Below the pieces are notes generated by a model, which was given only the letters and a program-made list of their open reading frames with translations, was not told the DNA's origin and made no database searches. The translations under genes and the position numbers were made by a program. Positions 1 to 64,000 of a DNA stretch of 64,000 nt are shown here, piece after piece. How positions within the stretch are numbered: the first letter of the stretch is position 1; every line of letters begins with the position of its first letter. The stretch lies in the NCBI GenBank assembly GCA_031292485.1, contig JARLHA010000020.1, positions 122,199-186,198 of the forward strand, in the 5' to 3' direction. Source of the DNA: Mucilaginibacter sp. (GTDB lineage: Bacteria; Bacteroidota; Bacteroidia; Sphingobacteriales; Sphingobacteriaceae).

Positions 1-630
1 ATTGACCTTGGCGCGAATTTTATCATCGCCCATGAGCCTACATTTTACAACCACGAAGATAAAACCGACTGGCTGCAGGACGACAAGGTTTACCGCTATA
101 AGGCTAATCTTTTAAAAGAACATAACATTGCGGTATGGCGAAACCATGATTACATTCACCACCTGGTACCTGATGGGGTTACAATGGGTGTTCTTGATCA
201 ATTGGGATGGCAAAAATATGCCGATAAAGATTTGCCTAACCGTGTTAACATCCCGGCAATCCCTTTAAAGGAGCTTATTCGTCATACAAAAGCTAAATTG
301 AACATCGAAAAGGTAAGATATATGGGCGATCCTTTGCAAAAGTGCAGCAAGGTTTTGCTGTTACCAGGTGCCGCCGGCGGAAGGACACAAATTGAAAGCA
401 TAGAAAAGTATAGGCCCGATGTTTTAATGGCCGGAGAAATATCTGAATGGGAAACTGCAGAATATGTGCGTGATGCCCTGGCTAAAGGTGACAATTTATC
501 GCTGATCGTCTTGGGCCACATCGCCAGTGAAGAGCCTGGATCTGAGTATATGCTTACATGGTTGAAAAAGAACGTTCCGGGTGTTAAAGCAACACATGTG
601 CCCAGCGGACATTCGCTGACTTATATGTAG
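1..630 (+). CDS. Nif3-like dinuclear metal-centre protein, 5' truncated by the window edge
   Basis: The reading frame is open from base 1 and ends at TAG 628-630, so only the C-terminal 209 residues are present. An early HEPTFYNH stretch and the late VLGHIASEE segment match the histidine/glutamate metal-ligand regions of the Nif3 / GTP cyclohydrolase type 2-like family, which forms hexamers with dinuclear metal sites. The segment DVLMAGEISEWE resembles the family's LITGE region near the C terminus. The first internal ATG (184) lies downstream of the HEP motif, so it is not the true start. Biochemical function of the family is poorly defined. The family call is fairly firm; the substrate is unknown. 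Confidence 0.75.
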   Translation: MDLGANFIIAHEPTFYNHEDKTDWLQDDKVYRYKANLLKEHNIAVWRNHDYIHHLVPDGVTMGVLDQLGWQKYADKDLPNRVNIPAIPLKELIRHTKAKLNIEKVRYMGDPLQKCSKVLLLPGAAGGRTQIESIEKYRPDVLMAGEISEWETAEYVRDALAKGDNLSLIVLGHIASEEPGSEYMLTWLKKNVPGVKATHVPSGHSLTYM

Positions 631-707
631 TTTAATTAATTTATAATGCTTATTGATGTAATCGAATTAACTAAATAACCACATAACTATCTCACACAAA
701 ATCAAAA

Positions 708-1166
708 ATGAAATTTAAATTGTTCTTGCCGGCCATAGCTGCGACCTTTCTTTTCTCGTGCAACAATAACAAAAAAACGGATGATCAATCCATAGATATC
801 AAAGGGACCTGGCAATTAATTACCGGGACAACCATTACCAAAGGTGTTAGCGTTGTTACTGACTATACCAAAAATCAAGAGTTTTTAAAGATTCGTAATG
901 ATAGCCATTTTGCTTTTTTTACGCATAAATTAAATACCCCAAAAGATTCAACCAATCATTTTGATGCAGGAGGAGGCAGTTATTCACTGGTGGGTAATAA
1001 ATATACGGAGCACCTTGATTTTTACAGTGACAAAAACTGGGAGGGTAAATCATTTGATTTTACGGTTAGTTTTAAAAATGATACGCTGATTCAAACCGGG
1101 CTGGAAAAAGTTGAGAAGGAAAATATCAACAGAACGATTATAGAAAAATATGTAAAGGTGAAATAA
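708..1166 (+). CDS. Small lipoprotein, lipocalin-like
   Basis: A protein of 152 residues. It starts with a lipoprotein signal: Lys at positions 2 and 4, a hydrophobic stretch, then a lipobox-like LFSC with the acceptor Cys near residue 18, followed by an Asn/Lys-rich linker. The mature part begins DIKGTWQLI, a pattern typical of Bacteroidota lipocalin-like (DUF4488/DUF5004-type) lipoproteins, with alternating beta-like segments to the end. It is probably anchored in the outer or inner membrane facing the periplasm. No catalytic motif is visible. It lies between the Nif3-like gene and the GH16 gene, with no overlap on either side. Confidence 0.6.
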   Translation: MKFKLFLPAIAATFLFSCNNNKKTDDQSIDIKGTWQLITGTTITKGVSVVTDYTKNQEFLKIRNDSHFAFFTHKLNTPKDSTNHFDAGGGSYSLVGNKYTEHLDFYSDKNWEGKSFDFTVSFKNDTLIQTGLEKVEKENINRTIIEKYVKVK

Positions 1167-1219
1167 TAGTCGGCTTATTTGACTATAAATTCTATTTTTA
1201 TCACACCAATTAAAAATCC

Positions 1220-2089
1220 ATGAGAATTATTTGCATTTCGGCACTGACTGTGCTTTCCATAACTTTTATTGCAAAAGCACAGCAAAGCGCCCCCAAAACT
1301 GATACTGTTTTTTTCGAAGATTTTAACGAAAATACGCTCGATCGTACAAAATGGAATGTGGAGGTAACCGGCAACACTGTAAATGAGGAGCAGCAGGCTT
1401 ATGTTGATTCGGCCAGCACGCTTTCAATGGTAAAAGGAGTTGATGCTGAAGGTGCCCGAAATGGTGCATTACTGATAAAAGCGGTTTATCATCCTGGTTA
1501 TACCAGCAAGGAAAACAAAAAATACGATTTTTTATCAGGCAGAATAAACACCCGGCATAAAATGGAATTTACCTACGGCACGGCTTCAGCACGCATGAAA
1601 ATGACAGGTGGCGCAGGATTATGGCCGGCCTTTTGGGCGCTGGGAAACGGCAACTGGCCCGATTGCGGCGAAATAGATATGATGGAAACGGTGGGCGATC
1701 CGGCTTGGTTCAGCAATGCCCTGCACGGGCCAAATTATTTCGGTAACACCCCGCTGACATACCGGTACTTTTTTCCGAAAGGCACGGATGTTAGCCAATG
1801 GCATGTATATTCAGTAGATTGGTCGGCCAATCGTCTCGTTTTTAAGGTTGATGGTATCGTCACCTATTCGGTAACACGGGCTATGGTTGAGCATTATGGC
1901 CGTTATGCATTTGATAATGCGAAATTTATCATTCTTAATTTTGCTTTAGGCGGAGGTTACCCAAATGGTGTTAACAAAATAAAGGAACCCTATTTCGGCA
2001 TATCCCAATCAACTGTTGATATGATAAAGGCCGGGCAGGCAAAGGTGCTGGTGGATTGGGTGCTGGTAACAAAGCAATCGAATAGATGA
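1220..2089 (+). CDS. Glycoside hydrolase family 16 (beta-glucanase/laminarinase-like)
   Basis: A protein of 289 residues with an N-terminal Sec signal peptide ending near AKAQQ (residue ~21). The GH16 catalytic motif is plain: GEIDMMET, giving nucleophile E151, helper D153 and acid/base E156 (E-x-D-x-x-E). The preceding GLWPAFWALG is the usual substrate-cleft strand. Family members cleave beta-1,3 or mixed beta-1,3/1,4 glucans, agar, carrageenan or related galactans; the laminarinase/lichenase type is likeliest, but the substrate cannot be fixed by eye. A hairpin terminator follows. Secreted or periplasmic. Confidence 0.9.
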   Translation: MRIICISALTVLSITFIAKAQQSAPKTDTVFFEDFNENTLDRTKWNVEVTGNTVNEEQQAYVDSASTLSMVKGVDAEGARNGALLIKAVYHPGYTSKENKKYDFLSGRINTRHKMEFTYGTASARMKMTGGAGLWPAFWALGNGNWPDCGEIDMMETVGDPAWFSNALHGPNYFGNTPLTYRYFFPKGTDVSQWHVYSVDWSANRLVFKVDGIVTYSVTRAMVEHYGRYAFDNAKFIILNFALGGGYPNGVNKIKEPYFGISQSTVDMIKAGQAKVLVDWVLVTKQSNR

Positions 2090-2104
2090 GTTGTTAATAA
2101 TAAA

Positions 2105-2132
2105 AAAAGCTTCTGTGTTAACGGAAGCTTTT
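2105..2132 (+). terminator. Intrinsic terminator after the GH16 gene
   Basis: AAAAGCTTC and GAAGCTTTT form a 9-bp stem around a 10-nt loop, starting 16 bases after the GH16 stop. The A-rich and T-rich flanks would let it work in both directions, so it may also serve the small gene on the opposite strand. Confidence 0.65.
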
Positions 2133-2200
2133 CAATTATAGCTACTATTCGGAAATACAATATCAATTGTACTGTTTACAACTCAATATTGGATAGGGTG

Positions 2201-2338
2201 CTAATTATGGTCATGACGGTCATTATCGCGATGGTCATTGTCATGATGCATGTGCCGCTGGCGATATTCAACAGAACAGCTTGAAATAGCTGAAGCGAAT
2301 ATCAGCAATGCGATCAATCTTAACAGGTGCTTTTTCAT
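2201..2338 (-). CDS. 45-residue His/Asp-rich lipoprotein
   Basis: A small gene: ATG at 2338, TAG at 2201. The product begins MKKHLLRLIALLIF and reaches a lipobox-type AISSC (acceptor Cys 21). The mature 25 residues are nearly all Tyr, Arg, His, Asp and Asn (HHDNDHRDNDRHDHN at the C terminus), with eight His in the whole chain. Such a tail could bind metal or associate with the cell surface, but this is inference. Similar tiny CSVEYR-type lipoproteins occur across Bacteroidota and from memory often carry the unreliable label quinol oxidase subunit 4; nothing here supports an oxidase role. Confidence 0.65.
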   Translation of the reverse strand: MKKHLLRLIALLIFASAISSCSVEYRQRHMHHDNDHRDNDRHDHN

Positions 2339-2634
2339 GGTGCTTAATTTTATATAAATGTATTAGCATTAAGGCAATTAAGATGCCAGAAACATCGGGA
2401 AAATACTTGTGCAAAAATTGCTGATACGGGCACCACAATTTACACGGGCGCAGGCAACTGCAAAATGTATTGTGACGTACCTTTATTGAACCTGGCAAAT
2501 AGAGATTTTGATTTTTTAAGGGGTAAAATAGTATTAACAGACCGGTAAAAGCCGGATATATGAGCTATATTAGGTTCATCTTTTGAGCTAAATAAACCTT
2601 CATTTCTTTAATTGTTTACTAAAGCAGCAAGCAT
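2339..2634. other. Intergenic, no supported gene
   Basis: AT-rich spacer between the divergent small lipoprotein and the NHL-repeat gene. A protein-like frame without any start codon runs over about 2400-2548 on the + strand and is not called. Promoters for both neighbours should lie here, but no clean -33/-7 pair was found. Confidence 0.4.
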
Positions 2635-5600
2635 ATGAACAGCAATAAGCATGTTCTCAGGTTATTTATATTGATCTTATTTTATTTTAAGACAGGAACT
2701 GCTTTTTCTCAAATGCACCATATTTCTCATCCTGCAATAAAATATGCCGTTAATAATACAGCCTTCTTTTTAACAGCCCCCAATATCAGCTATCAAACCC
2801 CTCAAATTTATAAAGTAAACACCACCGTCACCCCGTTGGCGCCAAAAAATACCGGCGGTGCGGTGCCGCCAAACCATTATGGGCAGGTAATAACCTTCGC
2901 CGGTACAGGTAAGGCAGGAATGGTGAACAACACCGGCACAAATGCAAGTTTTTCGGCGCCTTTAGGTTTGGGTGCCGATGCCACCGGAAATATATATGTA
3001 GGAGATTATAATAATAACCTGATCAGAAAAATATCTACAAGTGCTGTTGTAACAACGCTGGCTGGCGTACCGGGTAAATATGGTGCCAAAGACGGCCCGC
3101 CATCAAGCGCAACATTTGAATTGCCACAGGGACTCGCGGTTGATAAAAACGGGAATGTTTATGTGGCTGATTCATTCAATAACCTGATCAGGAAAATTAC
3201 GCCCAATGGAACTGTTTCGACACTGGCCGGGCAGGCAAACGTTGCAGGATCTGCCGACGGTGTAAATGCTACCTTTAATTCTCCTACCGGTGTAGCCGTT
3301 GACAACTCCGGAAACGTTTACGTTGCCGACCAGGGAAATAACCTTATCCGGAGGATAACACCAAATGGTAATGTATCTACGTTAGCAGGAATCGCAGGTG
3401 TAACCGGGGCCATCGACGGGAACAACGCAACCTTTAACGCTCCAACGGAGGTGGCATTTGATAACTCGCAAAATTTGTATGTGGCCGATGCAGGGAATAA
3501 CCTGATCAGGGTAATCACGCCCGCCGGCAACGTCAGTACTTTTGCCGGGAGCGGTATGCCCGGCGCGCAGGATGGCCAGGGAGCCGCAGCAAGTTTTAAC
3601 CACCCGATTGGAATCAGTGCAGACTTCTATGGGACTTTATACGTAGCTGATGAGAAAAACAACGAAGTGAGGCAGATCTCCCCTCAGGGGATGGTTTCAA
3701 CGCTGGCTGGCAACGGAAATAGTGGTTCAACCGATGGAATAACGCAAAATGCCACTTTCAGTTACCCGGGCTCGATAGTTGCTGATAATATGGGTAATGT
3801 TTATGTGGGCGATATAAGTACCTTCCTTATCAGAAAAATAGCGGTAACCGGCTACAAAATAGATAAGGCTTTACCTGCCGGTTTAACTTTTGATGCAACC
3901 ACCGGCATCATCAGCGGCACGCCAACGGTGCAGTCTCCATCTGCCAGCTATACAATTACCGCTTTCAACGCCGCCGGCAATAGCAGTACGGTTGTAAATA
4001 TTACCGTAAACGGAAATAGTGGAGCACTGCCAGCGCCACCCAGCATTGCCTATCAAACACCTCAAACCTATTATGTAAATAACGCGATATCGCCCTTGTC
4101 TCCATCTAATTCGGGGGGAGTTGTGCCGGCTAACGTGTATGGGCAGGTTATTACCATTGCCGGAAGTTCGGCACTTGGTAATATCAATGGTGTAGGTACA
4201 AATGCCAGTTTTGGGGGGCCCGCCGGCCTGGTGTTTGATCAGGGAGGAAATTTATTTATTTCTGAAATAATTAATAATGATATCAGGAAAATGGACCCAT
4301 CCGGTGTGGTTTCTACATTTGCCGGAATGGGTACGCCGGGGGAAATAAATGGCCCGGGCAATTCGGCAACATTTGATGCCCCCTACCAGCTAGCAATTGA
4401 TGGCGGTCAAAATTTATATGTGAGCGATTTTACCAATAATGTGATCAGGCAGATCACCTCATCTGCAATAGTAAGTACGTTTGCGGGTACGGGGAGCCAG
4501 GGAACGAATAACGGGCCTAAAGCAACAGCAACTTTTAATAATCCGGAAGGCCTCGCTTTCGACCTTTTGGGGAATATGTATATTGCCGATAGGGGCAACA
4601 GCACTATCCGAAAGATAGATGCCAGCGGACAAGTAAGCACTTTTGCGGTATTAAATAGTGGCACAGCCCCCGTTACTTTTGATGCCGGGTTAGCGTTTTT
4701 AACGGCAGATGCCAGCGGTAATCTTTATTTTGGAAATACCGACCAGGTTGAAGTGAATACTCCCGCCTCCTTTCCAAAAGTTATCGCGGGTAGTGGCAGG
4801 CCCGGGTTTGCTGACGGTACAGGAACAGCTGCGCTCTTTTTTGGCCCGAACGGAATAACAACTGATCCTATTGGTAATATTTATATCAGTGATAGCTATA
4901 ATAACAGGATAAGGAAAGCAGATGCTGCCGGGGTAGTGCGTACGCTTGCCGGGGAGGGTGGCTATGGTGGCAATAATGACGGCGTTGGATCTTCTGCTTC
5001 CTTTTTTCACCCTTTGGGTTTAGCCATTGATCCGACACAAAATTTTCTATATGTAGCAGATAAGGGCAATAATCTGATAAGGAAAGTTACTATTACTGGC
5101 TATGGAATAGATAAGTCGCTCCCAACAGGCCTTATTTTCGATGCAACCACAGGTGTCATCAGCGGGACACCCACGTTTACTTCGCCGCCTGAAAACTATA
5201 CTATTACTGCCTATAATACCGGTGGAAGCAGCAGTGTTGTTGTTAATATACAAATCCTCGAAATTTCGGTTGTCTTTAGCCCGATACCGCCGAAAACAGT
5301 TTGCGATGCCGATTTTGATCCGGGTGCTACAGGCGGCGGGCCCATTACTTATACCAGCAGCAATCCGGCAGTTGCAACTGTTGTTTCGGGTAAAATACAT
5401 ATTACTGGAGCCGGCGCTGCGGATATTATTGCCAGTGATGGCACTTCCCAGGCCAAACAAACATTAACCGTTACAGCCTCAGTTACCCCTGCTATAACCA
5501 TTTCACCATCTACAGCCGACGATTGCCAGGGAAACGCTGTAACTTTTACTGCAACCATAGCCAACGGCGGCACAAATCCCCTATACCAATGGCAGGTAAA

Positions 5601-6297
5601 CGGACAAAACACAGGCACGGGCGCCGAACAGTTTACCAGCAATAGTTTAAACAATGGCGATATTATCACTTGCAAACTGACAAGTAATGCCGTATGCGTT
5701 ACCGGCGCAACCGCTATTTCAAACCCGGTTACCTTTACTATTGATCCGCCAATATCCACGTCTGTAAAAATCACTTCATCGGCAAATGGCCCGGTTTGTG
5801 CCGGCTCAACAATTAGTTTTAATGCAGTAGCGTTTAGCCCGGATGTGCACCCCTCATACCAATGGCAGGTTAACGGGGTTAATGAGGGCGCTGATCAGCC
5901 AACATTTACAACAACCAGCCTGGCCGATGGCAGTATTGTTACCTGTATTTTAATGAGTAAAGGTAAATGCCTTATAACCCCTTCAATTACTTCAAATGCC
6001 ATAACTATTGCCCTAAACCCGGTAAATCAATGTATCATCACTATTCCGAATGCGTTTACACCTAATGGCGATGGTATAAATGATCTGTGGGATGTGACTG
6101 CCTTGCAGGCATATCCCGGTTGCACAATCTCTATTTACAACCGATACGGAGTATTGGTTTATAACTCAGTTAACTACCCAAAAGCCTGGGATGGCACCCT
6201 TAATGGCAAAAAACTCTCTGCCGGCACTTACTATTATATCATCGACCTGAAAAACGGGAAGAGGCCGCTGGCTGGTTCAGTGACAATTCTGAGATAA
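2635..6297 (+). CDS. Secreted NHL-propeller / Ig-like protein with T9SS type B sorting domain
   Basis: A protein of 1220 residues with an N-terminal signal (FILILFYFK...AFSQ). There are two large modules. Each starts with half of a putative Ig (He_PIG) domain (residues ~49-80 and ~470-501, ISYQTPQ...NTGGAVP), continues into about six NHL repeats of the GLAVD..GNVYVAD..NNLIRKI type (81-404 and 502-821), then resumes the Ig half (GYKIDKALPAGLTFDATTG, 406-458 and 822-873). Next come one bacterial Ig-like domain (~877-947) and two similar QWQVNG-containing Ig/PKD-like domains (~950-1128). Residues ~1136-1220 (FTPNGDGINDLW...WDG...AGTYYY) are the gliding-motility-associated C-terminal domain used by type IX secretion. 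Probably a surface adhesin or binding protein; ligand unknown. The fourth NHL unit of module 2 (~675-715) is degenerate. Confidence 0.9.
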   Translation: MNSNKHVLRLFILILFYFKTGTAFSQMHHISHPAIKYAVNNTAFFLTAPNISYQTPQIYKVNTTVTPLAPKNTGGAVPPNHYGQVITFAGTGKAGMVNNTGTNASFSAPLGLGADATGNIYVGDYNNNLIRKISTSAVVTTLAGVPGKYGAKDGPPSSATFELPQGLAVDKNGNVYVADSFNNLIRKITPNGTVSTLAGQANVAGSADGVNATFNSPTGVAVDNSGNVYVADQGNNLIRRITPNGNVSTLAGIAGVTGAIDGNNATFNAPTEVAFDNSQNLYVADAGNNLIRVITPAGNVSTFAGSGMPGAQDGQGAAASFNHPIGISADFYGTLYVADEKNNEVRQISPQGMVSTLAGNGNSGSTDGITQNATFSYPGSIVADNMGNVYVGDISTFLIRKIAVTGYKIDKALPAGLTFDATTGIISGTPTVQSPSASYTITAFNAAGNSSTVVNITVNGNSGALPAPPSIAYQTPQTYYVNNAISPLSPSNSGGVVPANVYGQVITIAGSSALGNINGVGTNASFGGPAGLVFDQGGNLFISEIINNDIRKMDPSGVVSTFAGMGTPGEINGPGNSATFDAPYQLAIDGGQNLYVSDFTNNVIRQITSSAIVSTFAGTGSQGTNNGPKATATFNNPEGLAFDLLGNMYIADRGNSTIRKIDASGQVSTFAVLNSGTAPVTFDAGLAFLTADASGNLYFGNTDQVEVNTPASFPKVIAGSGRPGFADGTGTAALFFGPNGITTDPIGNIYISDSYNNRIRKADAAGVVRTLAGEGGYGGNNDGVGSSASFFHPLGLAIDPTQNFLYVADKGNNLIRKVTITGYGIDKSLPTGLIFDATTGVISGTPTFTSPPENYTITAYNTGGSSSVVVNIQILEISVVFSPIPPKTVCDADFDPGATGGGPITYTSSNPAVATVVSGKIHITGAGAADIIASDGTSQAKQTLTVTASVTPAITISPSTADDCQGNAVTFTATIANGGTNPLYQWQVNGQNTGTGAEQFTSNSLNNGDIITCKLTSNAVCVTGATAISNPVTFTIDPPISTSVKITSSANGPVCAGSTISFNAVAFSPDVHPSYQWQVNGVNEGADQPTFTTTSLADGSIVTCILMSKGKCLITPSITSNAITIALNPVNQCIITIPNAFTPNGDGINDLWDVTALQAYPGCTISIYNRYGVLVYNSVNYPKAWDGTLNGKKLSAGTYYYIIDLKNGKRPLAGSVTILR

Positions 6298-6375
6298 ATG
6301 TCATATTGTCAATCGTTTTTATAAAACTCCTGATTTTTAGCAACTTCTTTTCAGAAAGGGCCGTAAAAGGGAAGC

Positions 6376-6609
6376 ATGAGGGGTTATTTAAATATACCAG
6401 GATCGATTTATTGTAAGTTGTGCAAAGAGTGCGGTGCGCGGCCAGTGATCTCCCTGGTTGACGATATAGGATATATCGTTAAATGTTCAAAAGACGAACG
6501 GCACTACCAAACAATGCCCGGCCTTATTGATATTGAGGATTGGAACAGGCACAATACTATCCCGGCGTCAGTGGCTGATTTTAACCTTAACCCCATAATG
6601 GCCTGGTAA
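6376..6609 (+). CDS. Small hypothetical protein with Cys cluster
   Basis: A protein of 77 residues. It carries a CKLCKEC cluster (residues ~13-19) and another Cys in VKCSKDE, a spacing that resembles a small zinc ribbon, and a C-terminal DIEDWNRHN segment. An AAGGGAAG stretch precedes the ATG and could be a ribosome site. It sits alone between the T9SS cargo gene and the kinase gene. The family is not recognised. The Cys pattern is seen; zinc binding is inferred. Confidence 0.5.
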   Translation: MRGYLNIPGSIYCKLCKECGARPVISLVDDIGYIVKCSKDERHYQTMPGLIDIEDWNRHNTIPASVADFNLNPIMAW

Positions 6610-6730
6610 CAAAAAACATCGCAATAAATTTTTTGAATAGGAATAACAATTTCAGTGTCAAATAATCTTTTTCGCCACGGATAACAAGTTAATCAGGGGG
6701 CGATTTTTTGGACAGAGGTAATGAATATTG

Positions 6731-8569
6731 ATGAAATTGTTAATAAAGAACTTAATGAAACTGGTAAGTAAAATTAGTCATTTTGTTGGATTTGACAATC
6801 CGGAATTATCGTTGGAAAATAAACTTTTCAATGCAATCTGCCTGTTATTGGGTGTTAGCCTGTTAACCGGCCTTATTAATAACATCTTATTGGGGTTTCC
6901 GGTCTTATTAATTTTTGTTGAACTATTTATAGGTAGTTTTTGCGCACTTGCTTTTTACTGGAGCAGGTATGTGGCTTATAAGGAAAATATGTCCGTCGGT
7001 TTTATTACACTGGGAATCCTTTCGTTTATACCAGGATGGTTTTTTAACGGCGGCATCGAAGGGTCTTCTGTTCTTTCCGGGGTGTTTTTAGTCGTGCTGA
7101 TCATTATTTTGCTAAAGCGCAAATACCACCTTTTTTTTATAGCCCTTTTGATGGTTGTTTTTTTTGGTTGTTACTATATAGAAAAGCATTTTCCTGGCTT
7201 GACAATCCCAATTAAAAGCAAGGGCCAAAAAGAAGCTGACATAATTTCTTCAGCACTGTCCAATATCTTGTATGCTGGCTTATTAATCAGTTTTTTGAAA
7301 AGAAGCCATGAAAAAGATAAATTAAGGCTGATTAAGCAAAGTGAGGAATTACAGTTGTCGCAAATAGAACTGTCAGCCGCAAAAGACCAGGCAGAAGGGG
7401 CCACTGTCGCCAAATCGAACTTTTTAGCCAATATGAGTCACGAGATTCGCACCCCCTTAAATGGAATTATTGGTGCGGCGCAGCTATTGTCGCGGTCAGA
7501 TCTGTCAATGGAGCAGCATGAATTACTGCAAACGCTTCAATCCAGCAGTAACCTGCTCATCAACATCATCAGTGATATACTTGATCTTTCAAAAATCGAA
7601 GCCGATAAGCTTACGTTACATCCCAAACCTGTTAACATACGGTCATGTATAAAAACTGTATTTGAAATAAGCCAGCCGGGGATAACGGCGCCCGCAAAAA
7701 AGATTGACCTGCACTATACAATCGATGAAAATGTCGCCGAATGTTTAAAAATGGATGAAAGCCGGATTCAGCAAATATTGGTGAATTTGATTGGAAATGC
7801 CATTAAGTTTACGGACGACGGATTTGTTACGCTGAAGGTTTCAGCAATTAACAATCCTGATAATAAGCAACAGGTAACCTTCAGTGTTAAAGATACCGGT
7901 ATAGGGATCAGTGAAGAGGCACTGGCGCAATTATTCAAACCGTTTTCGCAGGTAAATAATACAGCCTTACGTAAATATGGCGGTACCGGCCTTGGTCTTT
8001 CCATCTGCAAAAAGCTGGTTGAAATGATGAACGGCAGAATTTGGGTTGAAAGTATAGAAACAGAAGGTTCGGTGTTTAGTTTTAGTTTACCATTGTCGGT
8101 GGCTTCTATAAACAAGGCCGTCGATGAAAAACCCGCCAATAGTGAGCGATACGAGTACAGACCCCTTGAAATATTGCTGGCCGAAGACAATAAAATGAAC
8201 CAATTAATTGCCAGGAAAACTTTCAATAAGATCGGCTATAACATTGATATTGCTGATAACGGCAGGATAGCTATCGAAATGCAGGAGCAAAAAAGATACG
8301 ATCTCATTTTTATGGATATACAAATGCCCGAAATGGACGGGCTGGAAGCTGCAGCCTTCATTATCAAAAAATATGGAAGCAGTGCACCGCCTATTATCGC
8401 CATGACGGCCAATGTGTTGAGTGAAGATGAAATTAAGTGTAAACAGGCAGGGATGAGAGATTTTATAAGTAAACCATTTACCATCGAACGCCTCGAAAAT
8501 GTTATTCATAAATGGGTACCGCAAAATGACGCTCAGAAAAACACCAACTATATTTTTGCCAATAATTGA
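6731..8569 (+). CDS. Hybrid sensor histidine kinase / response regulator
   Basis: A protein of 612 residues. Five to six hydrophobic segments lie in the first ~190 residues (integral membrane sensor without a large periplasmic loop), followed by a coiled-coil linker, HisKA with the phospho-acceptor His in [12 protein letters not shown] (about residue 237), HATPase_c (N box [10 protein letters not shown]1 DTGIGI, G2 GGTGLGLSI) and a C-terminal receiver (LLAEDN, phospho-Asp in [11 protein letters not shown], Lys in FISKPF). Phosphate would pass from His to the attached receiver; there is no output domain, so it must signal onward to another protein. A TTG at 6728 extends the frame by one codon, but ATG 6731 is preferred. 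The AraC gene downstream may or may not be a target. Confidence 0.9.
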
Positions 8570-8632
8570 ATAGTACCACGAAAATCATTAAAAATACCAC
8601 TATAATGGTGATAAAGTGCCTACAATTGTACT

Positions 8633-9517
8633 ATGCTAAACACTCCAGTATTTGATATAGGCACCTTATCCGATTTTAGGGAGAATGATATACTCATCAG
8701 TCGCTTTGCACCTTATTTAGATCAGCATAAAAATCTTAGCGCTGCGCACAGACACTCTTTTTATCACATGGTGCTTTTTACGGAGGGTGCCGGCAGCCAT
8801 TCTATTGATTTCGAAAAGTTTTATGTAAAACCGCATCAAATATATTTTATGGTTCCGGGGCAGGTGCATTCATGGGACTTTGAGGGTTTTACCGATGGCT
8901 ATATTGTTAATTTCTCAAGCTCTTTCTTCCAATCGTTTTTGTTAAACCCTTCCTATCCTGAAACCTTTTCATTTTTCGGCGAGGACGTTAAAGCCGCAGT
9001 AATTGATTTGCCTGATTACCTTCAGCAAAAGGTAGTTGAGTTATTTGAAACGATAGTAAACGAAGCGATAGGTAAGGATGTTTCCGCAATAGACATGATC
9101 AGGCTTTTGATGCTGCAGCTATTTATAACGATTGACCGTATAACTAAAAAAAGTGTTGACAGGGGGCCTGCATCTTATAACCAAACCCTGCTCCGCAATT
9201 TTCAAAAACTGATCGGAGAGCATTATACGAGGATAAAATTGCCAAAGGACTATGCAGAATTGCTTTATATAACGCCTAACCATTTAAATGCGGTATGTAA
9301 GGATTTGCTGGGGACATCAGCAGGCGAAGTAATCCGGGCCAGGATGGTGCTGGAAGCAAAAAGATTACTTACAAACCCCAAATTAAATATTAACGAAATT
9401 GCCTTCATGCTGAATTTCAGTGATAACTCTTATTTCACTAAGTTTTTTAAAAAATTTGAAGGTAAAACGCCCGAAGAATTCAGAAAAGGAATATTAAATC
9501 AACATCATCATGAATAA
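8633..9517 (+). CDS. AraC family transcriptional regulator
   Basis: A protein of 294 residues. The N-terminal ~130 residues form a cupin-like sensing domain (AAHRHSFYHMVLF, then VKPHQIYFMVPGQVHSW). The last ~100 are a double helix-turn-helix AraC/HTH_18 domain (YAELLYITPNHLNAVCKDLLG, INEIAFMLNFSDNSYFTKFFKKFEGKTPEEFR). It overlaps the following DUF983 gene by 8 bases, so the two are translationally coupled. The ATG lies in a short run of ACCACTATAATGGT-type dyad sequence (8595-8612), a candidate autoregulatory site. Confidence 0.88.
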   Translation: MLNTPVFDIGTLSDFRENDILISRFAPYLDQHKNLSAAHRHSFYHMVLFTEGAGSHSIDFEKFYVKPHQIYFMVPGQVHSWDFEGFTDGYIVNFSSSFFQSFLLNPSYPETFSFFGEDVKAAVIDLPDYLQQKVVELFETIVNEAIGKDVSAIDMIRLLMLQLFITIDRITKKSVDRGPASYNQTLLRNFQKLIGEHYTRIKLPKDYAELLYITPNHLNAVCKDLLGTSAGEVIRARMVLEAKRLLTNPKLNINEIAFMLNFSDNSYFTKFFKKFEGKTPEEFRKGILNQHHHE

Positions 9518-9929
9518 CCATGCCTCCCCCTTGCCGGTCGTACCGGCTATTATACATGCCCGTTGTCCCAGGTGTCGGCGGGGCGAGATGTTCACTGCAC
9601 CAATGTATGGTTTAAAATCGCAGCGGATGAATACAACATGTCCGCATTGCGGCTTAACCTTTGAGCGGGAGCCAGGCTATTTTTATGTTTCGATGCTAAT
9701 AAGCTATGCCATGTTTGTTGCAGAAATGATAACCCTGGCAGTTGCAATCAGTGTTTTGACCGGAGGTAGCAGAAATCCCTGGTTATACATCGGTATTATA
9801 TTAATAACCGGCGTAGCGCTTTCCCCGTTTAACTTCAGGTATTCAAGGGTTATTTTGTTATTTTGGCTAACGCCAGGCTTACACTATCATCCGGAGATGA
9901 GCGGCGACAAATACACCTCAGATAAATAA
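9510..9929 (+). CDS. DUF983 family membrane protein
   Basis: A protein of 139 residues. Two Cys pairs near the N terminus (CPRCRRGEMF and CPHCG) form a probable zinc ribbon, followed by EPGYFY and two strongly hydrophobic segments (residues ~58-80 and ~87-105). This arrangement is the DUF983 signature. Its start overlaps the AraC gene. Function unknown; DUF983 proteins are often encoded near cytochrome oxidase or stress genes, but no such neighbour is present here. Confidence 0.8.
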   Translation: MNNHASPLPVVPAIIHARCPRCRRGEMFTAPMYGLKSQRMNTTCPHCGLTFEREPGYFYVSMLISYAMFVAEMITLAVAISVLTGGSRNPWLYIGIILITGVALSPFNFRYSRVILLFWLTPGLHYHPEMSGDKYTSDK

Positions 9930-10042
9930 AAAAATAAAACATTTTGTTGAAATCTGTTTCTATTGTAACAATTGTGCAAGCTTTTGTCGCTTTCATAGTA
10001 ATTTCATTTATCCCCTATAAATTGCCGGCATAAACTATTGAA

Positions 10043-10366
10043 ATGAACCAACTGCTTTTTAACAATTGCTTTTCTTACGATAATATCCTATATATCGGCG
10101 AGGATGCCGGAGCCTGTTTAAAAATAATAGAGAAATTTACCGGTCGTATTCTGCAAATTGAAGAAAATTATAGCTGGCTTATCAATAATATAATGGAAAC
10201 ACGGGCCATAAACCACTGGCTGCAGCACCAGATCCTGTATCATTTTGAAGGCGGCGTCGCCGTTTTTAGGTTCAAAAACGAAGAGGTATTACCTGCAATT
10301 TTACGCAATGAGTGTATTTCGGCCTGCAAGAGCCTTGTTTTTGAGCAGTTGATTTTTGCTTCCTGA
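10043..10366 (+). CDS. Hypothetical protein (107 aa)
   Basis: A soluble-looking protein of 107 residues starting MNQLLFNNCF, with no signal peptide or membrane segment. It has a repeated hydrophobic/acidic pattern and three Cys (residues 9, 24 and ~94-98). No domain is recognised. Upstream and downstream are AT-rich spacers with no partner gene. The ATG is the only sensible start; codon use looks like that of its neighbours. Confidence 0.5.
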   Translation: MNQLLFNNCFSYDNILYIGEDAGACLKIIEKFTGRILQIEENYSWLINNIMETRAINHWLQHQILYHFEGGVAVFRFKNEEVLPAILRNECISACKSLVFEQLIFAS

Positions 10367-10530
10367 TTGGTTTTTATTCTTTTAAACTATTCCCGATATC
10401 ATATTAATTTTTTTAATAAGTAAATTAAAACCTGCTTTAGGCTTGTTTTTGGCTCATATTTCCCTTTTTTTTAATTTTTTTATATCATACATGTAACCTT
10501 ATTATTTTCTATCCCGTAGAAGAGGCATAA

Positions 10531-10570
10531 TTTGATAAATTATATATTACTGATAAGTTATTTGATAAAT
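10531..10570. promoter_or_regulatory. Triple TGATAA direct repeat upstream of a small gene
   Basis: TTTGATAAAT occurs at 10531-10540 and again, identical, at 10561-10570. A third TGATAA lies between them at 10551. The identical copies are exactly 30 bp apart, about three helical turns, which would put bound proteins on the same DNA face. It lies just upstream of the ATG at 10585. Candidate operator only. Confidence 0.3.
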
Positions 10571-10584
10571 TAAAATTAAAACTC

Positions 10585-10737
10585 ATGGAACACAAATTAA
10601 ACAATTTTAAGGCCGACTTGTACAACGTATTTGTTGAAGGAAATGCAAGCAGTATGCAAATGGCAAGGGTTTTTATGCTGCTGGCAGTACCCGTGTGCAT
10701 TGTTTTTATGTTAGGGTATCACTCAATAAAATATTGA
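10585..10737 (+). CDS. Small single-pass membrane protein (50 aa)
   Basis: ATG 10585 to TGA 10737. The product has a polar N-terminal half (MEHKLNNFKADLYNVFVEGN) and one hydrophobic helix (residues ~28-45, VFMLLAVPVCIVFMLG) ending in YHSIKY. The frame is clean, the amphiphilic layout is typical of small membrane proteins, and a repeated motif precedes it. No family is recognised; a chance frame cannot be excluded. Confidence 0.45.
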   Translation: MEHKLNNFKADLYNVFVEGNASSMQMARVFMLLAVPVCIVFMLGYHSIKY

Positions 10738-11081
10738 AAATTAGTAACAAACGGTATCTGAAAATCATTACTAAGTTACTTTTTCGCTCACACCTGCCAG
10801 CGCAGGAATTGCCTCTCAGAAAAATCCCGGCCGGGTTAAAAAATTGATAAGGCAGAAATAATAACCTTCTTGTAAATATTAAAAGGGTATAATAATAAAC
10901 TGAATAACGAAGGCGCTAAACATCATCCTTACCGCAGCTTGTTAAAAATTATCTCACCCGATGCCGGTTTTTAACTGCAACAATCATTAAGCTGTCGTTA
11001 AAGGCCAACCACCTGCGATTGTTTCAAAATATCAATCTTGCCAATTCAGGAAAACAACACTTAACACAAAAAATCCCGATT
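10738..11081. other. Intergenic, nothing recognised
   Basis: Spacer of 344 bases between a small + strand gene and a small - strand gene. No supported coding frame, hairpin terminator or repeat was identified on either strand. Confidence 0.5.
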
Positions 11082-11264
11082 TTAATCAAGGGGCGTAATT
11101 GCTGCTGTTCTGCTCTGTTTATTTACATTGCTTAAGCCGTTTTCGGGTTGGCTTTTTGTTTGGTGTTTTTCGATTTTATTTTTGGTAGGGAAAAATTTTG
11201 CGCATTGTATGAAGATAAATGCCGCCCCAACAAAAAACAGGAAATAGAGTAATAGATGTTTCAT
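11082..11264 (-). CDS. Small membrane-anchored hypothetical protein (60 aa)
   Basis: MKHLLLYFLFFVGAAFIFIQ forms one strong hydrophobic segment, followed by a polar, Lys/Gln/Asn-rich tail of ~38 residues. A Cys follows at the end of the helix (IQC), but the preceding residues do not fit a standard lipobox, so a plain signal anchor is likelier. It sits alone between two long AT-rich spacers. No family recognised. Confidence 0.45.
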   Translation of the reverse strand: MKHLLLYFLFFVGAAFIFIQCAKFFPTKNKIEKHQTKSQPENGLSNVNKQSRTAAITPLD

Positions 11265-11637
11265 GGTAAAAATTTATTTAAGGCAGTTACATTAAAATAA
11301 TGCTTAATAAGAAAATTTTAACGTAAAGATAACATGAAAAAATCAAACTTCATAGTGGGAAACACCTTTTTTGCATACGTAGTTTTACGTATTTTTTAAC
11401 AATTGGTGAATATTCATAGCGAAATTCTAATCAAAACCGCTTTTTCTCACTTTTTTATTACTAACAGGCCATTTCCCAAATTGTTTGACTAAGATTATAC
11501 TTTAAAGCTAAAATTTCAAAATAATAAACTAATAGTTATATTGAACCAATGTTTTAAATAAGGTGGATGGAGCGTTTATCTTAATGATTGGATACATTTT
11601 ACTATCCAGGTGTTTCAACGGTGTTAAAAAAATCTGC
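11265..11637. other. Intergenic, AT-rich
   Basis: No coding frame is supported. The right end carries the promoter of the HAD gene (see 11638-11645). Otherwise nothing recognised. Confidence 0.4.
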
Positions 11638-11645
11638 TACTTTTG
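11638..11645 (+). promoter_or_regulatory. Bacteroidota-type -7 box of the HAD gene
   Basis: TACTTTTG matches the Bacteroidota -7 consensus TAnnTTTG exactly. A weak GTTTC lies about 20 bases upstream in place of the -33 TTTG. Transcription would begin near 11651, so the TTG at 11643 cannot be the start codon, and the ATGs at 11652 or 11664 would have almost no leader. Confidence 0.4.
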
Positions 11646-11651
11646 GCTGAA

Positions 11652-12308
11652 ATGCTAAAATTGATGGAAATATCCGGTGAAAATAAATTCGACAGTATAA
11701 TTTTTGACCTGGATGGCACCCTTTGGGACAGTACACGAAACGTTGCAATAGCGTGGCAGAATGCGATGGATAAGGTGGACTATGTGGACGAAGTAATGAC
11801 GCAGGAAAAGGTAAGATCAATAACAGGAATGGCTTACAATGTTATTTTTGATACCTTGTTTCCGTACCTGGATACTGAAAAGCGAAACGAACTTATGGCT
11901 ATCTGCGCTAAAAGTGAACTGGATATATTGCATACCCGCGGTGGAGAACTATACCCTGCTCTTGATGAGACACTTAATTACCTGGCCGGTAGATACAGGC
12001 TATTTATTGTGAGTAATTGTCAGAATGGTTATATAGAAGTGTTCCTAAGATTAAGCGGTATGGCGCATTATTTTTCGGGACATCAATGTTACGGAACAAA
12101 AGGTAACCCTAAAGCCGAAAATATAAAAGATATCGTGACCGACTATCAGCTTAAAACACCGGTATATGTAGGTGATACGATGGGTGATTACAACTCGGCA
12201 ACTAAGGCCGGCGTTCCATTTATTTTTGCTAATTACGGATTTGGTGTAGTCGAGACCGGTCAGATAGCTACCATAAGCAGCTTTAGCGAACTGGTTGAAA
12301 TGTTATAA
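11652..12308 (+). CDS. HAD family hydrolase (phosphoglycolate phosphatase-like)
   Basis: About 218 residues. Motif I is IIFDLDGTLWDS, motif II is IVSNC, the motif III region is the Lys in GTKGNPKAENI, and motif IV is YVGDTMGD. This is a complete HAD phosphatase with a helical C1 cap. The start is either ATG 11652 or ATG 11664, judged from the promoter position. A paralogue with the same architecture (GTLWDA, FILSNC, YIGDTEGD) lies at 37084-37716. The phosphate substrate is unknown; the Gph-like subfamily is inferred from layout. Confidence 0.88.
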   Translation: MLKLMEISGENKFDSIIFDLDGTLWDSTRNVAIAWQNAMDKVDYVDEVMTQEKVRSITGMAYNVIFDTLFPYLDTEKRNELMAICAKSELDILHTRGGELYPALDETLNYLAGRYRLFIVSNCQNGYIEVFLRLSGMAHYFSGHQCYGTKGNPKAENIKDIVTDYQLKTPVYVGDTMGDYNSATKAGVPFIFANYGFGVVETGQIATISSFSELVEML

Positions 12309-12312
12309 TAAT

Positions 12313-12430
12313 TGGTTGATTAAGTTGTTTAAATGTCTGGTTATCTTTAACTACTTTATTTTCTAATTAAAAAAAATCTTTCTATTTTGGCTATTGTCAT
12401 TAATTTTAGTTTAATCAACCTAATCAACCA
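12313..12430. repeat. Inverted pair of TGGTTGATTAAGTT-type repeats
   Basis: TGGTTGATTAAGTTG at 12313-12327 faces the opposite-oriented TTAATCAACC / TAATCAACCA at 12411-12430. The ~83-base spacer holds no gene. The same motif recurs at 29915, 39087-39177 and 42859-42887, always between genes. Confidence 0.5.
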
Positions 12431-12453
12431 CTCACGCAATCAACTAAAAACAC

Positions 12454-13740
12454 ATGCTTTTCCCCGAAGACTTTCTCCATTATGTTTGGAAGTTCCGTTT
12501 GTTTGACCGGGGCGATTTACAGACCAATGACGGTGAATCAATTGAAGTATTTTCGGCCGGGATGCATAATTCTGATTCCGGACCCGATTTTCAAAATGCG
12601 CGAATTAAAATAGGAGACACCATTTGGGCGGGAAATGTTGAAGTACACGTGTCATCTTCTGATTGGAAGAAGCATGGGCATACGACGGATGATGCCTACG
12701 AAAATGTGATCCTGCATGTAGTTTACCGGGATAATGCGCCGCTTGTATTAGCAAACGGGCGCCGGGTGCCTACATTGGAACTGCAAAACCGGATACCCGA
12801 CGAACTTTATAGCCGCTACCATAAACTGATCTTTGGCGAACAAGCCATTATTCCCTGCGAAGCCAGCATAGCTGCAGTGGATAGCCTTACCCTGCATAAT
12901 TGGCTTACAAGAGTACTGGTTGAACGGCTTGAAAAGAAATCAGCAACAGTGACCGCTGCCTTAAACCTGAACCGCGGCGACTGGGAAGAAACGTTTTACC
13001 AATTTTTAGCCGCAAATTTCGGATTTAAAACCAACGCTGTTCCTTTTGAACTGCTGGCAAAATCAGTACCGCAAAACATATTGGCGAAGCACAAAAATAA
13101 CCCGATGCAGATAGAGGCACTGATATTTGGGCAGGCAGGTTTTTTAAATGAAGAATTTAAGGATGCGTACCCATTGAAACTTAAAGAAGAATATGGTTTC
13201 CTGCAAAAAAAGTATAAACTGGCGCCTGTTGAAAAACATTTGTGGAAATTTATGCGGTTGCGCCCGGCAAATTTCCCACCGATACGATTGGCCCAATTTG
13301 CAGCACTGATAGTGAAATCAAATCACCTGTTTTCAAAACTATTGGAGATAAAAGACGTAAAAGTGTTAAAAGCCCTGTTTACGGACGTAAATGTGAACCC
13401 ATATTGGGAAGATCATTATCGTTTTGATGCCGTGTCGCCTCCCTCGTCAAAAAATATTGGCGAAGCTTCGGTTGATATTTTACTTTTAAACACAATGGCC
13501 TTATTTTTGTTTAGTTATGGAAAATACAACCAGCAGCAACAGTTTATTAACCGTAGCTTGCAATTATTAGAACATTTGCCCGGCGAAAGCAATAAAATTA
13601 TAACAGATTTTAGTAACTTAGGGGTCAAAATTAAAACAGCGTTCGAATCGCAGGCTTTAATCGAATTAAAAAATAACTATTGCAATTATAAGAAATGCCT
13701 GCAGTGTGGCGTTGGTAACAAGATTTTAAAGTTGGCTTGA
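12454..13740 (+). CDS. DUF2851 family protein
   Basis: A protein of 428 residues. It starts MLFPEDFLHYVWKF and contains GMHNSDSGPDFQNARI, GNVEVHVSSSDW and HVVYRDNAPL, the highly conserved N-terminal signature of DUF2851, common in Bacteroidota. The C terminus keeps the Cys-rich YCNYKKCLQCGVGNKIL segment. No signal peptide or membrane segment, so cytoplasmic. Acidic and His residues in the N-terminal half hint at metal-dependent hydrolase chemistry, but function is not established. The PspC gene starts one base after its stop. Confidence 0.88.
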   Translation: MLFPEDFLHYVWKFRLFDRGDLQTNDGESIEVFSAGMHNSDSGPDFQNARIKIGDTIWAGNVEVHVSSSDWKKHGHTTDDAYENVILHVVYRDNAPLVLANGRRVPTLELQNRIPDELYSRYHKLIFGEQAIIPCEASIAAVDSLTLHNWLTRVLVERLEKKSATVTAALNLNRGDWEETFYQFLAANFGFKTNAVPFELLAKSVPQNILAKHKNNPMQIEALIFGQAGFLNEEFKDAYPLKLKEEYGFLQKKYKLAPVEKHLWKFMRLRPANFPPIRLAQFAALIVKSNHLFSKLLEIKDVKVLKALFTDVNVNPYWEDHYRFDAVSPPSSKNIGEASVDILLLNTMALFLFSYGKYNQQQQFINRSLQLLEHLPGESNKIITDFSNLGVKIKTAFESQALIELKNNYCNYKKCLQCGVGNKILKLA

Positions 13741-13741
13741 T

Positions 13742-13963
13742 ATGATGCAAAAGATAATTACTTTTTTTGAAAGATACTCCTTCGGAGTATGCACCTATCT
13801 TGGCGAAAAATTCAATGTTTCGATTAGTAAGATAAGATTGTTTTTTATTTACTCTTCTTTCCTGGCCGTAGGGTTCCCGTTGATATTTTATGTATTTGCC
13901 GGTATTGTGCTGGACATACGGAATTATGTAAAAAGGGTGCACACCAGGGTTACTGATCTGTAA
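13742..13963 (+). CDS. PspC domain protein
   Basis: A protein of 73 residues beginning one base after the DUF2851 stop, so co-transcribed. The order ICTYLGEKFNVSISKIRLFFI then a hydrophobic helix (residues ~37-58) is the PspC domain, a small membrane protein linked to phage-shock or envelope-stress responses in other bacteria. No PspA or PspB homologue is nearby. Confidence 0.75.
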   Translation: MMQKIITFFERYSFGVCTYLGEKFNVSISKIRLFFIYSSFLAVGFPLIFYVFAGIVLDIRNYVKRVHTRVTDL

Positions 13964-14115
13964 TTTCGGATTTCGGAATTACAATTTCGGATTTAAAAAA
14001 TAGCTGGACTTACAATTCACCGGGTCTGAAATTCTTCGAATACATGTGTTAGTCCGGGTATCTGGAAATGCACGCGCGCTGCTAAATCCGAAATCAAATA
14101 TCCAATATCCGAAAT
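13963..14115. repeat. Inverted-repeat element, ATTTCGGAT family
   Basis: Two 33-base arms (13963-13995 and 14083-14115) are inverted. Their outer 9 bases (ATTTCGGAT) and inner 12 bases (ATTTCGGATTTA) are identical and the middle has diverged. Each arm is itself two ATTTCGGAT sub-repeats. The 87-base spacer holds no gene. It lies between convergent genes. Confidence 0.6.
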
Positions 14116-14122
14116 GGGAATA

Positions 14123-16114
14123 CTATTTGTTTTCAGGATCTGAATAAATATGCATCACCTGTCCGCCTCCTTCAGCAAGCACCATTTGCATTGCCGTATT
14201 TTGTTTTATGTTTTTTACCACTTTAACTAAGTGATTTAAATCAGGGTCCGATGCCGGTGGATCGCTCCATATCTCGGCAGTATAGTTTCCTTTCGGTAAA
14301 AAATCAAAAAATTTTGATATCGTGTGTGAAGCATGGTTAGTAATGCCGCCAATATACCATTCATTCCCTTTGCGCCTTGCAATCACCAGGTATTCGCCGG
14401 GTTTGGCATCAATAACATGTGTTTCATCCCAGGTGGCAGGCACCTTTTGTATAAAATCAAATCCTGGCTGGTTGATATAGGCTTCCGGGTCATCGCAAAC
14501 CATGCCTAAAGCATTCTCCAGCACTACGTACATAGCCAGCATATGGCAGCGGGTGCCTATCACAAACGGGCGGGTATAATGTATTTTAAATTGCTGTGGC
14601 GATGCGGCTCTGAAGCCACCTAAATGGTAATCCGTTGATCCTGCCAGCAAACGGGTAAATGCCACATTTACATCGGCATCAGGGGTAACCCAATCGCTCC
14701 ATTTATCATTTTCGTAGTTCAGGGTTCCTTCACGTGTAAATTCGTTGGGCCAGGTGCGGCTTTCGCCCGTTGGTTTATATGCTCCGTGAAACTGAATGTG
14801 CAAATGATGTTGTGCTGCTTTCTGCAATATTTCTTCCTGCATATTTACCATCTCCTGATCGTCGCGGTCCATAAAATCACACATCAGGCCTTTGATACCC
14901 CATTTTTCATATTGGGCGAAGGTTTCCTCCAGTTTGGGGTATAAAGCATAAAAATGTACCCAAACCCGTATGCCTACGCCTTTTTTTGCTGCGGAATCAC
15001 AAATTTGCTGCATATCCAAACCCGGAACTGCTTTTGATGGATCGGCATGAGGTCCCGGCTGAAAACCAGCGCCATCATTTACGTACCATTCGTGCAAACC
15101 GTATTCAACAACCGAGTGATATTCTAAACCGTATTTGGCACAAAAATCAACATAATACATATTGGTTACGTAGTTATTGCCCGGCGCATTTATGGTATCC
15201 GGCACCACATCCCCGTTCCACCACGGAAATGTGGTTTTGCCCGGCTTTATCCACGAAACGTCCTTTATTTTACAAGGCTCATTCAAATTGGTGAGGATGT
15301 TTGATTCTAAAAATGCGCCGGGCCTGTCGCTGATCATCATCACCCGCCAGGGGCTGTTATGGGGCAGGGTTGCTTTTACTTTTATTTCAGTTTGGTGGGG
15401 CAGGGGAGATAACCTGCTTTCAAGCACCCCGTTGTGTTTTATTAAATACATGCCTGCGTAATCATGCAGGTTAGCTTCAGTAATCGCCATATAATTCCCG
15501 TTAGGAAACTCAAACAGTGCGGGCACATCCATCAACGTATCAGCTTTCAACTCCTTAAGGCTTATTTTGGTGTAGAGGCCTTCGTGGGATGTGGTATAAT
15601 TTTCGCGGTACATCACCGTAGCAATCGGGTTTTGACTAAGGTTAAACAAATCGGCCTCATCCGTAATATTCACCATATCCGCCCATTGTTTTTGGTCGGG
15701 GATGACATATCTGAAAGCTACCCCGTCATTAAAAACGCGCACCTCAATATTCATTTTGCGTTTGAGCCCGGTTTGTTCGGCTACCGGGACGCTTATCAGG
15801 TTGCTCTCGCTATGGACTTTGCTGGTTTTACCAATTAAAAGGCCATAATCTTCGGTTATCTTTTCAGGTTTTACGGCCGAAATTATAAGGCTGTTTTTAA
15901 ATATTCCGCCCTCTTTAAAACTAAGCTTTAGCCTGGAATTATCAACCATTAAAACACCCTTATAGTTTACACGATAGTACAGTCCTTCCTTGTCTGTACT
16001 TAATGAAAATCTGATCTTAGCGTCCGGAGAGTTTACGGTGACGATTTTGCCAGCAAAGGTATTGGTGCAGAAAAATAAGCACCATACAAATATGACGCAG
16101 AAGTGCCTAAACAT
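14123..16114 (-). CDS. Glycoside hydrolase family 97
   Basis: A protein of 663 residues with a Sec signal (FVWCLFFCTNTFAGK). The N-terminal beta-sandwich (VNSPDAKIRFSLSTDKEGLYYRV) leads to a TIM barrel with FPWWNGDVVP, EYHSVVEYGLHEWY, LMCDFMDRDDQEMV and HIQFHGAYKPTGESRTWPN, typical of GH97 (SusB / alpha-galactosidase family). The CDFMDRDD segment resembles the retaining branch, where an Asp is the nucleophile; this would point to alpha-galactosidase rather than SusB-like alpha-glucosidase activity, as inference. Periplasmic. No SusC/D pair is adjacent, so this is not an obvious polysaccharide utilisation locus. Confidence 0.9.
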   Translation of the reverse strand: MFRHFCVIFVWCLFFCTNTFAGKIVTVNSPDAKIRFSLSTDKEGLYYRVNYKGVLMVDNSRLKLSFKEGGIFKNSLIISAVKPEKITEDYGLLIGKTSKVHSESNLISVPVAEQTGLKRKMNIEVRVFNDGVAFRYVIPDQKQWADMVNITDEADLFNLSQNPIATVMYRENYTTSHEGLYTKISLKELKADTLMDVPALFEFPNGNYMAITEANLHDYAGMYLIKHNGVLESRLSPLPHQTEIKVKATLPHNSPWRVMMISDRPGAFLESNILTNLNEPCKIKDVSWIKPGKTTFPWWNGDVVPDTINAPGNNYVTNMYYVDFCAKYGLEYHSVVEYGLHEWYVNDGAGFQPGPHADPSKAVPGLDMQQICDSAAKKGVGIRVWVHFYALYPKLEETFAQYEKWGIKGLMCDFMDRDDQEMVNMQEEILQKAAQHHLHIQFHGAYKPTGESRTWPNEFTREGTLNYENDKWSDWVTPDADVNVAFTRLLAGSTDYHLGGFRAASPQQFKIHYTRPFVIGTRCHMLAMYVVLENALGMVCDDPEAYINQPGFDFIQKVPATWDETHVIDAKPGEYLVIARRKGNEWYIGGITNHASHTISKFFDFLPKGNYTAEIWSDPPASDPDLNHLVKVVKNIKQNTAMQMVLAEGGGQVMHIYSDPENK

Positions 16115-16216
16115 AATTTGTCGGTATAAATTAAGTGAAACAATAAAAGTAGGCTATTTAACATTTACCTGATCATAAAGCAGGTGATTTTTCGTTTGTT
16201 ATTGGAAAATAAAAAT

Positions 16217-16319
16217 GCCATTGCGGGCTACCAGCTTTTCCTTTAAATGCCGGACCGTTGCAAGCTGACCATACATTTATCACTCGTTAAAGCAGGAATG
16301 CTTTGTAACCCGCAATGGC
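16217..16319 (-). repeat. Long inverted repeat downstream of the DUF1493 gene
   Basis: GCCATTGCGGGCTAC (16217-16231) pairs with GTAACCCGCAATGGC (16305-16319) with one mismatch in 15. A short AAGCA/TGCTT hairpin lies inside, and A-rich DNA (read as U on the - strand) follows. It begins three bases beyond the DUF1493 stop, so it may act as a structured terminator. Confidence 0.45.
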
Positions 16320-16321
16320 TT

Positions 16322-16681
16322 TTATATCAATTTACCGGTTAGAACGGCGTCCTGCAGGTTGCTTACCCTAAACTTTGGCTTATAGATCCGGTTCGATAAC
16401 CGGTTTACCCAGGGGGAATTATATCCAAAAACAGTTTTTAAAACCTTTACACTTGCCGAGCCCGTCGGATAACCATATTTATACCAGCTGAATTTAGATT
16501 GATCGACACGGAACGTTTCAGCAAACTCTGCCAGGAACAGATCAATTTCTATATCAAAAATATCCAGATCGAGGTCGATACTGGTATCCAGGCTCAATGC
16601 ACAGGGATCAACTTCCCTGATTTTGTACCGTGTACAGTAATCAATAATGAATTCTTTTAATTGCGGATGAATCTCTTCCAT
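16322..16681 (-). CDS. DUF1493 family protein
   Basis: A protein of 119 residues. The acidic segment SLDTSIDLDLDIFDIEIDLFLAEFAETF followed by FSWYKYGYP matches DUF1493, a small family with an acyl-carrier-protein-like layout but, as far as visible here, no obvious DSL phosphopantetheine serine. The C-terminal ~40 residues are basic. Function unknown; no partner acyltransferase adjoins it except the GNAT gene upstream on the same strand, whose link is not established. Confidence 0.7.
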   Translation of the reverse strand: MEEIHPQLKEFIIDYCTRYKIREVDPCALSLDTSIDLDLDIFDIEIDLFLAEFAETFRVDQSKFSWYKYGYPTGSASVKVLKTVFGYNSPWVNRLSNRIYKPKFRVSNLQDAVLTGKLI

Positions 16682-16777
16682 CTAAATAAAAAGTTGCTGT
16701 ATCATCTGTGTAATGAGACGACAAAACTTTTGGAAGGTTGCACCCTTAAGCGGTTTTTATGAATATAAATTGACCGT

Positions 16778-17287
16778 TCAGATCTTCTTTTCCATAACTA
16801 TCAGTTCAATAGGCTGTTTGGGATTGCCGAATTTTTTATCGTGATGAAAAGGAAGCACTTCTCCGGTAGGCTGATAGCCCCGGCGCTGGTACCAGGCGAT
16901 CAGTTCGTGGCGTATGCTGATCACCGTCATGGTTAAAGAGTCGCAATCCAGTTGTCTGGCAGATGCTTCCGCAGCAACAAGTAGTTGGCGCCCAATTCCA
17001 TTTGCCTGCAACAATGGCGAAACGCTAAACATGCCGACGTACAGTTTATGTGAACGTTTTTCAAGATAAACACAACCGGTGATGACGCCATCGTCTTCTG
17101 TGTGTTTTAATATGTTGACAGCAGGATCGTCAAAATAACTGTAAAGTGTTTCTTCGTCAACCCTCAGGCCGTCAAGCAAATTGGCTTCGGTGGTCCATCC
17201 TTTTTTGGAGGTTTCGCCGCGATAGGCGCTGTTTACTAAGATATTAAGTTCCGGAACGTCGGTTACAAGGGCTTTTGTTACTGGCAT
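16778..17287 (-). CDS. GNAT family N-acetyltransferase
   Basis: A protein of 169 residues. Motif D/A strands are visible: YVGMFSVSPLLQANGIGRQLLVAAE contains the Q-x-x-G-[IL]-G-x-x-L acetyl-CoA pyrophosphate loop, and LIAWYQRRGYQPTGE is the family's C-terminal motif B. The acceptor substrate is not predictable. Same strand as the cupin and DUF1493 genes, with ~80-96 base gaps. Confidence 0.85.
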   Translation of the reverse strand: MPVTKALVTDVPELNILVNSAYRGETSKKGWTTEANLLDGLRVDEETLYSYFDDPAVNILKHTEDDGVITGCVYLEKRSHKLYVGMFSVSPLLQANGIGRQLLVAAEASARQLDCDSLTMTVISIRHELIAWYQRRGYQPTGEVLPFHHDKKFGNPKQPIELIVMEKKI

Positions 17288-17368
17288 ACTAGCTGAAAAA
17301 CGACAAACCTAAACTTTTTACAGTTCAGAACAAATATTTGGTTTGAGATCTTTTGATAGTCCGGCGGT

Positions 17369-17704
17369 TTATAACGATCTGTAATCTTCTCTTACCGGGC
17401 TAAAAATATCTATCAGCTTACAATCTGTTATGGCGATGCCGCTATGCCATGCGTTTGATGGGATGATAGCAAACAGCCCCGGATCCAATATTTTTGGAAC
17501 ATCGCTTACCGTCATCTCAAACCTGCCTTCGATTGCGAAGGAGCATTGTTCATGAATGTGCCTGTGCCTTGGTATTGAACAGCCTGCTTTTACCTCAATA
17601 AAATTAATGGTATTGGTTGAAGTGTGGATTAGTTTAGAGAAAAATCCGGGGGCTATCTCTTTAGTGTCGATATCGGCAAATTGCCTGAAAATTGTTTCGT
17701 CCAT
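17369..17704 (-). CDS. Cupin domain protein
   Basis: A protein of 111 residues forming a single beta-barrel. Cupin motif 1 reads GCSIPRHRHIHEQCSFAIEGRFEMTV (His at ~47, 49, 51 and Glu 52), and motif 2 reads IIPSNAWHSGIA with the fourth His ligand. All metal ligands are therefore present. No fused domain. May be a small-molecule sensor or dioxygenase-like protein; substrate unknown. Confidence 0.82.
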   Translation of the reverse strand: MDETIFRQFADIDTKEIAPGFFSKLIHTSTNTINFIEVKAGCSIPRHRHIHEQCSFAIEGRFEMTVSDVPKILDPGLFAIIPSNAWHSGIAITDCKLIDIFSPVREDYRSL

Positions 17705-17812
17705 AAAGTAAAGTTAAAGGTAAAATCGATTTTAAAGGTTTATGGGGTAAAAAAATGATTTTACGGTTTGATTAAAATGATCAAATGCATTTTTTAAGAT
17801 GAAGAACATCCT

Positions 17813-17820
17813 TATTTTTG
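17813..17820 (+). promoter_or_regulatory. Probable -7 box of the cbpA gene
   Basis: TATTTTTG matches TAnnTTTG; a TTTT replaces the -33 TTTG 19 bases upstream. This predicts a start of transcription near 17826 and a leader of about 70 bases before ATG 17896. Confidence 0.35.
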
Positions 17821-17895
17821 ATAACAGGATTGATTTAAACAAAACAATCACGGGCTGATCAGAGTTTAAATCAATTAGCATTTAATATACTCCCT

Positions 17896-18816
17896 ATGGC
17901 ATTTATCGATTATTACCAGGTACTAGGTATCCCTAAAAACGCGGCGGATAAGGATATTAAAAATGCATACCGAAAGCTCGCGCGCAAATATCATCCCGAC
18001 TTAAACCCCAATGATGCTGAAGCCAACAAAAAATTCCAGCAACTGAACGAAGCCAATGAAGTGCTGAGTGACCCGGAAAAGAGGAAAAAGTACGACAAAT
18101 ACGGCGAAAACTGGCAGCATGGCGAGGAACATGAAAGATATGAGCAGCAGCAGCGCAGCCGTCCGCATGGCGCTTATACAGGCGGTCAGGGCTCGAGCTT
18201 TGAAGGTTTTGGAACAGAAGGCTTTGGAAGCGAAGATTTTTCCGATTTCTTTCAGTCAATGTTCGGACAGGGGGGGCGACAGGCCGGCGGCGGCAGGCAG
18301 GCCAAATTTCGCGGTCAGGATTATAACGCGGAACTTCGCCTTAATCTGAAAGACGTTGCGGAAACTCATAAACAAACCCTTACCGTTAACGGCAAAAACA
18401 TCAGGATAACTATTCCGGCGGGGATTGAGAACGGGCAGATCATAAAAATTGCCGGGCACGGCGGCCCCGGTGCAAATGGCGGCCCGGCCGGCGATTTGTT
18501 TATTACCTTTTCGGTTGACGACGACCCGATGTTTAAACGAAATGGCAGCGACCTTTATACTAATACGAAGCTCGACCTATACACGGCGGTACTTGGCGGC
18601 GAGGTAACCATTGACACCCTTAATGGCAAAGTAAAAATAAAAGTAAAACCTGAAACACAGAACGGAACAAAGGTTAAGCTAAAAGGCAAGGGAATGCCGG
18701 TTTATAAAAGGGAAAACGAATTTGGCGACCTGTACGTGACTTATGATATCCAGATCCCGGTAAACCTGAACGAGAAGCAGAAGAAATTGTTTGAGGAGAT
18801 CAGAGAGAGTCAGTAA
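17896..18816 (+). CDS. cbpA: DnaJ-type co-chaperone, CbpA class
   Basis: A protein of 306 residues. The J domain occupies residues 1-70 with the HPD motif in KYHPDLNP, then a Gly/Phe-rich linker ([20 protein letters not shown]), then two beta-barrel C-terminal substrate domains ([21 protein letters not shown]..., [24 protein letters not shown]). There is no zinc finger, which sets it apart from DnaJ and puts it with CbpA. It would stimulate DnaK ATPase and hand over clients. The modulator gene cbpM follows after 93 bases. Confidence 0.9.
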
Positions 18817-18867
18817 AGTCAGGAAGTCTGTAATGCCCAAAAAGAAAGCCGGGAGCGCCGGAAACGT

Positions 18868-18902
18868 ACCAATGAACTAATGAACCATTGAACCAATGAA
18901 CT
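18868..18902. repeat. Short ATGAACCA simple repeat
   Basis: Four imperfect copies of (ACCA)ATGAAC fill most of the gap between cbpA and cbpM. They contain several out-of-frame ATGs just ahead of the true cbpM ATG at 18910. Confidence 0.45.
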
Positions 18903-18909
18903 CAAAACG

Positions 18910-19188
18910 ATGGAAAACTTAATAGCAATAACAACCATTTGTACTTATCACGAAGTTGAATATACATTTATCAACTCCTTAAGCGATGCCGGATTGCTTC
19001 ACCTGGAAGTTGTTGATCAAACTCCATATATCCCCGAAAGCGACCTGCAAAAACTGGAGAAAATGATCAGGCTGCACGATGAACTGGAGATAAATATTGC
19101 CGGCATTGAAGCCATTACTCACCTATTGGAGCGCGTTGAACAAATGCAGGAGGAGCTAAGGGTTTTGAGGAATAGAGTTATTTCCTGA
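18910..19188 (+). CDS. cbpM: Chaperone modulator CbpM
   Basis: A protein of 92 residues with an N-terminal winged-helix MerR_2-type fold (TTICTYHEVEYTFINSLSDAGLL) and a C-terminal coiled-coil helix (LERVEQMQEELRVLRNRV). CbpM binds the J domain of CbpA and blocks its activity; its position right after cbpA fits this. It ends against a strong hairpin shared with the convergent MutS-like gene. Confidence 0.82.
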   Translation: MENLIAITTICTYHEVEYTFINSLSDAGLLHLEVVDQTPYIPESDLQKLEKMIRLHDELEINIAGIEAITHLLERVEQMQEELRVLRNRVIS

Positions 19189-19190
19189 TC

Positions 19191-19223
19191 AGACTTGCGA
19201 AGTTTTCAAAACTTCGTAAGTCT
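19191..19223. terminator. Bidirectional hairpin, GACTTRCGAAGT family
   Basis: AGACTTGCGAAGTTTT and AAAACTTCGTAAGTCT form a 16-bp stem with one mismatch and a single-base loop. It sits between the converging cbpM and MutS-like genes. A related perfect 12-bp hairpin is at 36403-36430 and a decayed half copy at 63859-63870, so this is both a probable terminator and a dispersed repeat. Confidence 0.6.
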
Positions 19224-19237
19224 CGCACGCTCCGCAA

Positions 19238-20920
19238 TTACATTGAGTATTTCCGTTTAAGCTCCTCGCTCACGATATAGGCATCCTCAACCACCGATTC
19301 AGGGTAGCCGATAGTTTCCAGTATAGCAATGCCGTTTTTATTCTTCAGTACGCCGGTCTTTATTTTATAATCAAATACCAGGCGGGTATCATTTACCGAT
19401 TCCTCGAAAGAATATACCGCGTAGTCATTATCCAGCAGTTCGGCCAGTTCAAGGTCATGGGTGGAAACAAATACAAAGTTTTTATTGTCCGTTAGATAAG
19501 TAAGCACTGATTTTGCTGCCGCGATACGTTCAATGGTATTAGTGCCACGGAAGATCTCATCAATAATAACCAAACTCTTAACAGGTTCGTCGCCGCCGCT
19601 CTGGTTAATAATATCAAGTATAGATAAAGCCTCAGCCTGGAAATAACTTTTATTTTCACCCAGGTCGTCAGTTGTGCGGATGCTTGTTTGGATTTTTAGC
19701 AGTGGCGCCTTGTACTCAGCTGTACAAGTAGTATAAATGGTTTGGGCCAATAAAGTATTTAAAGCGATAGACCTGATAAAGGTGGTTTTGCCTGACATGT
19801 TAGAGCCCGTGATCAGCACCCCTTCGTCTGTTCGGGTATGGATTGAATTGGGTACACAGTTATAGATCAGCGGGTGGAACATATCGGTAAGGTCCATCCG
19901 CAGGTTGTCTGTATAAAAAACAGGTTTGCTGTAATGCGGCAAACCTGCCCTCACCGAAAGAATCGCAATCAGCGAGTCGATCTCTCCGACGTATTTATAA
20001 AGCACTTCAATATCGGCGCGGTATTTATTGATACGTTTTACCGATGTGATAAACATCAATGGCTCCAGCAAAAATGTAACCTTAAAAATCTTATAAATGG
20101 CATAGCTTAAGTTTTCAGGGTTTCCGGCTATTTTGCTTTCAAAATTTACCAGTCGCAATGAACGGTTAAGCCCGGCCAAATTATTCAGGCTTTGTTTAGT
20201 CTGTTCATCGTGTTCGAATTTTACCGTTTTTAATAATTTACGGGCCACGCTATGCAAGATCATCAGTTGCGGCAACGAACGGGTGTAGGATGAGATTTTA
20301 TTTCGGGTACCATAATGAAGCGCTATATTTCCGAGAATCAATACCAGCAATACGATAAAACTGATGGGGTCGGGTACAATAAACAGGGATATCAGCAGGC
20401 CAATAATGGCTATGCCTGAAATCCTTATATAAAGGCTCATTAATGGAACCAGCAAAAATTCATGCTCTTTTAAAAATAGTTCTGCCAGGTAATAAGCATC
20501 CGTGCTGTTTAATTTTGAAATGTCAAGTTCAATTCTTTCAAGGTCGGGGCGTGGTATATTAAGCGTTTCAATTTTACGGTCGAATTTTAAGAGATCCTCA
20601 AACGATGTTTCGGGTGTAAACAGCTTTTTGTACAGATATTGTTTTCCTGGTTTTGAGTTGGTTCGGTCTATAAAGTTAAAAACATTGTTCAGGTCAAGGT
20701 CATCAGCGATCGGCATCGAAACCCTTGCCGGGTCATCAATACCATTTAAATAAGTAGCGATCAGTTTAAAATTACGGCGCGAATTTACCGGACGGCCCCA
20801 TTTGTTTTTTATTCTTTCTAAATTTCTTTCAGCAGTTCTGCGTTTATCGTAATAATTGTAAACGTAGAAAACAACCAGGATACATACTAAAACTACTAAG
20901 GTGAATAACCAATAAAACAT
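19238..20920 (-). CDS. Membrane-anchored MutS-like ATPase
   Basis: A protein of 560 residues. The C-terminal third is a MutS domain V ATPase: Walker A GSNMSGKTTF (372-381), Walker B VIIDEIFRGTNT (451-462) and the STHDLELAE switch (~486). The N terminus is unlike mismatch-repair MutS: residues 3-22 are a hydrophobic helix followed by KRR, and residues ~155-203 hold two further membrane-like helices. Domains I and II (mismatch recognition) are absent, so it should not read mispairs. Proteins of this layout are widespread in Bacteroidota and usually annotated simply as MutS-related; their role is not known. Confidence 0.82.
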   Translation of the reverse strand: MFYWLFTLVVLVCILVVFYVYNYYDKRRTAERNLERIKNKWGRPVNSRRNFKLIATYLNGIDDPARVSMPIADDLDLNNVFNFIDRTNSKPGKQYLYKKLFTPETSFEDLLKFDRKIETLNIPRPDLERIELDISKLNSTDAYYLAELFLKEHEFLLVPLMSLYIRISGIAIIGLLISLFIVPDPISFIVLLVLILGNIALHYGTRNKISSYTRSLPQLMILHSVARKLLKTVKFEHDEQTKQSLNNLAGLNRSLRLVNFESKIAGNPENLSYAIYKIFKVTFLLEPLMFITSVKRINKYRADIEVLYKYVGEIDSLIAILSVRAGLPHYSKPVFYTDNLRMDLTDMFHPLIYNCVPNSIHTRTDEGVLITGSNMSGKTTFIRSIALNTLLAQTIYTTCTAEYKAPLLKIQTSIRTTDDLGENKSYFQAEALSILDIINQSGGDEPVKSLVIIDEIFRGTNTIERIAAAKSVLTYLTDNKNFVFVSTHDLELAELLDNDYAVYSFEESVNDTRLVFDYKIKTGVLKNKNGIAILETIGYPESVVEDAYIVSEELKRKYSM

Positions 20921-21160
20921 AGGGAAAATATATCAGTAAAAGGTAAATAAATGTTTTTAAAACCTATCGTAAAGCTATTTAAACTTTAACAATAAGCAAT
21001 AGTTTAGCAAATAATTAATTGTAAAAAAATACAATCAGTTGTACGCTTTATACGGGTTGGGGAAGCTAAAGTTGTTTAAGCTAATGATAAAACATTAGCC
21101 AGTTGATAAAAAATGTAATTCTCCAAATTAATAGAAAAATGCAATAAAGAGTACCTCCTT

Positions 21161-21937
21161 TTACCGTTTGCCGCCTAAAAATCCTTTTAAGGCCTGTTGG
21201 GTAAATTCAGATAATACTAAGGCGCCGCTGATGGCTGCCCGGTGGTTGAGTACCTCATCCCAGTCGGAAGTACCTTCCCATAAAATTTCCTTTAAACCAT
21301 TAAGCGCTTCAGGGTGATAGGACGCCAGTTTTTTCGTTAATGCAACAATCGCTTCGTCTAAGGTGATGATATCCGGGTAAATTTCATTGTATAGTCCTTT
21401 TTCCATTGCCCATTTCGCTGTTTGAAAATCAACGGCCCGGATAGTGAGCTGAGAAAATGCAGGCAGGCCAATTTTGCGTACAACAGCGGGCGAAATAACA
21501 AAGGGCCCTATGCCAATGGCGAGTTCACTCAGTTTTATAGATGCTGCTTCGGTTGCCAGGCAATAATCAGCCGCAGCGGCCAGGCCAACGCCGCCGCCTA
21601 CTGCCTTCCCCTGTATCCTCGCGATAATAATTTTAGGCGATTTACGGCAAGCATTAATTACCCTTGCAAAGCCCGAAAAAAACTCGGCGCCCGCTTGTTT
21701 GTCTTTTATCTGCAGCAACTCATCAAAACTGGCGCCGGCACAAAACGTACGGTCGCCACTACTTTTTATAATGATCACACGTGTTTGTAAATCATTGCCT
21801 GCCTGATTGATTTTGGCCGTTAAGGCATTAAGCAACGCCGTTGGCAATGAATTTTGAGCAGGATGATAGAAGTTGATTGTGGCAATGCCGTTGTTGCTTA
21901 TGTTGAGGGTTACGTTGCCGTTATCGGGTGCTGACAT
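21161..21937 (-). CDS. Enoyl-CoA hydratase/isomerase family protein
   Basis: A protein of 258 residues with the crotonase fold. The first oxyanion segment is FCAGASFDEL and the second IIARIQGKAVGGGVGLAAAADYCLA. The position of catalytic Glu 1 in hydratases (E in the IKLSELAIGIGP strand) is kept, while the segment for Glu 2 reads GPFVISPAV without a clear Glu. The reaction (hydration, isomerisation or methylglutaconyl-CoA type) is therefore open. It stands alone with a candidate -7 box upstream at 21963-21970. Confidence 0.85.
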   Translation of the reverse strand: MSAPDNGNVTLNISNNGIATINFYHPAQNSLPTALLNALTAKINQAGNDLQTRVIIIKSSGDRTFCAGASFDELLQIKDKQAGAEFFSGFARVINACRKSPKIIIARIQGKAVGGGVGLAAAADYCLATEAASIKLSELAIGIGPFVISPAVVRKIGLPAFSQLTIRAVDFQTAKWAMEKGLYNEIYPDIITLDEAIVALTKKLASYHPEALNGLKEILWEGTSDWDEVLNHRAAISGALVLSEFTQQALKGFLGGKR

Positions 21938-21962
21938 AGATATGTTTGAGTAAATACCGAAT

Positions 21963-21970
21963 CAAATTTA
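21963..21970 (-). promoter_or_regulatory. Candidate -7 box of the enoyl-CoA hydratase gene
   Basis: Read on the - strand, TAAATTTG fits TAnnTTTG exactly and lies 26 bases before the ATG. No clear -33 TTTG was found at 19 bases further upstream. Confidence 0.3.
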
Positions 21971-22163
21971 ACTTAAAAACGGTTAAGCATCTAAATAAAC
22001 CAGATTTTCAATTTGAATTAATGGCGATTTTATTGTAATACTTTCGCACGCAAACTGTCCGCTATCGCACGTTTTTTTAAAGTGATCTGATATAAATGAC
22101 TGAATTTTAATATTTTATATAAATGGCACGCAATTTAAACAATCTCTTGAAAAGGAAACAGGT

Positions 22164-24512
22164 ATGATCAAAAGTTACATCAAAATCGCCTTTCGCAATC
22201 TGCGTAACAAAATCGCTTTTTCAATTATCAACATTACAGGACTTGCCATTGGCATTGCCGGGGCCACCCTGATATTTGCATGGGTGCAAAATGAATATAG
22301 CTACGATACTTTTTATGCGAATGAAAATTCGCTTTATAAAGTGTGGAACCGTTATGTAACGCCCGGTTATACTGGCACAGGGGATGTTACTCCGGGTCCT
22401 TTAGGCAAAGCATTAAAAGATGAATATCCCGAAGTAAAAAATACGGCAAGGGTTTACTGGAGTACTGACAGGTTGTTTAATTATGGTGATAAATTCATTA
22501 AGGCCAAAGGTAACGATGTTGATAAGCCTTTTTTAAGTATGTTCACCTTCCCCATGCTTGAAGGTAATGCGGTACATGCGTTTGACAATGTAAATAATAT
22601 AGTCATTACCAAAACGCTGGCAACCAAACTGTTTGGTAATAGTGATCCGATCAATAAGCTGGTTAAAATAAACGACAAAGACCTGTATAAAGTAACCGGT
22701 ATTTTAAAGGACTTACCCGGTAATACCCAATTTGATTTTGAATACCTGGTGCCACTCAGGCAAAACCTGTTTGGCGACAACTCGTGGAATACGGGTAATT
22801 ATTATACTTATGTACAGTTGCAGCCAGAGGCAAACATTAATAAGGTAAATAGTGAAATAAAGAACATAGAAATCAAGCATGATCCGAAAACTAACGGTGA
22901 GGTGTTTTTGTACCCTTTAAGCAAAATGCACCTGTACTCCAGGTTTGATAATGGCCGTCCGGTGGGAGGCCGCATTGAAATTGTTCACCTGCTTTTGGCC
23001 ATTTCGGGCATCATTTTGTTAATTGCATGTATCAATTTTATGAACCTGAGTACTGCTCAAAGCCAGAAGAGGGCTAAAGAAGTTGGGGTACGTAAGGTTA
23101 TGGGCGCAAGCAGGACAAGCCTGATTTTTCAGTTTTTAAATGAATCGCTTATTATTGCTTTTATTGCAGGCCTTATAGCGCTGATTATGGTGGAAATATC
23201 CTTGCCGGCGTTTAATCAACTTACAGAAAAAAAGCTAACTATCGGCTACTCCGACCCTTTGTTTTGGTTCGGTTTTATAGGTTTTATATTTTTTACAGGA
23301 TTACTGGCCGGCAGCTATCCGGCATTTTTGCTTTCAGGTTTCAGGCCGGTTAAAGTTCTTAAAGGCAGTAACTTACTTACAAGCGCTAAAAGGCTGTTTA
23401 ACCCGCGTAAAGTATTGGTTGTTTTACAGTTTTCGGTAGCTATTGTTATGGTAGTTTCCACAATTGTTATTTACCGGCAGATAAAGTTTGCTCAAAACCG
23501 GGACGCCGGATATAATATATCTAATTTGATAGAAGTGCCTGTTGAGGGCGATATTTTAAAAAATTACGATGCCATTAAAAGCGACTTCCTTGACAATAAC
23601 GCCGCCACGGCGATGTGTAAAACAAGTTACACGGTAACCGTTAACGGATCAACTTCTTCGGGTTTTAAATGGGATGGCATGCAAAAAGACCAGGAAAACC
23701 TGAGTTTTACGAGATTCGGTACAAGCGGCGATTTTGTTAAAACAATGGGACTGAAACTTGTTGAAGGAAGAGATATCGACTTTAACGCCTTCCCGAGTGA
23801 TAGCGCCGCCTGCCTTATTAACACAACTGCCCTGGCGCAGATGCACATTAAAGATCCCATTGGTAAGTTAATTAACGGATCAGAGAAAATTGTTGGCGTT
23901 TTTAAAGATTTTATTATCCAGTCGCCTTATGCGAATGTAGACCCTATGATTGTTTTCGGATCGAAAAACTGGGCATATAACCTGGTAATCAGACTGAACG
24001 CAGGTAACGATGCGGCGAAGAACCTGGAGATTGCCCGGCAGATTTTTAAGAAGTATAACCCTGCCTATCCTTTTTCGTTCCAGTTTATTGACAGGGAATA
24101 TCAGCAAAAATTTAACGACCAGCAGCAAACAGGCAGCCTGGCTTTTGTATTTGCATGCTTAACCATTTTTATATCATGCCTGGGTTTATTCGGGCTGGCA
24201 TCGTACATGGCCGAAAACCGTTCGAAAGAAATTGGCATCCGCAAAGTTTTAGGGGCAAGTGTTGCCGGTATAGCCCAAATGCTGACCAGAGAATTTGTTT
24301 TCCTTGTGGTTATTGCAATTATTATTGCGAGCCCCGTTGCATGGTGGGCGATGAACAAATGGCTTCAGGATTTTACCTACCGGATTGATGTCGGCTGGTT
24401 TACTTTTGTTGCCGCAGGTTCTGTGGCTATTATCATAGCCGTAGTCACCGTAAGCATGCAGGCAATAAAGGCGGCAATAGCCAATCCGGTTAAAAGCATC
24501 AAGACAGAGTAG
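22164..24512 (+). CDS. ABC transporter permease, FtsX/MacB type
   Basis: A protein of 782 residues. It starts MIKSYIKIAFRNLRNKIAFSIINITGLAIG, the standard opening of Bacteroidota FtsX-like permeases. A first membrane helix (~20-42) is followed by a periplasmic MacB_PCD domain, then three helices (~275-390, with KRAKEVGVRKVMGASR), then a second half repeating the layout (helix ~417-435, periplasmic domain, last helices ~655-770, with RSKEIGIRKVLGAS). The ATPase partner is not adjacent. These proteins couple ATP-driven conformational change to envelope processes such as antibiotic or lipoprotein export; the substrate is unknown. Confidence 0.9.
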   Translation: MIKSYIKIAFRNLRNKIAFSIINITGLAIGIAGATLIFAWVQNEYSYDTFYANENSLYKVWNRYVTPGYTGTGDVTPGPLGKALKDEYPEVKNTARVYWSTDRLFNYGDKFIKAKGNDVDKPFLSMFTFPMLEGNAVHAFDNVNNIVITKTLATKLFGNSDPINKLVKINDKDLYKVTGILKDLPGNTQFDFEYLVPLRQNLFGDNSWNTGNYYTYVQLQPEANINKVNSEIKNIEIKHDPKTNGEVFLYPLSKMHLYSRFDNGRPVGGRIEIVHLLLAISGIILLIACINFMNLSTAQSQKRAKEVGVRKVMGASRTSLIFQFLNESLIIAFIAGLIALIMVEISLPAFNQLTEKKLTIGYSDPLFWFGFIGFIFFTGLLAGSYPAFLLSGFRPVKVLKGSNLLTSAKRLFNPRKVLVVLQFSVAIVMVVSTIVIYRQIKFAQNRDAGYNISNLIEVPVEGDILKNYDAIKSDFLDNNAATAMCKTSYTVTVNGSTSSGFKWDGMQKDQENLSFTRFGTSGDFVKTMGLKLVEGRDIDFNAFPSDSAACLINTTALAQMHIKDPIGKLINGSEKIVGVFKDFIIQSPYANVDPMIVFGSKNWAYNLVIRLNAGNDAAKNLEIARQIFKKYNPAYPFSFQFIDREYQQKFNDQQQTGSLAFVFACLTIFISCLGLFGLASYMAENRSKEIGIRKVLGASVAGIAQMLTREFVFLVVIAIIIASPVAWWAMNKWLQDFTYRIDVGWFTFVAAGSVAIIIAVVTVSMQAIKAAIANPVKSIKTE

Positions 24513-24574
24513 GCCAGACGTTTTGTTGATAAAAGAGGTTATGTGGTCAAATAAAATTTGTGCGGATATAAACA

Positions 24575-25270
24575 TCACTTCACAATTTGCCCCAAAACCT
24601 CTTCCCGCAAATATTTACTCACCGGTACCTGGTGTTTTTTGATATGAAGGGTATTACCATCAATACTATCCACCTTATTTATAGCGGCGATGTACGATTT
24701 ATGGGTTTGTACAAACTGTCCGGGCGGCAACTTTTCTAAAAGTCCTTTAATCGTGGTATGGATGATCAGTTTTCTATTTTCAAAATGAATGGCCGCATAG
24801 TTTTCCATCCCCTCAATAAATAGTATCTCGTCAAAGTTTATCTTCTCCAGCCTGCCGTTTACTTTGGCGAACATATAAGGTATGGTTGAATTCGCTTTTT
24901 CATCCCGTGATGCAAAATAATCCTGTGCCTTCCATGCCGCTTTTAAAAAACGCTCATAGGGTATGGGTTTCAGCAAATAATCCAATATATCCAATTCAAA
25001 GCCTTGTATGGCATATTGTTCATATGCGGTGGTAAATATTACTTTTGGCGGCCTTGGCAAGGCGCGGATAAAATCAACACCGGTAATATGTGGCATCTGG
25101 ATATCCAGGAAAAGCAAATCAACGGGCTGCTGTTGTAAAAGCTCACTTAGTTGCAATGCATCCTCATAAACACCTTTCAGCTCAAGAAAACTTACTTTTT
25201 CTACATAGCCAAGCAATCCTTTCCGGGCAAAGGGTTCATCATCAGTTATCGTGCAGGTGATCTTATTCAT
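24575..25270 (-). CDS. LytTR family response regulator
   Basis: A protein of 231 residues. The receiver has ITDDEPFARKG (acidic pocket), LLFLDIQMPHITG (phospho-Asp) and LLKPIPYERF (Lys). From about residue 130 there is a LytTR DNA-binding domain (INFDEILFIEGMENYAAIHFENRKLIIHTT...FVQTHKSYIAAINKVD). Its start overlaps the end of the upstream kinase gene by 8 bases, so the two form one module. Third gene of the acyltransferase-kinase-regulator operon. Confidence 0.92.
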   Translation of the reverse strand: MNKITCTITDDEPFARKGLLGYVEKVSFLELKGVYEDALQLSELLQQQPVDLLFLDIQMPHITGVDFIRALPRPPKVIFTTAYEQYAIQGFELDILDYLLKPIPYERFLKAAWKAQDYFASRDEKANSTIPYMFAKVNGRLEKINFDEILFIEGMENYAAIHFENRKLIIHTTIKGLLEKLPPGQFVQTHKSYIAAINKVDSIDGNTLHIKKHQVPVSKYLREEVLGQIVK

Positions 25271-26291
25271 AGTTCAATATCAGTTCAGCTGTAAAACTAT
25301 TGTGCTCTTTTTTTGTGTTAAAAACATGTTTGCCGGGATAAAGCAGGTCGAGCCTTCTTTTTAGATTTTCCAACCCGATCCCGCCCTTGCGGGCGGCCGG
25401 TGTTTCAAATTCAGGGATAGAATTCTCTACCCTGAAGATAATCTGTTTGTTAACGGCTTCAGTGCTGATGTCCAGCATATAATCACCCCCTAAAAACTTG
25501 AAGGCATTTTCAACCAATGGCAAAAATAATAAAGGATAAACCAGCTGGCTATCCAGGTTGCTATCGATATTCAACTTTAATTTAAGCTTGTCGCTGCTCC
25601 GGATCTTCTGCAGGTCGACAAAACTTTGCAGGTACTCCATTTCATTTTTAACGGGAACCTGTTGCTGCTGATCGTACAGTTGGTAACGCAGCAGTTCTGA
25701 AAACTTTTCGATGCTGTTTTTAGCGCCGGGCAGGTCGTCATCCATCTGGAAATAAATGGTATTTAAGGCATTAAACAAAAAGTGCGGATGATATTGTGAT
25801 TTTAAAAATTTGAGCTCGGTTTGCAGGTGGTCGTTGGTCACTTTTTCCAGTAATACCCTGTTATCAATATAGGCCATCATATAGGTGCGGGTGCGGGCTA
25901 TGCCATAATATACAATGGCATACAGGCTGGGTATGGTGCAAATATCTGCAAAGTCGTCCCAATAAAGCCTGCCGTTGATGAATATCACCCAGGGCGTAAA
26001 AATAAGATTTACCAGCACCAGGTTAAGACCCACCATTATGCCGAGCTCCCGTACTACGTTCTGGTAGCGAAATTGAAGTGGCCAGTGCTGATCGTAATAT
26101 TTAAACAAACGCACAAACATATAAACGCCGGCGTAGCCTACAATTAAGCTTAATATAATCTCAATTATATTTTGCGTCCATGTCCTTTTCCAAAACTGGA
26201 GACCAATATCTGTATCATGCAGCAACCTTACTGTAAAGTAGATGAGCAGGCCATACAGCGGCGGGAAAATATATTTTCGGAATATTTTCAT
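25263..26291 (-). CDS. LytS-type sensor histidine kinase
   Basis: A protein of 342 residues with four membrane helices in the first ~150 residues, then a His_kinase domain with the acceptor His in SQYHPHFLFNALNTIYFQ, and an HATPase region (PLVENAFKF, GGIGLENLKRRL). This is the usual partner of LytTR regulators in Bacteroidota. It follows the acyltransferase gene by 17 bases and overlaps the regulator gene. Confidence 0.92.
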   Translation of the reverse strand: MKIFRKYIFPPLYGLLIYFTVRLLHDTDIGLQFWKRTWTQNIIEIILSLIVGYAGVYMFVRLFKYYDQHWPLQFRYQNVVRELGIMVGLNLVLVNLIFTPWVIFINGRLYWDDFADICTIPSLYAIVYYGIARTRTYMMAYIDNRVLLEKVTNDHLQTELKFLKSQYHPHFLFNALNTIYFQMDDDLPGAKNSIEKFSELLRYQLYDQQQQVPVKNEMEYLQSFVDLQKIRSSDKLKLKLNIDSNLDSQLVYPLLFLPLVENAFKFLGGDYMLDISTEAVNKQIIFRVENSIPEFETPAARKGGIGLENLKRRLDLLYPGKHVFNTKKEHNSFTAELILNYE

Positions 26292-26308
26292 CAGTTTAAA
26301 TTACAAAT

Positions 26309-27523
26309 TTAAGCTGAAAGCATGGCCAATTCATCCAGTTTTTCGTTTTCAGTGATACTGACTGGCTTTTTAACAGGCTTTGGCTTCATCCCGAATAAGA
26401 AGCGTGTTAATGCGAACGGCCTTACCAGCAGGTGATAAATGCCGACAGTGATAAAAAAGGTGATTCCAACAGTATAAATATACTTTGATAAAATGCTTTC
26501 GTTTTGCGTTTGAACGATATAGTAAGCCAGGATCACGATCACGGTTTGGTGCAAAATATAAAAAGGATAAACAGCCTGGTTTAAATAATCAAGTACTTTA
26601 TGTTTGCGGTTCATGTATTTTTTGCCGTAACCAACCAGGGCCAATACCCAGCTCCATGCCACTGTTGCCTTTAACGCTAAAAATAACTCCACAAATGAAT
26701 AACCACCAAAAGGCCATTGTGCTTCCCCCGGTTCAATTTTGTTCCAGCGCAAACAGTTTAAGAAAATCAAACAAACAAACCCGATGGTCAAAGCAAAACG
26801 GCGGTTACGCGCCAAACTATCCATTAATAAAGGCTGGGTAATGCAGATGAAACCTGCCAGCAGGAAAAACAGCCAGTAAACGAAATAACAATAATCATGC
26901 GCCAGATCATTGGTTTCAGGGAATTTGGCAGCCAGGAGGGCATACCAGATAATACCTGGGAGCATTAAAGTATAAATCCATTTTCTTTTGGCCAGCAAGG
27001 CCAGTTTTTCTTTCAGGACGATACTTTTTGGCGAAGTCATCCACGAAAATAGCGGGGCAAACAAAATATCATATAAAAACAGGTAGGCAATAAACCAAAG
27101 GTGGTGCCAGCTGAAACTGCCTTTGGGATAGGGTACAAAATTGAACACCGTTTTGTAAAAGTTCCAGAAACCGCCTGTATAGCCATTATTTAACCGCTCC
27201 ATATAGATTTGCGGCGGCACAATAAAAAACATGCCCACCAGTAGGGGGATAAACAACCTGCGGAACCTTAAACCAATAAAGCCAATACTGCTGCGACGCT
27301 GCATCATAAAATAACTTACCGTACCTGAAATAAAGAAAAGCAGTGGCATGCGGAACAGGTGCATAAAATAATTTGATTCCATTAACAGGTTACTGGTTTC
27401 GTGGTTTTTAATGTGCCACCAGTCCCCGGCCGCAAAGGGCATGGCCGAGTGGAAGAATAATACGCCCACGATGGAGAGTATTCTTAACCAGTCGAGATAA
27501 GTTTGACGTGCTGAAGTTTCCAT
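26309..27523 (-). CDS. Acyltransferase family membrane protein (OpgC/acyltransferase 3-like)
   Basis: A protein of 404 residues with about ten hydrophobic helices. The N terminus has RQTYLDWLRILSIVGVLFFHSAMPFAAGDWW, with the conserved R..D..R and the family His, followed by FRMPLLFFISG. Enzymes of this class move acyl groups onto extracytoplasmic glycans or lipids. It is the first gene of a three-gene operon with the LytS/LytTR pair, which suggests a self-contained envelope-sensing unit. The acceptor is not known. Confidence 0.87.
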   Translation of the reverse strand: METSARQTYLDWLRILSIVGVLFFHSAMPFAAGDWWHIKNHETSNLLMESNYFMHLFRMPLLFFISGTVSYFMMQRRSSIGFIGLRFRRLFIPLLVGMFFIVPPQIYMERLNNGYTGGFWNFYKTVFNFVPYPKGSFSWHHLWFIAYLFLYDILFAPLFSWMTSPKSIVLKEKLALLAKRKWIYTLMLPGIIWYALLAAKFPETNDLAHDYCYFVYWLFFLLAGFICITQPLLMDSLARNRRFALTIGFVCLIFLNCLRWNKIEPGEAQWPFGGYSFVELFLALKATVAWSWVLALVGYGKKYMNRKHKVLDYLNQAVYPFYILHQTVIVILAYYIVQTQNESILSKYIYTVGITFFITVGIYHLLVRPFALTRFLFGMKPKPVKKPVSITENEKLDELAMLSA

Positions 27524-27856
27524 TTTTTCTTTTTTGTTATAAAGAAACCTCTAACAGGTTATTTGGAAAAAACTATTTGACCACAGGCCTGTTTTTGGTG
27601 ACCAAAGGAAATAACCCGGCAAACTTTAAGGTTAGGATAAGGGGGCGTCGCTTAAAAAAAAACCTTCTTTTGACCGCCGTAAACCCTGATCGCTTTATGA
27701 CCTCAATCAATAACCCTTTAAATTATTTGATACTGCTAATAACCGCGTTGGTATATACATTAACCCCGTTGGTGTAAAATACCAAAAAGTGTCGTTTTGC
27801 ATGATTATATTTATACACCAATATCAGTCATATATTACCCATTATAAACCTAAATT
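27524..27856. other. Intergenic, promoter region of two divergent operons
   Basis: Spacer of 333 bases between the divergent acyltransferase and ferritin-like genes. An 89-residue frame at 27508-27777 is judged spurious. Promoters for both sides must lie here, but no exact TAnnTTTG box with correct spacing was found. Confidence 0.4.
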
Positions 27857-29227
27857 ATGTTGCAAAGTAAATTCTTCAGTACCGACAGCGAAGTAACCCC
27901 GGCCAACCTGGGCGAAGCAATACAACAGGCCATCGAAATAGAGATTGCTACTATCCCTGTATATCTATATACCTATTATTCCATCAACCGCGTGCCCGAC
28001 CAGGATACAATAAGCGGTTCTCTTGTACAGGAACTTGTAAAAAGCGGCAAATCGCTTAAGGAGGCAAATAAGATCGCGTTAGATTTGTCAGCGGAGATTA
28101 TGGTATACGCCAATAAAGCCGGCGCCCTGATCATGAGCGTAGCGATTGAAGAAATGCTGCACATGGCGCTGTCTTCGAACCTGAAACAAGCCCTTGCTGG
28201 CCTGCCTGAACTGATAGGCAAATCACCCAGTGTATGGCCGGCATGCCTGCCCGGCCACGAGCCGGAATTTCCGATCAACAGGGCCAGGCTGTCGCTGGAT
28301 CAACTGGTAACTTTCCTGAAAATAGAGAGCCCCGACCCCTTACCGGATAAAAAATTACTGGCCGCGCCCATCCCCTATAAAACCATTGGATTGTTTTACA
28401 AGATGATTATGGATTGCATCGAAACCAATGACCTTCCATATAATACACATTCGCCGCAGTTATTGCCTGGCAATGCGTACTATGCCCAAAATAATATTGA
28501 CACCGTATATTACGATAAAGAGCATAACCCGCATTTTACCAATGCGGCCGATAGCGGCGACCTGTTGTACGTAAAAGACAGGGAATCAGCTATCCATGCT
28601 ATCCACTGCATAGTGGAACAGGGCGAGGGCTTTCCGGGCGCACAGGGATTTGATAAAGATGGCTGTGTGGATTGCGGGAAAATGATCCCGCCTGATTATG
28701 ATGATTTCGATAAAGAAGAGCTATCGCATTTTGAAAAGTTCGCGCAGATCTATTGTCACTATAAATCCTTAAATGAGCGGTTTAACAAACTTGGGATAGG
28801 TAAAATTGAGATCAGCGACTATTTTGTTATGAATGTGCCTGAAAACCCTTCAACGGCCGATTACCCGGCTCACATAAGGCCTGTTTCCGACTTTCTGAAT
28901 GGTGTATATACCTACTTATTTGTGATGGTTGAAAACTGCTACAAAAAATCGGGTAACACGCAGTATGAGCTGTTTATGTTCGGCATTCATAAGTCGATGA
29001 TATTTATATTGAATTCTGTTTGCGGGGATATCATGAAACTAAAATATAAGTCGCATAAAGATGGAAAAGAATATTTCGCGGCGCCAACATTTGAGGATTA
29101 TCCTTTCGGGTTAATTTCGAGCCCGAAATCACAACTGATAGATCTTTATACTGCCGCTGTAGCCGTGTATCCTGCCATCAGCTATCTTGGGCAAAGGGTG
29201 CAGGACCTGCCTGATGTAGGATTATAA
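27857..29227 (+). CDS. Ferritin-like di-iron protein, first gene of MNIO cluster
   Basis: A protein of 456 residues. The N-terminal ferritin-like domain (PF12902/VioB-type) shows a full set of di-iron ligands: E27/E29 in AIEIEIATIPVYLYTYY, E99-x-x-H102 in AIEEMLHMALSSN, E254 in CIVEQGEG, and E288-x-x-H291 in EELSHFEKF. The C-terminal ~150 residues are helical. A CVDCGK pair lies at ~270-274. In violacein-type pathways a related domain (VioB/StaD) makes an imine dimer, but here the gene leads into a Cys-rich peptide precursor and a DUF692 oxidase, so peptide oxidation or iron supply is more plausible (inference). The next gene starts 61 bases later. Confidence 0.82.
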   Translation: MLQSKFFSTDSEVTPANLGEAIQQAIEIEIATIPVYLYTYYSINRVPDQDTISGSLVQELVKSGKSLKEANKIALDLSAEIMVYANKAGALIMSVAIEEMLHMALSSNLKQALAGLPELIGKSPSVWPACLPGHEPEFPINRARLSLDQLVTFLKIESPDPLPDKKLLAAPIPYKTIGLFYKMIMDCIETNDLPYNTHSPQLLPGNAYYAQNNIDTVYYDKEHNPHFTNAADSGDLLYVKDRESAIHAIHCIVEQGEGFPGAQGFDKDGCVDCGKMIPPDYDDFDKEELSHFEKFAQIYCHYKSLNERFNKLGIGKIEISDYFVMNVPENPSTADYPAHIRPVSDFLNGVYTYLFVMVENCYKKSGNTQYELFMFGIHKSMIFILNSVCGDIMKLKYKSHKDGKEYFAAPTFEDYPFGLISSPKSQLIDLYTAAVAVYPAISYLGQRVQDLPDVGL

Positions 29228-29288
29228 ACTAAAAAGGAAATTTTAACACGACAATCATTAACAGATAACAACGACAAAACAGCATATT

Positions 29289-29888
29289 ATGGCTAACATA
29301 AATTACAATCAAAATTTATCATTGTGCGGAGGCACTCCACCGGCACCAGCGCCGGCCGAAGGGGCCGGTGCCGCTCCCGCGATTGCCACGCCATCGATTG
29401 AACTTCACGTTTGCATGGGATTAAACGCCTGTAAAGGGCACGACCGTAACGGAACCAACAATTGTGCAGGCACGGGGTATTGTGCCACTGCTACCCGGCA
29501 TAACTGCCAGACTTTGAACGATTGCCACGGGCAGGGGGGCTGCGGGCTTTACGGCGACGCGGAGCAACAAATGCTGCCCGGCGCAAACGAATGCGGCTGG
29601 CAGGGCAGCTGTGCCGTACCCATCCAGGCCGAACGGTATAGCACTTTAGGAGAAAACACAGGGAAAAGCGTATGGCTGCTTGCCCGCAAACTATTTGAAG
29701 AGCGGATGATGAAAGCAAAAAGGTCCGTTGGTGAACCCCCTTTTAAATGCGGGCCGCCTGAAAACTGGCTTACATCGGTTTTGGGTTCTTATGATTCATG
29801 TGGTAACAGCGGTGACAAACGTTGTTCATTTGGCTTTAATAACCCGGACGACCATGCAAAGGAGTTATGTGAAGGAAAGAAAGAGTAA
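29289..29888 (+). CDS. Cys-rich bufferin-like RiPP precursor candidate
   Basis: A protein of 199 residues with 14 Cys (13, 42, 48, 59, 65, 73, 79, 85, 102, 108, 154, 171, 179, 194). Residues 1-40 are a leader-like Ala/Pro/Gly-rich stretch without a signal peptide. Residues 42-108 hold five C-x5-C motifs (CMGLNAC, CAGTGYC, CQTLNDC, CHGQGGC, CGWQGSC) rich in Gly, Asn and His, resembling the C-x-G-x-N-x-C-K-G core of BufA2-type bufferins. A C-terminal extension (109-199) has an amphipathic helix and four more Cys. It sits between a di-iron protein and a DUF692 (MNIO) gene. Role as the modified substrate is inferred from composition and position. Its size and missing signal peptide are unusual for bufferins. 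Confidence 0.72.
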   Translation: MANINYNQNLSLCGGTPPAPAPAEGAGAAPAIATPSIELHVCMGLNACKGHDRNGTNNCAGTGYCATATRHNCQTLNDCHGQGGCGLYGDAEQQMLPGANECGWQGSCAVPIQAERYSTLGENTGKSVWLLARKLFEERMMKAKRSVGEPPFKCGPPENWLTSVLGSYDSCGNSGDKRCSFGFNNPDDHAKELCEGKKE

Positions 29889-29988
29889 AATTGTGTTTAA
29901 GCCGATTGGGTTAGTGGTTGATTAAGTTTCAGTTGTTAATTTTATAATATTTACGACTACTATATCCGGTATAGCAAAAAAAACAATA

Positions 29989-30930
29989 ATGATTAAAAAA
30001 AGGGATCAATATCGCGAGATTATTAATGCCCTGCCTAACCCGGGCCTGGGATTAGGTTTAAGGAGTAAACATTTTAACTACATCCTTGAGCATAATCCTG
30101 CGGTTGATTGGTTTGAAGTAATTTCGGAAAACTTTATGGATTCCGGCGGAAGGCCCCGGCATATTTTAAGGCAGGTAGCTGAAAGATACCCCCTGGTAAT
30201 GCATGGTGTGTCGCTTTCTATCGGCAGTACAGATCCGCTGAATAAGGAGTATCTCGGTAAATTGAAATCCCTTGCAGCGGAAGTAAAGCCGCTTTGGATA
30301 AGTGATCATTTATGCTGGACAGGGGTGAACAGCCTGAATACGCACGATCTGCTTCCTGTTTTACTGAACGAAGAATCATTAAAACATATTTGCTCGCGGA
30401 TTCGCATTGCCCAGGATTTTATGGAACGGCCGCTGGTGTTTGAAAATCCCAGTACTTACCTTACGTTTAAGCAATCCACAATACCCGAGTGGGAATTTTT
30501 AAAGTATATGGCCGAAGAAACAGGCTGTGGTTTATTGCTCGACGTGAATAATGTATTTGTATCGGCTTTTAACAATGATTTTGACCCTGTTAATTACATC
30601 AACCAATTACCGCACGACCGTATCGTACAAATGCACATAGCCGGGCACCAGCATTGCGGCGACTATATTATTGATACCCACGACCGCAACGTAGTACGGG
30701 AGGTGTGGAAGCTATTTAGCCAAGCCTGGCAGCTTACCGGTGGCGTAGCTACCTTACTTGAATGGGATAGCAATATTCCCGAATTTGACGTTTACCATGC
30801 CGAACTGTTGAAAGCAAAACAATATATGAACCGTATGACCGGGTATGATTTGGATGCAGATGTACAGAACTATTTGGACGCAGCAGTTTCAAACCCGGTC
30901 GATTTTTTAGTGAATGATTTTAAATGGTGA
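29989..30930 (+). CDS. DUF692 / MNIO multinuclear iron-dependent oxidase
   Basis: A protein of 313 residues and a full-length TIM-barrel DUF692 member. Ligand-type residues of the family are all visible: GLGLRSKHF, EVISENFM (E43/E47), H72 in MHGVSLSIGS, D106/H107 in SDHLCW, E152 in FENPSTY, D185-x-N-N in LLLDVNNVFVS, H216/H220 in MHIAGHQ, D229/H231 in DTHDRNV, and E258 in LLEWD. MNIO enzymes (MbnB, TglH, BufB) use two or three irons to oxidise Cys or other residues in peptides, forming oxazolone/thioamide or thio-oxazole groups. Next to a Cys-rich peptide it is very likely the modifying enzyme. The DUF2063 partner overlaps its 3' end. Confidence 0.93.
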   Translation: MIKKRDQYREIINALPNPGLGLGLRSKHFNYILEHNPAVDWFEVISENFMDSGGRPRHILRQVAERYPLVMHGVSLSIGSTDPLNKEYLGKLKSLAAEVKPLWISDHLCWTGVNSLNTHDLLPVLLNEESLKHICSRIRIAQDFMERPLVFENPSTYLTFKQSTIPEWEFLKYMAEETGCGLLLDVNNVFVSAFNNDFDPVNYINQLPHDRIVQMHIAGHQHCGDYIIDTHDRNVVREVWKLFSQAWQLTGGVATLLEWDSNIPEFDVYHAELLKAKQYMNRMTGYDLDADVQNYLDAAVSNPVDFLVNDFKW

Positions 30931-31759
30931 AAGACGCCGGGTTAATGATATTATGATAGAAAGCAACGATATTTCCTTACCCCAACTCCAAAACTGGATG
31001 CAAGGAATACTTGTTAAAGGTCGCCCATCAGCCGACGAGCGGATGACAATAGAGTCAGTCGTAAATCAATCCCAAAGATTAAGTGCTTTACGGCATTTAA
31101 ATATTTACCGGAGCAGTTATATCGCCAGGTTAAGGGCCTGTATGCAAAATCAGTTTGTCGCCCTTGCCTATGCGCTGGGTGCCGGACTTTTTGAATCGTT
31201 TGCAGATCAATACCTTGATTCGTACCCTTCAGAAAGTTATACCCTTAATACGCTTGGTGAAAAGTTTCCGGCATTTTTAGAAAAGACCCGCCCTGACGCA
31301 AGTCTGGAACAAAAAGAAAGCTGGCCCGATTTCATCATTGAACTGGCGGGGTTTGAATACAGGCTTTCAGAAATTTTTGATCAGGAAGCCGCCGGAGACC
31401 AAATGGTTTTAACGCCAAATACGCCTGATAATTTATTGAAGCTTACCCCGGTATTGCACCTGTTTCATCATCAATTCCCAATTTGTCAGTATTACCTTGA
31501 TTTTATTCAAAATAAAGAACCGGACCTGCCATTTCCCGGAAAAACCTATTGCGCGGTCACCAGGAGGGATTATAAACTGGGCCTGTTTGTTATCAGGGGA
31601 GCGCAGTATCATTTCCTCAAAAGTATGCAGGAAGGGAAATCAGTGAAGAAGTCAATGAAATACCTTGCCAAAAATTTTGAATTTAAAATAGAAGATCTTG
31701 AAAAAATATGGCCTGAATGGAAAAGTACTTTTATCGCTTCAGGCTTTTTGAGTGTTTAA
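30914..31759 (+). CDS. DUF2063 (BufC/HvfC-like) partner of the MNIO
   Basis: About 281 residues. It opens LPQLQNWMQGILV and contains RLSALRHLNIYRSSYIARLRACMQNQFVALAYALG, the signature of DUF2063, the usual companion of DUF692 enzymes, which binds the precursor leader and delivers it. The C-terminal part (from ~190) looks like the winged-helix/RRE-like half. The frame can start at ATG 30914, overlapping the MNIO gene by 17 bases, or at ATG 30953 (MIESND), 22 bases after the MNIO stop; the second avoids a basic N-terminal tail and may be the real one. Either way it is co-transcribed with the MNIO. Confidence 0.85.
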   Translation: MILNGERRRVNDIMIESNDISLPQLQNWMQGILVKGRPSADERMTIESVVNQSQRLSALRHLNIYRSSYIARLRACMQNQFVALAYALGAGLFESFADQYLDSYPSESYTLNTLGEKFPAFLEKTRPDASLEQKESWPDFIIELAGFEYRLSEIFDQEAAGDQMVLTPNTPDNLLKLTPVLHLFHHQFPICQYYLDFIQNKEPDLPFPGKTYCAVTRRDYKLGLFVIRGAQYHFLKSMQEGKSVKKSMKYLAKNFEFKIEDLEKIWPEWKSTFIASGFLSV

Positions 31760-31762
31760 CGG

Positions 31763-32392
31763 TTATTTTATCCTGTCCTTAACTTTTTTTGCCATTGCAA
31801 GGTGATCTTCTATTTTTGGCAAAGTTTCCCCTGCAAATGTCCTGGTGTCGCCTTCGCTCAAATTTTTATAGGCATCCTTATAATCGCTAACGGCATTTTC
31901 ATGCCCGCTCACGACGGTGTTTATATATTTTTTGTCGAAATCAGCACCCGTTAATTTGCCCAGAGCCTGCAGGTTCTTTTGATGATCGGCATTCATTGCG
32001 GCGGGCAATAAAAAATTTGCACTTGCTGATATAGCACTAATCCTGGAGTTGATGGCTTTGTGGTTGGTTACCAAAGCAATTGCAAGGTTTTTTACATCAG
32101 GATCAAGCGCGTTAGTTGCTGCCAGTTCAGATAATTGAATTTCATAAATTCCGGCTTCGTAGCTTTTTACCAGGAATTTTGAAGCATCTTCTTTTAAACT
32201 TTTTGATGCTTTTAAACTTGAATCAGAGCTGCTGATCTGCGCTTTGTTAGCTGAATCTGTGGAAGCTATCTGCGCTTTATTAGTTGAATCAGCAACTGCA
32301 CTACTGTCTTTCCGGCCCGAATGACAGCCAACAGAAAGTGCAAACAAAGCGATGCCGGGTAAGGTTAAATATTTTTTACTAAACGTTTTCAT
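31763..32392 (-). CDS. DUF4142 family lipoprotein
   Basis: A protein of 209 residues. The signal peptide ends with the lipobox SVGC (Cys ~23). A linker with two near-copies of DSxNKAQI (residues ~35-56) precedes the DUF4142 domain: ASKFLVKSYEAGIYEIQLSELAATNALDPDVKNLAIALVTNHKAINSRI, then GHENAVSDYKDAY and TLPKIEDHLAMAKKV. DUF4142 has a ferritin-like four-helix fold with His/Glu positions but no known enzyme function. It faces the MNIO cluster tail to tail with a 3-base gap. Confidence 0.87.
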   Translation of the reverse strand: MKTFSKKYLTLPGIALFALSVGCHSGRKDSSAVADSTNKAQIASTDSANKAQISSSDSSLKASKSLKEDASKFLVKSYEAGIYEIQLSELAATNALDPDVKNLAIALVTNHKAINSRISAISASANFLLPAAMNADHQKNLQALGKLTGADFDKKYINTVVSGHENAVSDYKDAYKNLSEGDTRTFAGETLPKIEDHLAMAKKVKDRIK

Positions 32393-32493
32393 GGTATCTT
32401 AAGCAGTTGATTTATAATTGTTTCATAGTCTGAACAAATAAATCAGCCTCAATGTTTCGCGTGGGTGGTACTTAATTATAAAACTAAACCGTA

Positions 32494-33789
32494 TCAACTG
32501 AAAATGGTATAAAACATGGCCACAGCCGCTGCTCCCATCGCTATAAAGGTTATCCAAAGAATAGTTTTCGAAATCGCTTTACTCTTAAATTCTCCCATTA
32601 TAGCTTCATCCGACGAAATTTTCAGGATCAAAAATAAAAGGGGAACAGCGGCCACGCCATTTAATACTGCCGCGTAAACCAAAGCTTTAACAGGGTTAAC
32701 CCCGATAAAATTCAGCAACAGGCCAACAAGCGTCGCCGCAATAATGATGAGGTAAAAACCTTTTGCTTTGCCAAATTTTAAATTCAGGCTGGCTTTCCAG
32801 TTAAAGGCATTTGCCACGGAGTAGGCCGCTGAGCCTGACAGTACAGGAATAGCCAGCATACCCAGGCCGATAATGCCGATTGAAAATATGAGTTTAGATA
32901 AAAAGCCGGCATGCGGGAAGGTATCCACCAGCGGCTCAATAGCTTTTGCAGCATCAGCGGCGGTATTGATGTTTTTAATGCCGCTATTGTGTAATACAGT
33001 TGCTGCGACAACTATGATGCTCCAGGTAGCAAATTCTGAGAAGATCATGCCAGACGCATTATCCAGTCGCATCTTATCGACGCTTAATGCACTGATCAGC
33101 GGTTTTCCCGTTTTTTTAATTAATTTTTTTTCTTTGTCCTCTTCTACCTCCTGGGATGATTCCCAAAAAAACATGTACGGTGAAATAGTGGTACCTAAAA
33201 CGCCCGTTATTATAAAAAGAAACGCAAATGAAAATTCAAAATGGGGGATAACAGTGGCCTTTAGAATAGTGCCCCAGGGCTGATTTACGATAAATACAGT
33301 TATCGGGTATGCCAGCAAAGTAAGCGCCAGCCATTTTAATATTTTTGCATATACTTTATAATTGGTAAACACTTCGAGTATTAAAATTATGCTGGTGAAA
33401 AATAAGGTGAGCAAAATAAATGATGCGGGCACCAGCAGTTGGGCGGCTGCCGCCATCGCGCCAAGGTCGGCACCGATGTTGATGGTATTTGCAACGACAA
33501 CCAACCCCACCACCGCATATAATACGCTCTTGCTGTAGCGCTCCCGAACAATGGTGGTTATACCTTTACCGGTTACCAGCCCTATCCTTGCACAGGCTTC
33601 CTGCACGGCGATCATTAAAGGAAGCATGTAAAGAGCGGTCCATAATTGCCCATAACCAAACTGGGCGCCTGTTTGTGAATAAGTGGCTATTCCTGAAGGG
33701 TCATCGTCAGCGGCTCCTGTTACCAGGCCGGGGCCGAGTTTACGCCAAAAACCTTTAACTTTCGCGGTAATCTCGGTTTCTTGTTTCAT
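32494..33789 (-). CDS. Nramp-related divalent metal transporter
   Basis: A protein of 431 residues with about eleven membrane helices. The order LGPGLVTGAADDDPSGIATYSQTGAQFGYGQLW and the following PLMIAVQEACARIGLVTGKG match the Nramp family. The TM1 metal-binding motif is DPSG instead of the canonical DPGN, and TM6 reads ISPYMFFWESSQEVEED in place of the usual A-x-x-MPH segment. This suggests a sub-group with different ion choice, for example the NRMT-like magnesium branch; this is inference. It lies next to the DUF4142 gene and the MNIO cluster. Confidence 0.87.
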   Translation of the reverse strand: MKQETEITAKVKGFWRKLGPGLVTGAADDDPSGIATYSQTGAQFGYGQLWTALYMLPLMIAVQEACARIGLVTGKGITTIVRERYSKSVLYAVVGLVVVANTINIGADLGAMAAAAQLLVPASFILLTLFFTSIILILEVFTNYKVYAKILKWLALTLLAYPITVFIVNQPWGTILKATVIPHFEFSFAFLFIITGVLGTTISPYMFFWESSQEVEEDKEKKLIKKTGKPLISALSVDKMRLDNASGMIFSEFATWSIIVVAATVLHNSGIKNINTAADAAKAIEPLVDTFPHAGFLSKLIFSIGIIGLGMLAIPVLSGSAAYSVANAFNWKASLNLKFGKAKGFYLIIIAATLVGLLLNFIGVNPVKALVYAAVLNGVAAVPLLFLILKISSDEAIMGEFKSKAISKTILWITFIAMGAAAVAMFYTIFS

Positions 33790-33919
33790 GGAATCAGATT
33801 TGGTTAAAGTTATTTTATTAAAAGGCTTTATTTGAAATATTCATCATATTATGATAAAACAAGTTTGTTTAAAGATAGTTTTTAATTGAAATATAATGTT
33901 TACTAAAATATTTCACATT

Positions 33920-33927
33920 TAAATTTG
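33920..33927 (+). promoter_or_regulatory. Candidate -7 box of the PAS kinase gene
   Basis: TAAATTTG fits TAnnTTTG exactly and lies 34 bases before ATG 33962. The -33 position has only a partial match (GTTTA). Confidence 0.35.
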
Positions 33928-33961
33928 TATGTTTAACTAAAGTGCAATTTTACTATAACCT

Positions 33962-35440
33962 ATGATAACCGGATCATTCCCAGTAGCTATTTTTCAAACC
34001 ATTTTCGAAAAATCGCCGGGTTCCTTGCTGGTACAAGGCGATAAACCCCGGTTTACTATAATCGCAGCGAGTGACACCTATCTTGAAATAACTTCAAGCA
34101 TAAGGGAAAATATTGTAGGAAAGGGTTTTTTTGAGGTGTTTCCTGATGATGCTACACCAAACGATGATAACAGCGCCAGAAAAGTATTTACAAAGGTAGT
34201 TGAAACCGGGCAAAAAATAGATATTCCGGTTTATCGGTTTGATGTGCTCAATAGTAACACAAAAAAGTACGAGGTTCGATACTGGTCATGCTGTAACACC
34301 CCAATTGCCTGCGGTGGGAATGAGGTTGCTTATATATTAAATACCGTTGTTGATATTACCAGAGAGGTAAAAGCAAAGGAGGCGGCCCTTGAAAACGAAA
34401 ATCGTTTGCGCCTTGCCGCCGATGCCGCCGCGCTGGGCACCTGGGAACTAAATATACAAAGCCAGGCATTTAGCTATTCTCCGAGACTGGCCGAAATTTT
34501 TGGCCACCCGCAGGATACGTCGCTTAGCATTTTGGACGTAAGAGCCCAGATTAATCGGGATGACATGGGGCATATTGTTATTGACGCCTACTTTAAAGCA
34601 TTGAGGACGGGCAAATACCTGTATGAAGTAAGGATAACCCGGCCCGATGGCTCGTTGCGCTGGATAAAAGTACAGGGTGTACTAATTTATGACGAAAGGA
34701 AGATGCCACTTATATTGTTGGGCACTATCCTTGACACCACCGAAAGTAAACGCGACGAGATCAGGAAAAATGATTTTATTGCTATGGCCAGCCATGAATT
34801 GAAAACACCTTTAACCTCCATAAAAGCGTATTTACAATTACTTTCAAGAAAACTGACGCCATCAAACGATAGTTTTATAGACAATGCCCTGCAAATCGCC
34901 AACCTGCAGGTGAACAGGATGACCGACCTTATTCATGGTTTTCTTGACCTTTCGAAACTTGAACCAGGAAAACTGAAGGTCGATACACAGGTTTTTGATC
35001 TGAATAAATTAATCGAAGAGATGATCGCAGAAAGCACTTTAATCAGCCCGAATCACGAGATCAGTTTTATACCAGGGAAAGATTTAACAGTAGCAGCTGA
35101 CAGGGAGAAAATAGGACAGGTAATGACTAATTTTTTAAGCAACGCCATTAAATATTCAAATAAGGGAAGTAAAATTATGGTTAGCAGCAAACTAAAGGCC
35201 GGAAATGTGGAGGTTGCCGTTGCCGATGAAGGCTTTGGTATTAACGCGAAAGACCAGGAAAAATTATTCCAGCGGTTTTACCGGGTCGAGAGTTTAAGGA
35301 TGAAAAATATATCGGGTTTTGGTATTGGCCTTTACCTTGCGAGTGAGATCATTCAGAGGCATAAAGGTAAAATTTGGGTGGAGAGCGCTGAGGATATGGG
35401 ATCGACCTTTTATTTTAGCTTGCCATTGCATAACAAATAA
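33962..35440 (+). CDS. PAS-domain sensor histidine kinase (cytoplasmic)
   Basis: A protein of 492 residues without membrane helices. Two PAS domains (about 12-135 and 143-255; the second includes GTWELNIQSQAFSYSPRLAEIFG and PDGSLRWIKVQG), then HisKA (NDFIAMASHELKTPLTSIKAYLQLL) and HATPase (NFLSNAIKYS, ADEGFGI, SGFGIGLYL). It should sense a cytoplasmic ligand or redox state. No response regulator gene is adjacent, so this is an orphan kinase. Confidence 0.92.
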   Translation: MITGSFPVAIFQTIFEKSPGSLLVQGDKPRFTIIAASDTYLEITSSIRENIVGKGFFEVFPDDATPNDDNSARKVFTKVVETGQKIDIPVYRFDVLNSNTKKYEVRYWSCCNTPIACGGNEVAYILNTVVDITREVKAKEAALENENRLRLAADAAALGTWELNIQSQAFSYSPRLAEIFGHPQDTSLSILDVRAQINRDDMGHIVIDAYFKALRTGKYLYEVRITRPDGSLRWIKVQGVLIYDERKMPLILLGTILDTTESKRDEIRKNDFIAMASHELKTPLTSIKAYLQLLSRKLTPSNDSFIDNALQIANLQVNRMTDLIHGFLDLSKLEPGKLKVDTQVFDLNKLIEEMIAESTLISPNHEISFIPGKDLTVAADREKIGQVMTNFLSNAIKYSNKGSKIMVSSKLKAGNVEVAVADEGFGINAKDQEKLFQRFYRVESLRMKNISGFGIGLYLASEIIQRHKGKIWVESAEDMGSTFYFSLPLHNK

Positions 35441-35448
35441 TAGATACA

Positions 35449-35751
35449 TTATATTTCTACACCTTCAATCAAAATTACCTTTTCAATTGAGTTATTTTTA
35501 AGCGGCATGGCTGCCAGGCGTTTAGGGTCGTTTTTATAATTTTCAAAATCAGCCTTACCAACGAAGCTGACGAAATGAATTTCGTATGGCAACTCACCGT
35601 TAATTTCGATCACGCTGTTTTTATCAGGCCTGATGCGGTAGGTCAGTTTGCCATTATGATCACGTAAAAGCGGCAATACCTTTTCTTCAAAGGCATTAAA
35701 GTCAGCTTCAGAACCTCTTTTTACAAAAATAAGCTGGGTGTAGTAGATCAT
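35449..35751 (-). CDS. DUF1330 family protein
   Basis: A protein of 100 residues with an alpha-beta ferredoxin-like layout (MIYYTQLIFVKRGSEADFNAFEEKVLPLL; IHFVSFVGKADFENYKNDPKR). This is the dimeric alpha/beta-barrel (DUF1330/NIPSNAP-like) arrangement. Function unknown. It converges on the PAS kinase gene with an 8-base gap. Confidence 0.7.
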   Translation of the reverse strand: MIYYTQLIFVKRGSEADFNAFEEKVLPLLRDHNGKLTYRIRPDKNSVIEINGELPYEIHFVSFVGKADFENYKNDPKRLAAMPLKNNSIEKVILIEGVEI

Positions 35752-35765
35752 TTTTTATAGAATCA

Positions 35766-35919
35766 AGAGTAAAGAACCGGGAGTCAAGATAGGAAATTGG
35801 TTTTAGAGTAAAGAACCAGGAGCCAGGATATTAAATTGATCGTTCAGGTTTTCTATTCTTCCAAATAACGCAAATGCATCTTTTCTGGCTCTTGGTTCCT
35901 GTTTCTTTATTCCCGGCTC
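35766..35919. repeat. AGTAAAGAACC direct/inverted repeat cluster
   Basis: Two 26-base direct repeats (35766-35791 and 35805-35830) share 23 positions and begin AGAGTAAAGAACC. An inverted relative lies at 35882-35919 (CTGGCTCTTGGTTCCTG...), running up to the stop of the Cdd1 gene. A further inverted copy is at about 36434-36468 on the other side of that gene. Confidence 0.5.
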
Positions 35920-36374
35920 TATTGCTCATGCCATGCAATAACAGGCCGGTCATTCGGGTAGCCATGTTTTGTGCGATAGGCCTTTCTGTCTGTAGTAAAA
36001 TCCCACCAGTTTTTATTGCTGCCGCGATGTTTTGCATAATGTACAACCAGCCAAAACTGATCTTCCACACATGGATCGGTCCAAAAGCCTTGTTTTCGCT
36101 CCAATTCATTAAGCAGGGTAGGGCCGTCTTTATCAAGCAGGTCATCTATTGAGTAGTAACCCAAAGAGATCAGGTCATGAGCAAATTTCGGCCCTACGGA
36201 GGGTATGCTCTGGAAAGCGATTAAGGCGGCTACCTCGCTTGCTCTTTGCTTACCAGTATTTAACAGCGCACTAATCTCGTCAGGGGCATATTCAGCCAGG
36301 CGGTTTATTTTCACCCTCTTTTGTTTTAGCTGCTGCTTTTCTGATGGGGTTAAATCCAAATTAATCGTTTTCAT
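35919..36374 (-). CDS. Cdd1 / helix-hairpin-helix protein
   Basis: A protein of 151 residues. The central FQSIPSVGPKFAHDLISLGYYSIDDLLDKDG is a helix-hairpin-helix pair, and QGFWTDPCVEDQFWLVVHYA...NWWDFTTDRKAYRTKHGYP matches the Cdd1 (so-called pathogenicity locus) family. Probably a small DNA-binding protein. Both flanks carry copies of the same AGAACC(A/G)GGAGCCAGGA-type repeat, which may mean the gene moved as a unit or simply that it sits in a repeat-rich gap. Confidence 0.8.
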   Translation of the reverse strand: MKTINLDLTPSEKQQLKQKRVKINRLAEYAPDEISALLNTGKQRASEVAALIAFQSIPSVGPKFAHDLISLGYYSIDDLLDKDGPTLLNELERKQGFWTDPCVEDQFWLVVHYAKHRGSNKNWWDFTTDRKAYRTKHGYPNDRPVIAWHEQ

Positions 36375-36402
36375 AGCATAAAAATAATTAAGAAAAACTT
36401 AA

Positions 36403-36430
36403 GACTTACGAAGTTTCTACTTCGTAAGTC
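36403..36430. repeat. GACTTACGAAGT hairpin
   Basis: GACTTACGAAGT (36403-36414) and ACTTCGTAAGTC (36419-36430) form a perfect 12-bp stem with a TTCT loop. It is in the gap between the DinB and Cdd1 genes. Same family as the hairpin at 19191-19223. Confidence 0.55.
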
Positions 36431-36470
36431 CGTCTCTTCTGTTTCCTGGCTCTTGGTTCTTGAATCTTTC

Positions 36471-36968
36471 TTAAAACCCTGTTTCATCTGCGCTTGACCC
36501 GTAACTGCCCGGGATGGGTATATCCAGCAGCCGCAGAAAAACGCCTAGTTGTGCACGGTGATGAACTATCTGGCAAAAGGACACGCGGATCAGTTCGGCC
36601 TTTGTCAATACCATATAAATCTGGTCACCGTTTCGCATGGTCCAGGTTGGCTGTAGGTCGGCTTCGGACGCCTTTGCCAGGTGAGCATATCCATTAGCGT
36701 ATGACTTTTCAAATACTTCCAATAATTCTTCCGTATTGTTAACCGGGGTCGGGTCATAGGCATTCACAGCAAAATCTAGTTCGTCTTTGGTTAACCCCAT
36801 AGCTACCCAGTCAGGAATTTCGGCGATATGCGTTGCCAGTTGCCTTATTGTCATACTTTTTTTGTGTGGCTGCCAATCATATTTATCGTTTGGCACACGG
36901 CTGAGCATCTTGCGTGTTGTTTGCGCTTCCTGCTCCATTTCTTTTAATAACATTGGGATGATGTCCAT
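36471..36968 (-). CDS. DinB family protein
   Basis: A protein of 165 residues from ATG 36968; the 13-codon upstream extension has no similarity to the family and is dropped. It is a four-helix bundle with the metal His residues in LATHIAEIPDW and FCQIVHHRAQLGVFLRLL. DinB-like proteins bind Ni/Zn and include thiol-dependent transferases (bacillithiol, mycothiol). The co-substrate here is unknown. Confidence 0.85.
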   Translation of the reverse strand: MDIIPMLLKEMEQEAQTTRKMLSRVPNDKYDWQPHKKSMTIRQLATHIAEIPDWVAMGLTKDELDFAVNAYDPTPVNNTEELLEVFEKSYANGYAHLAKASEADLQPTWTMRNGDQIYMVLTKAELIRVSFCQIVHHRAQLGVFLRLLDIPIPGSYGSSADETGF

Positions 36969-37083
36969 AGCTTTGTTGTTTTTAATTGTTAAACAAAGTA
37001 AATGCACGGTAATGACAGCCCTATGTCAGCAGGTTTTTATTTATGTTTAAATGTAGTAATGTTGTTTTGAGTTGCTTTATAAT

Positions 37084-37716
37084 TCACAATCCCATAAAAT
37101 ACGTCGTCAGCGATTTGAAATCGTCAAACTTCAAATCATAGTCACCGGTTTGGCCGAAACCATAGCTTACAAAAACAAAAGGAATCCCGGCCATACGGCT
37201 TTGCAGGCCGTCGCCTTCGGTATCGCCAATGTAAACCGGGCTTTTAAGCCCGTGCATATCCGACAGGAGTTTGATATTATGGCTTTTGGGTAAAAAATTT
37301 ACCCCGTGGGCCATTTCATCCTTTATATGTTCATTAATACCGGCCCAGTCAATAAACAAACGGATAATGCCCTTTGCACAATTGCTCAGGATAAAAAGGT
37401 CGTATTTTTCAGCCAATTGTTTCAGCCCTTCTTTTACCCCGTCGTATAAAACTCCGCCACGTTCCGGCAGTATGGCCCTACGCTTTTCGTTTACCAGGTT
37501 ATAGATCATTTCACGTTTTTCCTCGTCGAAATCAGGCATGATGATGCTGATAAACTTCCGTCCCTCCATACCCACCATTTTGGTCAGCTCCTCACGTGCA
37601 ACTATAATATCAATACCCAATTCTTCGAAAACTAAATTCCACGAGGCGGTGTAAGTATCCACTGCGTCCCAAAGGGTCCCGTCCATATCGAAGATCAGAC
37701 TGTCGGGTTTTTGCAT
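37084..37716 (-). CDS. HAD family hydrolase (paralogue of the 11652 gene)
   Basis: A protein of 210 residues from ATG 37716 (an upstream ATG at 37749 adds 11 unrelated residues). Motif I SLIFDMDGTLWDA, motif II FILSNC, the Lys in LPKSHNI, motif IV YIGDTEGDG. Its cap and spacing mirror those of the HAD protein at 11652-12308. It starts 50 bases after the ROK gene on the same strand, so a ROK-HAD operon is likely, hinting at a sugar-phosphate substrate (inference). Confidence 0.87.
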   Translation of the reverse strand: MQKPDSLIFDMDGTLWDAVDTYTASWNLVFEELGIDIIVAREELTKMVGMEGRKFISIIMPDFDEEKREMIYNLVNEKRRAILPERGGVLYDGVKEGLKQLAEKYDLFILSNCAKGIIRLFIDWAGINEHIKDEMAHGVNFLPKSHNIKLLSDMHGLKSPVYIGDTEGDGLQSRMAGIPFVFVSYGFGQTGDYDLKFDDFKSLTTYFMGL

Positions 37717-37766
37717 TTTTTGTCGTATTTGTATTTTGCCATGGAACATGGTCCCTCAACTATAAA

Positions 37767-38981
37767 CTACCCCGCTACCAGCTGGCTCTTTACTTCTTTA
37801 TCAAAATTCTCCATCACCAATACTGCCGCGCCGATCAGCTCTGCATCAAAGCCGAGTTCGGAGATGAGCAATTCTGTACCGCGCGAAAGGCGGGGGATAC
37901 AATATTTATGCAAAGCCTGCTGAATGGGCGCCAGCAAAATTTTACCAACCCTGGCACCGTGTCCGCTTAGTACAATGGCCTGCGGGTTCATAATATGGAT
38001 GAGTATGGCTAACGCTTTGCCGATCTTATAACCCGCGTCCGAAAAAAGTTCAATAGCAAACTGGTCGCCGTTTAAGGCAGCGTCCATTATGGCATCGCCC
38101 ATTAGCTTGGAGTGGGCCTCATCTATTTGCTTTAAACTGGTTATGCGGCCCTGTTGTATGCCTTCTATCGCTTTTTTAGATACTACCAGCATAGATGCTT
38201 CCGCTTCCAGGCAGCCGCGTTTGCCGCAGGTGCAAAGCGCCCCATCTTCGGATATGGGGATGTGACTGAACTCTCCGGCAAAGCCGTTTCTGCCCCTGAA
38301 AATCTCGCCGTTAACGATCATTCCCAAACCAATGCCCCAGCCCAGGTTAATTACCATTACTTCTTTCTGCGACCGGGCTATGCCAAATTTTTGTTCGGCC
38401 AACGCAATCAGGCTGGAGTCGTTATCAATGTACGCAGGTAAGCCGGTTTCGTCTGTTAAGTATTGATTTAAGGTTTTATCACCTGCATCCAGGTAGGTAT
38501 AATTGATGCCTTTTATCGGATTAATAAAACCCGGCATTCCAATGCCTATACCAGCGATCTTTTCTTTCGGGACGCCGGCGTGTGCAAGATAGTTGTTGAT
38601 TTTTTCAACCAGCAAATCAAGCGCCTGCTCATTATGTAACAATTTAAGGTCGAACATCTCCATGTCCGCAACAGGCTGGTTCAAAAGGTCGACTAATTGT
38701 ATGCGGGTAGATAGCTGGTCCATCGCAATGGACAATATGTACATGGCGCTGGCATTGATGGCATACATTAACGGCCGCCGCCCGCCGCTTGAGGGGGCAT
38801 AGCCCTGCTCAATTACAAAACCTTCTTCAATCAGTTCATTAACCGCCTTAGCTATCGAGGGGATGCTTTTATCAAACAATTCACTCAATTCAGCGCATGA
38901 CATTGCCTTATCAAAATAAAGGCATTTGATGATCATGTTTTTTAAATGAGTGCTTTTTATACTTTTAGGTTTAATTTCCAT
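37767..38981 (-). CDS. ROK family transcriptional regulator (NagC/Mlc/XylR type)
   Basis: A protein of 404 residues. An N-terminal helix-turn-helix (AELSELFDKSIPSIAKAVNELIEEGFV) is followed by a GGRRP wing, then the ROK sugar-binding domain with GIGIGMPGFIN, IDNDSSLIALAE and the zinc site H240 with C250/C252/C257 (GEFSHIPISEDG...CTCGKRGCLE). All three Cys and the His are present. Regulators of this type respond to sugars or sugar phosphates. Likely co-transcribed with the downstream HAD phosphatase. Confidence 0.9.
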   Translation of the reverse strand: MEIKPKSIKSTHLKNMIIKCLYFDKAMSCAELSELFDKSIPSIAKAVNELIEEGFVIEQGYAPSSGGRRPLMYAINASAMYILSIAMDQLSTRIQLVDLLNQPVADMEMFDLKLLHNEQALDLLVEKINNYLAHAGVPKEKIAGIGIGMPGFINPIKGINYTYLDAGDKTLNQYLTDETGLPAYIDNDSSLIALAEQKFGIARSQKEVMVINLGWGIGLGMIVNGEIFRGRNGFAGEFSHIPISEDGALCTCGKRGCLEAEASMLVVSKKAIEGIQQGRITSLKQIDEAHSKLMGDAIMDAALNGDQFAIELFSDAGYKIGKALAILIHIMNPQAIVLSGHGARVGKILLAPIQQALHKYCIPRLSRGTELLISELGFDAELIGAAVLVMENFDKEVKSQLVAG

Positions 38982-39086
38982 TTAAAAAAAAGATTTATTG
39001 CCTGCTTCCCGGCATGGCGGCAATAGATTAATTTATCGCCTAAAATTAGCAATAAAGTAATGAATACCAAGAAGTGAACAGGAGAG

Positions 39087-39177
39087 TGATTGATTAAGTT
39101 ATCAGTCGCTTAAGTTCATAGGAGATTTTTTCATAGTGATTTTATATTTAATGATTGATATAACTTAATCCCAATCA
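39087..39177. repeat. Inverted pair, TGATTGATTAAGTT family
   Basis: TGATTGATTAAGTTAT at 39087-39102 faces ATAACTTAATCCCAATCA at 39160-39177, with a 57-base spacer. Same motif family as at 12313-12430, 29915 and 42859. Confidence 0.45.
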
Positions 39178-39179
39178 TC

Positions 39180-39650
39180 TCAATACTTCCACTTTCCTTC
39201 CAGTTTAGCATCTTTTTCAAGGATGCGGTATAGCTCATTATCTTCTCTTTTTGCCCTATTGTATTCGCCTGCCGAACAGCCCGGCGGCAAACTATCTACT
39301 TTTCTTTTGATCATAACCAGGTTTAGGTTTTCTTTGGGGGATCGAAATTTAAGTGTATCATTCGAGTATTTTGAAATATTAAAGAACAACGTATCGCCGG
39401 TGGTGGCAGTTATGCGGAAAATGCCATTTACATCAGTGGTTACATTTTCGGAAGTACGTTTATTGGTGACGGTAACCCCCTGCACAAATTCCAGGTTCAT
39501 GCCGAGCACTCGCCCTTTAACCGTGAACGTTTTATAAACCTTAGGGGTAAGGTCATGCACTATGGGGGTATCAATGATCTCTTGCGCCAACGCCGCCCGG
39601 GATAAGAATAACAAAATAAAAAACGATAAATGAGCAATTCTATGGATCAT
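39180..39650 (-). CDS. Secreted protein with carboxypeptidase-like regulatory domain
   Basis: A protein of 156 residues with a Sec signal peptide ending RAALAQE. Residues ~44-105 (FTVKGRVLGMNLEFVQGVTVTNKRTSENVTTDVNGIFRITATTGDTL) form a CarboxypepD_reg-like beta-sandwich, as found at the N terminus of SusC-type receptors. The C-terminal ~45 residues are polar and helical. Periplasmic; function unknown. Confidence 0.75.
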   Translation of the reverse strand: MIHRIAHLSFFILLFLSRAALAQEIIDTPIVHDLTPKVYKTFTVKGRVLGMNLEFVQGVTVTNKRTSENVTTDVNGIFRITATTGDTLFFNISKYSNDTLKFRSPKENLNLVMIKRKVDSLPPGCSAGEYNRAKREDNELYRILEKDAKLEGKWKY

Positions 39651-39846
39651 AAGTTTAGTGTGTAAACGGTTATTTTGGAGGTCTGCCAGGCCCCGAACGG
39701 TATAAATTTAGGCTATAATTGTGAATATTTTTACCTTAAAAATAATGAAATTGATAAAAATCGCAAGGTTTTGCTACCCTAAAGGTATTTTACTTAACAG
39801 GGAAAAATCATTTTTCAAACGCAAAATGTGTTTTTAGTAGCAAATA

Positions 39847-40008
39847 AGAGCCTGTTTAAATTTTGATCAAAACTTTTGTTATGGACGTTACCAATCATAG
39901 TTTTTTAAAATATCCGCTATTTTTTGGGTATTTATCCTACGAATAGTCCTTAAATTTCACGCTGTAAATGCTAAAACATTATTCTTGAAAAAAGTTTAAA
40001 CAGGCTCT
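39847..40008. mobile_element. MITE-like element with AGAGCCTGTTTAAA ends
   Basis: Perfect 14-base inverted ends (39847-39860 and 39995-40008), extended by partial matches to ~24 bases, enclose 134 bases with no coding capacity. It lies in the 483-base gap between the regulatory-domain protein and the GH3 gene (39651-40133), where nothing else is recognised. A clear target-site duplication was not found. Confidence 0.45.
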
Positions 40009-40133
40009 AAAAACAAGTTTTTTATTAATAAGCAGTTTTCAACAGAATACGATATAAAACTAAAAACGTTGGTAGGCGATGCATTGCCTGCCAACGCCCG
40101 ATAGTTTAAAATATTCCAGCTTTTGCCTTGCAC

Positions 40134-42530
40134 CTACTTTTCTACCTCAAACTCCTGTTTCAACTTTATATCCTCCGACGAACTCCCTATCATCACCATA
40201 AATTTCCCCGGTTCAACAGTCCAGTTCATGTTTTTGTCGAGGATGGCCAGGTCATCCGGGTGCAGGGTGAAATGGACTGTCTTTTTTTCGCCGGGGGCAA
40301 GGGGCACGCGTTCAAAGCCGCGCAGGTCGTAGTCGTATACGGTAACGCTGCTGTATTCCTGCTTCAGGTATAATTCAACCACATCATCGCCGGCACGTTG
40401 CCCGGTATTGGTAACATCAACGCTTACTTTTATATCACCCTGCTGGTTTTCTTTTTGGGGCGATATCTGTAAATTGCTGTAAGCAAAAGTGGTGTAGCTT
40501 AAGCCATAGCCAAAAGGGTACAAAGCCCCGTTCACGCTGGTATTTCCCCAGCTGTTTTTGCCGCCCTGCGGGTCCTGGCTCCCGGGTTTAAAGGGGAAGT
40601 TGAATTCGATCTGCCCGACCGTTTTAGGGAAGGTGATCGGCAACTTGCCGCCCGGGTTATTATCCCCAAAAAGCGTTTCGGCGATTACCCGCCCGCTTTC
40701 CGGGCCGGGAAACCAGGCTTCCAGTATCGCCGGTACATATTTATTTTCCCAGTTAACGGTAAGCGGCTGCCCGTTGATCATTACCATTACCACCGGTTTG
40801 CCGGTGGCCTGTAAAGCCTGGATCAATTTTAACTGGCGACCCGGTAAATTCAGCCCCGTGCGCGATAAACTTTCGCCCACGCGGTCCACATCTTCGCCAA
40901 CCACTACAATAACAACATCTACTTTTTTAGCTTGTTCAACGGCATTGTCTATGTCGGCCTGCTCCTGTTGGGTAAGTGGGGTCTCGATAATTTCGCTTTC
41001 CGGCCAGGTAGCGTCAACAATATTACAGCCCTTTGTATAAACCACTCCTTCACTGCCTCTGTAATTAATAAGGCCTGTTAAAACACTAAGTACAGGATTA
41101 TGTGATGGGCCGTAACGGCTGATGGCATAATTAGTTTCTTCGGCCAATGGACCCGTTACTAAAATCTTTTTGTATTTATTTTTATCTAATGGCAAAAGGT
41201 TGTTATCATTTTTTAACAACACCATCGACTCCCGGTTCATTTTTAAACTCATGGCGGTTCCGTCTTCGTTGTGAACCATTTTATCGGCTGCTTTGGTATC
41301 CTCCACATAAGGATGGTCGAACAAACCCAATTTAAATTTCACCCTTAAAACATCACCCACCCGCGAATCGAGCGTCTTCATCGATATTTTGCCTTCTTTG
41401 TAAAGGTTCCGCAATGGCATAATATAGGTTTGCGGCATGGTAAAATTGGTGCGCACGTTAAGGCCCGCTTCAAAGGCTTCACGTACCGCTTCCTCGGGAC
41501 TGTCGGCCACGTGGTGTTTACTGTACAGATATTCCACCGCCTCGCTGTCACTTACTACATAACCGTTAAATCCGAACTTCTGGCGGAGCAGTTCTGTCAG
41601 GAAAAAGTAGCTGCCGGTAACAGGTTCACCGTTCCAGTCGTTATAACTGCTCATTACTCCAAGCGGGTGTGCTTCCTGTATCACCCTGCGGAAAGGGTAC
41701 AAGAACATTTCATACAATTCCCTTGGCGCCACATGCGGGTCGGTGCGGTCGGCGCCATCACGGCCGCCTTTGGGCACGCTATACACCGCGAAGTGCTTTA
41801 AAGTAGAGGCAACGCCTTCTTCCTGTACGCCCAAACACATTTGCTTACCCATTTCGGCTATTAAAAAAGGGTTTTCGCCATAGGTTTCCACCACCCGGCC
41901 CCAGCGCTGGTCGCGCGAAACATCCAGTATCGGCGTGTAAATATTGGTATAGCCCAGTGCCTTCGCCTCGCGGCCAACTACCTGGCCCGCGTGGCGTACC
42001 AGTTCCTTATCCCAGGTACTGCCAATGCCGATGGGTGCGGGCAGGGGGGTAGCCCTGTCGTGGTTAAGGCCATGAATACCTTCGTTAGTAAAATCAACCG
42101 GGATACCCATCCGGGTTTCCTCCACAAACCACTTTTGTATAGTATTGATCGCCGCGGCATGTTTGCTGTAAGGGTAGGAGTATTGTGTAGGTGCAGCGTC
42201 GGTATGCGAGGTTAAATTATTCAGTTCCTCATCAATATTGGCAATGCCGTCTTTCCAAACTTCGTTCTTCCACGATGGCGTAGGCATTTCCTCTTTTAAA
42301 ACGCGTTTAAAGCCGTAAAGCGTAGCCAGCTGGCAGGTTTTTTCTTCTACTGTCATCTGGCTCAGTAAGTTGGTAACACGTACGTCAATGGGCTGCGACG
42401 GGTCTTCAAACACATCCATTTTGCCATTCTTGTTAAAATCGATCCAGCCCTTATGGTAAATGCTTTTTTCCTGGGCGGATGAGTTTAGAGTGATCAATAA
42501 AAGTGGCAGTAATAATGGCAGTTTTTTCAT
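40134..42530 (-). CDS. Glycoside hydrolase family 3 (beta-glucosidase/xylosidase-like)
   Basis: A protein of 798 residues from ATG 42530, giving a clean signal peptide (MKKLPLLLPLLLITLNSSAQ); an ATG 24 bases upstream only adds a polar lead. Catalytic barrel: FTNEGIHGLNHDRATPLPAPIGIGSTWD, the conserved KHFAVYS, and the nucleophile Asp in GFNGYVVSDSEAVEYL. The second alpha/beta domain (KKILVTGPLA..., VVVVGEDVDRVGESLSRTGL) and a C-terminal fibronectin-III-like domain (VSVDVTNTGQRAGDDVVELYL) complete a standard GH3. It likely releases terminal beta-glucose or xylose from oligosaccharides in the periplasm. Confidence 0.92.
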   Translation of the reverse strand: MKKLPLLLPLLLITLNSSAQEKSIYHKGWIDFNKNGKMDVFEDPSQPIDVRVTNLLSQMTVEEKTCQLATLYGFKRVLKEEMPTPSWKNEVWKDGIANIDEELNNLTSHTDAAPTQYSYPYSKHAAAINTIQKWFVEETRMGIPVDFTNEGIHGLNHDRATPLPAPIGIGSTWDKELVRHAGQVVGREAKALGYTNIYTPILDVSRDQRWGRVVETYGENPFLIAEMGKQMCLGVQEEGVASTLKHFAVYSVPKGGRDGADRTDPHVAPRELYEMFLYPFRRVIQEAHPLGVMSSYNDWNGEPVTGSYFFLTELLRQKFGFNGYVVSDSEAVEYLYSKHHVADSPEEAVREAFEAGLNVRTNFTMPQTYIMPLRNLYKEGKISMKTLDSRVGDVLRVKFKLGLFDHPYVEDTKAADKMVHNEDGTAMSLKMNRESMVLLKNDNNLLPLDKNKYKKILVTGPLAEETNYAISRYGPSHNPVLSVLTGLINYRGSEGVVYTKGCNIVDATWPESEIIETPLTQQEQADIDNAVEQAKKVDVVIVVVGEDVDRVGESLSRTGLNLPGRQLKLIQALQATGKPVVMVMINGQPLTVNWENKYVPAILEAWFPGPESGRVIAETLFGDNNPGGKLPITFPKTVGQIEFNFPFKPGSQDPQGGKNSWGNTSVNGALYPFGYGLSYTTFAYSNLQISPQKENQQGDIKVSVDVTNTGQRAGDDVVELYLKQEYSSVTVYDYDLRGFERVPLAPGEKKTVHFTLHPDDLAILDKNMNWTVEPGKFMVMIGSSSEDIKLKQEFEVEK

Positions 42531-42626
42531 GAAGGCTGGAATTGGGTTTTCCAAATATAGAAAAGTGCCGGTAAGCTTTTTGTAAAATGTTTGATTGGGT
42601 TAGGCATGTGTTAAGATCGTTTTTCC

Positions 42627-42735
42627 GTAGAGACGCAATATTTTGCGTCTCAATTTGCGTCTCAGGCCCTGATTTTGAAGAAATTTAATCCAAATTCCAT
42701 TGTTTGTCCAGAGACGCAAAATATTGCGTCTCTAC
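42627..42735. repeat. Perfect 25-bp inverted repeat, GAGACGCAATATTTTGCGTCTC family
   Basis: Arms at 42627-42651 and 42711-42735 are perfect inverted copies (25 of 25), separated by 59 bases. Each arm is itself a hairpin (AGACGCAA / TTGCGTCT). A partial third copy (TTTGCGTCTCA) follows the left arm at 42654-42664. No gene inside. Confidence 0.7.
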
Positions 42736-42778
42736 AAAATGCGTTCAAATCCTAAAACCCTACGCATCATAGTTCAAA

Positions 42779-42812
42779 CCAAAAAAAAACGCCCCGGAAA
42801 TCCGGAGCGTCT
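42779..42812 (-). terminator. Intrinsic terminator of the yceI gene
   Basis: On the - strand GACGCTCCGG pairs with CCGGGGCGTT around an ATTT loop and is followed by a run of nine T. It lies ~75 bases after the YceI stop. The strongest terminator in the window. Confidence 0.8.
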
Positions 42813-42858
42813 TCAAATATTTTTAATCAGTACGATTAATCGCTGAATTGAAAGCCGA

Positions 42859-42887
42859 ACTTAATCAACCCAACCCAATCAACCAAT
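42859..42887. repeat. TTAATCAACC tandem motif
   Basis: ACTTAATCAACCCAACCCAA followed by TCAACCAAT, overlapping the YceI stop at 42887; two partial copies of the TTAATCAACC motif seen in inverted form at 12313-12430 and 39087-39177. Confidence 0.35.
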
Positions 42888-43459
42888 TACTGCTTAGCAA
42901 ATTCGCCGTTAGCATTGATGATAACATCAGTGCTTAACATTGCATTGGGTGCATTCGGGGCTATGCCAAAATCAACGCGATTGATAGTGCCGGTTAATTT
43001 AAAGCCTGCGTCATCTTTTTTAGTCATTGGGTTGGTGATGGTGCCGCGGTACCAAAGATCCAATGTTACCGGTTTGGTTACCCCATGTAGCGTAAGGTTT
43101 CCGCTTAATTTGTAGTGATTTGCCGATACGGTGCTTACGCCTGTGCTTGCGAATGTAATGGTTGGGTATTTAGCTACATCAAAATAGCTGGCGCTGCGTA
43201 AGTCTTTGTCGCGGTAATCCACATCTGTGTTTACTGAAGCAGCGTTTACAGTCAATGCGAATTTAGCATCGCTGAAATCTGGTTTAGAAGCGGTAATGGT
43301 ACAGGTGAAATCTGTAAAGATACCGTCTACATCAGATACCGATAAATGGGTAATGGTAAAACCCAGTTTCGAGTGCATTTTGTCGTTGGTCCAGGTAGTT
43401 TGTGCAAACGCTGCTGTGTTTAACAAAGCAACTGCAAATAAAATAATAGCTTTTTTCAT
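42887..43459 (-). CDS. YceI family periplasmic protein
   Basis: A protein of 190 residues with signal peptide MKKAIILFAVALLNTAAFAQ. The mature chain begins TTWTNDKMHSKLGFTITHL and continues with DKDLRSASYFDVAKYPTITF and LSGNLTLHGVTKPVTLDL, the YceI lipocalin-like barrel that binds isoprenoid-type lipids. Clean single gene with its own terminator. Confidence 0.92.
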   Translation of the reverse strand: MKKAIILFAVALLNTAAFAQTTWTNDKMHSKLGFTITHLSVSDVDGIFTDFTCTITASKPDFSDAKFALTVNAASVNTDVDYRDKDLRSASYFDVAKYPTITFASTGVSTVSANHYKLSGNLTLHGVTKPVTLDLWYRGTITNPMTKKDDAGFKLTGTINRVDFGIAPNAPNAMLSTDVIINANGEFAKQ

Positions 43460-43668
43460 GATTGTTTTTTGATATGATCCTCTATAAGTTTAATTTCTTT
43501 GTCACAAACATACTACAATACTTTTCACTAATAAAAAATAAATGTTCAAACATATACTTTTTGACAATTGTGTGATTTGCCGGCCCTGGTTCAGGTAAAA
43601 GTCATATTACAATGTTACTGTTTATATCGCTTGAGCCGGCCTTATATTTGATAAAAATCAAACTATCT

Positions 43669-44667
43669 ATGAAATACAGGGAATTAGCAAAAACCGGGGA
43701 AAAGCTTTCCGCTATAGGGTTAGGCTGCATGGGAATGAACCATGGCTATGGTACTTTTGATGATGATGAATCCATTGCTACTTTAAACCTCGCGCTCGAC
43801 CTGGGCATTAACTTCTGGGATACTGCCGATATTTATGCCAATGGCCGTAACGAAGAACTGGTTGCAAAAGTGCTGGCGCCCAACCGCGACAAGGTATTTA
43901 TCGCTACCAAATTTGGTTTCAGGCAAAAGGATGAGAACAGTTATCCGGGGGCGCCGGGCTCGTATTTTGATGGCTCGCCTGCATATTTAAAAACAGCGGT
44001 TGAAAAGAGCCTCAAACGCTTAAATATTGAAACCATCGACCTTTATTATGCCCACCGCATTGACCCAAATGTACCGGTTGAAGATATGGTTGGCGCCATG
44101 GCCGACCTGGTGAAAGAAGGAAAGGTGCGCTATTTAGGTTTGTCAGAAGCATCGGCGGCATCTATCCGCAGGGCTTATGCTGTACACCCTATAGCTGCTT
44201 TGCAAAGCGAATTCTCGTTATTAACACGGGATGTGGAGTCCGAAATATTGCCGGTTTGCCGCGAACTGGGCATTTCGCTGGTTCCGTTCAGCCCGCTATC
44301 CCGCGGCTTAATCACCAATGCCGTTAAAATTGACGAACTGGGCAGCAATGACTTCCGCAAAACATTGCCCCGCTTCAGCGATGATTATAAAGATAATAAT
44401 GAGCACCTGGCTGAGGCCTTTGCCGCACTGGCTTCACAAAAAAACTGTACCGCCGCGCAGCTGGCGCTGGCCTGGGTTTTGGCCCAGGGCGATGATATTA
44501 TCCCTATCCCCGGTACTAAAAGGCCAAAATACCTGCGCGAAAATGCGGCTTCCGTTGATATTACCCTATCCCCGGCCGATTTACAAGATATCCAGGATGT
44601 AATTGCCAGATACCCTGATACCGGCATGCGCTACGCCGAAGGTGCACTTAAGCTGGTGAATAATTAA
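43669..44667 (+). CDS. Aldo/keto reductase
   Basis: A protein of 332 residues from ATG 43669; the 19 extra upstream codons from 43612 show no similarity and are dropped. TIM barrel with [12 protein letters not shown], the catalytic tetrad Asp (FWDTADIY), Tyr (same segment), Lys (IATKFGF) and His (LYYAHRID), and the NADPH loop PIPGTKR. Close to the YajO/AKR-type oxidoreductases. The physiological carbonyl substrate is unknown. Confidence 0.92.
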
Positions 44668-44700
44668 GTTTAGTTGAGATAAGTTGTAACGGTTGTAGAG

Positions 44701-44733
44701 GTTGTGAAGGTTATAAATTACAAACCTTACAAC
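44701..44733 (+). terminator. Hairpin after the aldo/keto reductase gene
   Basis: GTTGTGAAGGTT pairs with AACCTTACAAC with one bulge; no T-run follows, so it may be a repeat remnant rather than an efficient terminator. Confidence 0.35.
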
Positions 44734-44735
44734 CC

Positions 44736-44870
44736 AATGTCGTTAAGGAAAAGTGTAGAAATTTAATATCGAATAATGAATGTTGAATATCGAACTCCGA
44801 AGTTTTTTACTTCGTTATTTTACATTCGATATTGGGTGTTCGATATTAAAACTTCTAACTTACCGACATT
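44736..44870. repeat. Nested inverted-repeat element, TTTAATATCGAA family
   Basis: Outer arms AATGTCGTTAAG / CTTACCGACATT (11 of 12), middle arms TTTAATATCGAA / TTCGATATTAAA (perfect, 44762-44773 and 44839-44850) and an inner CGAAGT/ACTTCG hairpin are nested with a common centre. No gene. It fills much of the 311-base gap between the reductase and the next gene. Confidence 0.6.
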
Positions 44871-44978
44871 GCCTTTCACCTCCCACCGTTAAAACACCCT
44901 TAAAATACCGTTAAAATACCGCCTTATTTGTATTGCAGGGCCATTTTTATTGTGTTAAATTTGAGCACCCTGAATCCT

Positions 44979-45236
44979 ATGGAAACATTTGAAGTAAACA
45001 CACAGAACGAGTCATTTAAGGTCTCAAGAAACAATCCCGGAAATTCTTTCAGCGTTTTTAACTACGCAACGTTCCATGTCATAAAGAAAAACGATTTTGG
45101 CGTTTGGCGAGAGGTTGAACACCGTTTTGGAAAAGAAAACATCCCCATCGACGAGATTGGCGACGCGATAGACAGATATTACGACATGATAGCTGCCAGA
45201 TCGTCCGGGTATTCCGGCAAAGCAAAATTGCTGTAG
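44979..45236 (+). CDS. Hypothetical protein (85 aa)
   Basis: From ATG 44979 (METFEVNTQNESF); an in-frame upstream ATG at 44928 adds a hydrophobic lead that looks unrelated. The chain has two beta-like strands (FSVFNYATFHVIKKNDFGVW) and a C-terminal helix (IDEIGDAIDRYYDMIAARS). No signal peptide. Not recognised; the start is uncertain. Confidence 0.55.
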   Translation: METFEVNTQNESFKVSRNNPGNSFSVFNYATFHVIKKNDFGVWREVEHRFGKENIPIDEIGDAIDRYYDMIAARSSGYSGKAKLL

Positions 45237-45275
45237 CTCCTGTTATTGTCTTTTAAAAGAGCAAAGTCCGGCTAT

Positions 45276-46097
45276 TTAAAAATGCTCTTTGGTAAAAAAT
45301 GCGTTCACTTTTTGGTTGAAGTCATCCGTATGCTCAATTAACGTTGGGTGCCCCGAATTTGGCACGACCCATAAATATGCTTTCGGGATATTTTTATAGA
45401 TCAGATAGGTATGCTCAACAGGGATCAGGTCACGGTCGCCGCAAATGATCAGCGAAGGGCAGGTTACCTGTTTCATTGCCGAAAGCGGGATATTGGGTTG
45501 AAAATAATCAAGCAAAAATATCTTCCAGTCGTTTTTCTCCTTGTCGGTTTTCCATTTTATGTTTTTCTGCTCGTTATATTGCTTCACCATATCCTTCCAT
45601 AGCGAAGGGATCAGCGCTGTTGAATCGGGCCATAAATTTGCACCTGTCGAGGCCAGTTTGATCACTTTCTCCGGGTGCCGCATGGCCAGCACCAGGGCAT
45701 TAATGCCGCCATCGCTCCAACCTATCACGTAAGTCTTTTTAATGTGCATGGCGTCTAGTAAAGCATTAAAATCGTCCGCCATCATTTCAAAACTTAAGGA
45801 ATCTTTCGGATCGGCGGATTTACCATGGGCACGGCTGTCAACCGCGATCACCATATATTTTTTGTCGAAATAAGGGATTGTTTTGCTGAATGCGGCAATA
45901 CTGCCGCCATTGCCATGGATCAGCAATATTGGTTTACCGGTGCCATAAACTTCGCAATACATTTTTATACCCCTTATATTATAATATTTACCGGCAGACG
46001 GGTTATTACCGTAGGGGATTGGTTTTGTTTGGCTAAAGCAATGAGCAGCAAATAGCTGAGCAAAAAATAAAGCTGTAAATAAAAATTTCCTGTTCAT
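45276..46097 (-). CDS. Secreted alpha/beta hydrolase
   Basis: A protein of 273 residues with a signal peptide ending AHCFSQ. Oxyanion segment PILLIHGNGGS, nucleophile elbow GWSDGG, then Asp in ICGDRDLIP and His in VPNSGHPTLIE, so the catalytic triad is complete. Closest in layout to esterase/lactonase-type hydrolases of Bacteroidota. Substrate unknown. Confidence 0.88.
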   Translation of the reverse strand: MNRKFLFTALFFAQLFAAHCFSQTKPIPYGNNPSAGKYYNIRGIKMYCEVYGTGKPILLIHGNGGSIAAFSKTIPYFDKKYMVIAVDSRAHGKSADPKDSLSFEMMADDFNALLDAMHIKKTYVIGWSDGGINALVLAMRHPEKVIKLASTGANLWPDSTALIPSLWKDMVKQYNEQKNIKWKTDKEKNDWKIFLLDYFQPNIPLSAMKQVTCPSLIICGDRDLIPVEHTYLIYKNIPKAYLWVVPNSGHPTLIEHTDDFNQKVNAFFTKEHF

Positions 46098-46174
46098 AGT
46101 CTGTTAAATTATCAGGCGGGTTTATTTTGTTCGAGGTAATAAATATATATCTTTAAAATTCAATTTTAAATCTA

Positions 46175-47491
46175 ATGCCCGATAAAACTGCAAATTCAAC
46201 CCAAGCAACCGTCCATCGCATCCGGTCCATCGTTGGCGGCTCGCTTGGCAACCTGGTTGAATGGTACGATTGGTATGTTTATTCGGCATTTACCCTTTAT
46301 TTTTCCGGGGTGTTTTTTCCCTCCGACAACCAAACCGTACAGTTATTAAATACCGCGGGCATTTTCGCTATCGGTTTTTTAATGCGGCCCATAGGTGGCT
46401 GGCTGATGGGGTCTTACGCTGATAAAAAAGGGCGCAAAGCGGCGCTAACGTTATCCGTATTGCTGATGAGCATCGGGTCGCTGATGATAGCAGTAGTGCC
46501 TGGTTATAAGCAGATTGGTGTTGCCGCGCCTTTGATTTTAGTTATAGCCCGCATTATTCAGGGTTTAAGCGTTGGCGGCGAATATGGTACGAGCGCCACT
46601 TACCTCAGCGAAATGGCCACCAAAAAGCATCGCGGTTTTTATTCAAGCTTTCAATACGTAACGCTCATCATGGGGCAGCTGATAGCCCTTGGCGTATTGG
46701 TTTTATTACAGCGCGTATTTTTAAGCCCGGCACAATTGCACCAATGGGGCTGGCGTATCCCGTTTGGTATTGGGGCCGTGCTGGCAATAACGGTAATGTA
46801 TTTAAGGCGCAGCATGCAGGAATCTGTTGATTTGGATGACAGTAAACAAAATACCACCCGCGGAACTTTAAAATCACTCATGCAGCATCCGCGTGCGGTT
46901 TTGCTGGTCATTGGCCTGACTATTGGCGGCACGGTAGCCTTTTATACGTTTACAACTTACATGCAAAAGTTTTTGGTGAATACCTCCGGGTTTTCTAAAG
47001 ATAGCGCCACGCTGATATCAGCATTAACGCTTGGGGTTTTCATGCTGCTGCAACCGGTTTTTGGCTTACTGTCAGATAAGATCGGCCGCAAACCTTTGCT
47101 CGTCGGTTTTGGTGTGCTAGGCGCTCTAACCACTTACCCAATCATGAGTACCTTAAGCACCACTAAAGATTTTTGGCCTGCCTTCGCCCTGATTATGTGC
47201 GCGCTGGTAATTGTAAGCGGTTATACGTCCATCAACGCGGTGGTAAAAGCCGAACTCTTCCCGGTTAATGTACGGGCGCTGGGCGTTGGATTTCCGTATG
47301 CTATTGCCGTTTCCCTTTTTGGCGGCACAGCAGAATATGTCGCCCTTGATTTTAAGGATAATCACCACCAGGAATGGTTTTACTGGTATGTTACCATTTG
47401 TATCGTGATCTCGCTGGTGCTGTATATAAGTATGAATGATACCCGTAAATATTCAAAAATAGAGGAGCCCTCAATAAATCTCCCCCTGTAG
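46175..47491 (+). CDS. MFS transporter, metabolite:H+ symporter (KgtP/ShiA-like)
   Basis: A protein of 438 residues with twelve membrane helices. The opening GGSLGNLVEWYDWYVYSAF, loop 2-3 motif GSYADKKGRKAAL, and RIIQGLSVGGEYGTSATYLSEM are the MHS subfamily signature (alpha-ketoglutarate, shikimate, proline/betaine symporters). Probably imports a carboxylate with protons. No catabolic gene neighbour narrows the substrate. Confidence 0.9.
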   Translation: MPDKTANSTQATVHRIRSIVGGSLGNLVEWYDWYVYSAFTLYFSGVFFPSDNQTVQLLNTAGIFAIGFLMRPIGGWLMGSYADKKGRKAALTLSVLLMSIGSLMIAVVPGYKQIGVAAPLILVIARIIQGLSVGGEYGTSATYLSEMATKKHRGFYSSFQYVTLIMGQLIALGVLVLLQRVFLSPAQLHQWGWRIPFGIGAVLAITVMYLRRSMQESVDLDDSKQNTTRGTLKSLMQHPRAVLLVIGLTIGGTVAFYTFTTYMQKFLVNTSGFSKDSATLISALTLGVFMLLQPVFGLLSDKIGRKPLLVGFGVLGALTTYPIMSTLSTTKDFWPAFALIMCALVIVSGYTSINAVVKAELFPVNVRALGVGFPYAIAVSLFGGTAEYVALDFKDNHHQEWFYWYVTICIVISLVLYISMNDTRKYSKIEEPSINLPL

Positions 47492-47511
47492 GGAAGCTTG
47501 TGAAAAACTTA

Positions 47512-48198
47512 TCAAATAATCGGGTTCTCCGAATAAGTTTTCCAAAGTTCATCAACGGTTTTTCCGGTGAGGTCTTTAAATGTGCTATCGGTAAACGTAT
47601 GCTTTCTCAGCCGGATGTCTAATTCCTTTACAATACCGGGTTTAACTTTCTCTTCCACCCAAAGCAGAAAACGAGCGGTTACGCGATAGGCGTTATCATA
47701 GTTTTGCGTGGTTTTATAAGTTGGCAGAGCCCATTTTGCCGCGGCGTTATTTACGCCGAATTTATACCGCGCATAATCTGCAATGCCTTCAGTAAGCCAG
47801 CCCGGGCCGGTACTGTTGCCATAATCCTGTACAATGTGCATCACCTCGTGGGTAATTACATCAATATCTTCCGGGTGCAAATGCATCCAACGGGAGCTAA
47901 TGGTAACTTTGCCATTATCCGTTTCGGCAACGCCTTTATAAGTGGTGTCTATAACAATGGTAACTTCTTTCAGCGTTTTTTTATTATAAGCTTTGGCTAA
48001 TTGAGGGTAAACTGTAAAAAAGGTGTTAACCATCCGGTGCTGTAAGGCTGTATCCAAAGTAGCATCGTAATTGATAAACGTGAGTTTATATTTTCCTTTT
48101 ACGGTAACTGTTGTTGCAGGAATAGTTTGCGCCCCGGCGCTTACAGATGCCACTATAAAACAAACAAAAAACAGGTTAAAGATTAAGAACTTCTTCAT
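47512..48198 (-). CDS. Secreted basic-secretory-protein-like metallopeptidase
   Basis: A protein of 228 residues with signal peptide ending VSAGAQ. Zinc motif HEVMHIVQDYG (H-E-x-x-H) followed by GWLTEGIADYARYKFG, the plant-type BSP family (PF04450) layout with the third ligand in the TEGIADY helix. All visible active-site residues are intact. Probably periplasmic or extracellular. Confidence 0.88.
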   Translation of the reverse strand: MKKFLIFNLFFVCFIVASVSAGAQTIPATTVTVKGKYKLTFINYDATLDTALQHRMVNTFFTVYPQLAKAYNKKTLKEVTIVIDTTYKGVAETDNGKVTISSRWMHLHPEDIDVITHEVMHIVQDYGNSTGPGWLTEGIADYARYKFGVNNAAAKWALPTYKTTQNYDNAYRVTARFLLWVEEKVKPGIVKELDIRLRKHTFTDSTFKDLTGKTVDELWKTYSENPII

Positions 48199-48316
48199 AC
48201 TGCAATAATATCAAATTAAAACTGCCCCGGTTTTTTGGGTATGTAAAAATATGATTACCTCAAGGGGAATTATAACGGCATCAAAAACGCCATAGTTTTA
48301 TAAACTCATTTTGGAT

Positions 48317-48422
48317 TTTAACACGGAGATACGGAGAAGGCACAAAGAGCGCTAAGTTTAAACAATTATAATTTTTTGTTTCTGTGTTCTTAGTGCCTTC
48401 TTAGTGCTCTCTGTGTTTAAAA
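48317..48422. repeat. AACACRGAGA...GAAGGCAC inverted-repeat element
   Basis: Arms of about 40 bases (48317-48356 and 48381-48422) are imperfect inverted copies sharing ACACNGAGA, GAAGGCAC and CTAAG blocks. The 24-base spacer has no gene. This sequence type is common in Bacteroidota intergenic DNA and, from memory, often flanks small GxxExxY-type genes; none is present here. Confidence 0.5.
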
Positions 48423-48505
48423 AATCAATATATTGATTATATATTCTTCCCGAAACGTGAAGACTTTTAATCTTCAACTTAAATCCCTTAGTTAACTAAA
48501 AACCT

Positions 48506-48513
48506 TATTTTTG
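48506..48513 (+). promoter_or_regulatory. -7 box immediately upstream of the argE-like gene
   Basis: TATTTTTG fits TAnnTTTG; it ends 10 bases before ATG 48524, predicting a near-leaderless transcript. A -33 TTTG is not evident. Confidence 0.35.
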
Positions 48514-48523
48514 CCCCATATTT

Positions 48524-49588
48524 ATGACTGAACTAAAAACATTGTCCGAACAGGCGGTAAACTTGCTGCAGGAGTTGATCTCGATACCGTCTTTCAGCCG
48601 GGAAGAAGATAATACAGCTGCCTTGATAGAGAAGTTTTTGCAGGATAAGGGTGTTGAAACCAATCGCAAGCTCAATAATATCTGGGCCTGGAATAAATAT
48701 TTCGATGCCGCAAAACCAACAATACTGCTTAATTCTCACCATGATACGGTAAAGCCTAACCCGGGCTATACCCGCGATCCTTTCGACGCAAAAATTGAAG
48801 ATGGCAAGCTTTTTGGCCTGGGCAGCAATGACGCAGGCGGGTGTTTGGTTTCGTTAATATCGGTGTTTCTTTATTATTATGACAAAAAAGATCTCAAATA
48901 TAACTTTTGCCTGGCAGCCACTGCCGAAGAAGAGGTATCGGGTATTCATGGCCTGGAGTTTATCCTTACAGACCTGGGAAAACTTGATTTTGCGATAGTT
49001 GGAGAACCTACAAAAATGCAATTAGCCGTTGCCGAGCGTGGACTGATGGTATTAGATTGCGTTGCCCACGGCAAGGCCGGCCACGCTGCCCGCGAAGAAG
49101 GTGAAAATGCGATTTACAAAGCATTAACCGATATTGAATGGTTCCGGAACTATCATTTCCCGAAAGAATCAGGGGCGTTCGGACCCGTAAAAATGTCGGT
49201 TACGATTATCAATGCAGGTTCGCAGCATAATGTGGTACCAGCAACCTGTAATTTTACTGTAGATGTAAGGGTGCCGGAAACCTATCGTAACGAAGAAGTT
49301 TTGGAGATCATCAAACAGCATGTAAGCTGCGATGTTACCCCACGCTCCTTAAGGCTCAAGCCTTCAAAAATTGATAAGAGCCATCCCATCGTGCAGGCGG
49401 GCATTGCCTTGGGTCGCATTACCTATGGTTCGCCAACCACATCCGACCAGGCGCTGCTTGACATTCCATCTTTAAAAATAGGACCCGGGGATTCGGCACG
49501 GTCACACATGGCGGATGAGTTTGTTTATGTAGAGGAAATTGGCGGGGGAATTGAGTTGTACATTAAAATGCTGGAACAGATAATTTGA
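48524..49588 (+). CDS. argE: M20 family deacylase of arginine biosynthesis (ArgE-like)
   Basis: A protein of 354 residues. Metal ligands: His in LLNSHHDTVKPNPG, Asp in LGSNDAGG, Glu pair in ATAEEEVSGIHGLE, Asp/Glu in VGEPTKMQ, and a final His in ARSHMADEFV. The central dimerisation lid carries VDVRVPETYRN. It precedes argH with only a small repeat element between. In Bacteroidota this enzyme removes the N-acyl group (acetyl or succinyl) from ornithine/citrulline intermediates; the exact acyl group is inferred from family knowledge, not from the sequence. Confidence 0.87.
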   Translation: MTELKTLSEQAVNLLQELISIPSFSREEDNTAALIEKFLQDKGVETNRKLNNIWAWNKYFDAAKPTILLNSHHDTVKPNPGYTRDPFDAKIEDGKLFGLGSNDAGGCLVSLISVFLYYYDKKDLKYNFCLAATAEEEVSGIHGLEFILTDLGKLDFAIVGEPTKMQLAVAERGLMVLDCVAHGKAGHAAREEGENAIYKALTDIEWFRNYHFPKESGAFGPVKMSVTIINAGSQHNVVPATCNFTVDVRVPETYRNEEVLEIIKQHVSCDVTPRSLRLKPSKIDKSHPIVQAGIALGRITYGSPTTSDQALLDIPSLKIGPGDSARSHMADEFVYVEEIGGGIELYIKMLEQII

Positions 49589-49589
49589 T

Positions 49590-50060
49590 TTACGAATTAC
49601 GATTTACGAATTACGATTTTTTGGTTGTTCATTAATTTTAGATTATGTTTAGCTATAAAAAAACCTGTAGCCATGACAAAAGAAGAACTTAAACAAAGAA
49701 CCAAAAATTATTCGTTAGCAAATGCAAGATAAGTACTTAGCCTTCCATACAATATTGTTAACAAAAAATATGCTGACCAATTAAATAGAAGTGCAAGCTC
49801 TACAGGAGCAAATTACCGCGCCGCTTGCAGAGCGAAATCAAAAAATGATTTTATAAACAAATTAAAGATAGTTGAAGAGGAGTTGGACGAGACCTTGTTC
49901 TTTTTAGAATTGCTGATTGAATTAAATCCTCAGATAACAGAAAAAATTGATCCGATTTATAAGGAAGGAAACGAACTTCTTTCTATTATTGTTGCCGCGT
50001 TAAATACCTTACGCGGAAATTGATCTTACGAATTCGTAATTCGTAAATCGTAATTCGTAA
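49590..50060. mobile_element. Small element with perfect 26-bp inverted ends carrying a four-helix-bundle gene
   Basis: The ends 49590-49615 and 50035-50060 are exact inverted copies (26 of 26), each made of two TTACGAATTACG sub-repeats. The right side adds a 14-base palindrome TTACGAATTCGTAA at 50026-50039. The 419-base interior holds one gene of the four-helix-bundle (23S rRNA intervening-sequence) family. It begins two bases after the argE-like stop and ends six bases before argH, so it looks inserted into an argE-argH operon. No transposase is encoded. Confidence 0.6.
49673..50023 (+). pseudogene. Four-helix-bundle (IVS/S23-type) protein gene with in-frame stop
   Basis: Read from ATG 49673, the frame runs MTKEELKQRTKNYSLANAR, meets TAA at 49730-49732, and continues in the same frame to TGA 50021-50023. 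The second part, with SASSTGANYRAACRAKSKND and KIVEEELDETLFFLELLIE, is the conserved core of the family first found in 23S rRNA intervening sequences and as Avd-like accessory proteins. Apart from one codon (TAA, one change from AAA) the 116-codon frame is intact, so decay is recent, or the stop is read through. There is no ATG after the stop. Confidence 0.75.
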
Positions 50061-50066
50061 ATTAAA

Positions 50067-51404
50067 ATGGCTAAAATCTGGCAAAAGTCCGTCACCGTTA
50101 ATGAACTGGTAGAAAATTTCACCGTTGGTCGCGACCGCGAGTTTGACCTGCAAATGGCGGCTTTTGATGTTTTAGGATCATTGGCCCATACCCAAATGCT
50201 TGAAAGCATTGGTTTGATGAGCGCTGAAGATCTCCAATTGGTTCAAAAGGAACTTAAAAATATTTATGCTGCTATTGAGGAAGGTAAATTCACCATTCAG
50301 CCCGAGGTGGAGGACGTACACTCGCAGGTTGAACTGTTACTTACCCAGCGCATCGGCGATGCCGGTAAAAAGATCCATAGCGGCCGCTCGCGCAACGACC
50401 AGGTTTTGGTCGACCTGAAACTATTCTTCAGGCACGAGTTGCAACAGGTGGTTGAAGAGACCGAAACCCTGTTCCGCCAGCTGATCGAACTAAGCGAAAA
50501 ACATAAAGATGTTTTACTGCCCGGCTATACACACTTGCAAATAGCCATGCCGTCCTCCTTCGGCTTGTGGTTTGGCGCTTATGCCGAGAGCCTGGCCGAC
50601 GACCTGGAAATGGTTTTGGCCGCCTGGAAGATCACCAATAAAAACCCTTTGGGTTCCGCCGCAGGTTACGGCTCATCTTTCCCGCTTAACCGTACTTTAA
50701 CAACAAAGCTATTGGGCTTTGATAGCCTGAATTATAATGTAGTTTACGCCCAGATGGGCCGGGGAAAAACAGAGCGCGTGATAGCGCAGGCATTATCATC
50801 CATCGCGGCCACATTGGCCAAAATGGCCATGGATCAGGCGCTTTATTTAAGCCAGAATTTTGCATTTGTAAGCTACCCCGATACATTAACCACAGGCAGC
50901 AGCATCATGCCGCACAAAAAAAACCCGGATGTTTGGGAAATTATGCGCGGCAAATGTAACCGCCTTCAGGCCTTGCCAAATGATGTGGCCATGATGATCA
51001 CCAACCTGCCATCCGGCTATCACCGCGAACTGCAATTGTTAAAAGAACTGCTGTTCCCGGCCTTCACCGATCTGAAGAACTGCCTGCAGATGGCCACATT
51101 TATGCTGCAAAACATCAGCGTAAATAAGGATATATTGAACGACCCCAAATATGCCTACCTCTTCAGCGTGGAAGAAGTTAACCGCATGGTGCTAAGCGGT
51201 ACCCCATTCCGTGATGCCTACAAACAGGTTGGGTACGCTATTGAAAAAGGCGAATTTAACCCTGATAAAACAGTTAACCATACCCACGAAGGCAGTATCG
51301 GCAATTTGGGTAATGAGCAAATTACCGCCGGAATGGATAAAGTATTGAAAAGTTTTGATTTTGGGAAGGTGGAGACGGCAATTCAAAAGTTAGTACAACG
51401 TTAA
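50067..51404 (+). CDS. argH: Argininosuccinate lyase
   Basis: A protein of 445 residues. It has the fumarase/aspartase superfamily signature GSSIMPHKKNPDVWEIMRGK (with the catalytic Ser), the N-terminal EDVHSQVELLLTQRIGDAGKKIHSGRSRNDQV, and LPGYTHLQIAMPSSFGLW. It cleaves argininosuccinate to arginine and fumarate, the last step of arginine synthesis. The upstream argE-like gene fits the pathway; the 478-base gap between them is taken up by the inverted-repeat element. Confidence 0.95.
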   Translation: MAKIWQKSVTVNELVENFTVGRDREFDLQMAAFDVLGSLAHTQMLESIGLMSAEDLQLVQKELKNIYAAIEEGKFTIQPEVEDVHSQVELLLTQRIGDAGKKIHSGRSRNDQVLVDLKLFFRHELQQVVEETETLFRQLIELSEKHKDVLLPGYTHLQIAMPSSFGLWFGAYAESLADDLEMVLAAWKITNKNPLGSAAGYGSSFPLNRTLTTKLLGFDSLNYNVVYAQMGRGKTERVIAQALSSIAATLAKMAMDQALYLSQNFAFVSYPDTLTTGSSIMPHKKNPDVWEIMRGKCNRLQALPNDVAMMITNLPSGYHRELQLLKELLFPAFTDLKNCLQMATFMLQNISVNKDILNDPKYAYLFSVEEVNRMVLSGTPFRDAYKQVGYAIEKGEFNPDKTVNHTHEGSIGNLGNEQITAGMDKVLKSFDFGKVETAIQKLVQR

Positions 51405-51456
51405 TTAAGTTAACAGGCGATAAACATTTGTTTTTAATATTTTATTATATTTGTGT

Positions 51457-51663
51457 ATGGTGATTGAAAACGCAGATAAAGACAAAATAACAATTACAAT
51501 TCCATCTTCGATTGATAGGTTTGGCCTGCAACGTATTATAGATTACCTGAAATATCTTGAACTAACGTCGAAATCCAAAGCTACCCAAGCCGACGCTGAT
51601 AAATTGGCCGAAGAGACCAACTCCTCCTGGTGGGAGGCGAATAAATCAAGATTTAATAAGTGA
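51457..51663 (+). CDS. Antitoxin of a PIN-domain toxin-antitoxin pair
   Basis: A protein of 68 residues from ATG 51457 (a TTG six bases upstream is possible). It starts MVIENADKDKITITIPSSID and ends in an acidic-to-basic helix EETNSSWWEANKSRFNK, the usual C-terminal toxin-binding tail. Its stop overlaps the GTG start of the PIN toxin by 4 bases (GTGA), so the two are coupled. DNA-binding fold not assigned. Confidence 0.7.
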   Translation: MVIENADKDKITITIPSSIDRFGLQRIIDYLKYLELTSKSKATQADADKLAEETNSSWWEANKSRFNK

Positions 51664-52100
51664 AAATCATCGTCGATGCCAATATTGTTTACAGCGGTAT
51701 ATTGAACTCTAACGGAAAAATTGGCGATCTGTTAATTAATTCCCAAAAGTATTTCAAGTTTATTTCACCTGAATTTTTACGGCATGAAATCAGGTCCAAA
51801 TATGAGAAAATTGCCAGGGCATCAGGTATGAGCCTCGAATCAGTTATGGAAACAGAATATTTGGTTTGTAAAGACATTAACTTTATCTCGGAGGAGCAAA
51901 TCAACCACGAATTTTGGGATGAGGCCTTTGACCTGGTGAAAGACATTGACTTGAAGGATATTCAATATGTCGCGTTCGCCAAACAATTTAAATGCAAGAT
52001 TTGGTCGGGCGACAAAAAGCTGACGACAGGTTTGACGAGCAAAGGCTTTGATAAGATAGTCACCACTAATGATCTGGTGGCAATAAGAGACAAAAAATAA
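51660..52100 (+). CDS. PIN-domain ribonuclease toxin (VapC-like)
   Basis: A protein of 146 residues, GTG start. Acidic residues of a PIN nuclease are present: D5 in IVDANIVYSG, E in FLRHEIRSKYEK, D in DIDLKDIQYVAFAKQF, and D in IWSGDKKLTTGL. Expected to cut RNA when free of its antitoxin. Sequence type is closer to the general PIN (COG2405-like) group than to classical VapC. Confidence 0.78.
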   Translation: MKIIVDANIVYSGILNSNGKIGDLLINSQKYFKFISPEFLRHEIRSKYEKIARASGMSLESVMETEYLVCKDINFISEEQINHEFWDEAFDLVKDIDLKDIQYVAFAKQFKCKIWSGDKKLTTGLTSKGFDKIVTTNDLVAIRDKK

Positions 52101-52107
52101 ATTAACC

Positions 52108-52305
52108 ATGCACGGACGAAACCGCGAAGACATTTACCCCGGCCTTGAAGTTGATATTATCCTTAAAAAAGATCAGCGTTCAGGAAAAAAGACCCGCGGG
52201 ATTGTAAAAGACCTGCTAACCAGCGCCCCATATCACTCCCGCGGTATCAAAGTAAGGCTGGAAGACGGGCAGGTTGGCCGGGTTGCTGAGATCGTTGAAG
52301 AATAG
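52108..52305 (+). CDS. YwbE family protein
   Basis: A protein of 65 residues. The sequence NREDIYPGLEVDIILKKDQRSG followed by GIVKDLLTSAPYHSRGIKVRLEDGQVGRV is the complete YwbE (DUF2196) domain, a small SH3-like barrel of unknown function. It lies 7 bases after the PIN toxin and is probably co-transcribed by proximity rather than function. Confidence 0.88.
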   Translation: MHGRNREDIYPGLEVDIILKKDQRSGKKTRGIVKDLLTSAPYHSRGIKVRLEDGQVGRVAEIVEE

Positions 52306-52427
52306 TTCGTGAATCATAGCCTGTTGATAAATTATGCATAAATCCTATTAAAAAGATTAAATTCACTATAATTGCTATGGTCTATCGACAATGGACAAAT
52401 ATGGACCTTGAACCGAAATAAACTGAT

Positions 52428-53120
52428 ATGTCAAAATCCATAAGACCTGATAGAAGATTCTTTTTCCGCCTCGATGCGCATTACCGTCTGATGATCGCCC
52501 TAACGGTTAGTGCAATTGTTTTTTTTCTGCTCAGAGGCAAAATAACAACGCCTGCTTTAATATTGGTGGTTTGGATAGGCTGTGCATTAACGGTGATCGT
52601 ATTGAACTGGATCATTATCTTTTCGTCACACCCGCTTGAGGTGAGGAAGATAGCCAAATTGCAGGATTCAAGCCGGACATTCCTTTTTGCATTTATTACT
52701 ACTGCCTCGGTAGTAAGTCTGGGGGCTATTGTTTATTTATTAAAATCCACCAAAGGGTTGCCTGGAGCTGCAAAAAATGAACACATCCTATTAGCTATTG
52801 GCGCAGTGATTATTTCGTGGTTTTTGCTGCACACCATTTATACTTTACGATATGCCCATTTATATTATGACCCGGATACTGATATAGACGGGCAGACAAA
52901 AGCCATTGGAGGGCTTCAATTTCCGGGTAAGGTTCAGCCGGATTACCTCGAATTTGTTTACTTCTCGTTCATTGTTGGTATGACGTTCCAGGTGTCAGAT
53001 GTCGAAATATCCTCGCGCCGGATCCGCCGTGTTTGCCTGGTACACTCATTGATATCGTTTGCATTTAATACCGCGATATTGGCGCTGAGTATTAATATAA
53101 TTTCGGGTATGGTGTCGTAG
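52428..53120 (+). CDS. DUF1345 family membrane protein
   Basis: A protein of 230 residues with five to six hydrophobic helices. The conserved FVYFSFIVGMTFQVSDVEISSRRIRR segment marks DUF1345. Function unknown. It ends directly against an inverted-repeat element. Confidence 0.85.
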   Translation: MSKSIRPDRRFFFRLDAHYRLMIALTVSAIVFFLLRGKITTPALILVVWIGCALTVIVLNWIIIFSSHPLEVRKIAKLQDSSRTFLFAFITTASVVSLGAIVYLLKSTKGLPGAAKNEHILLAIGAVIISWFLLHTIYTLRYAHLYYDPDTDIDGQTKAIGGLQFPGKVQPDYLEFVYFSFIVGMTFQVSDVEISSRRIRRVCLVHSLISFAFNTAILALSINIISGMVS

Positions 53121-53243
53121 TCTGAACTCGAATTTGTCGAATTTTTGGAATTAAAGAATTACCGGTATTTTTGGCAATGCGGTTCATCGCCACTAACTTA
53201 ATAATTCCACAAATTCGATAAATTCCAAAAATTCGAGTTCAGA
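53121..53243. repeat. Inverted-repeat element, TCTGAACTCGAATTT family
   Basis: Perfect 15-base outer arms (53121-53135 and 53229-53243). Further in, CGAATTT and TTTTTGGAATT blocks appear in both arms in a different order. It fills the whole gap between the convergent DUF1345 and DUF72 genes and could double as a terminator. No gene inside. Confidence 0.55.
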
Positions 53244-53249
53244 CAAGAA

Positions 53250-54167
53250 TTATGCAAACAACCCTTTATCATTATCCAAAAAATGGGACCGTTTAAGGTC
53301 TAATCCTAATTCATGGTTGATCTGTTTAACTACATAATCAGCCAGCCGTGGCGAAAATTCTTCTTCGTGCTGGTGCATCAAAAACCAAACTGATTGAAGC
53401 CCCATCCGGCCCCATTGCTTGATGCGTGCAACCCATTCATCAACACGGGCATAATCGGTAGGGTGGAGGCCATTACCCACAAAACGTATGAACGCATGTG
53501 GCGTAGGCAGCTGCATATGTACAACATCCCTGCGGCCGGAGGCATCGGTTATTACAGCGCCTGTTTTAAGTTCATGCAGCAAGTTAAAAATAGCATCCCG
53601 GTTTTCGGGGTTGGCAAACCACTCTTTATGCCTCAATTCTAAAAATACCGGTACATCTTTTGGCAGGTGCTCCAAATAAGCCTTTAAATCGGGCAGACTT
53701 TTAGGTGTAAAATTATCGCCCACCTGCAAAAATAGCGGGCCGAGGTTTTCGCCAAAAGCCATAATGCCTTCGTAGTATTTAGTAGTGATCTCATCTGCAT
53801 TTTTTAATCTGCGGATATGCGTAATAGTTTGCGAAAATTTTGGACAAAACTTAAAACCCGGGTTTGGCGCAGCTTTTTCCTTCCATTTTAAAATGGTGTC
53901 CGGGCCGTAAATATTATAAAAGGTAGCATTCAACTCAATACAGTCAAAGTGCTTTACATATTCATCCAAAAAATTGGCTTCTTTGGTTTTAAGCGGATAG
54001 ATCTGGCCCACCCATTCTTTACGGCCCCATTTAGCGCAGCCAATGTGGACTTGTAAAGGCTGGTCGCCTTTTGCCTCGTTTAAGGTTTTGATAGTCAATT
54101 CCGGGTCAGGCGGAAGGGTAAAATCTACTTCTGCCAGTTCTTCGGGTTTTACACGGCCAAATTCCAT
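53250..54167 (-). CDS. DUF72 family protein
   Basis: A protein of 305 residues. The segments HIGCAKWGRKEWVGQIYPLKTKEANFLDEYVKHFDCIELNATFYNI and FKFCPKFSQTITHIRRL, and later LFLQVGDNFTP and VPVFLELRHKEWF, match the DUF72 TIM-barrel family (YecE-like). Biochemical function not known. Confidence 0.88.
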   Translation of the reverse strand: MEFGRVKPEELAEVDFTLPPDPELTIKTLNEAKGDQPLQVHIGCAKWGRKEWVGQIYPLKTKEANFLDEYVKHFDCIELNATFYNIYGPDTILKWKEKAAPNPGFKFCPKFSQTITHIRRLKNADEITTKYYEGIMAFGENLGPLFLQVGDNFTPKSLPDLKAYLEHLPKDVPVFLELRHKEWFANPENRDAIFNLLHELKTGAVITDASGRRDVVHMQLPTPHAFIRFVGNGLHPTDYARVDEWVARIKQWGRMGLQSVWFLMHQHEEEFSPRLADYVVKQINHELGLDLKRSHFLDNDKGLFA

Positions 54168-54356
54168 ATCAGTTTGCGGGTTAAATTTGGATGCAAATTA
54201 AATAAAAACAGCACTAATCACTAAATAACTTACCGCGACTTTTCAGTTGTTATTATTTTAAGGAAACACCATCCAGGCTTAGAAATTCAGATAAGTAACT
54301 AATGTTCTTATATTTATCAAGTAAATTATTAACCCTGGTAAATTATAAAGGAAATC

Positions 54357-54815
54357 ATGGATGATCTTAAAGCTCCCATTTCACTCGAAGAGTTTAGAAG
54401 GAAACAAAAAAAAATAATGGAACCTGTTTTAAAGGATAAAGTTAGGCCATCAACGCTGGATAAAATTGCCGTTTGGATAACTAATCATGTTGGTAGCATG
54501 GGCTTTTTCCTTATCATTTTTACCTGGACGGCCATTTGGCTAAGCTGGAATATGCTGGCCCCGAAAGCGGCCCGGTTCGACCCATATCCGGCATTTGTAC
54601 TATGGCTGTTTATCTCGAATATGATCCAGCTTTTTTTGCTGCCCCTGATCATGATCGGCCAGAACGTTCAATCGAGGCATGCTGACCTCCGGGCCGAAGC
54701 TGACCTGCACATCAACACCAAAGCTGAATTTGAAATAGAAACCGTCCTTGAGCATCTCGAATATCAGAATAAGATCATGATCCAGATATTACAGGATATC
54801 GAGAAAAAAGAGTAA
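54357..54815 (+). CDS. DUF1003 family membrane protein
   Basis: A protein of 152 residues with an AAAGGA site before ATG 54357. After a basic N terminus come two membrane helices (WITNHVGSMGFFLIIFTWTAIWLSWNM; FVLWLFISNMIQLFLLPLIMIGQNVQS) and a polar tail with RAEADLHINTKAEFEIETVLEHLEYQ, the DUF1003 pattern. Function unknown. Confidence 0.87.
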   Translation: MDDLKAPISLEEFRRKQKKIMEPVLKDKVRPSTLDKIAVWITNHVGSMGFFLIIFTWTAIWLSWNMLAPKAARFDPYPAFVLWLFISNMIQLFLLPLIMIGQNVQSRHADLRAEADLHINTKAEFEIETVLEHLEYQNKIMIQILQDIEKKE

Positions 54816-54835
54816 ATATCAAGAGTAAATATCAG

Positions 54836-55194
54836 TTAATCTTCCAATAACACCGTATCCGAAATAAAATGGACAAGTTTATCTACATAAACTGCTTTCA
54901 TTTTATTTTTTTTGGTATTTGAATTAGATATAATTTGATTTTCGAGGACGTAGGCTATCAAATGTGCTTTTGCTTTTCCCTCCGGTATGTTTCTGGAGCT
55001 GACAAACATATCCGGAGTTAGGTCAAACGCAAAGTATTCATGAAGATCAGAATGCGTGACCATAACACAGATATAAATACCTCGTTTTCATAAACCATAT
55101 CGTTTGATATGATGATAGCCGGATGTACTTCTGTTTTATTTTTACCGGGGATTAAAAACGGCAGTTCAATCACATCCCCTCTTTGATAAGGCAT
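54836..55194 (-). pseudogene. MazF/PemK-type toxin gene with a frameshift
   Basis: From ATG 55194 the frame gives MPYQRGDVIELPF and VHPAIIISNDMVYE, the standard MazF/PemK N-terminal half, then leaves the family's sequence near 55060-55068. The -1 shifted frame continues MVTHSDLHEYFAFDLTPDMF and runs to the stop at 54836. Restoring one base would make a 119-residue toxin, the normal family length. The start overlaps the stop of the upstream gene by one base (TAATG), so the pair was one coupled operon. Confidence 0.7.
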
Positions 55195-55655
55195 TAATTA
55201 TTCGATCTTAATTTTTTGCTGATAGTTTCCCTGGAAAAATTTGCAAGTCCTTCTTTAATATAGTCAGGCGTTTGTGTTTTAGTTTGATCAATAAATAGAT
55301 ACTTATGACTTATATTTTCAATTTTATGTGCCTGGCGGCTAATAGATTGAAATAGTTGTTTAAGCTCACCATCGGCAAAATAGTTTTTATCGTAATACAA
55401 GTTATTCACTTTATCAAAATGATTGTTGAACTTTTTTATGCCTTGATTTAGCGTTTTTAATTCTTCGGAATTCATTTTTTTAATATCTGTAAAAACCTGG
55501 GTGTCTTCCATGAATTCCTTTTCAATTTCAATCAGCAAATTTTTGAAACTATTATTTTCAGACGTGATTTGTCCTTTTATTTTGTTAATATATTCCTTTA
55601 TTTGAATATAAAACGATTTGCTTTCAAAGCTTTGTCCAAGTGTTAATATGCTCAT
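55194..55655 (-). CDS. Hypothetical helical protein, probable partner of the MazF-like gene
   Basis: A protein of 153 residues, strongly helical and charged (YIQIKEYINKIKGQITSENNSFKNLLIEIEKEFMEDTQVF...), with no Cys. It lacks a recognised DNA-binding domain. Its stop overlaps the start of the frameshifted MazF/PemK gene, which makes it the likely antitoxin or an accessory partner. Family not recognised. Confidence 0.55.
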   Translation of the reverse strand: MSILTLGQSFESKSFYIQIKEYINKIKGQITSENNSFKNLLIEIEKEFMEDTQVFTDIKKMNSEELKTLNQGIKKFNNHFDKVNNLYYDKNYFADGELKQLFQSISRQAHKIENISHKYLFIDQTKTQTPDYIKEGLANFSRETISKKLRSNN

Positions 55656-55718
55656 AACCTTATATACAAATATACATTTAAATTAAAATATCCTGATGTT
55701 CAGCTTTGTTTTTACGCT

Positions 55719-57338
55719 TTACCCAAACAAATTCGCTTTAAATTTCGGCGCTACCCTCTTTTTTGAAGCCTGTTCATAAGCATACGCCAGTTTGATAATA
55801 TCGCCTTCTTTATAGGCGCTGCTGATGAACGACAGGCCTATAGGTAATTCATTAAAATAACCCATTGGTACGGTAATATGCGGGTAGCCGGCCAATGCCG
55901 CCGGGCTGGCAAAACCGAAACCATTATCATAATCGCCGTTTACCAGGTCAATGCAGCAGGCAAAACCATTCGTTGGCGCGATTATGGCATCCAGGTTGTT
56001 TTCTTTTAATAATTTATCGATGGCATTGCGGCTTGTTCCGGTCGTATTTTTTACAGCATCCAGGTATTCTTTTTCTTCAAGGCCGCCTTTGGTTTGTGCG
56101 AGTTCAAGTATATCCTGTTTGAAAAAAGGCATCGCGTTAGCTTCATTTTGCTTGTTAAATGCAATTACTTCTGCCAGCGATTTTACTTTGGAGTTTGCAT
56201 TACTTAAATATTTATTGAGCCCGTCTTTAAATTCATAAAGCAGTACTTTAAACGAATCGTGCCCAATAGGCTTTAACAGTTTATACAACTCAACTTCCAC
56301 AATGGTGGCGCCCTTGCTTTTCAGTAAGTCAATCGCCTCATGAAATATGGGGTCCATTTGCGGGCTCACTTTTAAACCGTCTTTTTCAATGCCGATGCGT
56401 TTACCCTGGAGGCCGCCTGCGTCCAAAAACTTCGTGTAATCTGCTTCGGTTTTTCCTTTACTGGCGGCGGTATAACTATCGCTACTGTCTTCACCGGCCA
56501 ACGCTCCCAAAAGAATGGCGGCATCCCTCACCGTACGTGCCATTGGCCCGGCGGTATCCTGCGTTTTTGAAATGGGAATAATGCCTGTCCGGCTCCACAA
56601 ACCTACGGTAGGTTTGATGCCGACTAATCCGTTTACTGATGAGGGCGACACAATAGAGCCGTCCGTTTCCGTGCCAATCGCGATAGCGCATAAATTGGCC
56701 GAGGCGGCCGACCCCGACCCAGCGCTCGATCCGCTTGGATTGCGGTCTAAAATATAGGGGCATCTGGTTTGGCCACCGCGGCTGCTCCAGGCGCTGGTGG
56801 AGTGCTCTGAACGGAAATTAGCCCATTCGCTTAAATTGGTTTTACCCAGTATAACTGCTCCGGCTTCCCTTAGTTTTTTTACGATGAAAGCATCCGCCGT
56901 CATTACATTATCTGCTATGGCCAGCGCCCCGGCGGTGGTATGCATTTTATCACCTGTGCTGATGTTGTCTTTGATCAGAACCGGGATCCCATGCAACGGC
57001 CCGCGTATTTTCCCGGCTGTCCTTTCCTTATCCATCGCATCCGCAATAGCAAGCGCATCCGGGTTAAGTTCGATCACCGAATTCAGCTTCGGCCCGTTTT
57101 TATCTATCTCCTCAATCCGCTTTAAATACATTTTGGTAACCGACCGGGATGTGTATTCCCCTTTTTGCATTTTTTGCTGAAGTATATCGATAGTTACTTC
57201 ATTCAACACAAAATCATCTGTCTTTTCGCCGGAATTATTGTTTTTTTCTTCCGGGCGCGAAATAAACGATGTTGAGGCAACGGTGGCCAGGGACAAACCT
57301 GCCAAAGAGCCTGTTTTAAGGAAATTTCTTCTATGCAT
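55719..57338 (-). CDS. Amidase (amidase-signature family), exported
   Basis: A protein of 539 residues. A Tat-type signal starts MHRRNFLKTGSLAG and ends near residue 27. The Ser-cisSer-Lys triad is visible: K123 in GIPVLIKDNI, the cis-Ser pair in NPSGSSAGSGSA (202-205) and the nucleophile S228 in GTETDGSIVSPSS. Such enzymes hydrolyse amide or peptide-tail bonds in the periplasm or outside. Substrate unknown. Confidence 0.9.
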   Translation of the reverse strand: MHRRNFLKTGSLAGLSLATVASTSFISRPEEKNNNSGEKTDDFVLNEVTIDILQQKMQKGEYTSRSVTKMYLKRIEEIDKNGPKLNSVIELNPDALAIADAMDKERTAGKIRGPLHGIPVLIKDNISTGDKMHTTAGALAIADNVMTADAFIVKKLREAGAVILGKTNLSEWANFRSEHSTSAWSSRGGQTRCPYILDRNPSGSSAGSGSAASANLCAIAIGTETDGSIVSPSSVNGLVGIKPTVGLWSRTGIIPISKTQDTAGPMARTVRDAAILLGALAGEDSSDSYTAASKGKTEADYTKFLDAGGLQGKRIGIEKDGLKVSPQMDPIFHEAIDLLKSKGATIVEVELYKLLKPIGHDSFKVLLYEFKDGLNKYLSNANSKVKSLAEVIAFNKQNEANAMPFFKQDILELAQTKGGLEEKEYLDAVKNTTGTSRNAIDKLLKENNLDAIIAPTNGFACCIDLVNGDYDNGFGFASPAALAGYPHITVPMGYFNELPIGLSFISSAYKEGDIIKLAYAYEQASKKRVAPKFKANLFG

Positions 57339-57416
57339 GATCGAAATTAAATTATAGCTACAAGAAACGGAATTTTAAAGAATTGTACACTATCACATAA
57401 AAAATGTTGCAATAGC

Positions 57417-57453
57417 TTTGCATTTTAAAAAGTATTTAGATATTTGTCTAAAT
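57417..57453 (+). promoter_or_regulatory. Promoter and palindromic operator of the SdpR-type operon
   Basis: A TTTG (57417-57420) and GATATTTG (57439-57446, 7 of 8 to the TAnnTTTG pattern) lie 18 bases apart. Overlapping the second box is a palindrome ATTTAGA-N6-TCTAAAT (57434-57453), 7 bases before the ATG of the ArsR-type repressor. This placement is what an autorepressor operator would need. Seen directly; binding is inferred. Confidence 0.55.
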
Positions 57454-57459
57454 ATTTAA

Positions 57460-57747
57460 ATGGAGGTTGATTTGAATTCACTGTTTAAAGCGCTAAATGA
57501 CCCTACCCGAAGAGAAATTTTGGAACTACTGAAGGATAAGGACCTGACGGCAGGGGAGATAGCAGACCGGTTTAATATCTCGAAACCCAGTATTTCGCAC
57601 CATCTTGACCTGTTACGGCAGGCGGGTTTAGTAACATCGGCAAAAGAGGGGCAGTTTATTTGCTATTCGTTAAATACCACCGTTATGGACGAAATGCTGA
57701 AATGGATCATCAGTTTACAATCACAAAAAGATAAATCATCAAAATGA
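57460..57747 (+). CDS. ArsR-type repressor, SdpR-like
   Basis: A protein of 95 residues with a winged-helix ArsR fold (LFKALNDPTRREILELLKDKDLTAGEIADRFNISKPSISHHLDLLRQAGLV). No Cys metal site, as expected for SdpR, which senses the state of membrane-bound SdpI rather than a metal. Overlaps the SdpI gene by 4 bases (ATGA). Confidence 0.9.
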   Translation: MEVDLNSLFKALNDPTRREILELLKDKDLTAGEIADRFNISKPSISHHLDLLRQAGLVTSAKEGQFICYSLNTTVMDEMLKWIISLQSQKDKSSK

Positions 57748-58412
57748 AGAAGTTTACCTTGTTAGATGGGGCTGCCCTGGTGGTATGGTTACTGCCGGCG
57801 GTTTTTTTATGGATCATATTTCCAACACTGCCGCAAACGGTACCGGTTCATTATGGCATAGACGGCACAGTTGACAGATATGGCAGCAGGAACGAGTTTT
57901 TAATAGGACCGCTAATCCTGATAGGCGTTTCGGCCCTGGTGTACCTGTTGCTTAAATTTTTGCCTGCTATCGATCCCAAAAAACAGATAAAATACGGGCA
58001 GGAAACCTTTCAAAAACTGGCGCTGGGCCTGGTGGTGTTTTTAGCAGCATTAAATATCGCCATCGTTTATGCAACAGTTCATAAGGGTTTTCAGATAGAC
58101 AAATTGTTATTCCCGGTAATAGGCTTGCTGTTTGCTTTTTTGGGTAATATGATGAATAGCATCAAACCAAATTATTTTGCAGGCATCCGTACACCCTGGA
58201 CATTGGAAAGCGAAGATAACTGGCGGGCAACGCACCGGCTGGCCGGAAAGATCTGGTTTGTTGGCGGTATTGCAATAACGGTAATCATGCTTTTATTGCC
58301 ACCCAAAGCCGGGACGATCGTTTTCACCAGCTGTGTTTGTGTGATGGCTTTAATACCTGTCATTTATTCATTTGTGTATTTTAAAAAACACCAGGTTAAC
58401 CAAAATTCATGA
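57744..58412 (+). CDS. SdpI family immunity/signal membrane protein
   Basis: A protein of 222 residues. DUF1648 opening (PTLPQTVPVHYGIDGTVDRYGSRNEF) and the SdpI core NYFAGIRTPWTLESEDNWRATHRLAGKIWFVGG, with six hydrophobic helices. In Bacillus subtilis SdpI gives immunity to the SdpC killing factor and sequesters SdpR. No SdpABC toxin genes are seen here. It overlaps both neighbours by 4 bases, so the three genes are tightly coupled. Confidence 0.92.
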   Translation: MKKFTLLDGAALVVWLLPAVFLWIIFPTLPQTVPVHYGIDGTVDRYGSRNEFLIGPLILIGVSALVYLLLKFLPAIDPKKQIKYGQETFQKLALGLVVFLAALNIAIVYATVHKGFQIDKLLFPVIGLLFAFLGNMMNSIKPNYFAGIRTPWTLESEDNWRATHRLAGKIWFVGGIAITVIMLLLPPKAGTIVFTSCVCVMALIPVIYSFVYFKKHQVNQNS

Positions 58413-59845
58413 AAAAGTTATTGATAGTTGCTCTGGCAGTTTGTTTTACCGGCCAGCTTAAAGCGCAGGATGTTACCGGCAGTTGGGTAGGGGCCATCTC
58501 CGTTCGCGGTGTGAAACTTCACCTGGTTTTTAATATTAAAAAAACATCGGATACCAGCTATTCATCCACCTTTGACAGCCCTGACCAGAAGGCTTTCGGG
58601 ATTGCCTGTAGCAGCACTTTTGTTAAAAAAGATAGCCTGTTCATTGGGATGGCTATTATTAAAGGTGGATATAAAGGTATTTTGGCTGGGCATGACAGTG
58701 TAAGCGGTGTATTTACTCAGGGGCCCGCGAAATTCCCCCTCGGTATCAAAAAAATAACCGACGCGGAAAAAGCAAGCCTGTCGGCAGATAAAGTAAGGCC
58801 GCAAACGCCCAAACAGCCTTACGGTTACCACAGCGAAGATGTTGAATATGATAATGCCGATAAAAGCCTGCATTACGGCGCCACATTTACCCGCCCGGAT
58901 GGCGATGGTAAATATCCTGCGGTAATCATAATAAGCGGGAGCGGCACCCAGGACAGGAACGGTACCATGTTGGGCCATCAGCCCTATTGGGTGCTGGCCG
59001 ATTACCTGACTAAAAACGGTATAGCTGTTTTAAGGGTGGATGACAGGGGCGCAGGTAAAAGCTCATTAGGGACAGACACTAATAACAAAACAAGTGTCGA
59101 TTTTTCATACGATGTAGAGGCCAGCCTTAACTACCTGGAAACAAGAACTGACGTAGATAAAAAACACCTGGGCCTGATCGGCCATAGCGAAGGGGGCATG
59201 ATTGCCCCTATGGTTGCCGCAAGGCGTAATGATGTAGCTTTTATAGTGTTATGGGGAGGGCCAGGCGTTAACGGCGCTAAAATCCTGACCGAGCAATCAG
59301 CACTGGCGCTTAAGGAAAAGGGTATGGACAGCGTATCGGTTGCAGCCTATAAAAAACTGCACTTCAGCATATTGAGCCTGTTTGCTATGTCGGCAACGAA
59401 GGCAGATCTTGATCAGCAAATTCCACCTGTTGTTGAGGCCTGGAAAAAAGAGCAGACACAAAAAACATTGGATGCCCTGAATGTCCCGAACGCTACAATG
59501 GAAGACATTGAAAAGGTCTACGATGGTATGTATAGCTCCGGATGGCTGCGCTTTTTCATCAGTTACGACCCCGCAACGGCTTTAAGCAAAGTAAAATGCC
59601 CTGTTTTAGCTGTAACCGGCGAAAAGGATACACAGGTTGACGCAGCCGAAAATTTAGGCAGAATAAAGGATGTATTAACCAAAAGTGGCAATAAAGACTT
59701 CGAGGTAAAAACCATTCCGGGTTTAAACCATTTATTTCAAACCGCTCATACCGGGGATGTTTCGGAATATGAACAGATAAGTGAAACTATGTCGCCGGTG
59801 GCGATGAATATTATTTGCAGCTGGATTAAAATTCATGTCAAATAA
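58409..59845 (+). CDS. Secreted alpha/beta hydrolase with lipocalin-like N-terminal domain
   Basis: A protein of 478 residues with signal MKKLLIVALAVCFTGQLKAQ. Residues ~21-110 are a beta-rich DUF3887/lipocalin-like part (VTGSWVGAISVRGVKLHLVFNI); the rest is an alpha/beta hydrolase with oxyanion segment ISGSGTQDRNG, nucleophile elbow GLIGHSEGGMIAP, Asp in VTGEKDTQVD and His in GLNHLFQ. Third gene of the SdpR-SdpI operon, overlapping by 4 bases. Confidence 0.88.
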   Translation: MKKLLIVALAVCFTGQLKAQDVTGSWVGAISVRGVKLHLVFNIKKTSDTSYSSTFDSPDQKAFGIACSSTFVKKDSLFIGMAIIKGGYKGILAGHDSVSGVFTQGPAKFPLGIKKITDAEKASLSADKVRPQTPKQPYGYHSEDVEYDNADKSLHYGATFTRPDGDGKYPAVIIISGSGTQDRNGTMLGHQPYWVLADYLTKNGIAVLRVDDRGAGKSSLGTDTNNKTSVDFSYDVEASLNYLETRTDVDKKHLGLIGHSEGGMIAPMVAARRNDVAFIVLWGGPGVNGAKILTEQSALALKEKGMDSVSVAAYKKLHFSILSLFAMSATKADLDQQIPPVVEAWKKEQTQKTLDALNVPNATMEDIEKVYDGMYSSGWLRFFISYDPATALSKVKCPVLAVTGEKDTQVDAAENLGRIKDVLTKSGNKDFEVKTIPGLNHLFQTAHTGDVSEYEQISETMSPVAMNIICSWIKIHVK

Positions 59846-59861
59846 TTGCGTTATTTAGGGT

Positions 59862-60755
59862 ATGAAAAACGTTATTCTATCAGCATTTATACTCTTTATT
59901 TTTATTGTTCCCGCTTTTGCGCAGCCCGGAAATGATGTGCCGCTCCGCAGCCGGATCGAAGAATTGGCAAAGCCCATTAAGGGCATTGTGGGTGTATCTA
60001 TATTAAATCCTGAAACCGGCGATACCTTGTCGTACAATGGTTCGGCAAGGCTTGTTTTACACAGCGTAATGAAGTTCCCGATAGCGCTAACGGTGATGCA
60101 TTTGGTTGACAGCGGGGTGTTTACTTTAAACCAGTTGATGCACATCCCCAAACGCGACATGGTAAAAGACACTTATAGCCCCATGCGCGATAAGTATCCA
60201 AAGGGCGCCGATCTTCCTTTAAGCGAAATTATAAAATATATGGTTGCTGAAAGTGACAACAATGCCTGCGATTTCCTGTTAAAAACGATAGGAGGGGCAA
60301 AAACTGTTCAGGATTATATGTTGCATATTGGTATCAAAGGCATCGCCATTCGGGCGTCTGAAGCTGATATGGCATCCATGTGGGAACTGCAGTATACCAA
60401 TTGGTGCAAACCTGTTGAAATGACCATGCTGCTAGATCAATTTTACCGGGGCAAAATTTTGGCTAAACCTACTACGGATACTTTATACCATATAATGACC
60501 GAAACTACAACTGGTCCTAACAGGTTAAAAGGTCTATTACCTGCCGGCACAGTTGTGGCCCATAAAACAGGAACATCACCCACCAACGCTGAAGGCCTGT
60601 CGCCAGCAACCAATGATGTAGGCATTATCACTTTGCCCAATGGCAAACACCTCATCATTTCGGTTTTTGTTTGCAACTCCACCGATGATGAAGCAACGAG
60701 GGAAGGTGTGATCGCCAAAATTGGGAAGGCGGCGTTTGATTACTATAGCAGGTAA
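59862..60755 (+). CDS. bla: Class A beta-lactamase, subclass A2-like
   Basis: A protein of 297 residues with signal peptide ending PAFAQ. Active-site Ser-x-x-Lys is SVMK (S68/K71), SDN at 131-133, omega-loop Glu 167 in SEADM followed by QYTNW (177-181, typical of the A2 branch with CfxA/CblA/PER-type enzymes), and KTG 235-237 in HKTGTS. All catalytic residues are present. It starts 16 bases after the hydrolase gene, so it probably belongs to the SdpR-regulated run. Resistance spectrum cannot be told from sequence by eye. Confidence 0.92.
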   Translation: MKNVILSAFILFIFIVPAFAQPGNDVPLRSRIEELAKPIKGIVGVSILNPETGDTLSYNGSARLVLHSVMKFPIALTVMHLVDSGVFTLNQLMHIPKRDMVKDTYSPMRDKYPKGADLPLSEIIKYMVAESDNNACDFLLKTIGGAKTVQDYMLHIGIKGIAIRASEADMASMWELQYTNWCKPVEMTMLLDQFYRGKILAKPTTDTLYHIMTETTTGPNRLKGLLPAGTVVAHKTGTSPTNAEGLSPATNDVGIITLPNGKHLIISVFVCNSTDDEATREGVIAKIGKAAFDYYSR

Positions 60756-60883
60756 AACTATCCGTCATGCCGATTATATCGGCGCCCAATCAACCTGGAT
60801 AAATAATCAGCTAGGCTGCGCAGGGATTTATATCAGGAGAAGTTGAAGGCGTTGAATAAGTAGCGCCAAAAAAGCATCGGCCA

Positions 60884-61876
60884 GTGCGATTCCCCTCTTG
60901 AGAGGGGCGGAGGGGTGTGTTATGGATAATGCCAGAAGTTATCCGAAATTCCTGAACGGAGAATAACACACCCCTGCCCCTCTCAAGAGGGGAACCCAAT
61001 GCGCGAGTCCTTTTTTAAGGCACCTGGGCCCTGTGTGATTCCCTTCTTGAGGGGGGGAGGGGTGTGTTATGGACAATACTAAGTTTTGTGTTATTCGTGT
61101 TCGGTTTGACGAAGTATGTCAGGATCACGATTGAAAACATGCAGTTCTATAGTTCGTAAAACGTCCTGCATATTTTTTCTTACTTCCTGTTCTGTAAAAC
61201 GAAGAATGGCTAAGCCATAGCTGCTCAGTTCGTTATCTCGCAAAATGTCCCGATTATCCTGTTCTTCCCAGTTATGGTAAAGTCCATCGATTTCGATCAC
61301 TAACTCTAATTCATAACAGTACAGATCAACAATGTAGTTCAGTAGCGGCTTTTGCCGGTGAAAATCATATCCATAGAATTGTTTATTTTTTAGCTCGTTC
61401 CAAAGCAGTACTTCGCCTAATGTACTATCATTCCGTAGTTTTCGGGCTAACATTTTAAGGTTCGAGTTGTATGGGATGATTTTGCGGCGCATAAGGTAAA
61501 CGGTCGAATGTATTTAAAGTGAAAGTAGCCAATTTCTGCAAAAAAGAAGAAACACACCCCTGCCCCTCTCAAGAGGGGAACCCGACGCACAGGCCGTTTA
61601 ACGCGCATGGGCCCCGTGCGATTCCCCTCTTGAGAGGGGCGGAGGGGTGTGTTATGGACATGGTTAGGTTTTATCCACAATTCCTGAACGTAGAATAACA
61701 CACCCCTGCCCCTCTCAAGAGGGGAACCCGACGCACAGGCCGTTTAACGCGCATGGGCCTTGTGCGATTCCCCTCTTGAGAGGAGCGGAGGGGTGTGTCA
61801 TGAACATGGTTAGGTTTTATCCACAATTCCAGAATGGAGAATAACACACCCCTGCCCCTCTCAAGAGGGGGAAGCC
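60884..61876. repeat. Array of four ~147-base palindromic units, one carrying a DUF559 gene
   Basis: Each unit has a left arm with CCCCTCTTGAGAGGGGC then GGAGGGGTGTGTTATG, and an inverted right arm AATAACACACCCCTG then CCCCTCTCAAGAGGGG. Left arms begin at 60884, 61033, 61616 and 61762; right arms end near 60998, 61586, 61730 and 61876. Units 3 and 4 repeat with a period of exactly 146 bases, units 1 and 2 with 149. In units 1, 3 and 4 about 35-40 bases containing AATTCCTGAACG or AATTCCAGAATG separate the arms; in unit 2 the DUF559 gene lies there instead. The arms also hold a CCCCTCT/AGAGGGG hairpin. Confidence 0.8.
61091..61492 (-). CDS. DUF559 endonuclease-like protein inside the repeat array
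   Basis: A protein of 133 residues. The family pattern is complete: E27 in LGEVLLWNELK, R46-Q47 in FHRQKPLLNYIVD, D56, and E67-x-D69-G in LVIEIDGLYH (H73), the PD-(D/E)XK/Vsr-like catalytic core. It sits exactly between the left and right arms of unit 2. The spacer halves on both sides still match those of the short units: GGACA..GTTTT on the left and AATTYCTGNA...ACACACCCC on the right. It may cut or nick DNA at the repeats, as an inferred role. Confidence 0.87.
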   Translation of the reverse strand: MRRKIIPYNSNLKMLARKLRNDSTLGEVLLWNELKNKQFYGYDFHRQKPLLNYIVDLYCYELELVIEIDGLYHNWEEQDNRDILRDNELSSYGLAILRFTEQEVRKNMQDVLRTIELHVFNRDPDILRQTEHE

Positions 61877-61967
61877 AGCGCGCAGGCCTATTGAGTTATT
61901 CCTATTCAATTTCTTTTCCTCCTCAAAAATCTCCATCTTTACCCTATTGACCTCACAATTCACCATC

Positions 61968-63848
61968 ATGAAGAAATTATACACCCTTGTGTTTTTCCTG
62001 TTCCCTATTCTGGCGTTTGCCCAAAATGCCGATTCGGTTTGGCTGGTAAATAATTATACCAAAACAGAAGTAAGTATTCCCATGCGCGATGGGGTAAAGC
62101 TGTTTATCTCCGCCTACCTGCCAAAGGATAATTCGGAAAAACACCCGATATTAATGGAGCGTACCCCATATTCCTGCGCCCCGTATGGTAAAGATCAGTT
62201 TCGCCCGTTTTGGGTAAACCATTTGATACAGTATTGCAAAAAGGGCTACATCATGGTGATAGCAGATGTAAGGGGCCGATGGAACAGCGAAGGTGAATTT
62301 GCCGACGTGCGCCCTTTCGATCCAAATAAAAAAACAAACAAAGATATTGACGAGGCCAGCGATACCTATGATACTATCGACTGGATGATAAAAAACCTGC
62401 CCAATAATAATGGCAATGTGGGCGTATTTGGGATTTCCTACCCGGGATTTTATTCCACCATGGCCTCGTTGAGCGGCCACCCGGCATTAAAAGCCGTTAG
62501 CCCCGAAGCACCCGTTACGGATTGGTTTGTGGGTGATGATTTTCACCACAACGGGGCGTTTTTCCAGATGGATGCTTTTGCGTTTTACAAGCAATTTGGT
62601 TTTGGAGTACCTCACCCTCGCCCGACTACTGTAGCAGCGCCAACTTATGACCCGGCAATTCATGATAATTACCAGTTTTTTTTGAGCGAAGGCGCATTGC
62701 CCAACCTTACTAAACTGGCAGGTGACAGTTTGAAATTCTGGAACGAAATGATGAATCACCCAAACCGGGATGCCTGGTGGATGGCCCGCAATGCACGCGC
62801 AGGCGTTAAAGATGTAAAGCCTGCCATGCTGGTAGTAGGAGGTGAGTTTGATGCGGAGGACTGCTTTGGCGCCTGGAATTTGTACAAAGCCATTGATAAA
62901 CAAAGCCCTGCCACCAATAACCGTTTGGTAATGGGACCCTGGTACCACGAGCAATGGCGCAATAACGATGGCACCCACCTGGGTAATGTGCAGTGGGGCA
63001 GCAATACCAGCGAGTGGTATGCCAATAATATCGAGATCCCGTTTTTTGAATTTTACCTGCGCGGAAAGGGGGCGGTTGACCAGATCAGCAAAGCCACTGT
63101 ATTTTTTACCGGCGAGAATAAATGGCACCAGTTGCCGCAATGGCCGCCTGCGGATGTAATGCCAACAGATATTTACCTGGGGCAAAACGGTAATTTGTCG
63201 TTCACGGCTTCCAACAGCACGCAGCCAACATTTGATACCTATATCAGTGACCCGGCTAAACCGGTGCCTTATACGCAGGATGTACATTTTAACCGAACCC
63301 GTACGTATATGACGGACGACCAGCGTTTCGCTGCCCGCCGTACGGATGTGCTGACTTATCAAACAGATACCTTAACCAGTGATGTCACGCTTGCCGGCCC
63401 GGTAATTGCTGACCTGATGGTAAGCATTTCCAATACGGATGCGGATTTTGTGGTAAAACTGATCGATGTTTTCCCGGACAAGGGCAGTTATAATGATGTA
63501 GATATTTATGCGGAAAACGATCCTGTTTTAAAATATCCTATGGGCGGCTACCAGATGCTGGTGCATGCCGAAATTATGCGCGGCAGGTACCGCAACAGCT
63601 ATTCAAACCCCGAGCCATTTGTGCCGGGCAAACCAACTGAAGTAAAATATGCCATCCCTGATGTTGCCCATACCTTTAAAAAGGGCCATCGTATTATGGT
63701 GCAGGTGCAAAGCAGCTGGTTCCCGCTGGTCGACCGTAACCCACAGCAGTTTATCGATATTTACCACGCCAGGGACTCTGACTTTTTAAAGGAAACCATC
63801 AATGTTTATCACAACCAATCAAAACTGATTTTGCCGGTGGTGAAATGA
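61968..63848 (+). CDS. CocE/NonD family X-Pro dipeptidyl-peptidase-like hydrolase
   Basis: A protein of 626 residues from ATG 61968, which opens the signal peptide MKKLYTLVFFLFPILAFAQ; an upstream TTG at 61947 is rejected. Nucleophile Ser in VGVFGISYPGFYST, Asp in VVGGEFDAEDCFGA, His in MGPWYHEQWR, then a C-terminal jelly-roll domain. N-terminal YTKTEVSIPMRDGVKLFISAYLP is standard for the family. Enzymes in this group cleave X-Pro peptides or esters such as cocaine or acyl antibiotics; the substrate here is unknown. Confidence 0.9.
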   Translation: MKKLYTLVFFLFPILAFAQNADSVWLVNNYTKTEVSIPMRDGVKLFISAYLPKDNSEKHPILMERTPYSCAPYGKDQFRPFWVNHLIQYCKKGYIMVIADVRGRWNSEGEFADVRPFDPNKKTNKDIDEASDTYDTIDWMIKNLPNNNGNVGVFGISYPGFYSTMASLSGHPALKAVSPEAPVTDWFVGDDFHHNGAFFQMDAFAFYKQFGFGVPHPRPTTVAAPTYDPAIHDNYQFFLSEGALPNLTKLAGDSLKFWNEMMNHPNRDAWWMARNARAGVKDVKPAMLVVGGEFDAEDCFGAWNLYKAIDKQSPATNNRLVMGPWYHEQWRNNDGTHLGNVQWGSNTSEWYANNIEIPFFEFYLRGKGAVDQISKATVFFTGENKWHQLPQWPPADVMPTDIYLGQNGNLSFTASNSTQPTFDTYISDPAKPVPYTQDVHFNRTRTYMTDDQRFAARRTDVLTYQTDTLTSDVTLAGPVIADLMVSISNTDADFVVKLIDVFPDKGSYNDVDIYAENDPVLKYPMGGYQMLVHAEIMRGRYRNSYSNPEPFVPGKPTEVKYAIPDVAHTFKKGHRIMVQVQSSWFPLVDRNPQQFIDIYHARDSDFLKETINVYHNQSKLILPVVK

Positions 63849-64000
63849 TTCCCCGGAAGACTTGCGAAGTAATTATGTAAGAAAAGCATAGCGCAGTGTA
63901 TGCGGTCATCCTCATTGGAGAGAGGGCCGAAATTTAATTTTTAGGCGATAACTTTAAAGTTTCGCAATTATTAACAATTAAATAACCGCGCTATGCCAAC
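63849..64000. other. Intergenic tail of the window
   Basis: Holds a half copy of the GACTTGCGAAGT hairpin at 63859-63870 whose partner arm has decayed. An ATG at 63993 may start the next gene, but only eight bases are in view. Confidence 0.4.

Follow-up and report, generated by a model that had tools for sequence, protein, structure and literature searches.

We analyzed a window of 64,000 nucleotides from a Mucilaginibacter genome (contig JARLHA010000020.1 of assembly GCA_031292485.1), to which all positions below refer. Between positions 27857 and 31759, four genes lie on the plus strand, in agreement with a preliminary description of this DNA. The first encodes a 456-aa ferritin-like dimetal protein of the family PF12902 (FER; 27857–29227; 120 bits, cut-off 22.3), and the second a 199-aa, Buf2-like protein with 14 Cys residues (CYS; 29289–29888), the predicted substrate of the third gene product. 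This third protein is a 313-aa multinuclear iron oxidase of the DUF692 family (MNIO; 29989–30930; PF05114, 357 bits), a BufB-like predicted maturase. The fourth is a 281-aa DUF2063 partner of PME-type 1 (30914–31759; PF09836, 57 bits, cut-off 27.2), whose translation may instead begin at 30953, where the frame has a further ATG. FER and CYS are separated by 61 bases and CYS and MNIO by 100 bases, while the MNIO and DUF2063 genes overlap by 17 bases. Consensus scans detected no terminator-like or promoter-like site in the FER–CYS and CYS–MNIO gaps; over the window such sites occurred at chance level (9 promoter-like versus 10.2 expected, 3 terminator-like versus 5.7 expected). The Bacteroidota-type promoter pattern was found 8 times versus 4.9 expected, and none of these sites was upstream of the four genes, which form one module.

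The preliminary description had proposed a single four-gene pathway and suggested searching relatives for the same gene order. Using CYS alone as the query, we collected 112 loci, and in all of the best 80 the order FER–CYS–MNIO was kept on one strand. The DUF2063 gene was present in 79 of these 80, and the remaining contig ends before it. The 80 loci belong to Bacteroidota, Pseudomonadota, Acidobacteriota, and Actinomycetota. The arrangement is far beyond chance and supports the pathway proposal. Among 296 Bacteroidota genomes, window-type FER and CYS occurred in the same genomes and were adjacent in 4/4 cases. Among 399 genomes of the window's family, both matched the same nine genomes, adjacent in 9/9, of which seven were read as loci.

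FER and CYS are separate genes in most of the 80 best loci (67/80) and form one polypeptide in the other 13. A second, fused branch (type II, as opposed to the type I loci above) was found in 21 of the 399 genomes, with MNIO and DUF2063 in 21/21. Type II loci were picked from weak matches by an open frame of about 680–770 aa, which selected 23 places, 21 of them modules and the other two L136 and L137, so that their fused state is partly a result of this choice. The plasmid locus L003 also encodes FER and CYS as one chain, bringing the fused loci to 35. No single ORF in the scan and type II loci matched both FER and MNIO. Fusions of FER with CYS, without fusions of FER with MNIO, are what a lasting FER–CYS unit predicts. 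They are no proof of such a unit, because in borosins a tailoring enzyme is fused to its own substrate. The ferritin-like protein had been described as attached to the cluster: it does belong to the module, but it is not an add-on, often sharing one chain with CYS.

We also asked whether such ferritin-like genes occur without DUF692. For PF12902 at large they do (5 of 9 places in the 296-genome Bacteroidota draw), whereas the window-type subfamily kept to CYS in the 4/4 and 9/9 cases above. Against the window-type FER profile, four of those five scored at most 129 bits and one gave no match, compared with at least 472 bits for full-length module members. A CYS-like substrate gene was absent from the ten other PF12902 places that we read, and the five read outside the module in the 399-genome draw (L136–L140) had neither MNIO nor CYS. 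Two of these, L136 and L137, resemble the module in that a ferritin-like domain is joined to a Cys-rich metal-cofactor domain; they differ from it in lacking an MNIO and in their Cys-rich part, which we take to consist of CDGSH-like iron–sulphur motifs.

The full E/ExxH ligand set previously noted in FER was confirmed. The predicted metal ligands, all encoded on the plus strand, are E29 in helix 1 (codon 27941–27943), E99 and H102 of the ExxH motif E99-M-L-H102 in helix 2 (28151–28162), E257 of a QGEG motif in helix 3 (28625–28627), and E288 and H291 of E288-L-S-H291 in helix 4 (28718–28729). E29 is conserved in 79 of 82 aligned rows, E99, H102, and E257 in 82/82, and E288 and H291 in 81/82 each. 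The label "VioB-type" held at the level of PF12902, to which FER belongs by its Pfam score above the cut-off and by its fold, but likeness to VioB itself is weak: window FER scored 19.2 bits against the iminophenyl-pyruvate dimer synthase model TIGR04492 (cut-off 1250), and the VioB matches spanned 19–33 bits. A PDB sequence search with window FER alone gave no match, while a FER profile recovered 3hl1 (Caulobacter CC_0557), a member of this VioB/RebD-type family with the same fold and a similar ligand pattern. An iron-storage ferritin is disfavoured, 3hl1 being the best fold match and cage ferritins far below it among the families listed. A FER tree was built from three groups of module loci, namely separate type I (22), fused (10), and type II (7), plus 8 other sequences (L064, L067, and L080 omitted). 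In it, FER formed a branch distinct from the eight other PF12902 proteins (SH-aLRT 98) and linked to the MNIO system, with long branches; this tree and the MNIO tree below were both quick and contain numerous weak forks.

The Cys core of CYS, C42–C108 (29412–29612, plus strand), is built of C-x5-C units and is the likely modification target. C73, C79, C85, C102, and C108 were present in 82/82 rows and C42, C48, C59, and C65 in 81/82. C-terminal to the core, a conserved non-Cys stretch, S127–R145 (29667–29723, plus strand; W129, A132, R133, and F136 in 81/82 rows), is absent from the Buf2-type precursors compared. Window CYS gave no match in a Pfam scan, searches of PHROGs and plasmids with CYS also gave none, and the score against the BufA2 model NF050166 was 19.8 bits, far under the cut-off of 60. 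However, 28 of 34 family members matched that model at E ≤ 0.01 (best 2.4e-7), and hhalign of CYS against five Buf2-type precursors gave 95.4% with E 1.8e-8. Judged by these profile comparisons, the CYS domain is a divergent relative of bufferin 2. By a crude hydrophobicity measure over the first 45 residues, all but one of the 68 separate CYS proteins showed no signal-like N-terminus (67 at most 1.8; L045, 1.95), compared with 1.86–2.68 in seven signal-bearing-looking controls, and CYS thus lacks the Sec-like signal of a bufferin 2 precursor by this measure. Among 79 FER proteins, only L061 and L056 exceeded 1.8, both with overlong ORF starts. The Cys core was modelled at low confidence in two models (pLDDT block means 33–64 in a type II fusion and 34–71 in the other). 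In the type II fusion model (pTM 0.88), residues 611–695, behind the core, reached a pLDDT of about 74–89, hinting that this tail may pack on the enzyme.

The window MNIO scored 357 bits against the BufB model NF050167 (cut-off 310) and is thus a BufB-type MNIO as in bufferin 2. The MNIO tree drew on all 13 fused loci, on 8 of the 22 type II loci, and on 46 of the separate type I loci, which number 68 when the window is added to the 67 from the scan. These 67 FER-linked MNIOs formed a single branch (SH-aLRT 97), whose sister comprised MNIOs with signal-bearing Buf2-like precursors. DUF2063 (PF09836) was matched at E ≤ 0.01 in 78 of 78 partners scanned, three of them type II; L011, L022, L023, L036 (cut), L060 (overlong ORF), L034 (none), L001, and L003 were omitted. 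It is by this match that we class the window partner as the DUF2063-RRE protein (PME-type 1) expected of bufferin 2; against the HvfC model NF050145 it scored 46.6 bits, under the cut-off of 142. In PMC13097082 and PMC12452194, installation of 5-thiooxazoles is reported for MNIOs whose partner is of PME-type 1, as is copper binding by peptides of this kind.

The closest known system is bufferin 2 (BufA2/BufB/BufC; Buf_6/12Cys), with which the module shares a BufB-like MNIO above the NCBIfam cut-off, a DUF2063 partner, the order precursor–MNIO–partner, and a homologous C-x5-C domain. The module differs in that CYS lacks a Sec-like signal, has nine core Cys kept in 81–82 of 82 rows together with its conserved C-terminal part, and comes with a ferritin-like protein as neighbour or fused domain in each of the best 80 of 112 loci. 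DoxX is described in PMC12452194 as frequent in bufferin clusters. Of the "bufferin/methanobactin-type" core named in the preliminary description, only the bufferin half stood. A methanobactin-type pathway was rejected: the MNIO scored 47 bits against the MbnB model TIGR04159 (cut-off 325), the partner is a DUF2063 protein, and the precursor has 199 aa versus the short MbnA.

Two further groups come into comparison. The captophorins, copper peptides with 5-thiooxazoles (PMC13097082), likewise combine an MNIO, a PME1 partner, and a Cys-rich substrate, but the three precursor categories given in the excerpts of that paper (DUF2282, Lys-Cys repeats, and Cys-Lys motifs) do not fit CYS, and those excerpts, unlike the module, contain no ferritin-like gene. 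The putative precursors of the adjamnio-I group (Table 2 of PMC12452194) resemble CYS in having no signal peptide, 122–293 aa, 8–21 Cys, and a position upstream of the MNIO. Their reported partners are of PME-type 2, whereas the module partners carry DUF2063 in 78/78 and did not class as PME-type 2; ferritin is absent from the main text of PMC12452194. CYS, set apart from this group by description and not by alignment, may still overlap with it.

How these four proteins might act together is best accounted for, in our view, by a module that makes a cytoplasmic two-part metalloenzyme, in which the modified CYS domain stays with the ferritin-like dimetal oxidase; we regard this reading as close to evenly balanced. 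In its favour are the gene order, the co-occurrence, the fusions, the Buf2 relationship of CYS, the missing signal-like stretch, and the single branch of FER-linked MNIOs; it is weakened by the low-confidence models of the Cys core, the predominance of separate FER and CYS genes, the low BufA2 score of window CYS, and a neighbourhood in which no recurrent copper-related family was recognized. We infer the modification, the metal, and the reaction of the module product. MNIO and its DUF2063 partner would convert several Cys residues of the bufferin-2-like domain into copper-binding 5-thiooxazoles, where the choice of Cys, the product, and copper are all presumed. The modified domain would remain bound, in the cytoplasm, to the ferritin-like oxidase, as neighbour or fusion partner, and might support its active site by relaying electrons, by donating metal, or by sensing metal. 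Because FER either adjoins CYS, whose cysteines are the predicted target, or shares one chain with it, a metal site built into an intracellular enzyme is likely, rather than a released peptide. The substrate of the RiPP-like cluster in the preliminary description looks like a protein domain that is kept and not like a released peptide. More tentatively, a thiooxazole–copper center in this domain may be the second metal site of the oxidase, within one polypeptide or complex, a new kind of cofactor; RiPP chemistry would then build a cofactor into a protein instead of yielding a peptide, and would do so across at least four phyla.

Instead of keeping CYS as a part, FER could be a second tailoring enzyme that further oxidizes CYS or its MNIO-made heterocycles, acting in cis where the two are fused and in trans where they are separate. 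O2-using relatives in PF12902 such as VioB function in natural product routes, and this precedent (at matches of 19–33 bits), the conserved complete dimetal ligand set, and the pairing of FER with CYS across the sampled genomes all speak for it. A catalyst, however, needs no 1:1 chain with its substrate, yet 35 loci are fused; no recurrent family in the module neighbourhoods fits a dedicated protease or exporter, and no such substrate gene was found at the ten other PF12902 places. We consider this account unlikely, though still a real competitor. FER might also supply or buffer iron for the MNIO cofactor. MNIOs require iron, FER has a ferritin-like fold and a dimetal ligand pattern, and of the 82 loci compared, nine, including that of the window, have an Nramp transporter nearby; even so, we give this very little weight.

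Somewhat less improbable is that the FER domain chiefly serves in recognition, as a folded stand-in for the Sec signal peptide or leader, which would let a PME-type 1 partner present a cytoplasmic substrate. According to PMC12452194, PME-type 1 partners accompany signal-peptide precursors; here DUF2063 is found in 78/78 partners while CYS is signal-less, and FER occupies the leader position in the fusions. A docking domain, however, has no need of strictly conserved dimetal ligands, and the separate FER genes would have to work in trans. An ordinary bufferin operon beside an unrelated gene fits the MNIO score above the BufB cut-off but neither the 35 fused loci nor a CYS without a signal-like N-terminus, and we think it scarcely credible; barring badly biased sampling, a stray neighbour is ruled out by the gene order in 80/80 (best 80 of 112) loci and the 9/9 and 4/4 co-occurrence.

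The MNIO systems studied in most detail yield peptides for copper binding outside the cytoplasm, or else small products that are secreted. The MNIO substrate of the module seems instead to be retained; it is signal-less despite a signal-peptide-type partner, and it adjoins or is fused to a dimetal enzyme. If the two-part metalloenzyme reading is true, MNIOs also produce protein-borne metal cofactors. The module would then be a large exception to the published rule that ties PME-type 1 partners to signal peptides, and an entire PF12902 branch, so far named only ferritin-like, would gain a testable function. The natural FER–CYS fusions, for instance that of Collimonas humicola (L078), are ready single-chain constructs.

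Among the matches listed in openly licensed full texts, without supplements, no paper paired an MNIO or DUF692 protein with a ferritin-like protein. One of the listed papers, PMC8224329, contains both terms, but its matching passages report copper-induced DUF692 operons of Caulobacter and have ferritin solely in a reference title; those of PMC4417212 report PF12902 genes near fungal lodA-like genes, with no MNIO. Most neighbours of the module were clustered but unnamed, and no recurrent copper-related family was recognized among them. A THAP4-like barrel gene recurs in 11 type I loci. As a heme barrel partner it was rejected: its Pfam scores fell short of 25, the cut-off (L043, 22.2; L079, 20.2; L066, 17.9), L030, L078, L107, and L132 gave no Pfam match, and the barrel also adjoins PF12902 genes without MNIO (L107 and L139).

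The window was confirmed to carry four open reading frames (ORFs) on one strand at 27857–31759; 61 bases separate the first from the second and 100 bases the second from the third, and the last two overlap by 17 bases. In Pfam, the products matched ferritin-like PF12902 (FER; 120 bits), PF05114 (DUF692, the predicted iron oxidase MNIO; 357 bits) and PF09836 (the DUF2063 partner; 57 bits), and the Cys-rich 199-residue protein (CYS) matched no Pfam family. Against NCBIfam, the MNIO exceeded the cut-off of 310 of the bufferin maturase model NF050167 (357 bits), and CYS matched BufA2 only faintly (19.8 bits, below the cut-off of 60). Flanking the module are an acyltransferase and a DUF4142 protein on the opposite strand. 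A Nramp-family metal transporter (32494–33789, minus strand) lies close to it. Comparison of 82 loci showed this family near the module in 9, including several from Mucilaginibacter, perhaps through plain synteny. Outside the four genes, every neighbouring family was limited to 17 or fewer of the 82 loci.

Among 760 candidates, 484 were relatives of CYS at E ≤ 0.001. Selecting loci through CYS alone, with one genome per species, gave 112 relatives. The analysis retained the best 80 loci (44 Bacteroidota, 30 Pseudomonadota, 4 Acidobacteriota and 2 Actinomycetota). FER, CYS and MNIO followed in this order on a single strand in all 80, and DUF2063 was also present in 79, the exception (L034) being a contig that stops within the MNIO gene; the four-gene order proposed in the preliminary description is thus a conserved module. 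In a draw of 296 Bacteroidota genomes, PF12902 occurred at 9 places, PF05114 at 21 and CYS at 5. Each of the four strong CYS places had PF12902 upstream and an MNIO downstream, and the fifth (L108) encodes a precursor of 99 residues that resembles bufferin 2 and begins with a signal-like stretch. Of the remaining five PF12902 places, four scored at most 129 bits on the FER profile and one did not match, against at least 472 bits for full-length module FER; none had an MNIO within the stretch read, and 17 of the 21 MNIO places lacked a nearby PF12902 gene. Among 399 genomes of Sphingobacteriaceae, strong CYS matches and FER matches above 530 bits fell in the same nine, a patchy distribution for this module (type I); CYS adjoined FER by position in all nine, seven of which were also read as loci.

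FER and CYS formed a single ORF in 13 of the best 80 loci (9 Pseudomonadota, 2 Acidobacteriota, 2 Actinomycetota). A second, fused branch (type II) was first met on a Pseudoalteromonas plasmid (L003) and in one further genome (G583, L110). Of 23 weak matches from the 399-genome draw with open frames of about 680–770 residues, 21 were FER–CYS fusions, each followed by MNIO and DUF2063. This choice by frame length would let separate type II genes escape; the other open frames listed for weak matches included none of the corresponding length (about 500 residues). At E ≤ 0.001, a search with the type II protein gave 906 matches; for many, the similarity may be confined to the ferritin-like part. 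Source names among those listed include Acidobacteriota and Bacteroidota. The CYS profile matched 121 of 122 proteins (120 listed matches, the query and the L003 protein), and P0286 (513 residues) visibly stops short of the tail. No ORF matched FER and MNIO together in the scan loci or the 399-genome-draw loci read. Two ORFs without a Pfam family (698–1360 and 1419–2981 in L131) recur near type II fusions, in 7 and 8 of 21 loci.

The CYS core is built of regular C-x5-C units, followed C-terminally by a conserved non-Cys part. C73, C79, C85, C102 and C108 were kept in all 82 aligned rows and C42, C48, C59 and C65 in 81; alignments read by eye gave type II counterparts for seven of these nine. 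BufA2 was matched at E ≤ 0.01 by 28 of 34 CYS members, 12 of the 34 being fusions. In profile comparisons, CYS matched five bufferin-2-type precursors (probability 95.4%, E 1.8e-8) and the type II tail (98.0%, E 1.6e-13). In a simple scan of hydrophobicity, values stayed at or below 1.8 for 67 of the 68 separate CYS proteins and for 77 of the 79 FER proteins, against 1.86–2.68 for seven neighbouring-family precursors that look signal-bearing.

The 67 FER-linked MNIOs in a tree of 80 all fell on one branch (SH-aLRT 97). Three MNIOs from Bacteroidota whose Buf2-like precursors bear signals adjoin this branch, and type II MNIOs were one clade inside it (SH-aLRT 99). The fused or separate state changed at least five times on this quick tree with many weak forks, and the FER tree requires fewer changes. 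DUF2063 was found at E ≤ 0.01 in all 78 partner proteins scanned. PMC12452194 links partners of this kind (PME-type 1) to precursors that carry a signal peptide, and the module is therefore an exception. The same paper describes adjamnio-I, which by its description resembles CYS in size and Cys count, with PME-type 2 partners, whereas those of the module carry DUF2063. The parts of the module are known; among the openly licensed papers listed, our literature search found no text describing FER with an MNIO.

In the most likely mechanism, MNIO and DUF2063 are predicted by family analogy to oxidise CYS cysteines to thiooxazoles, and the modified domain may bind copper. Since FER and CYS occur fused, this domain would remain with FER, whose dimetal site could, judging from ligands and fold, perform an oxidation. 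FER might alternatively provide a second tailoring step, or act as a recognition domain replacing the signal peptide. A third alternative, iron supply by FER, fits least well with fusions that involve CYS only.

PF12902 also occurs in other contexts. Proteins at L136 (2989–5031) and L137 (5148–7190) carry it fused to two CDGSH-like iron–sulphur motifs (CRCGGSxNKPFCDGTH); MNIO is absent at both, and they parallel the module fusions in joining a ferritin-like domain to a metal-cofactor domain. In several loci (L043, 7751–8605; L063, 856–1953; L079 and L080, both 7051–8412), the gene directly upstream of FER encodes a protein with weak similarity to the THAP4 heme-binding barrel; such a protein also adjoins PF12902 genes without MNIO (L107, L139).

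Very short signal-bearing precursors, 80 residues long and with four Cys in CK-type motifs, sit near MNIOs of Bacteroidota that group close to the branch of the module (L088, 2352–2594; L089, 357–599). The window's own genome holds a second, very different MNIO of 487 residues with a C-terminal extension, behind two small related ORFs (L002; 817–2280, 2299–2547 and 2726–2992). The small ORF nearer to it has a GCPTC (CxxC) motif, and this locus is possibly another RiPP cluster.
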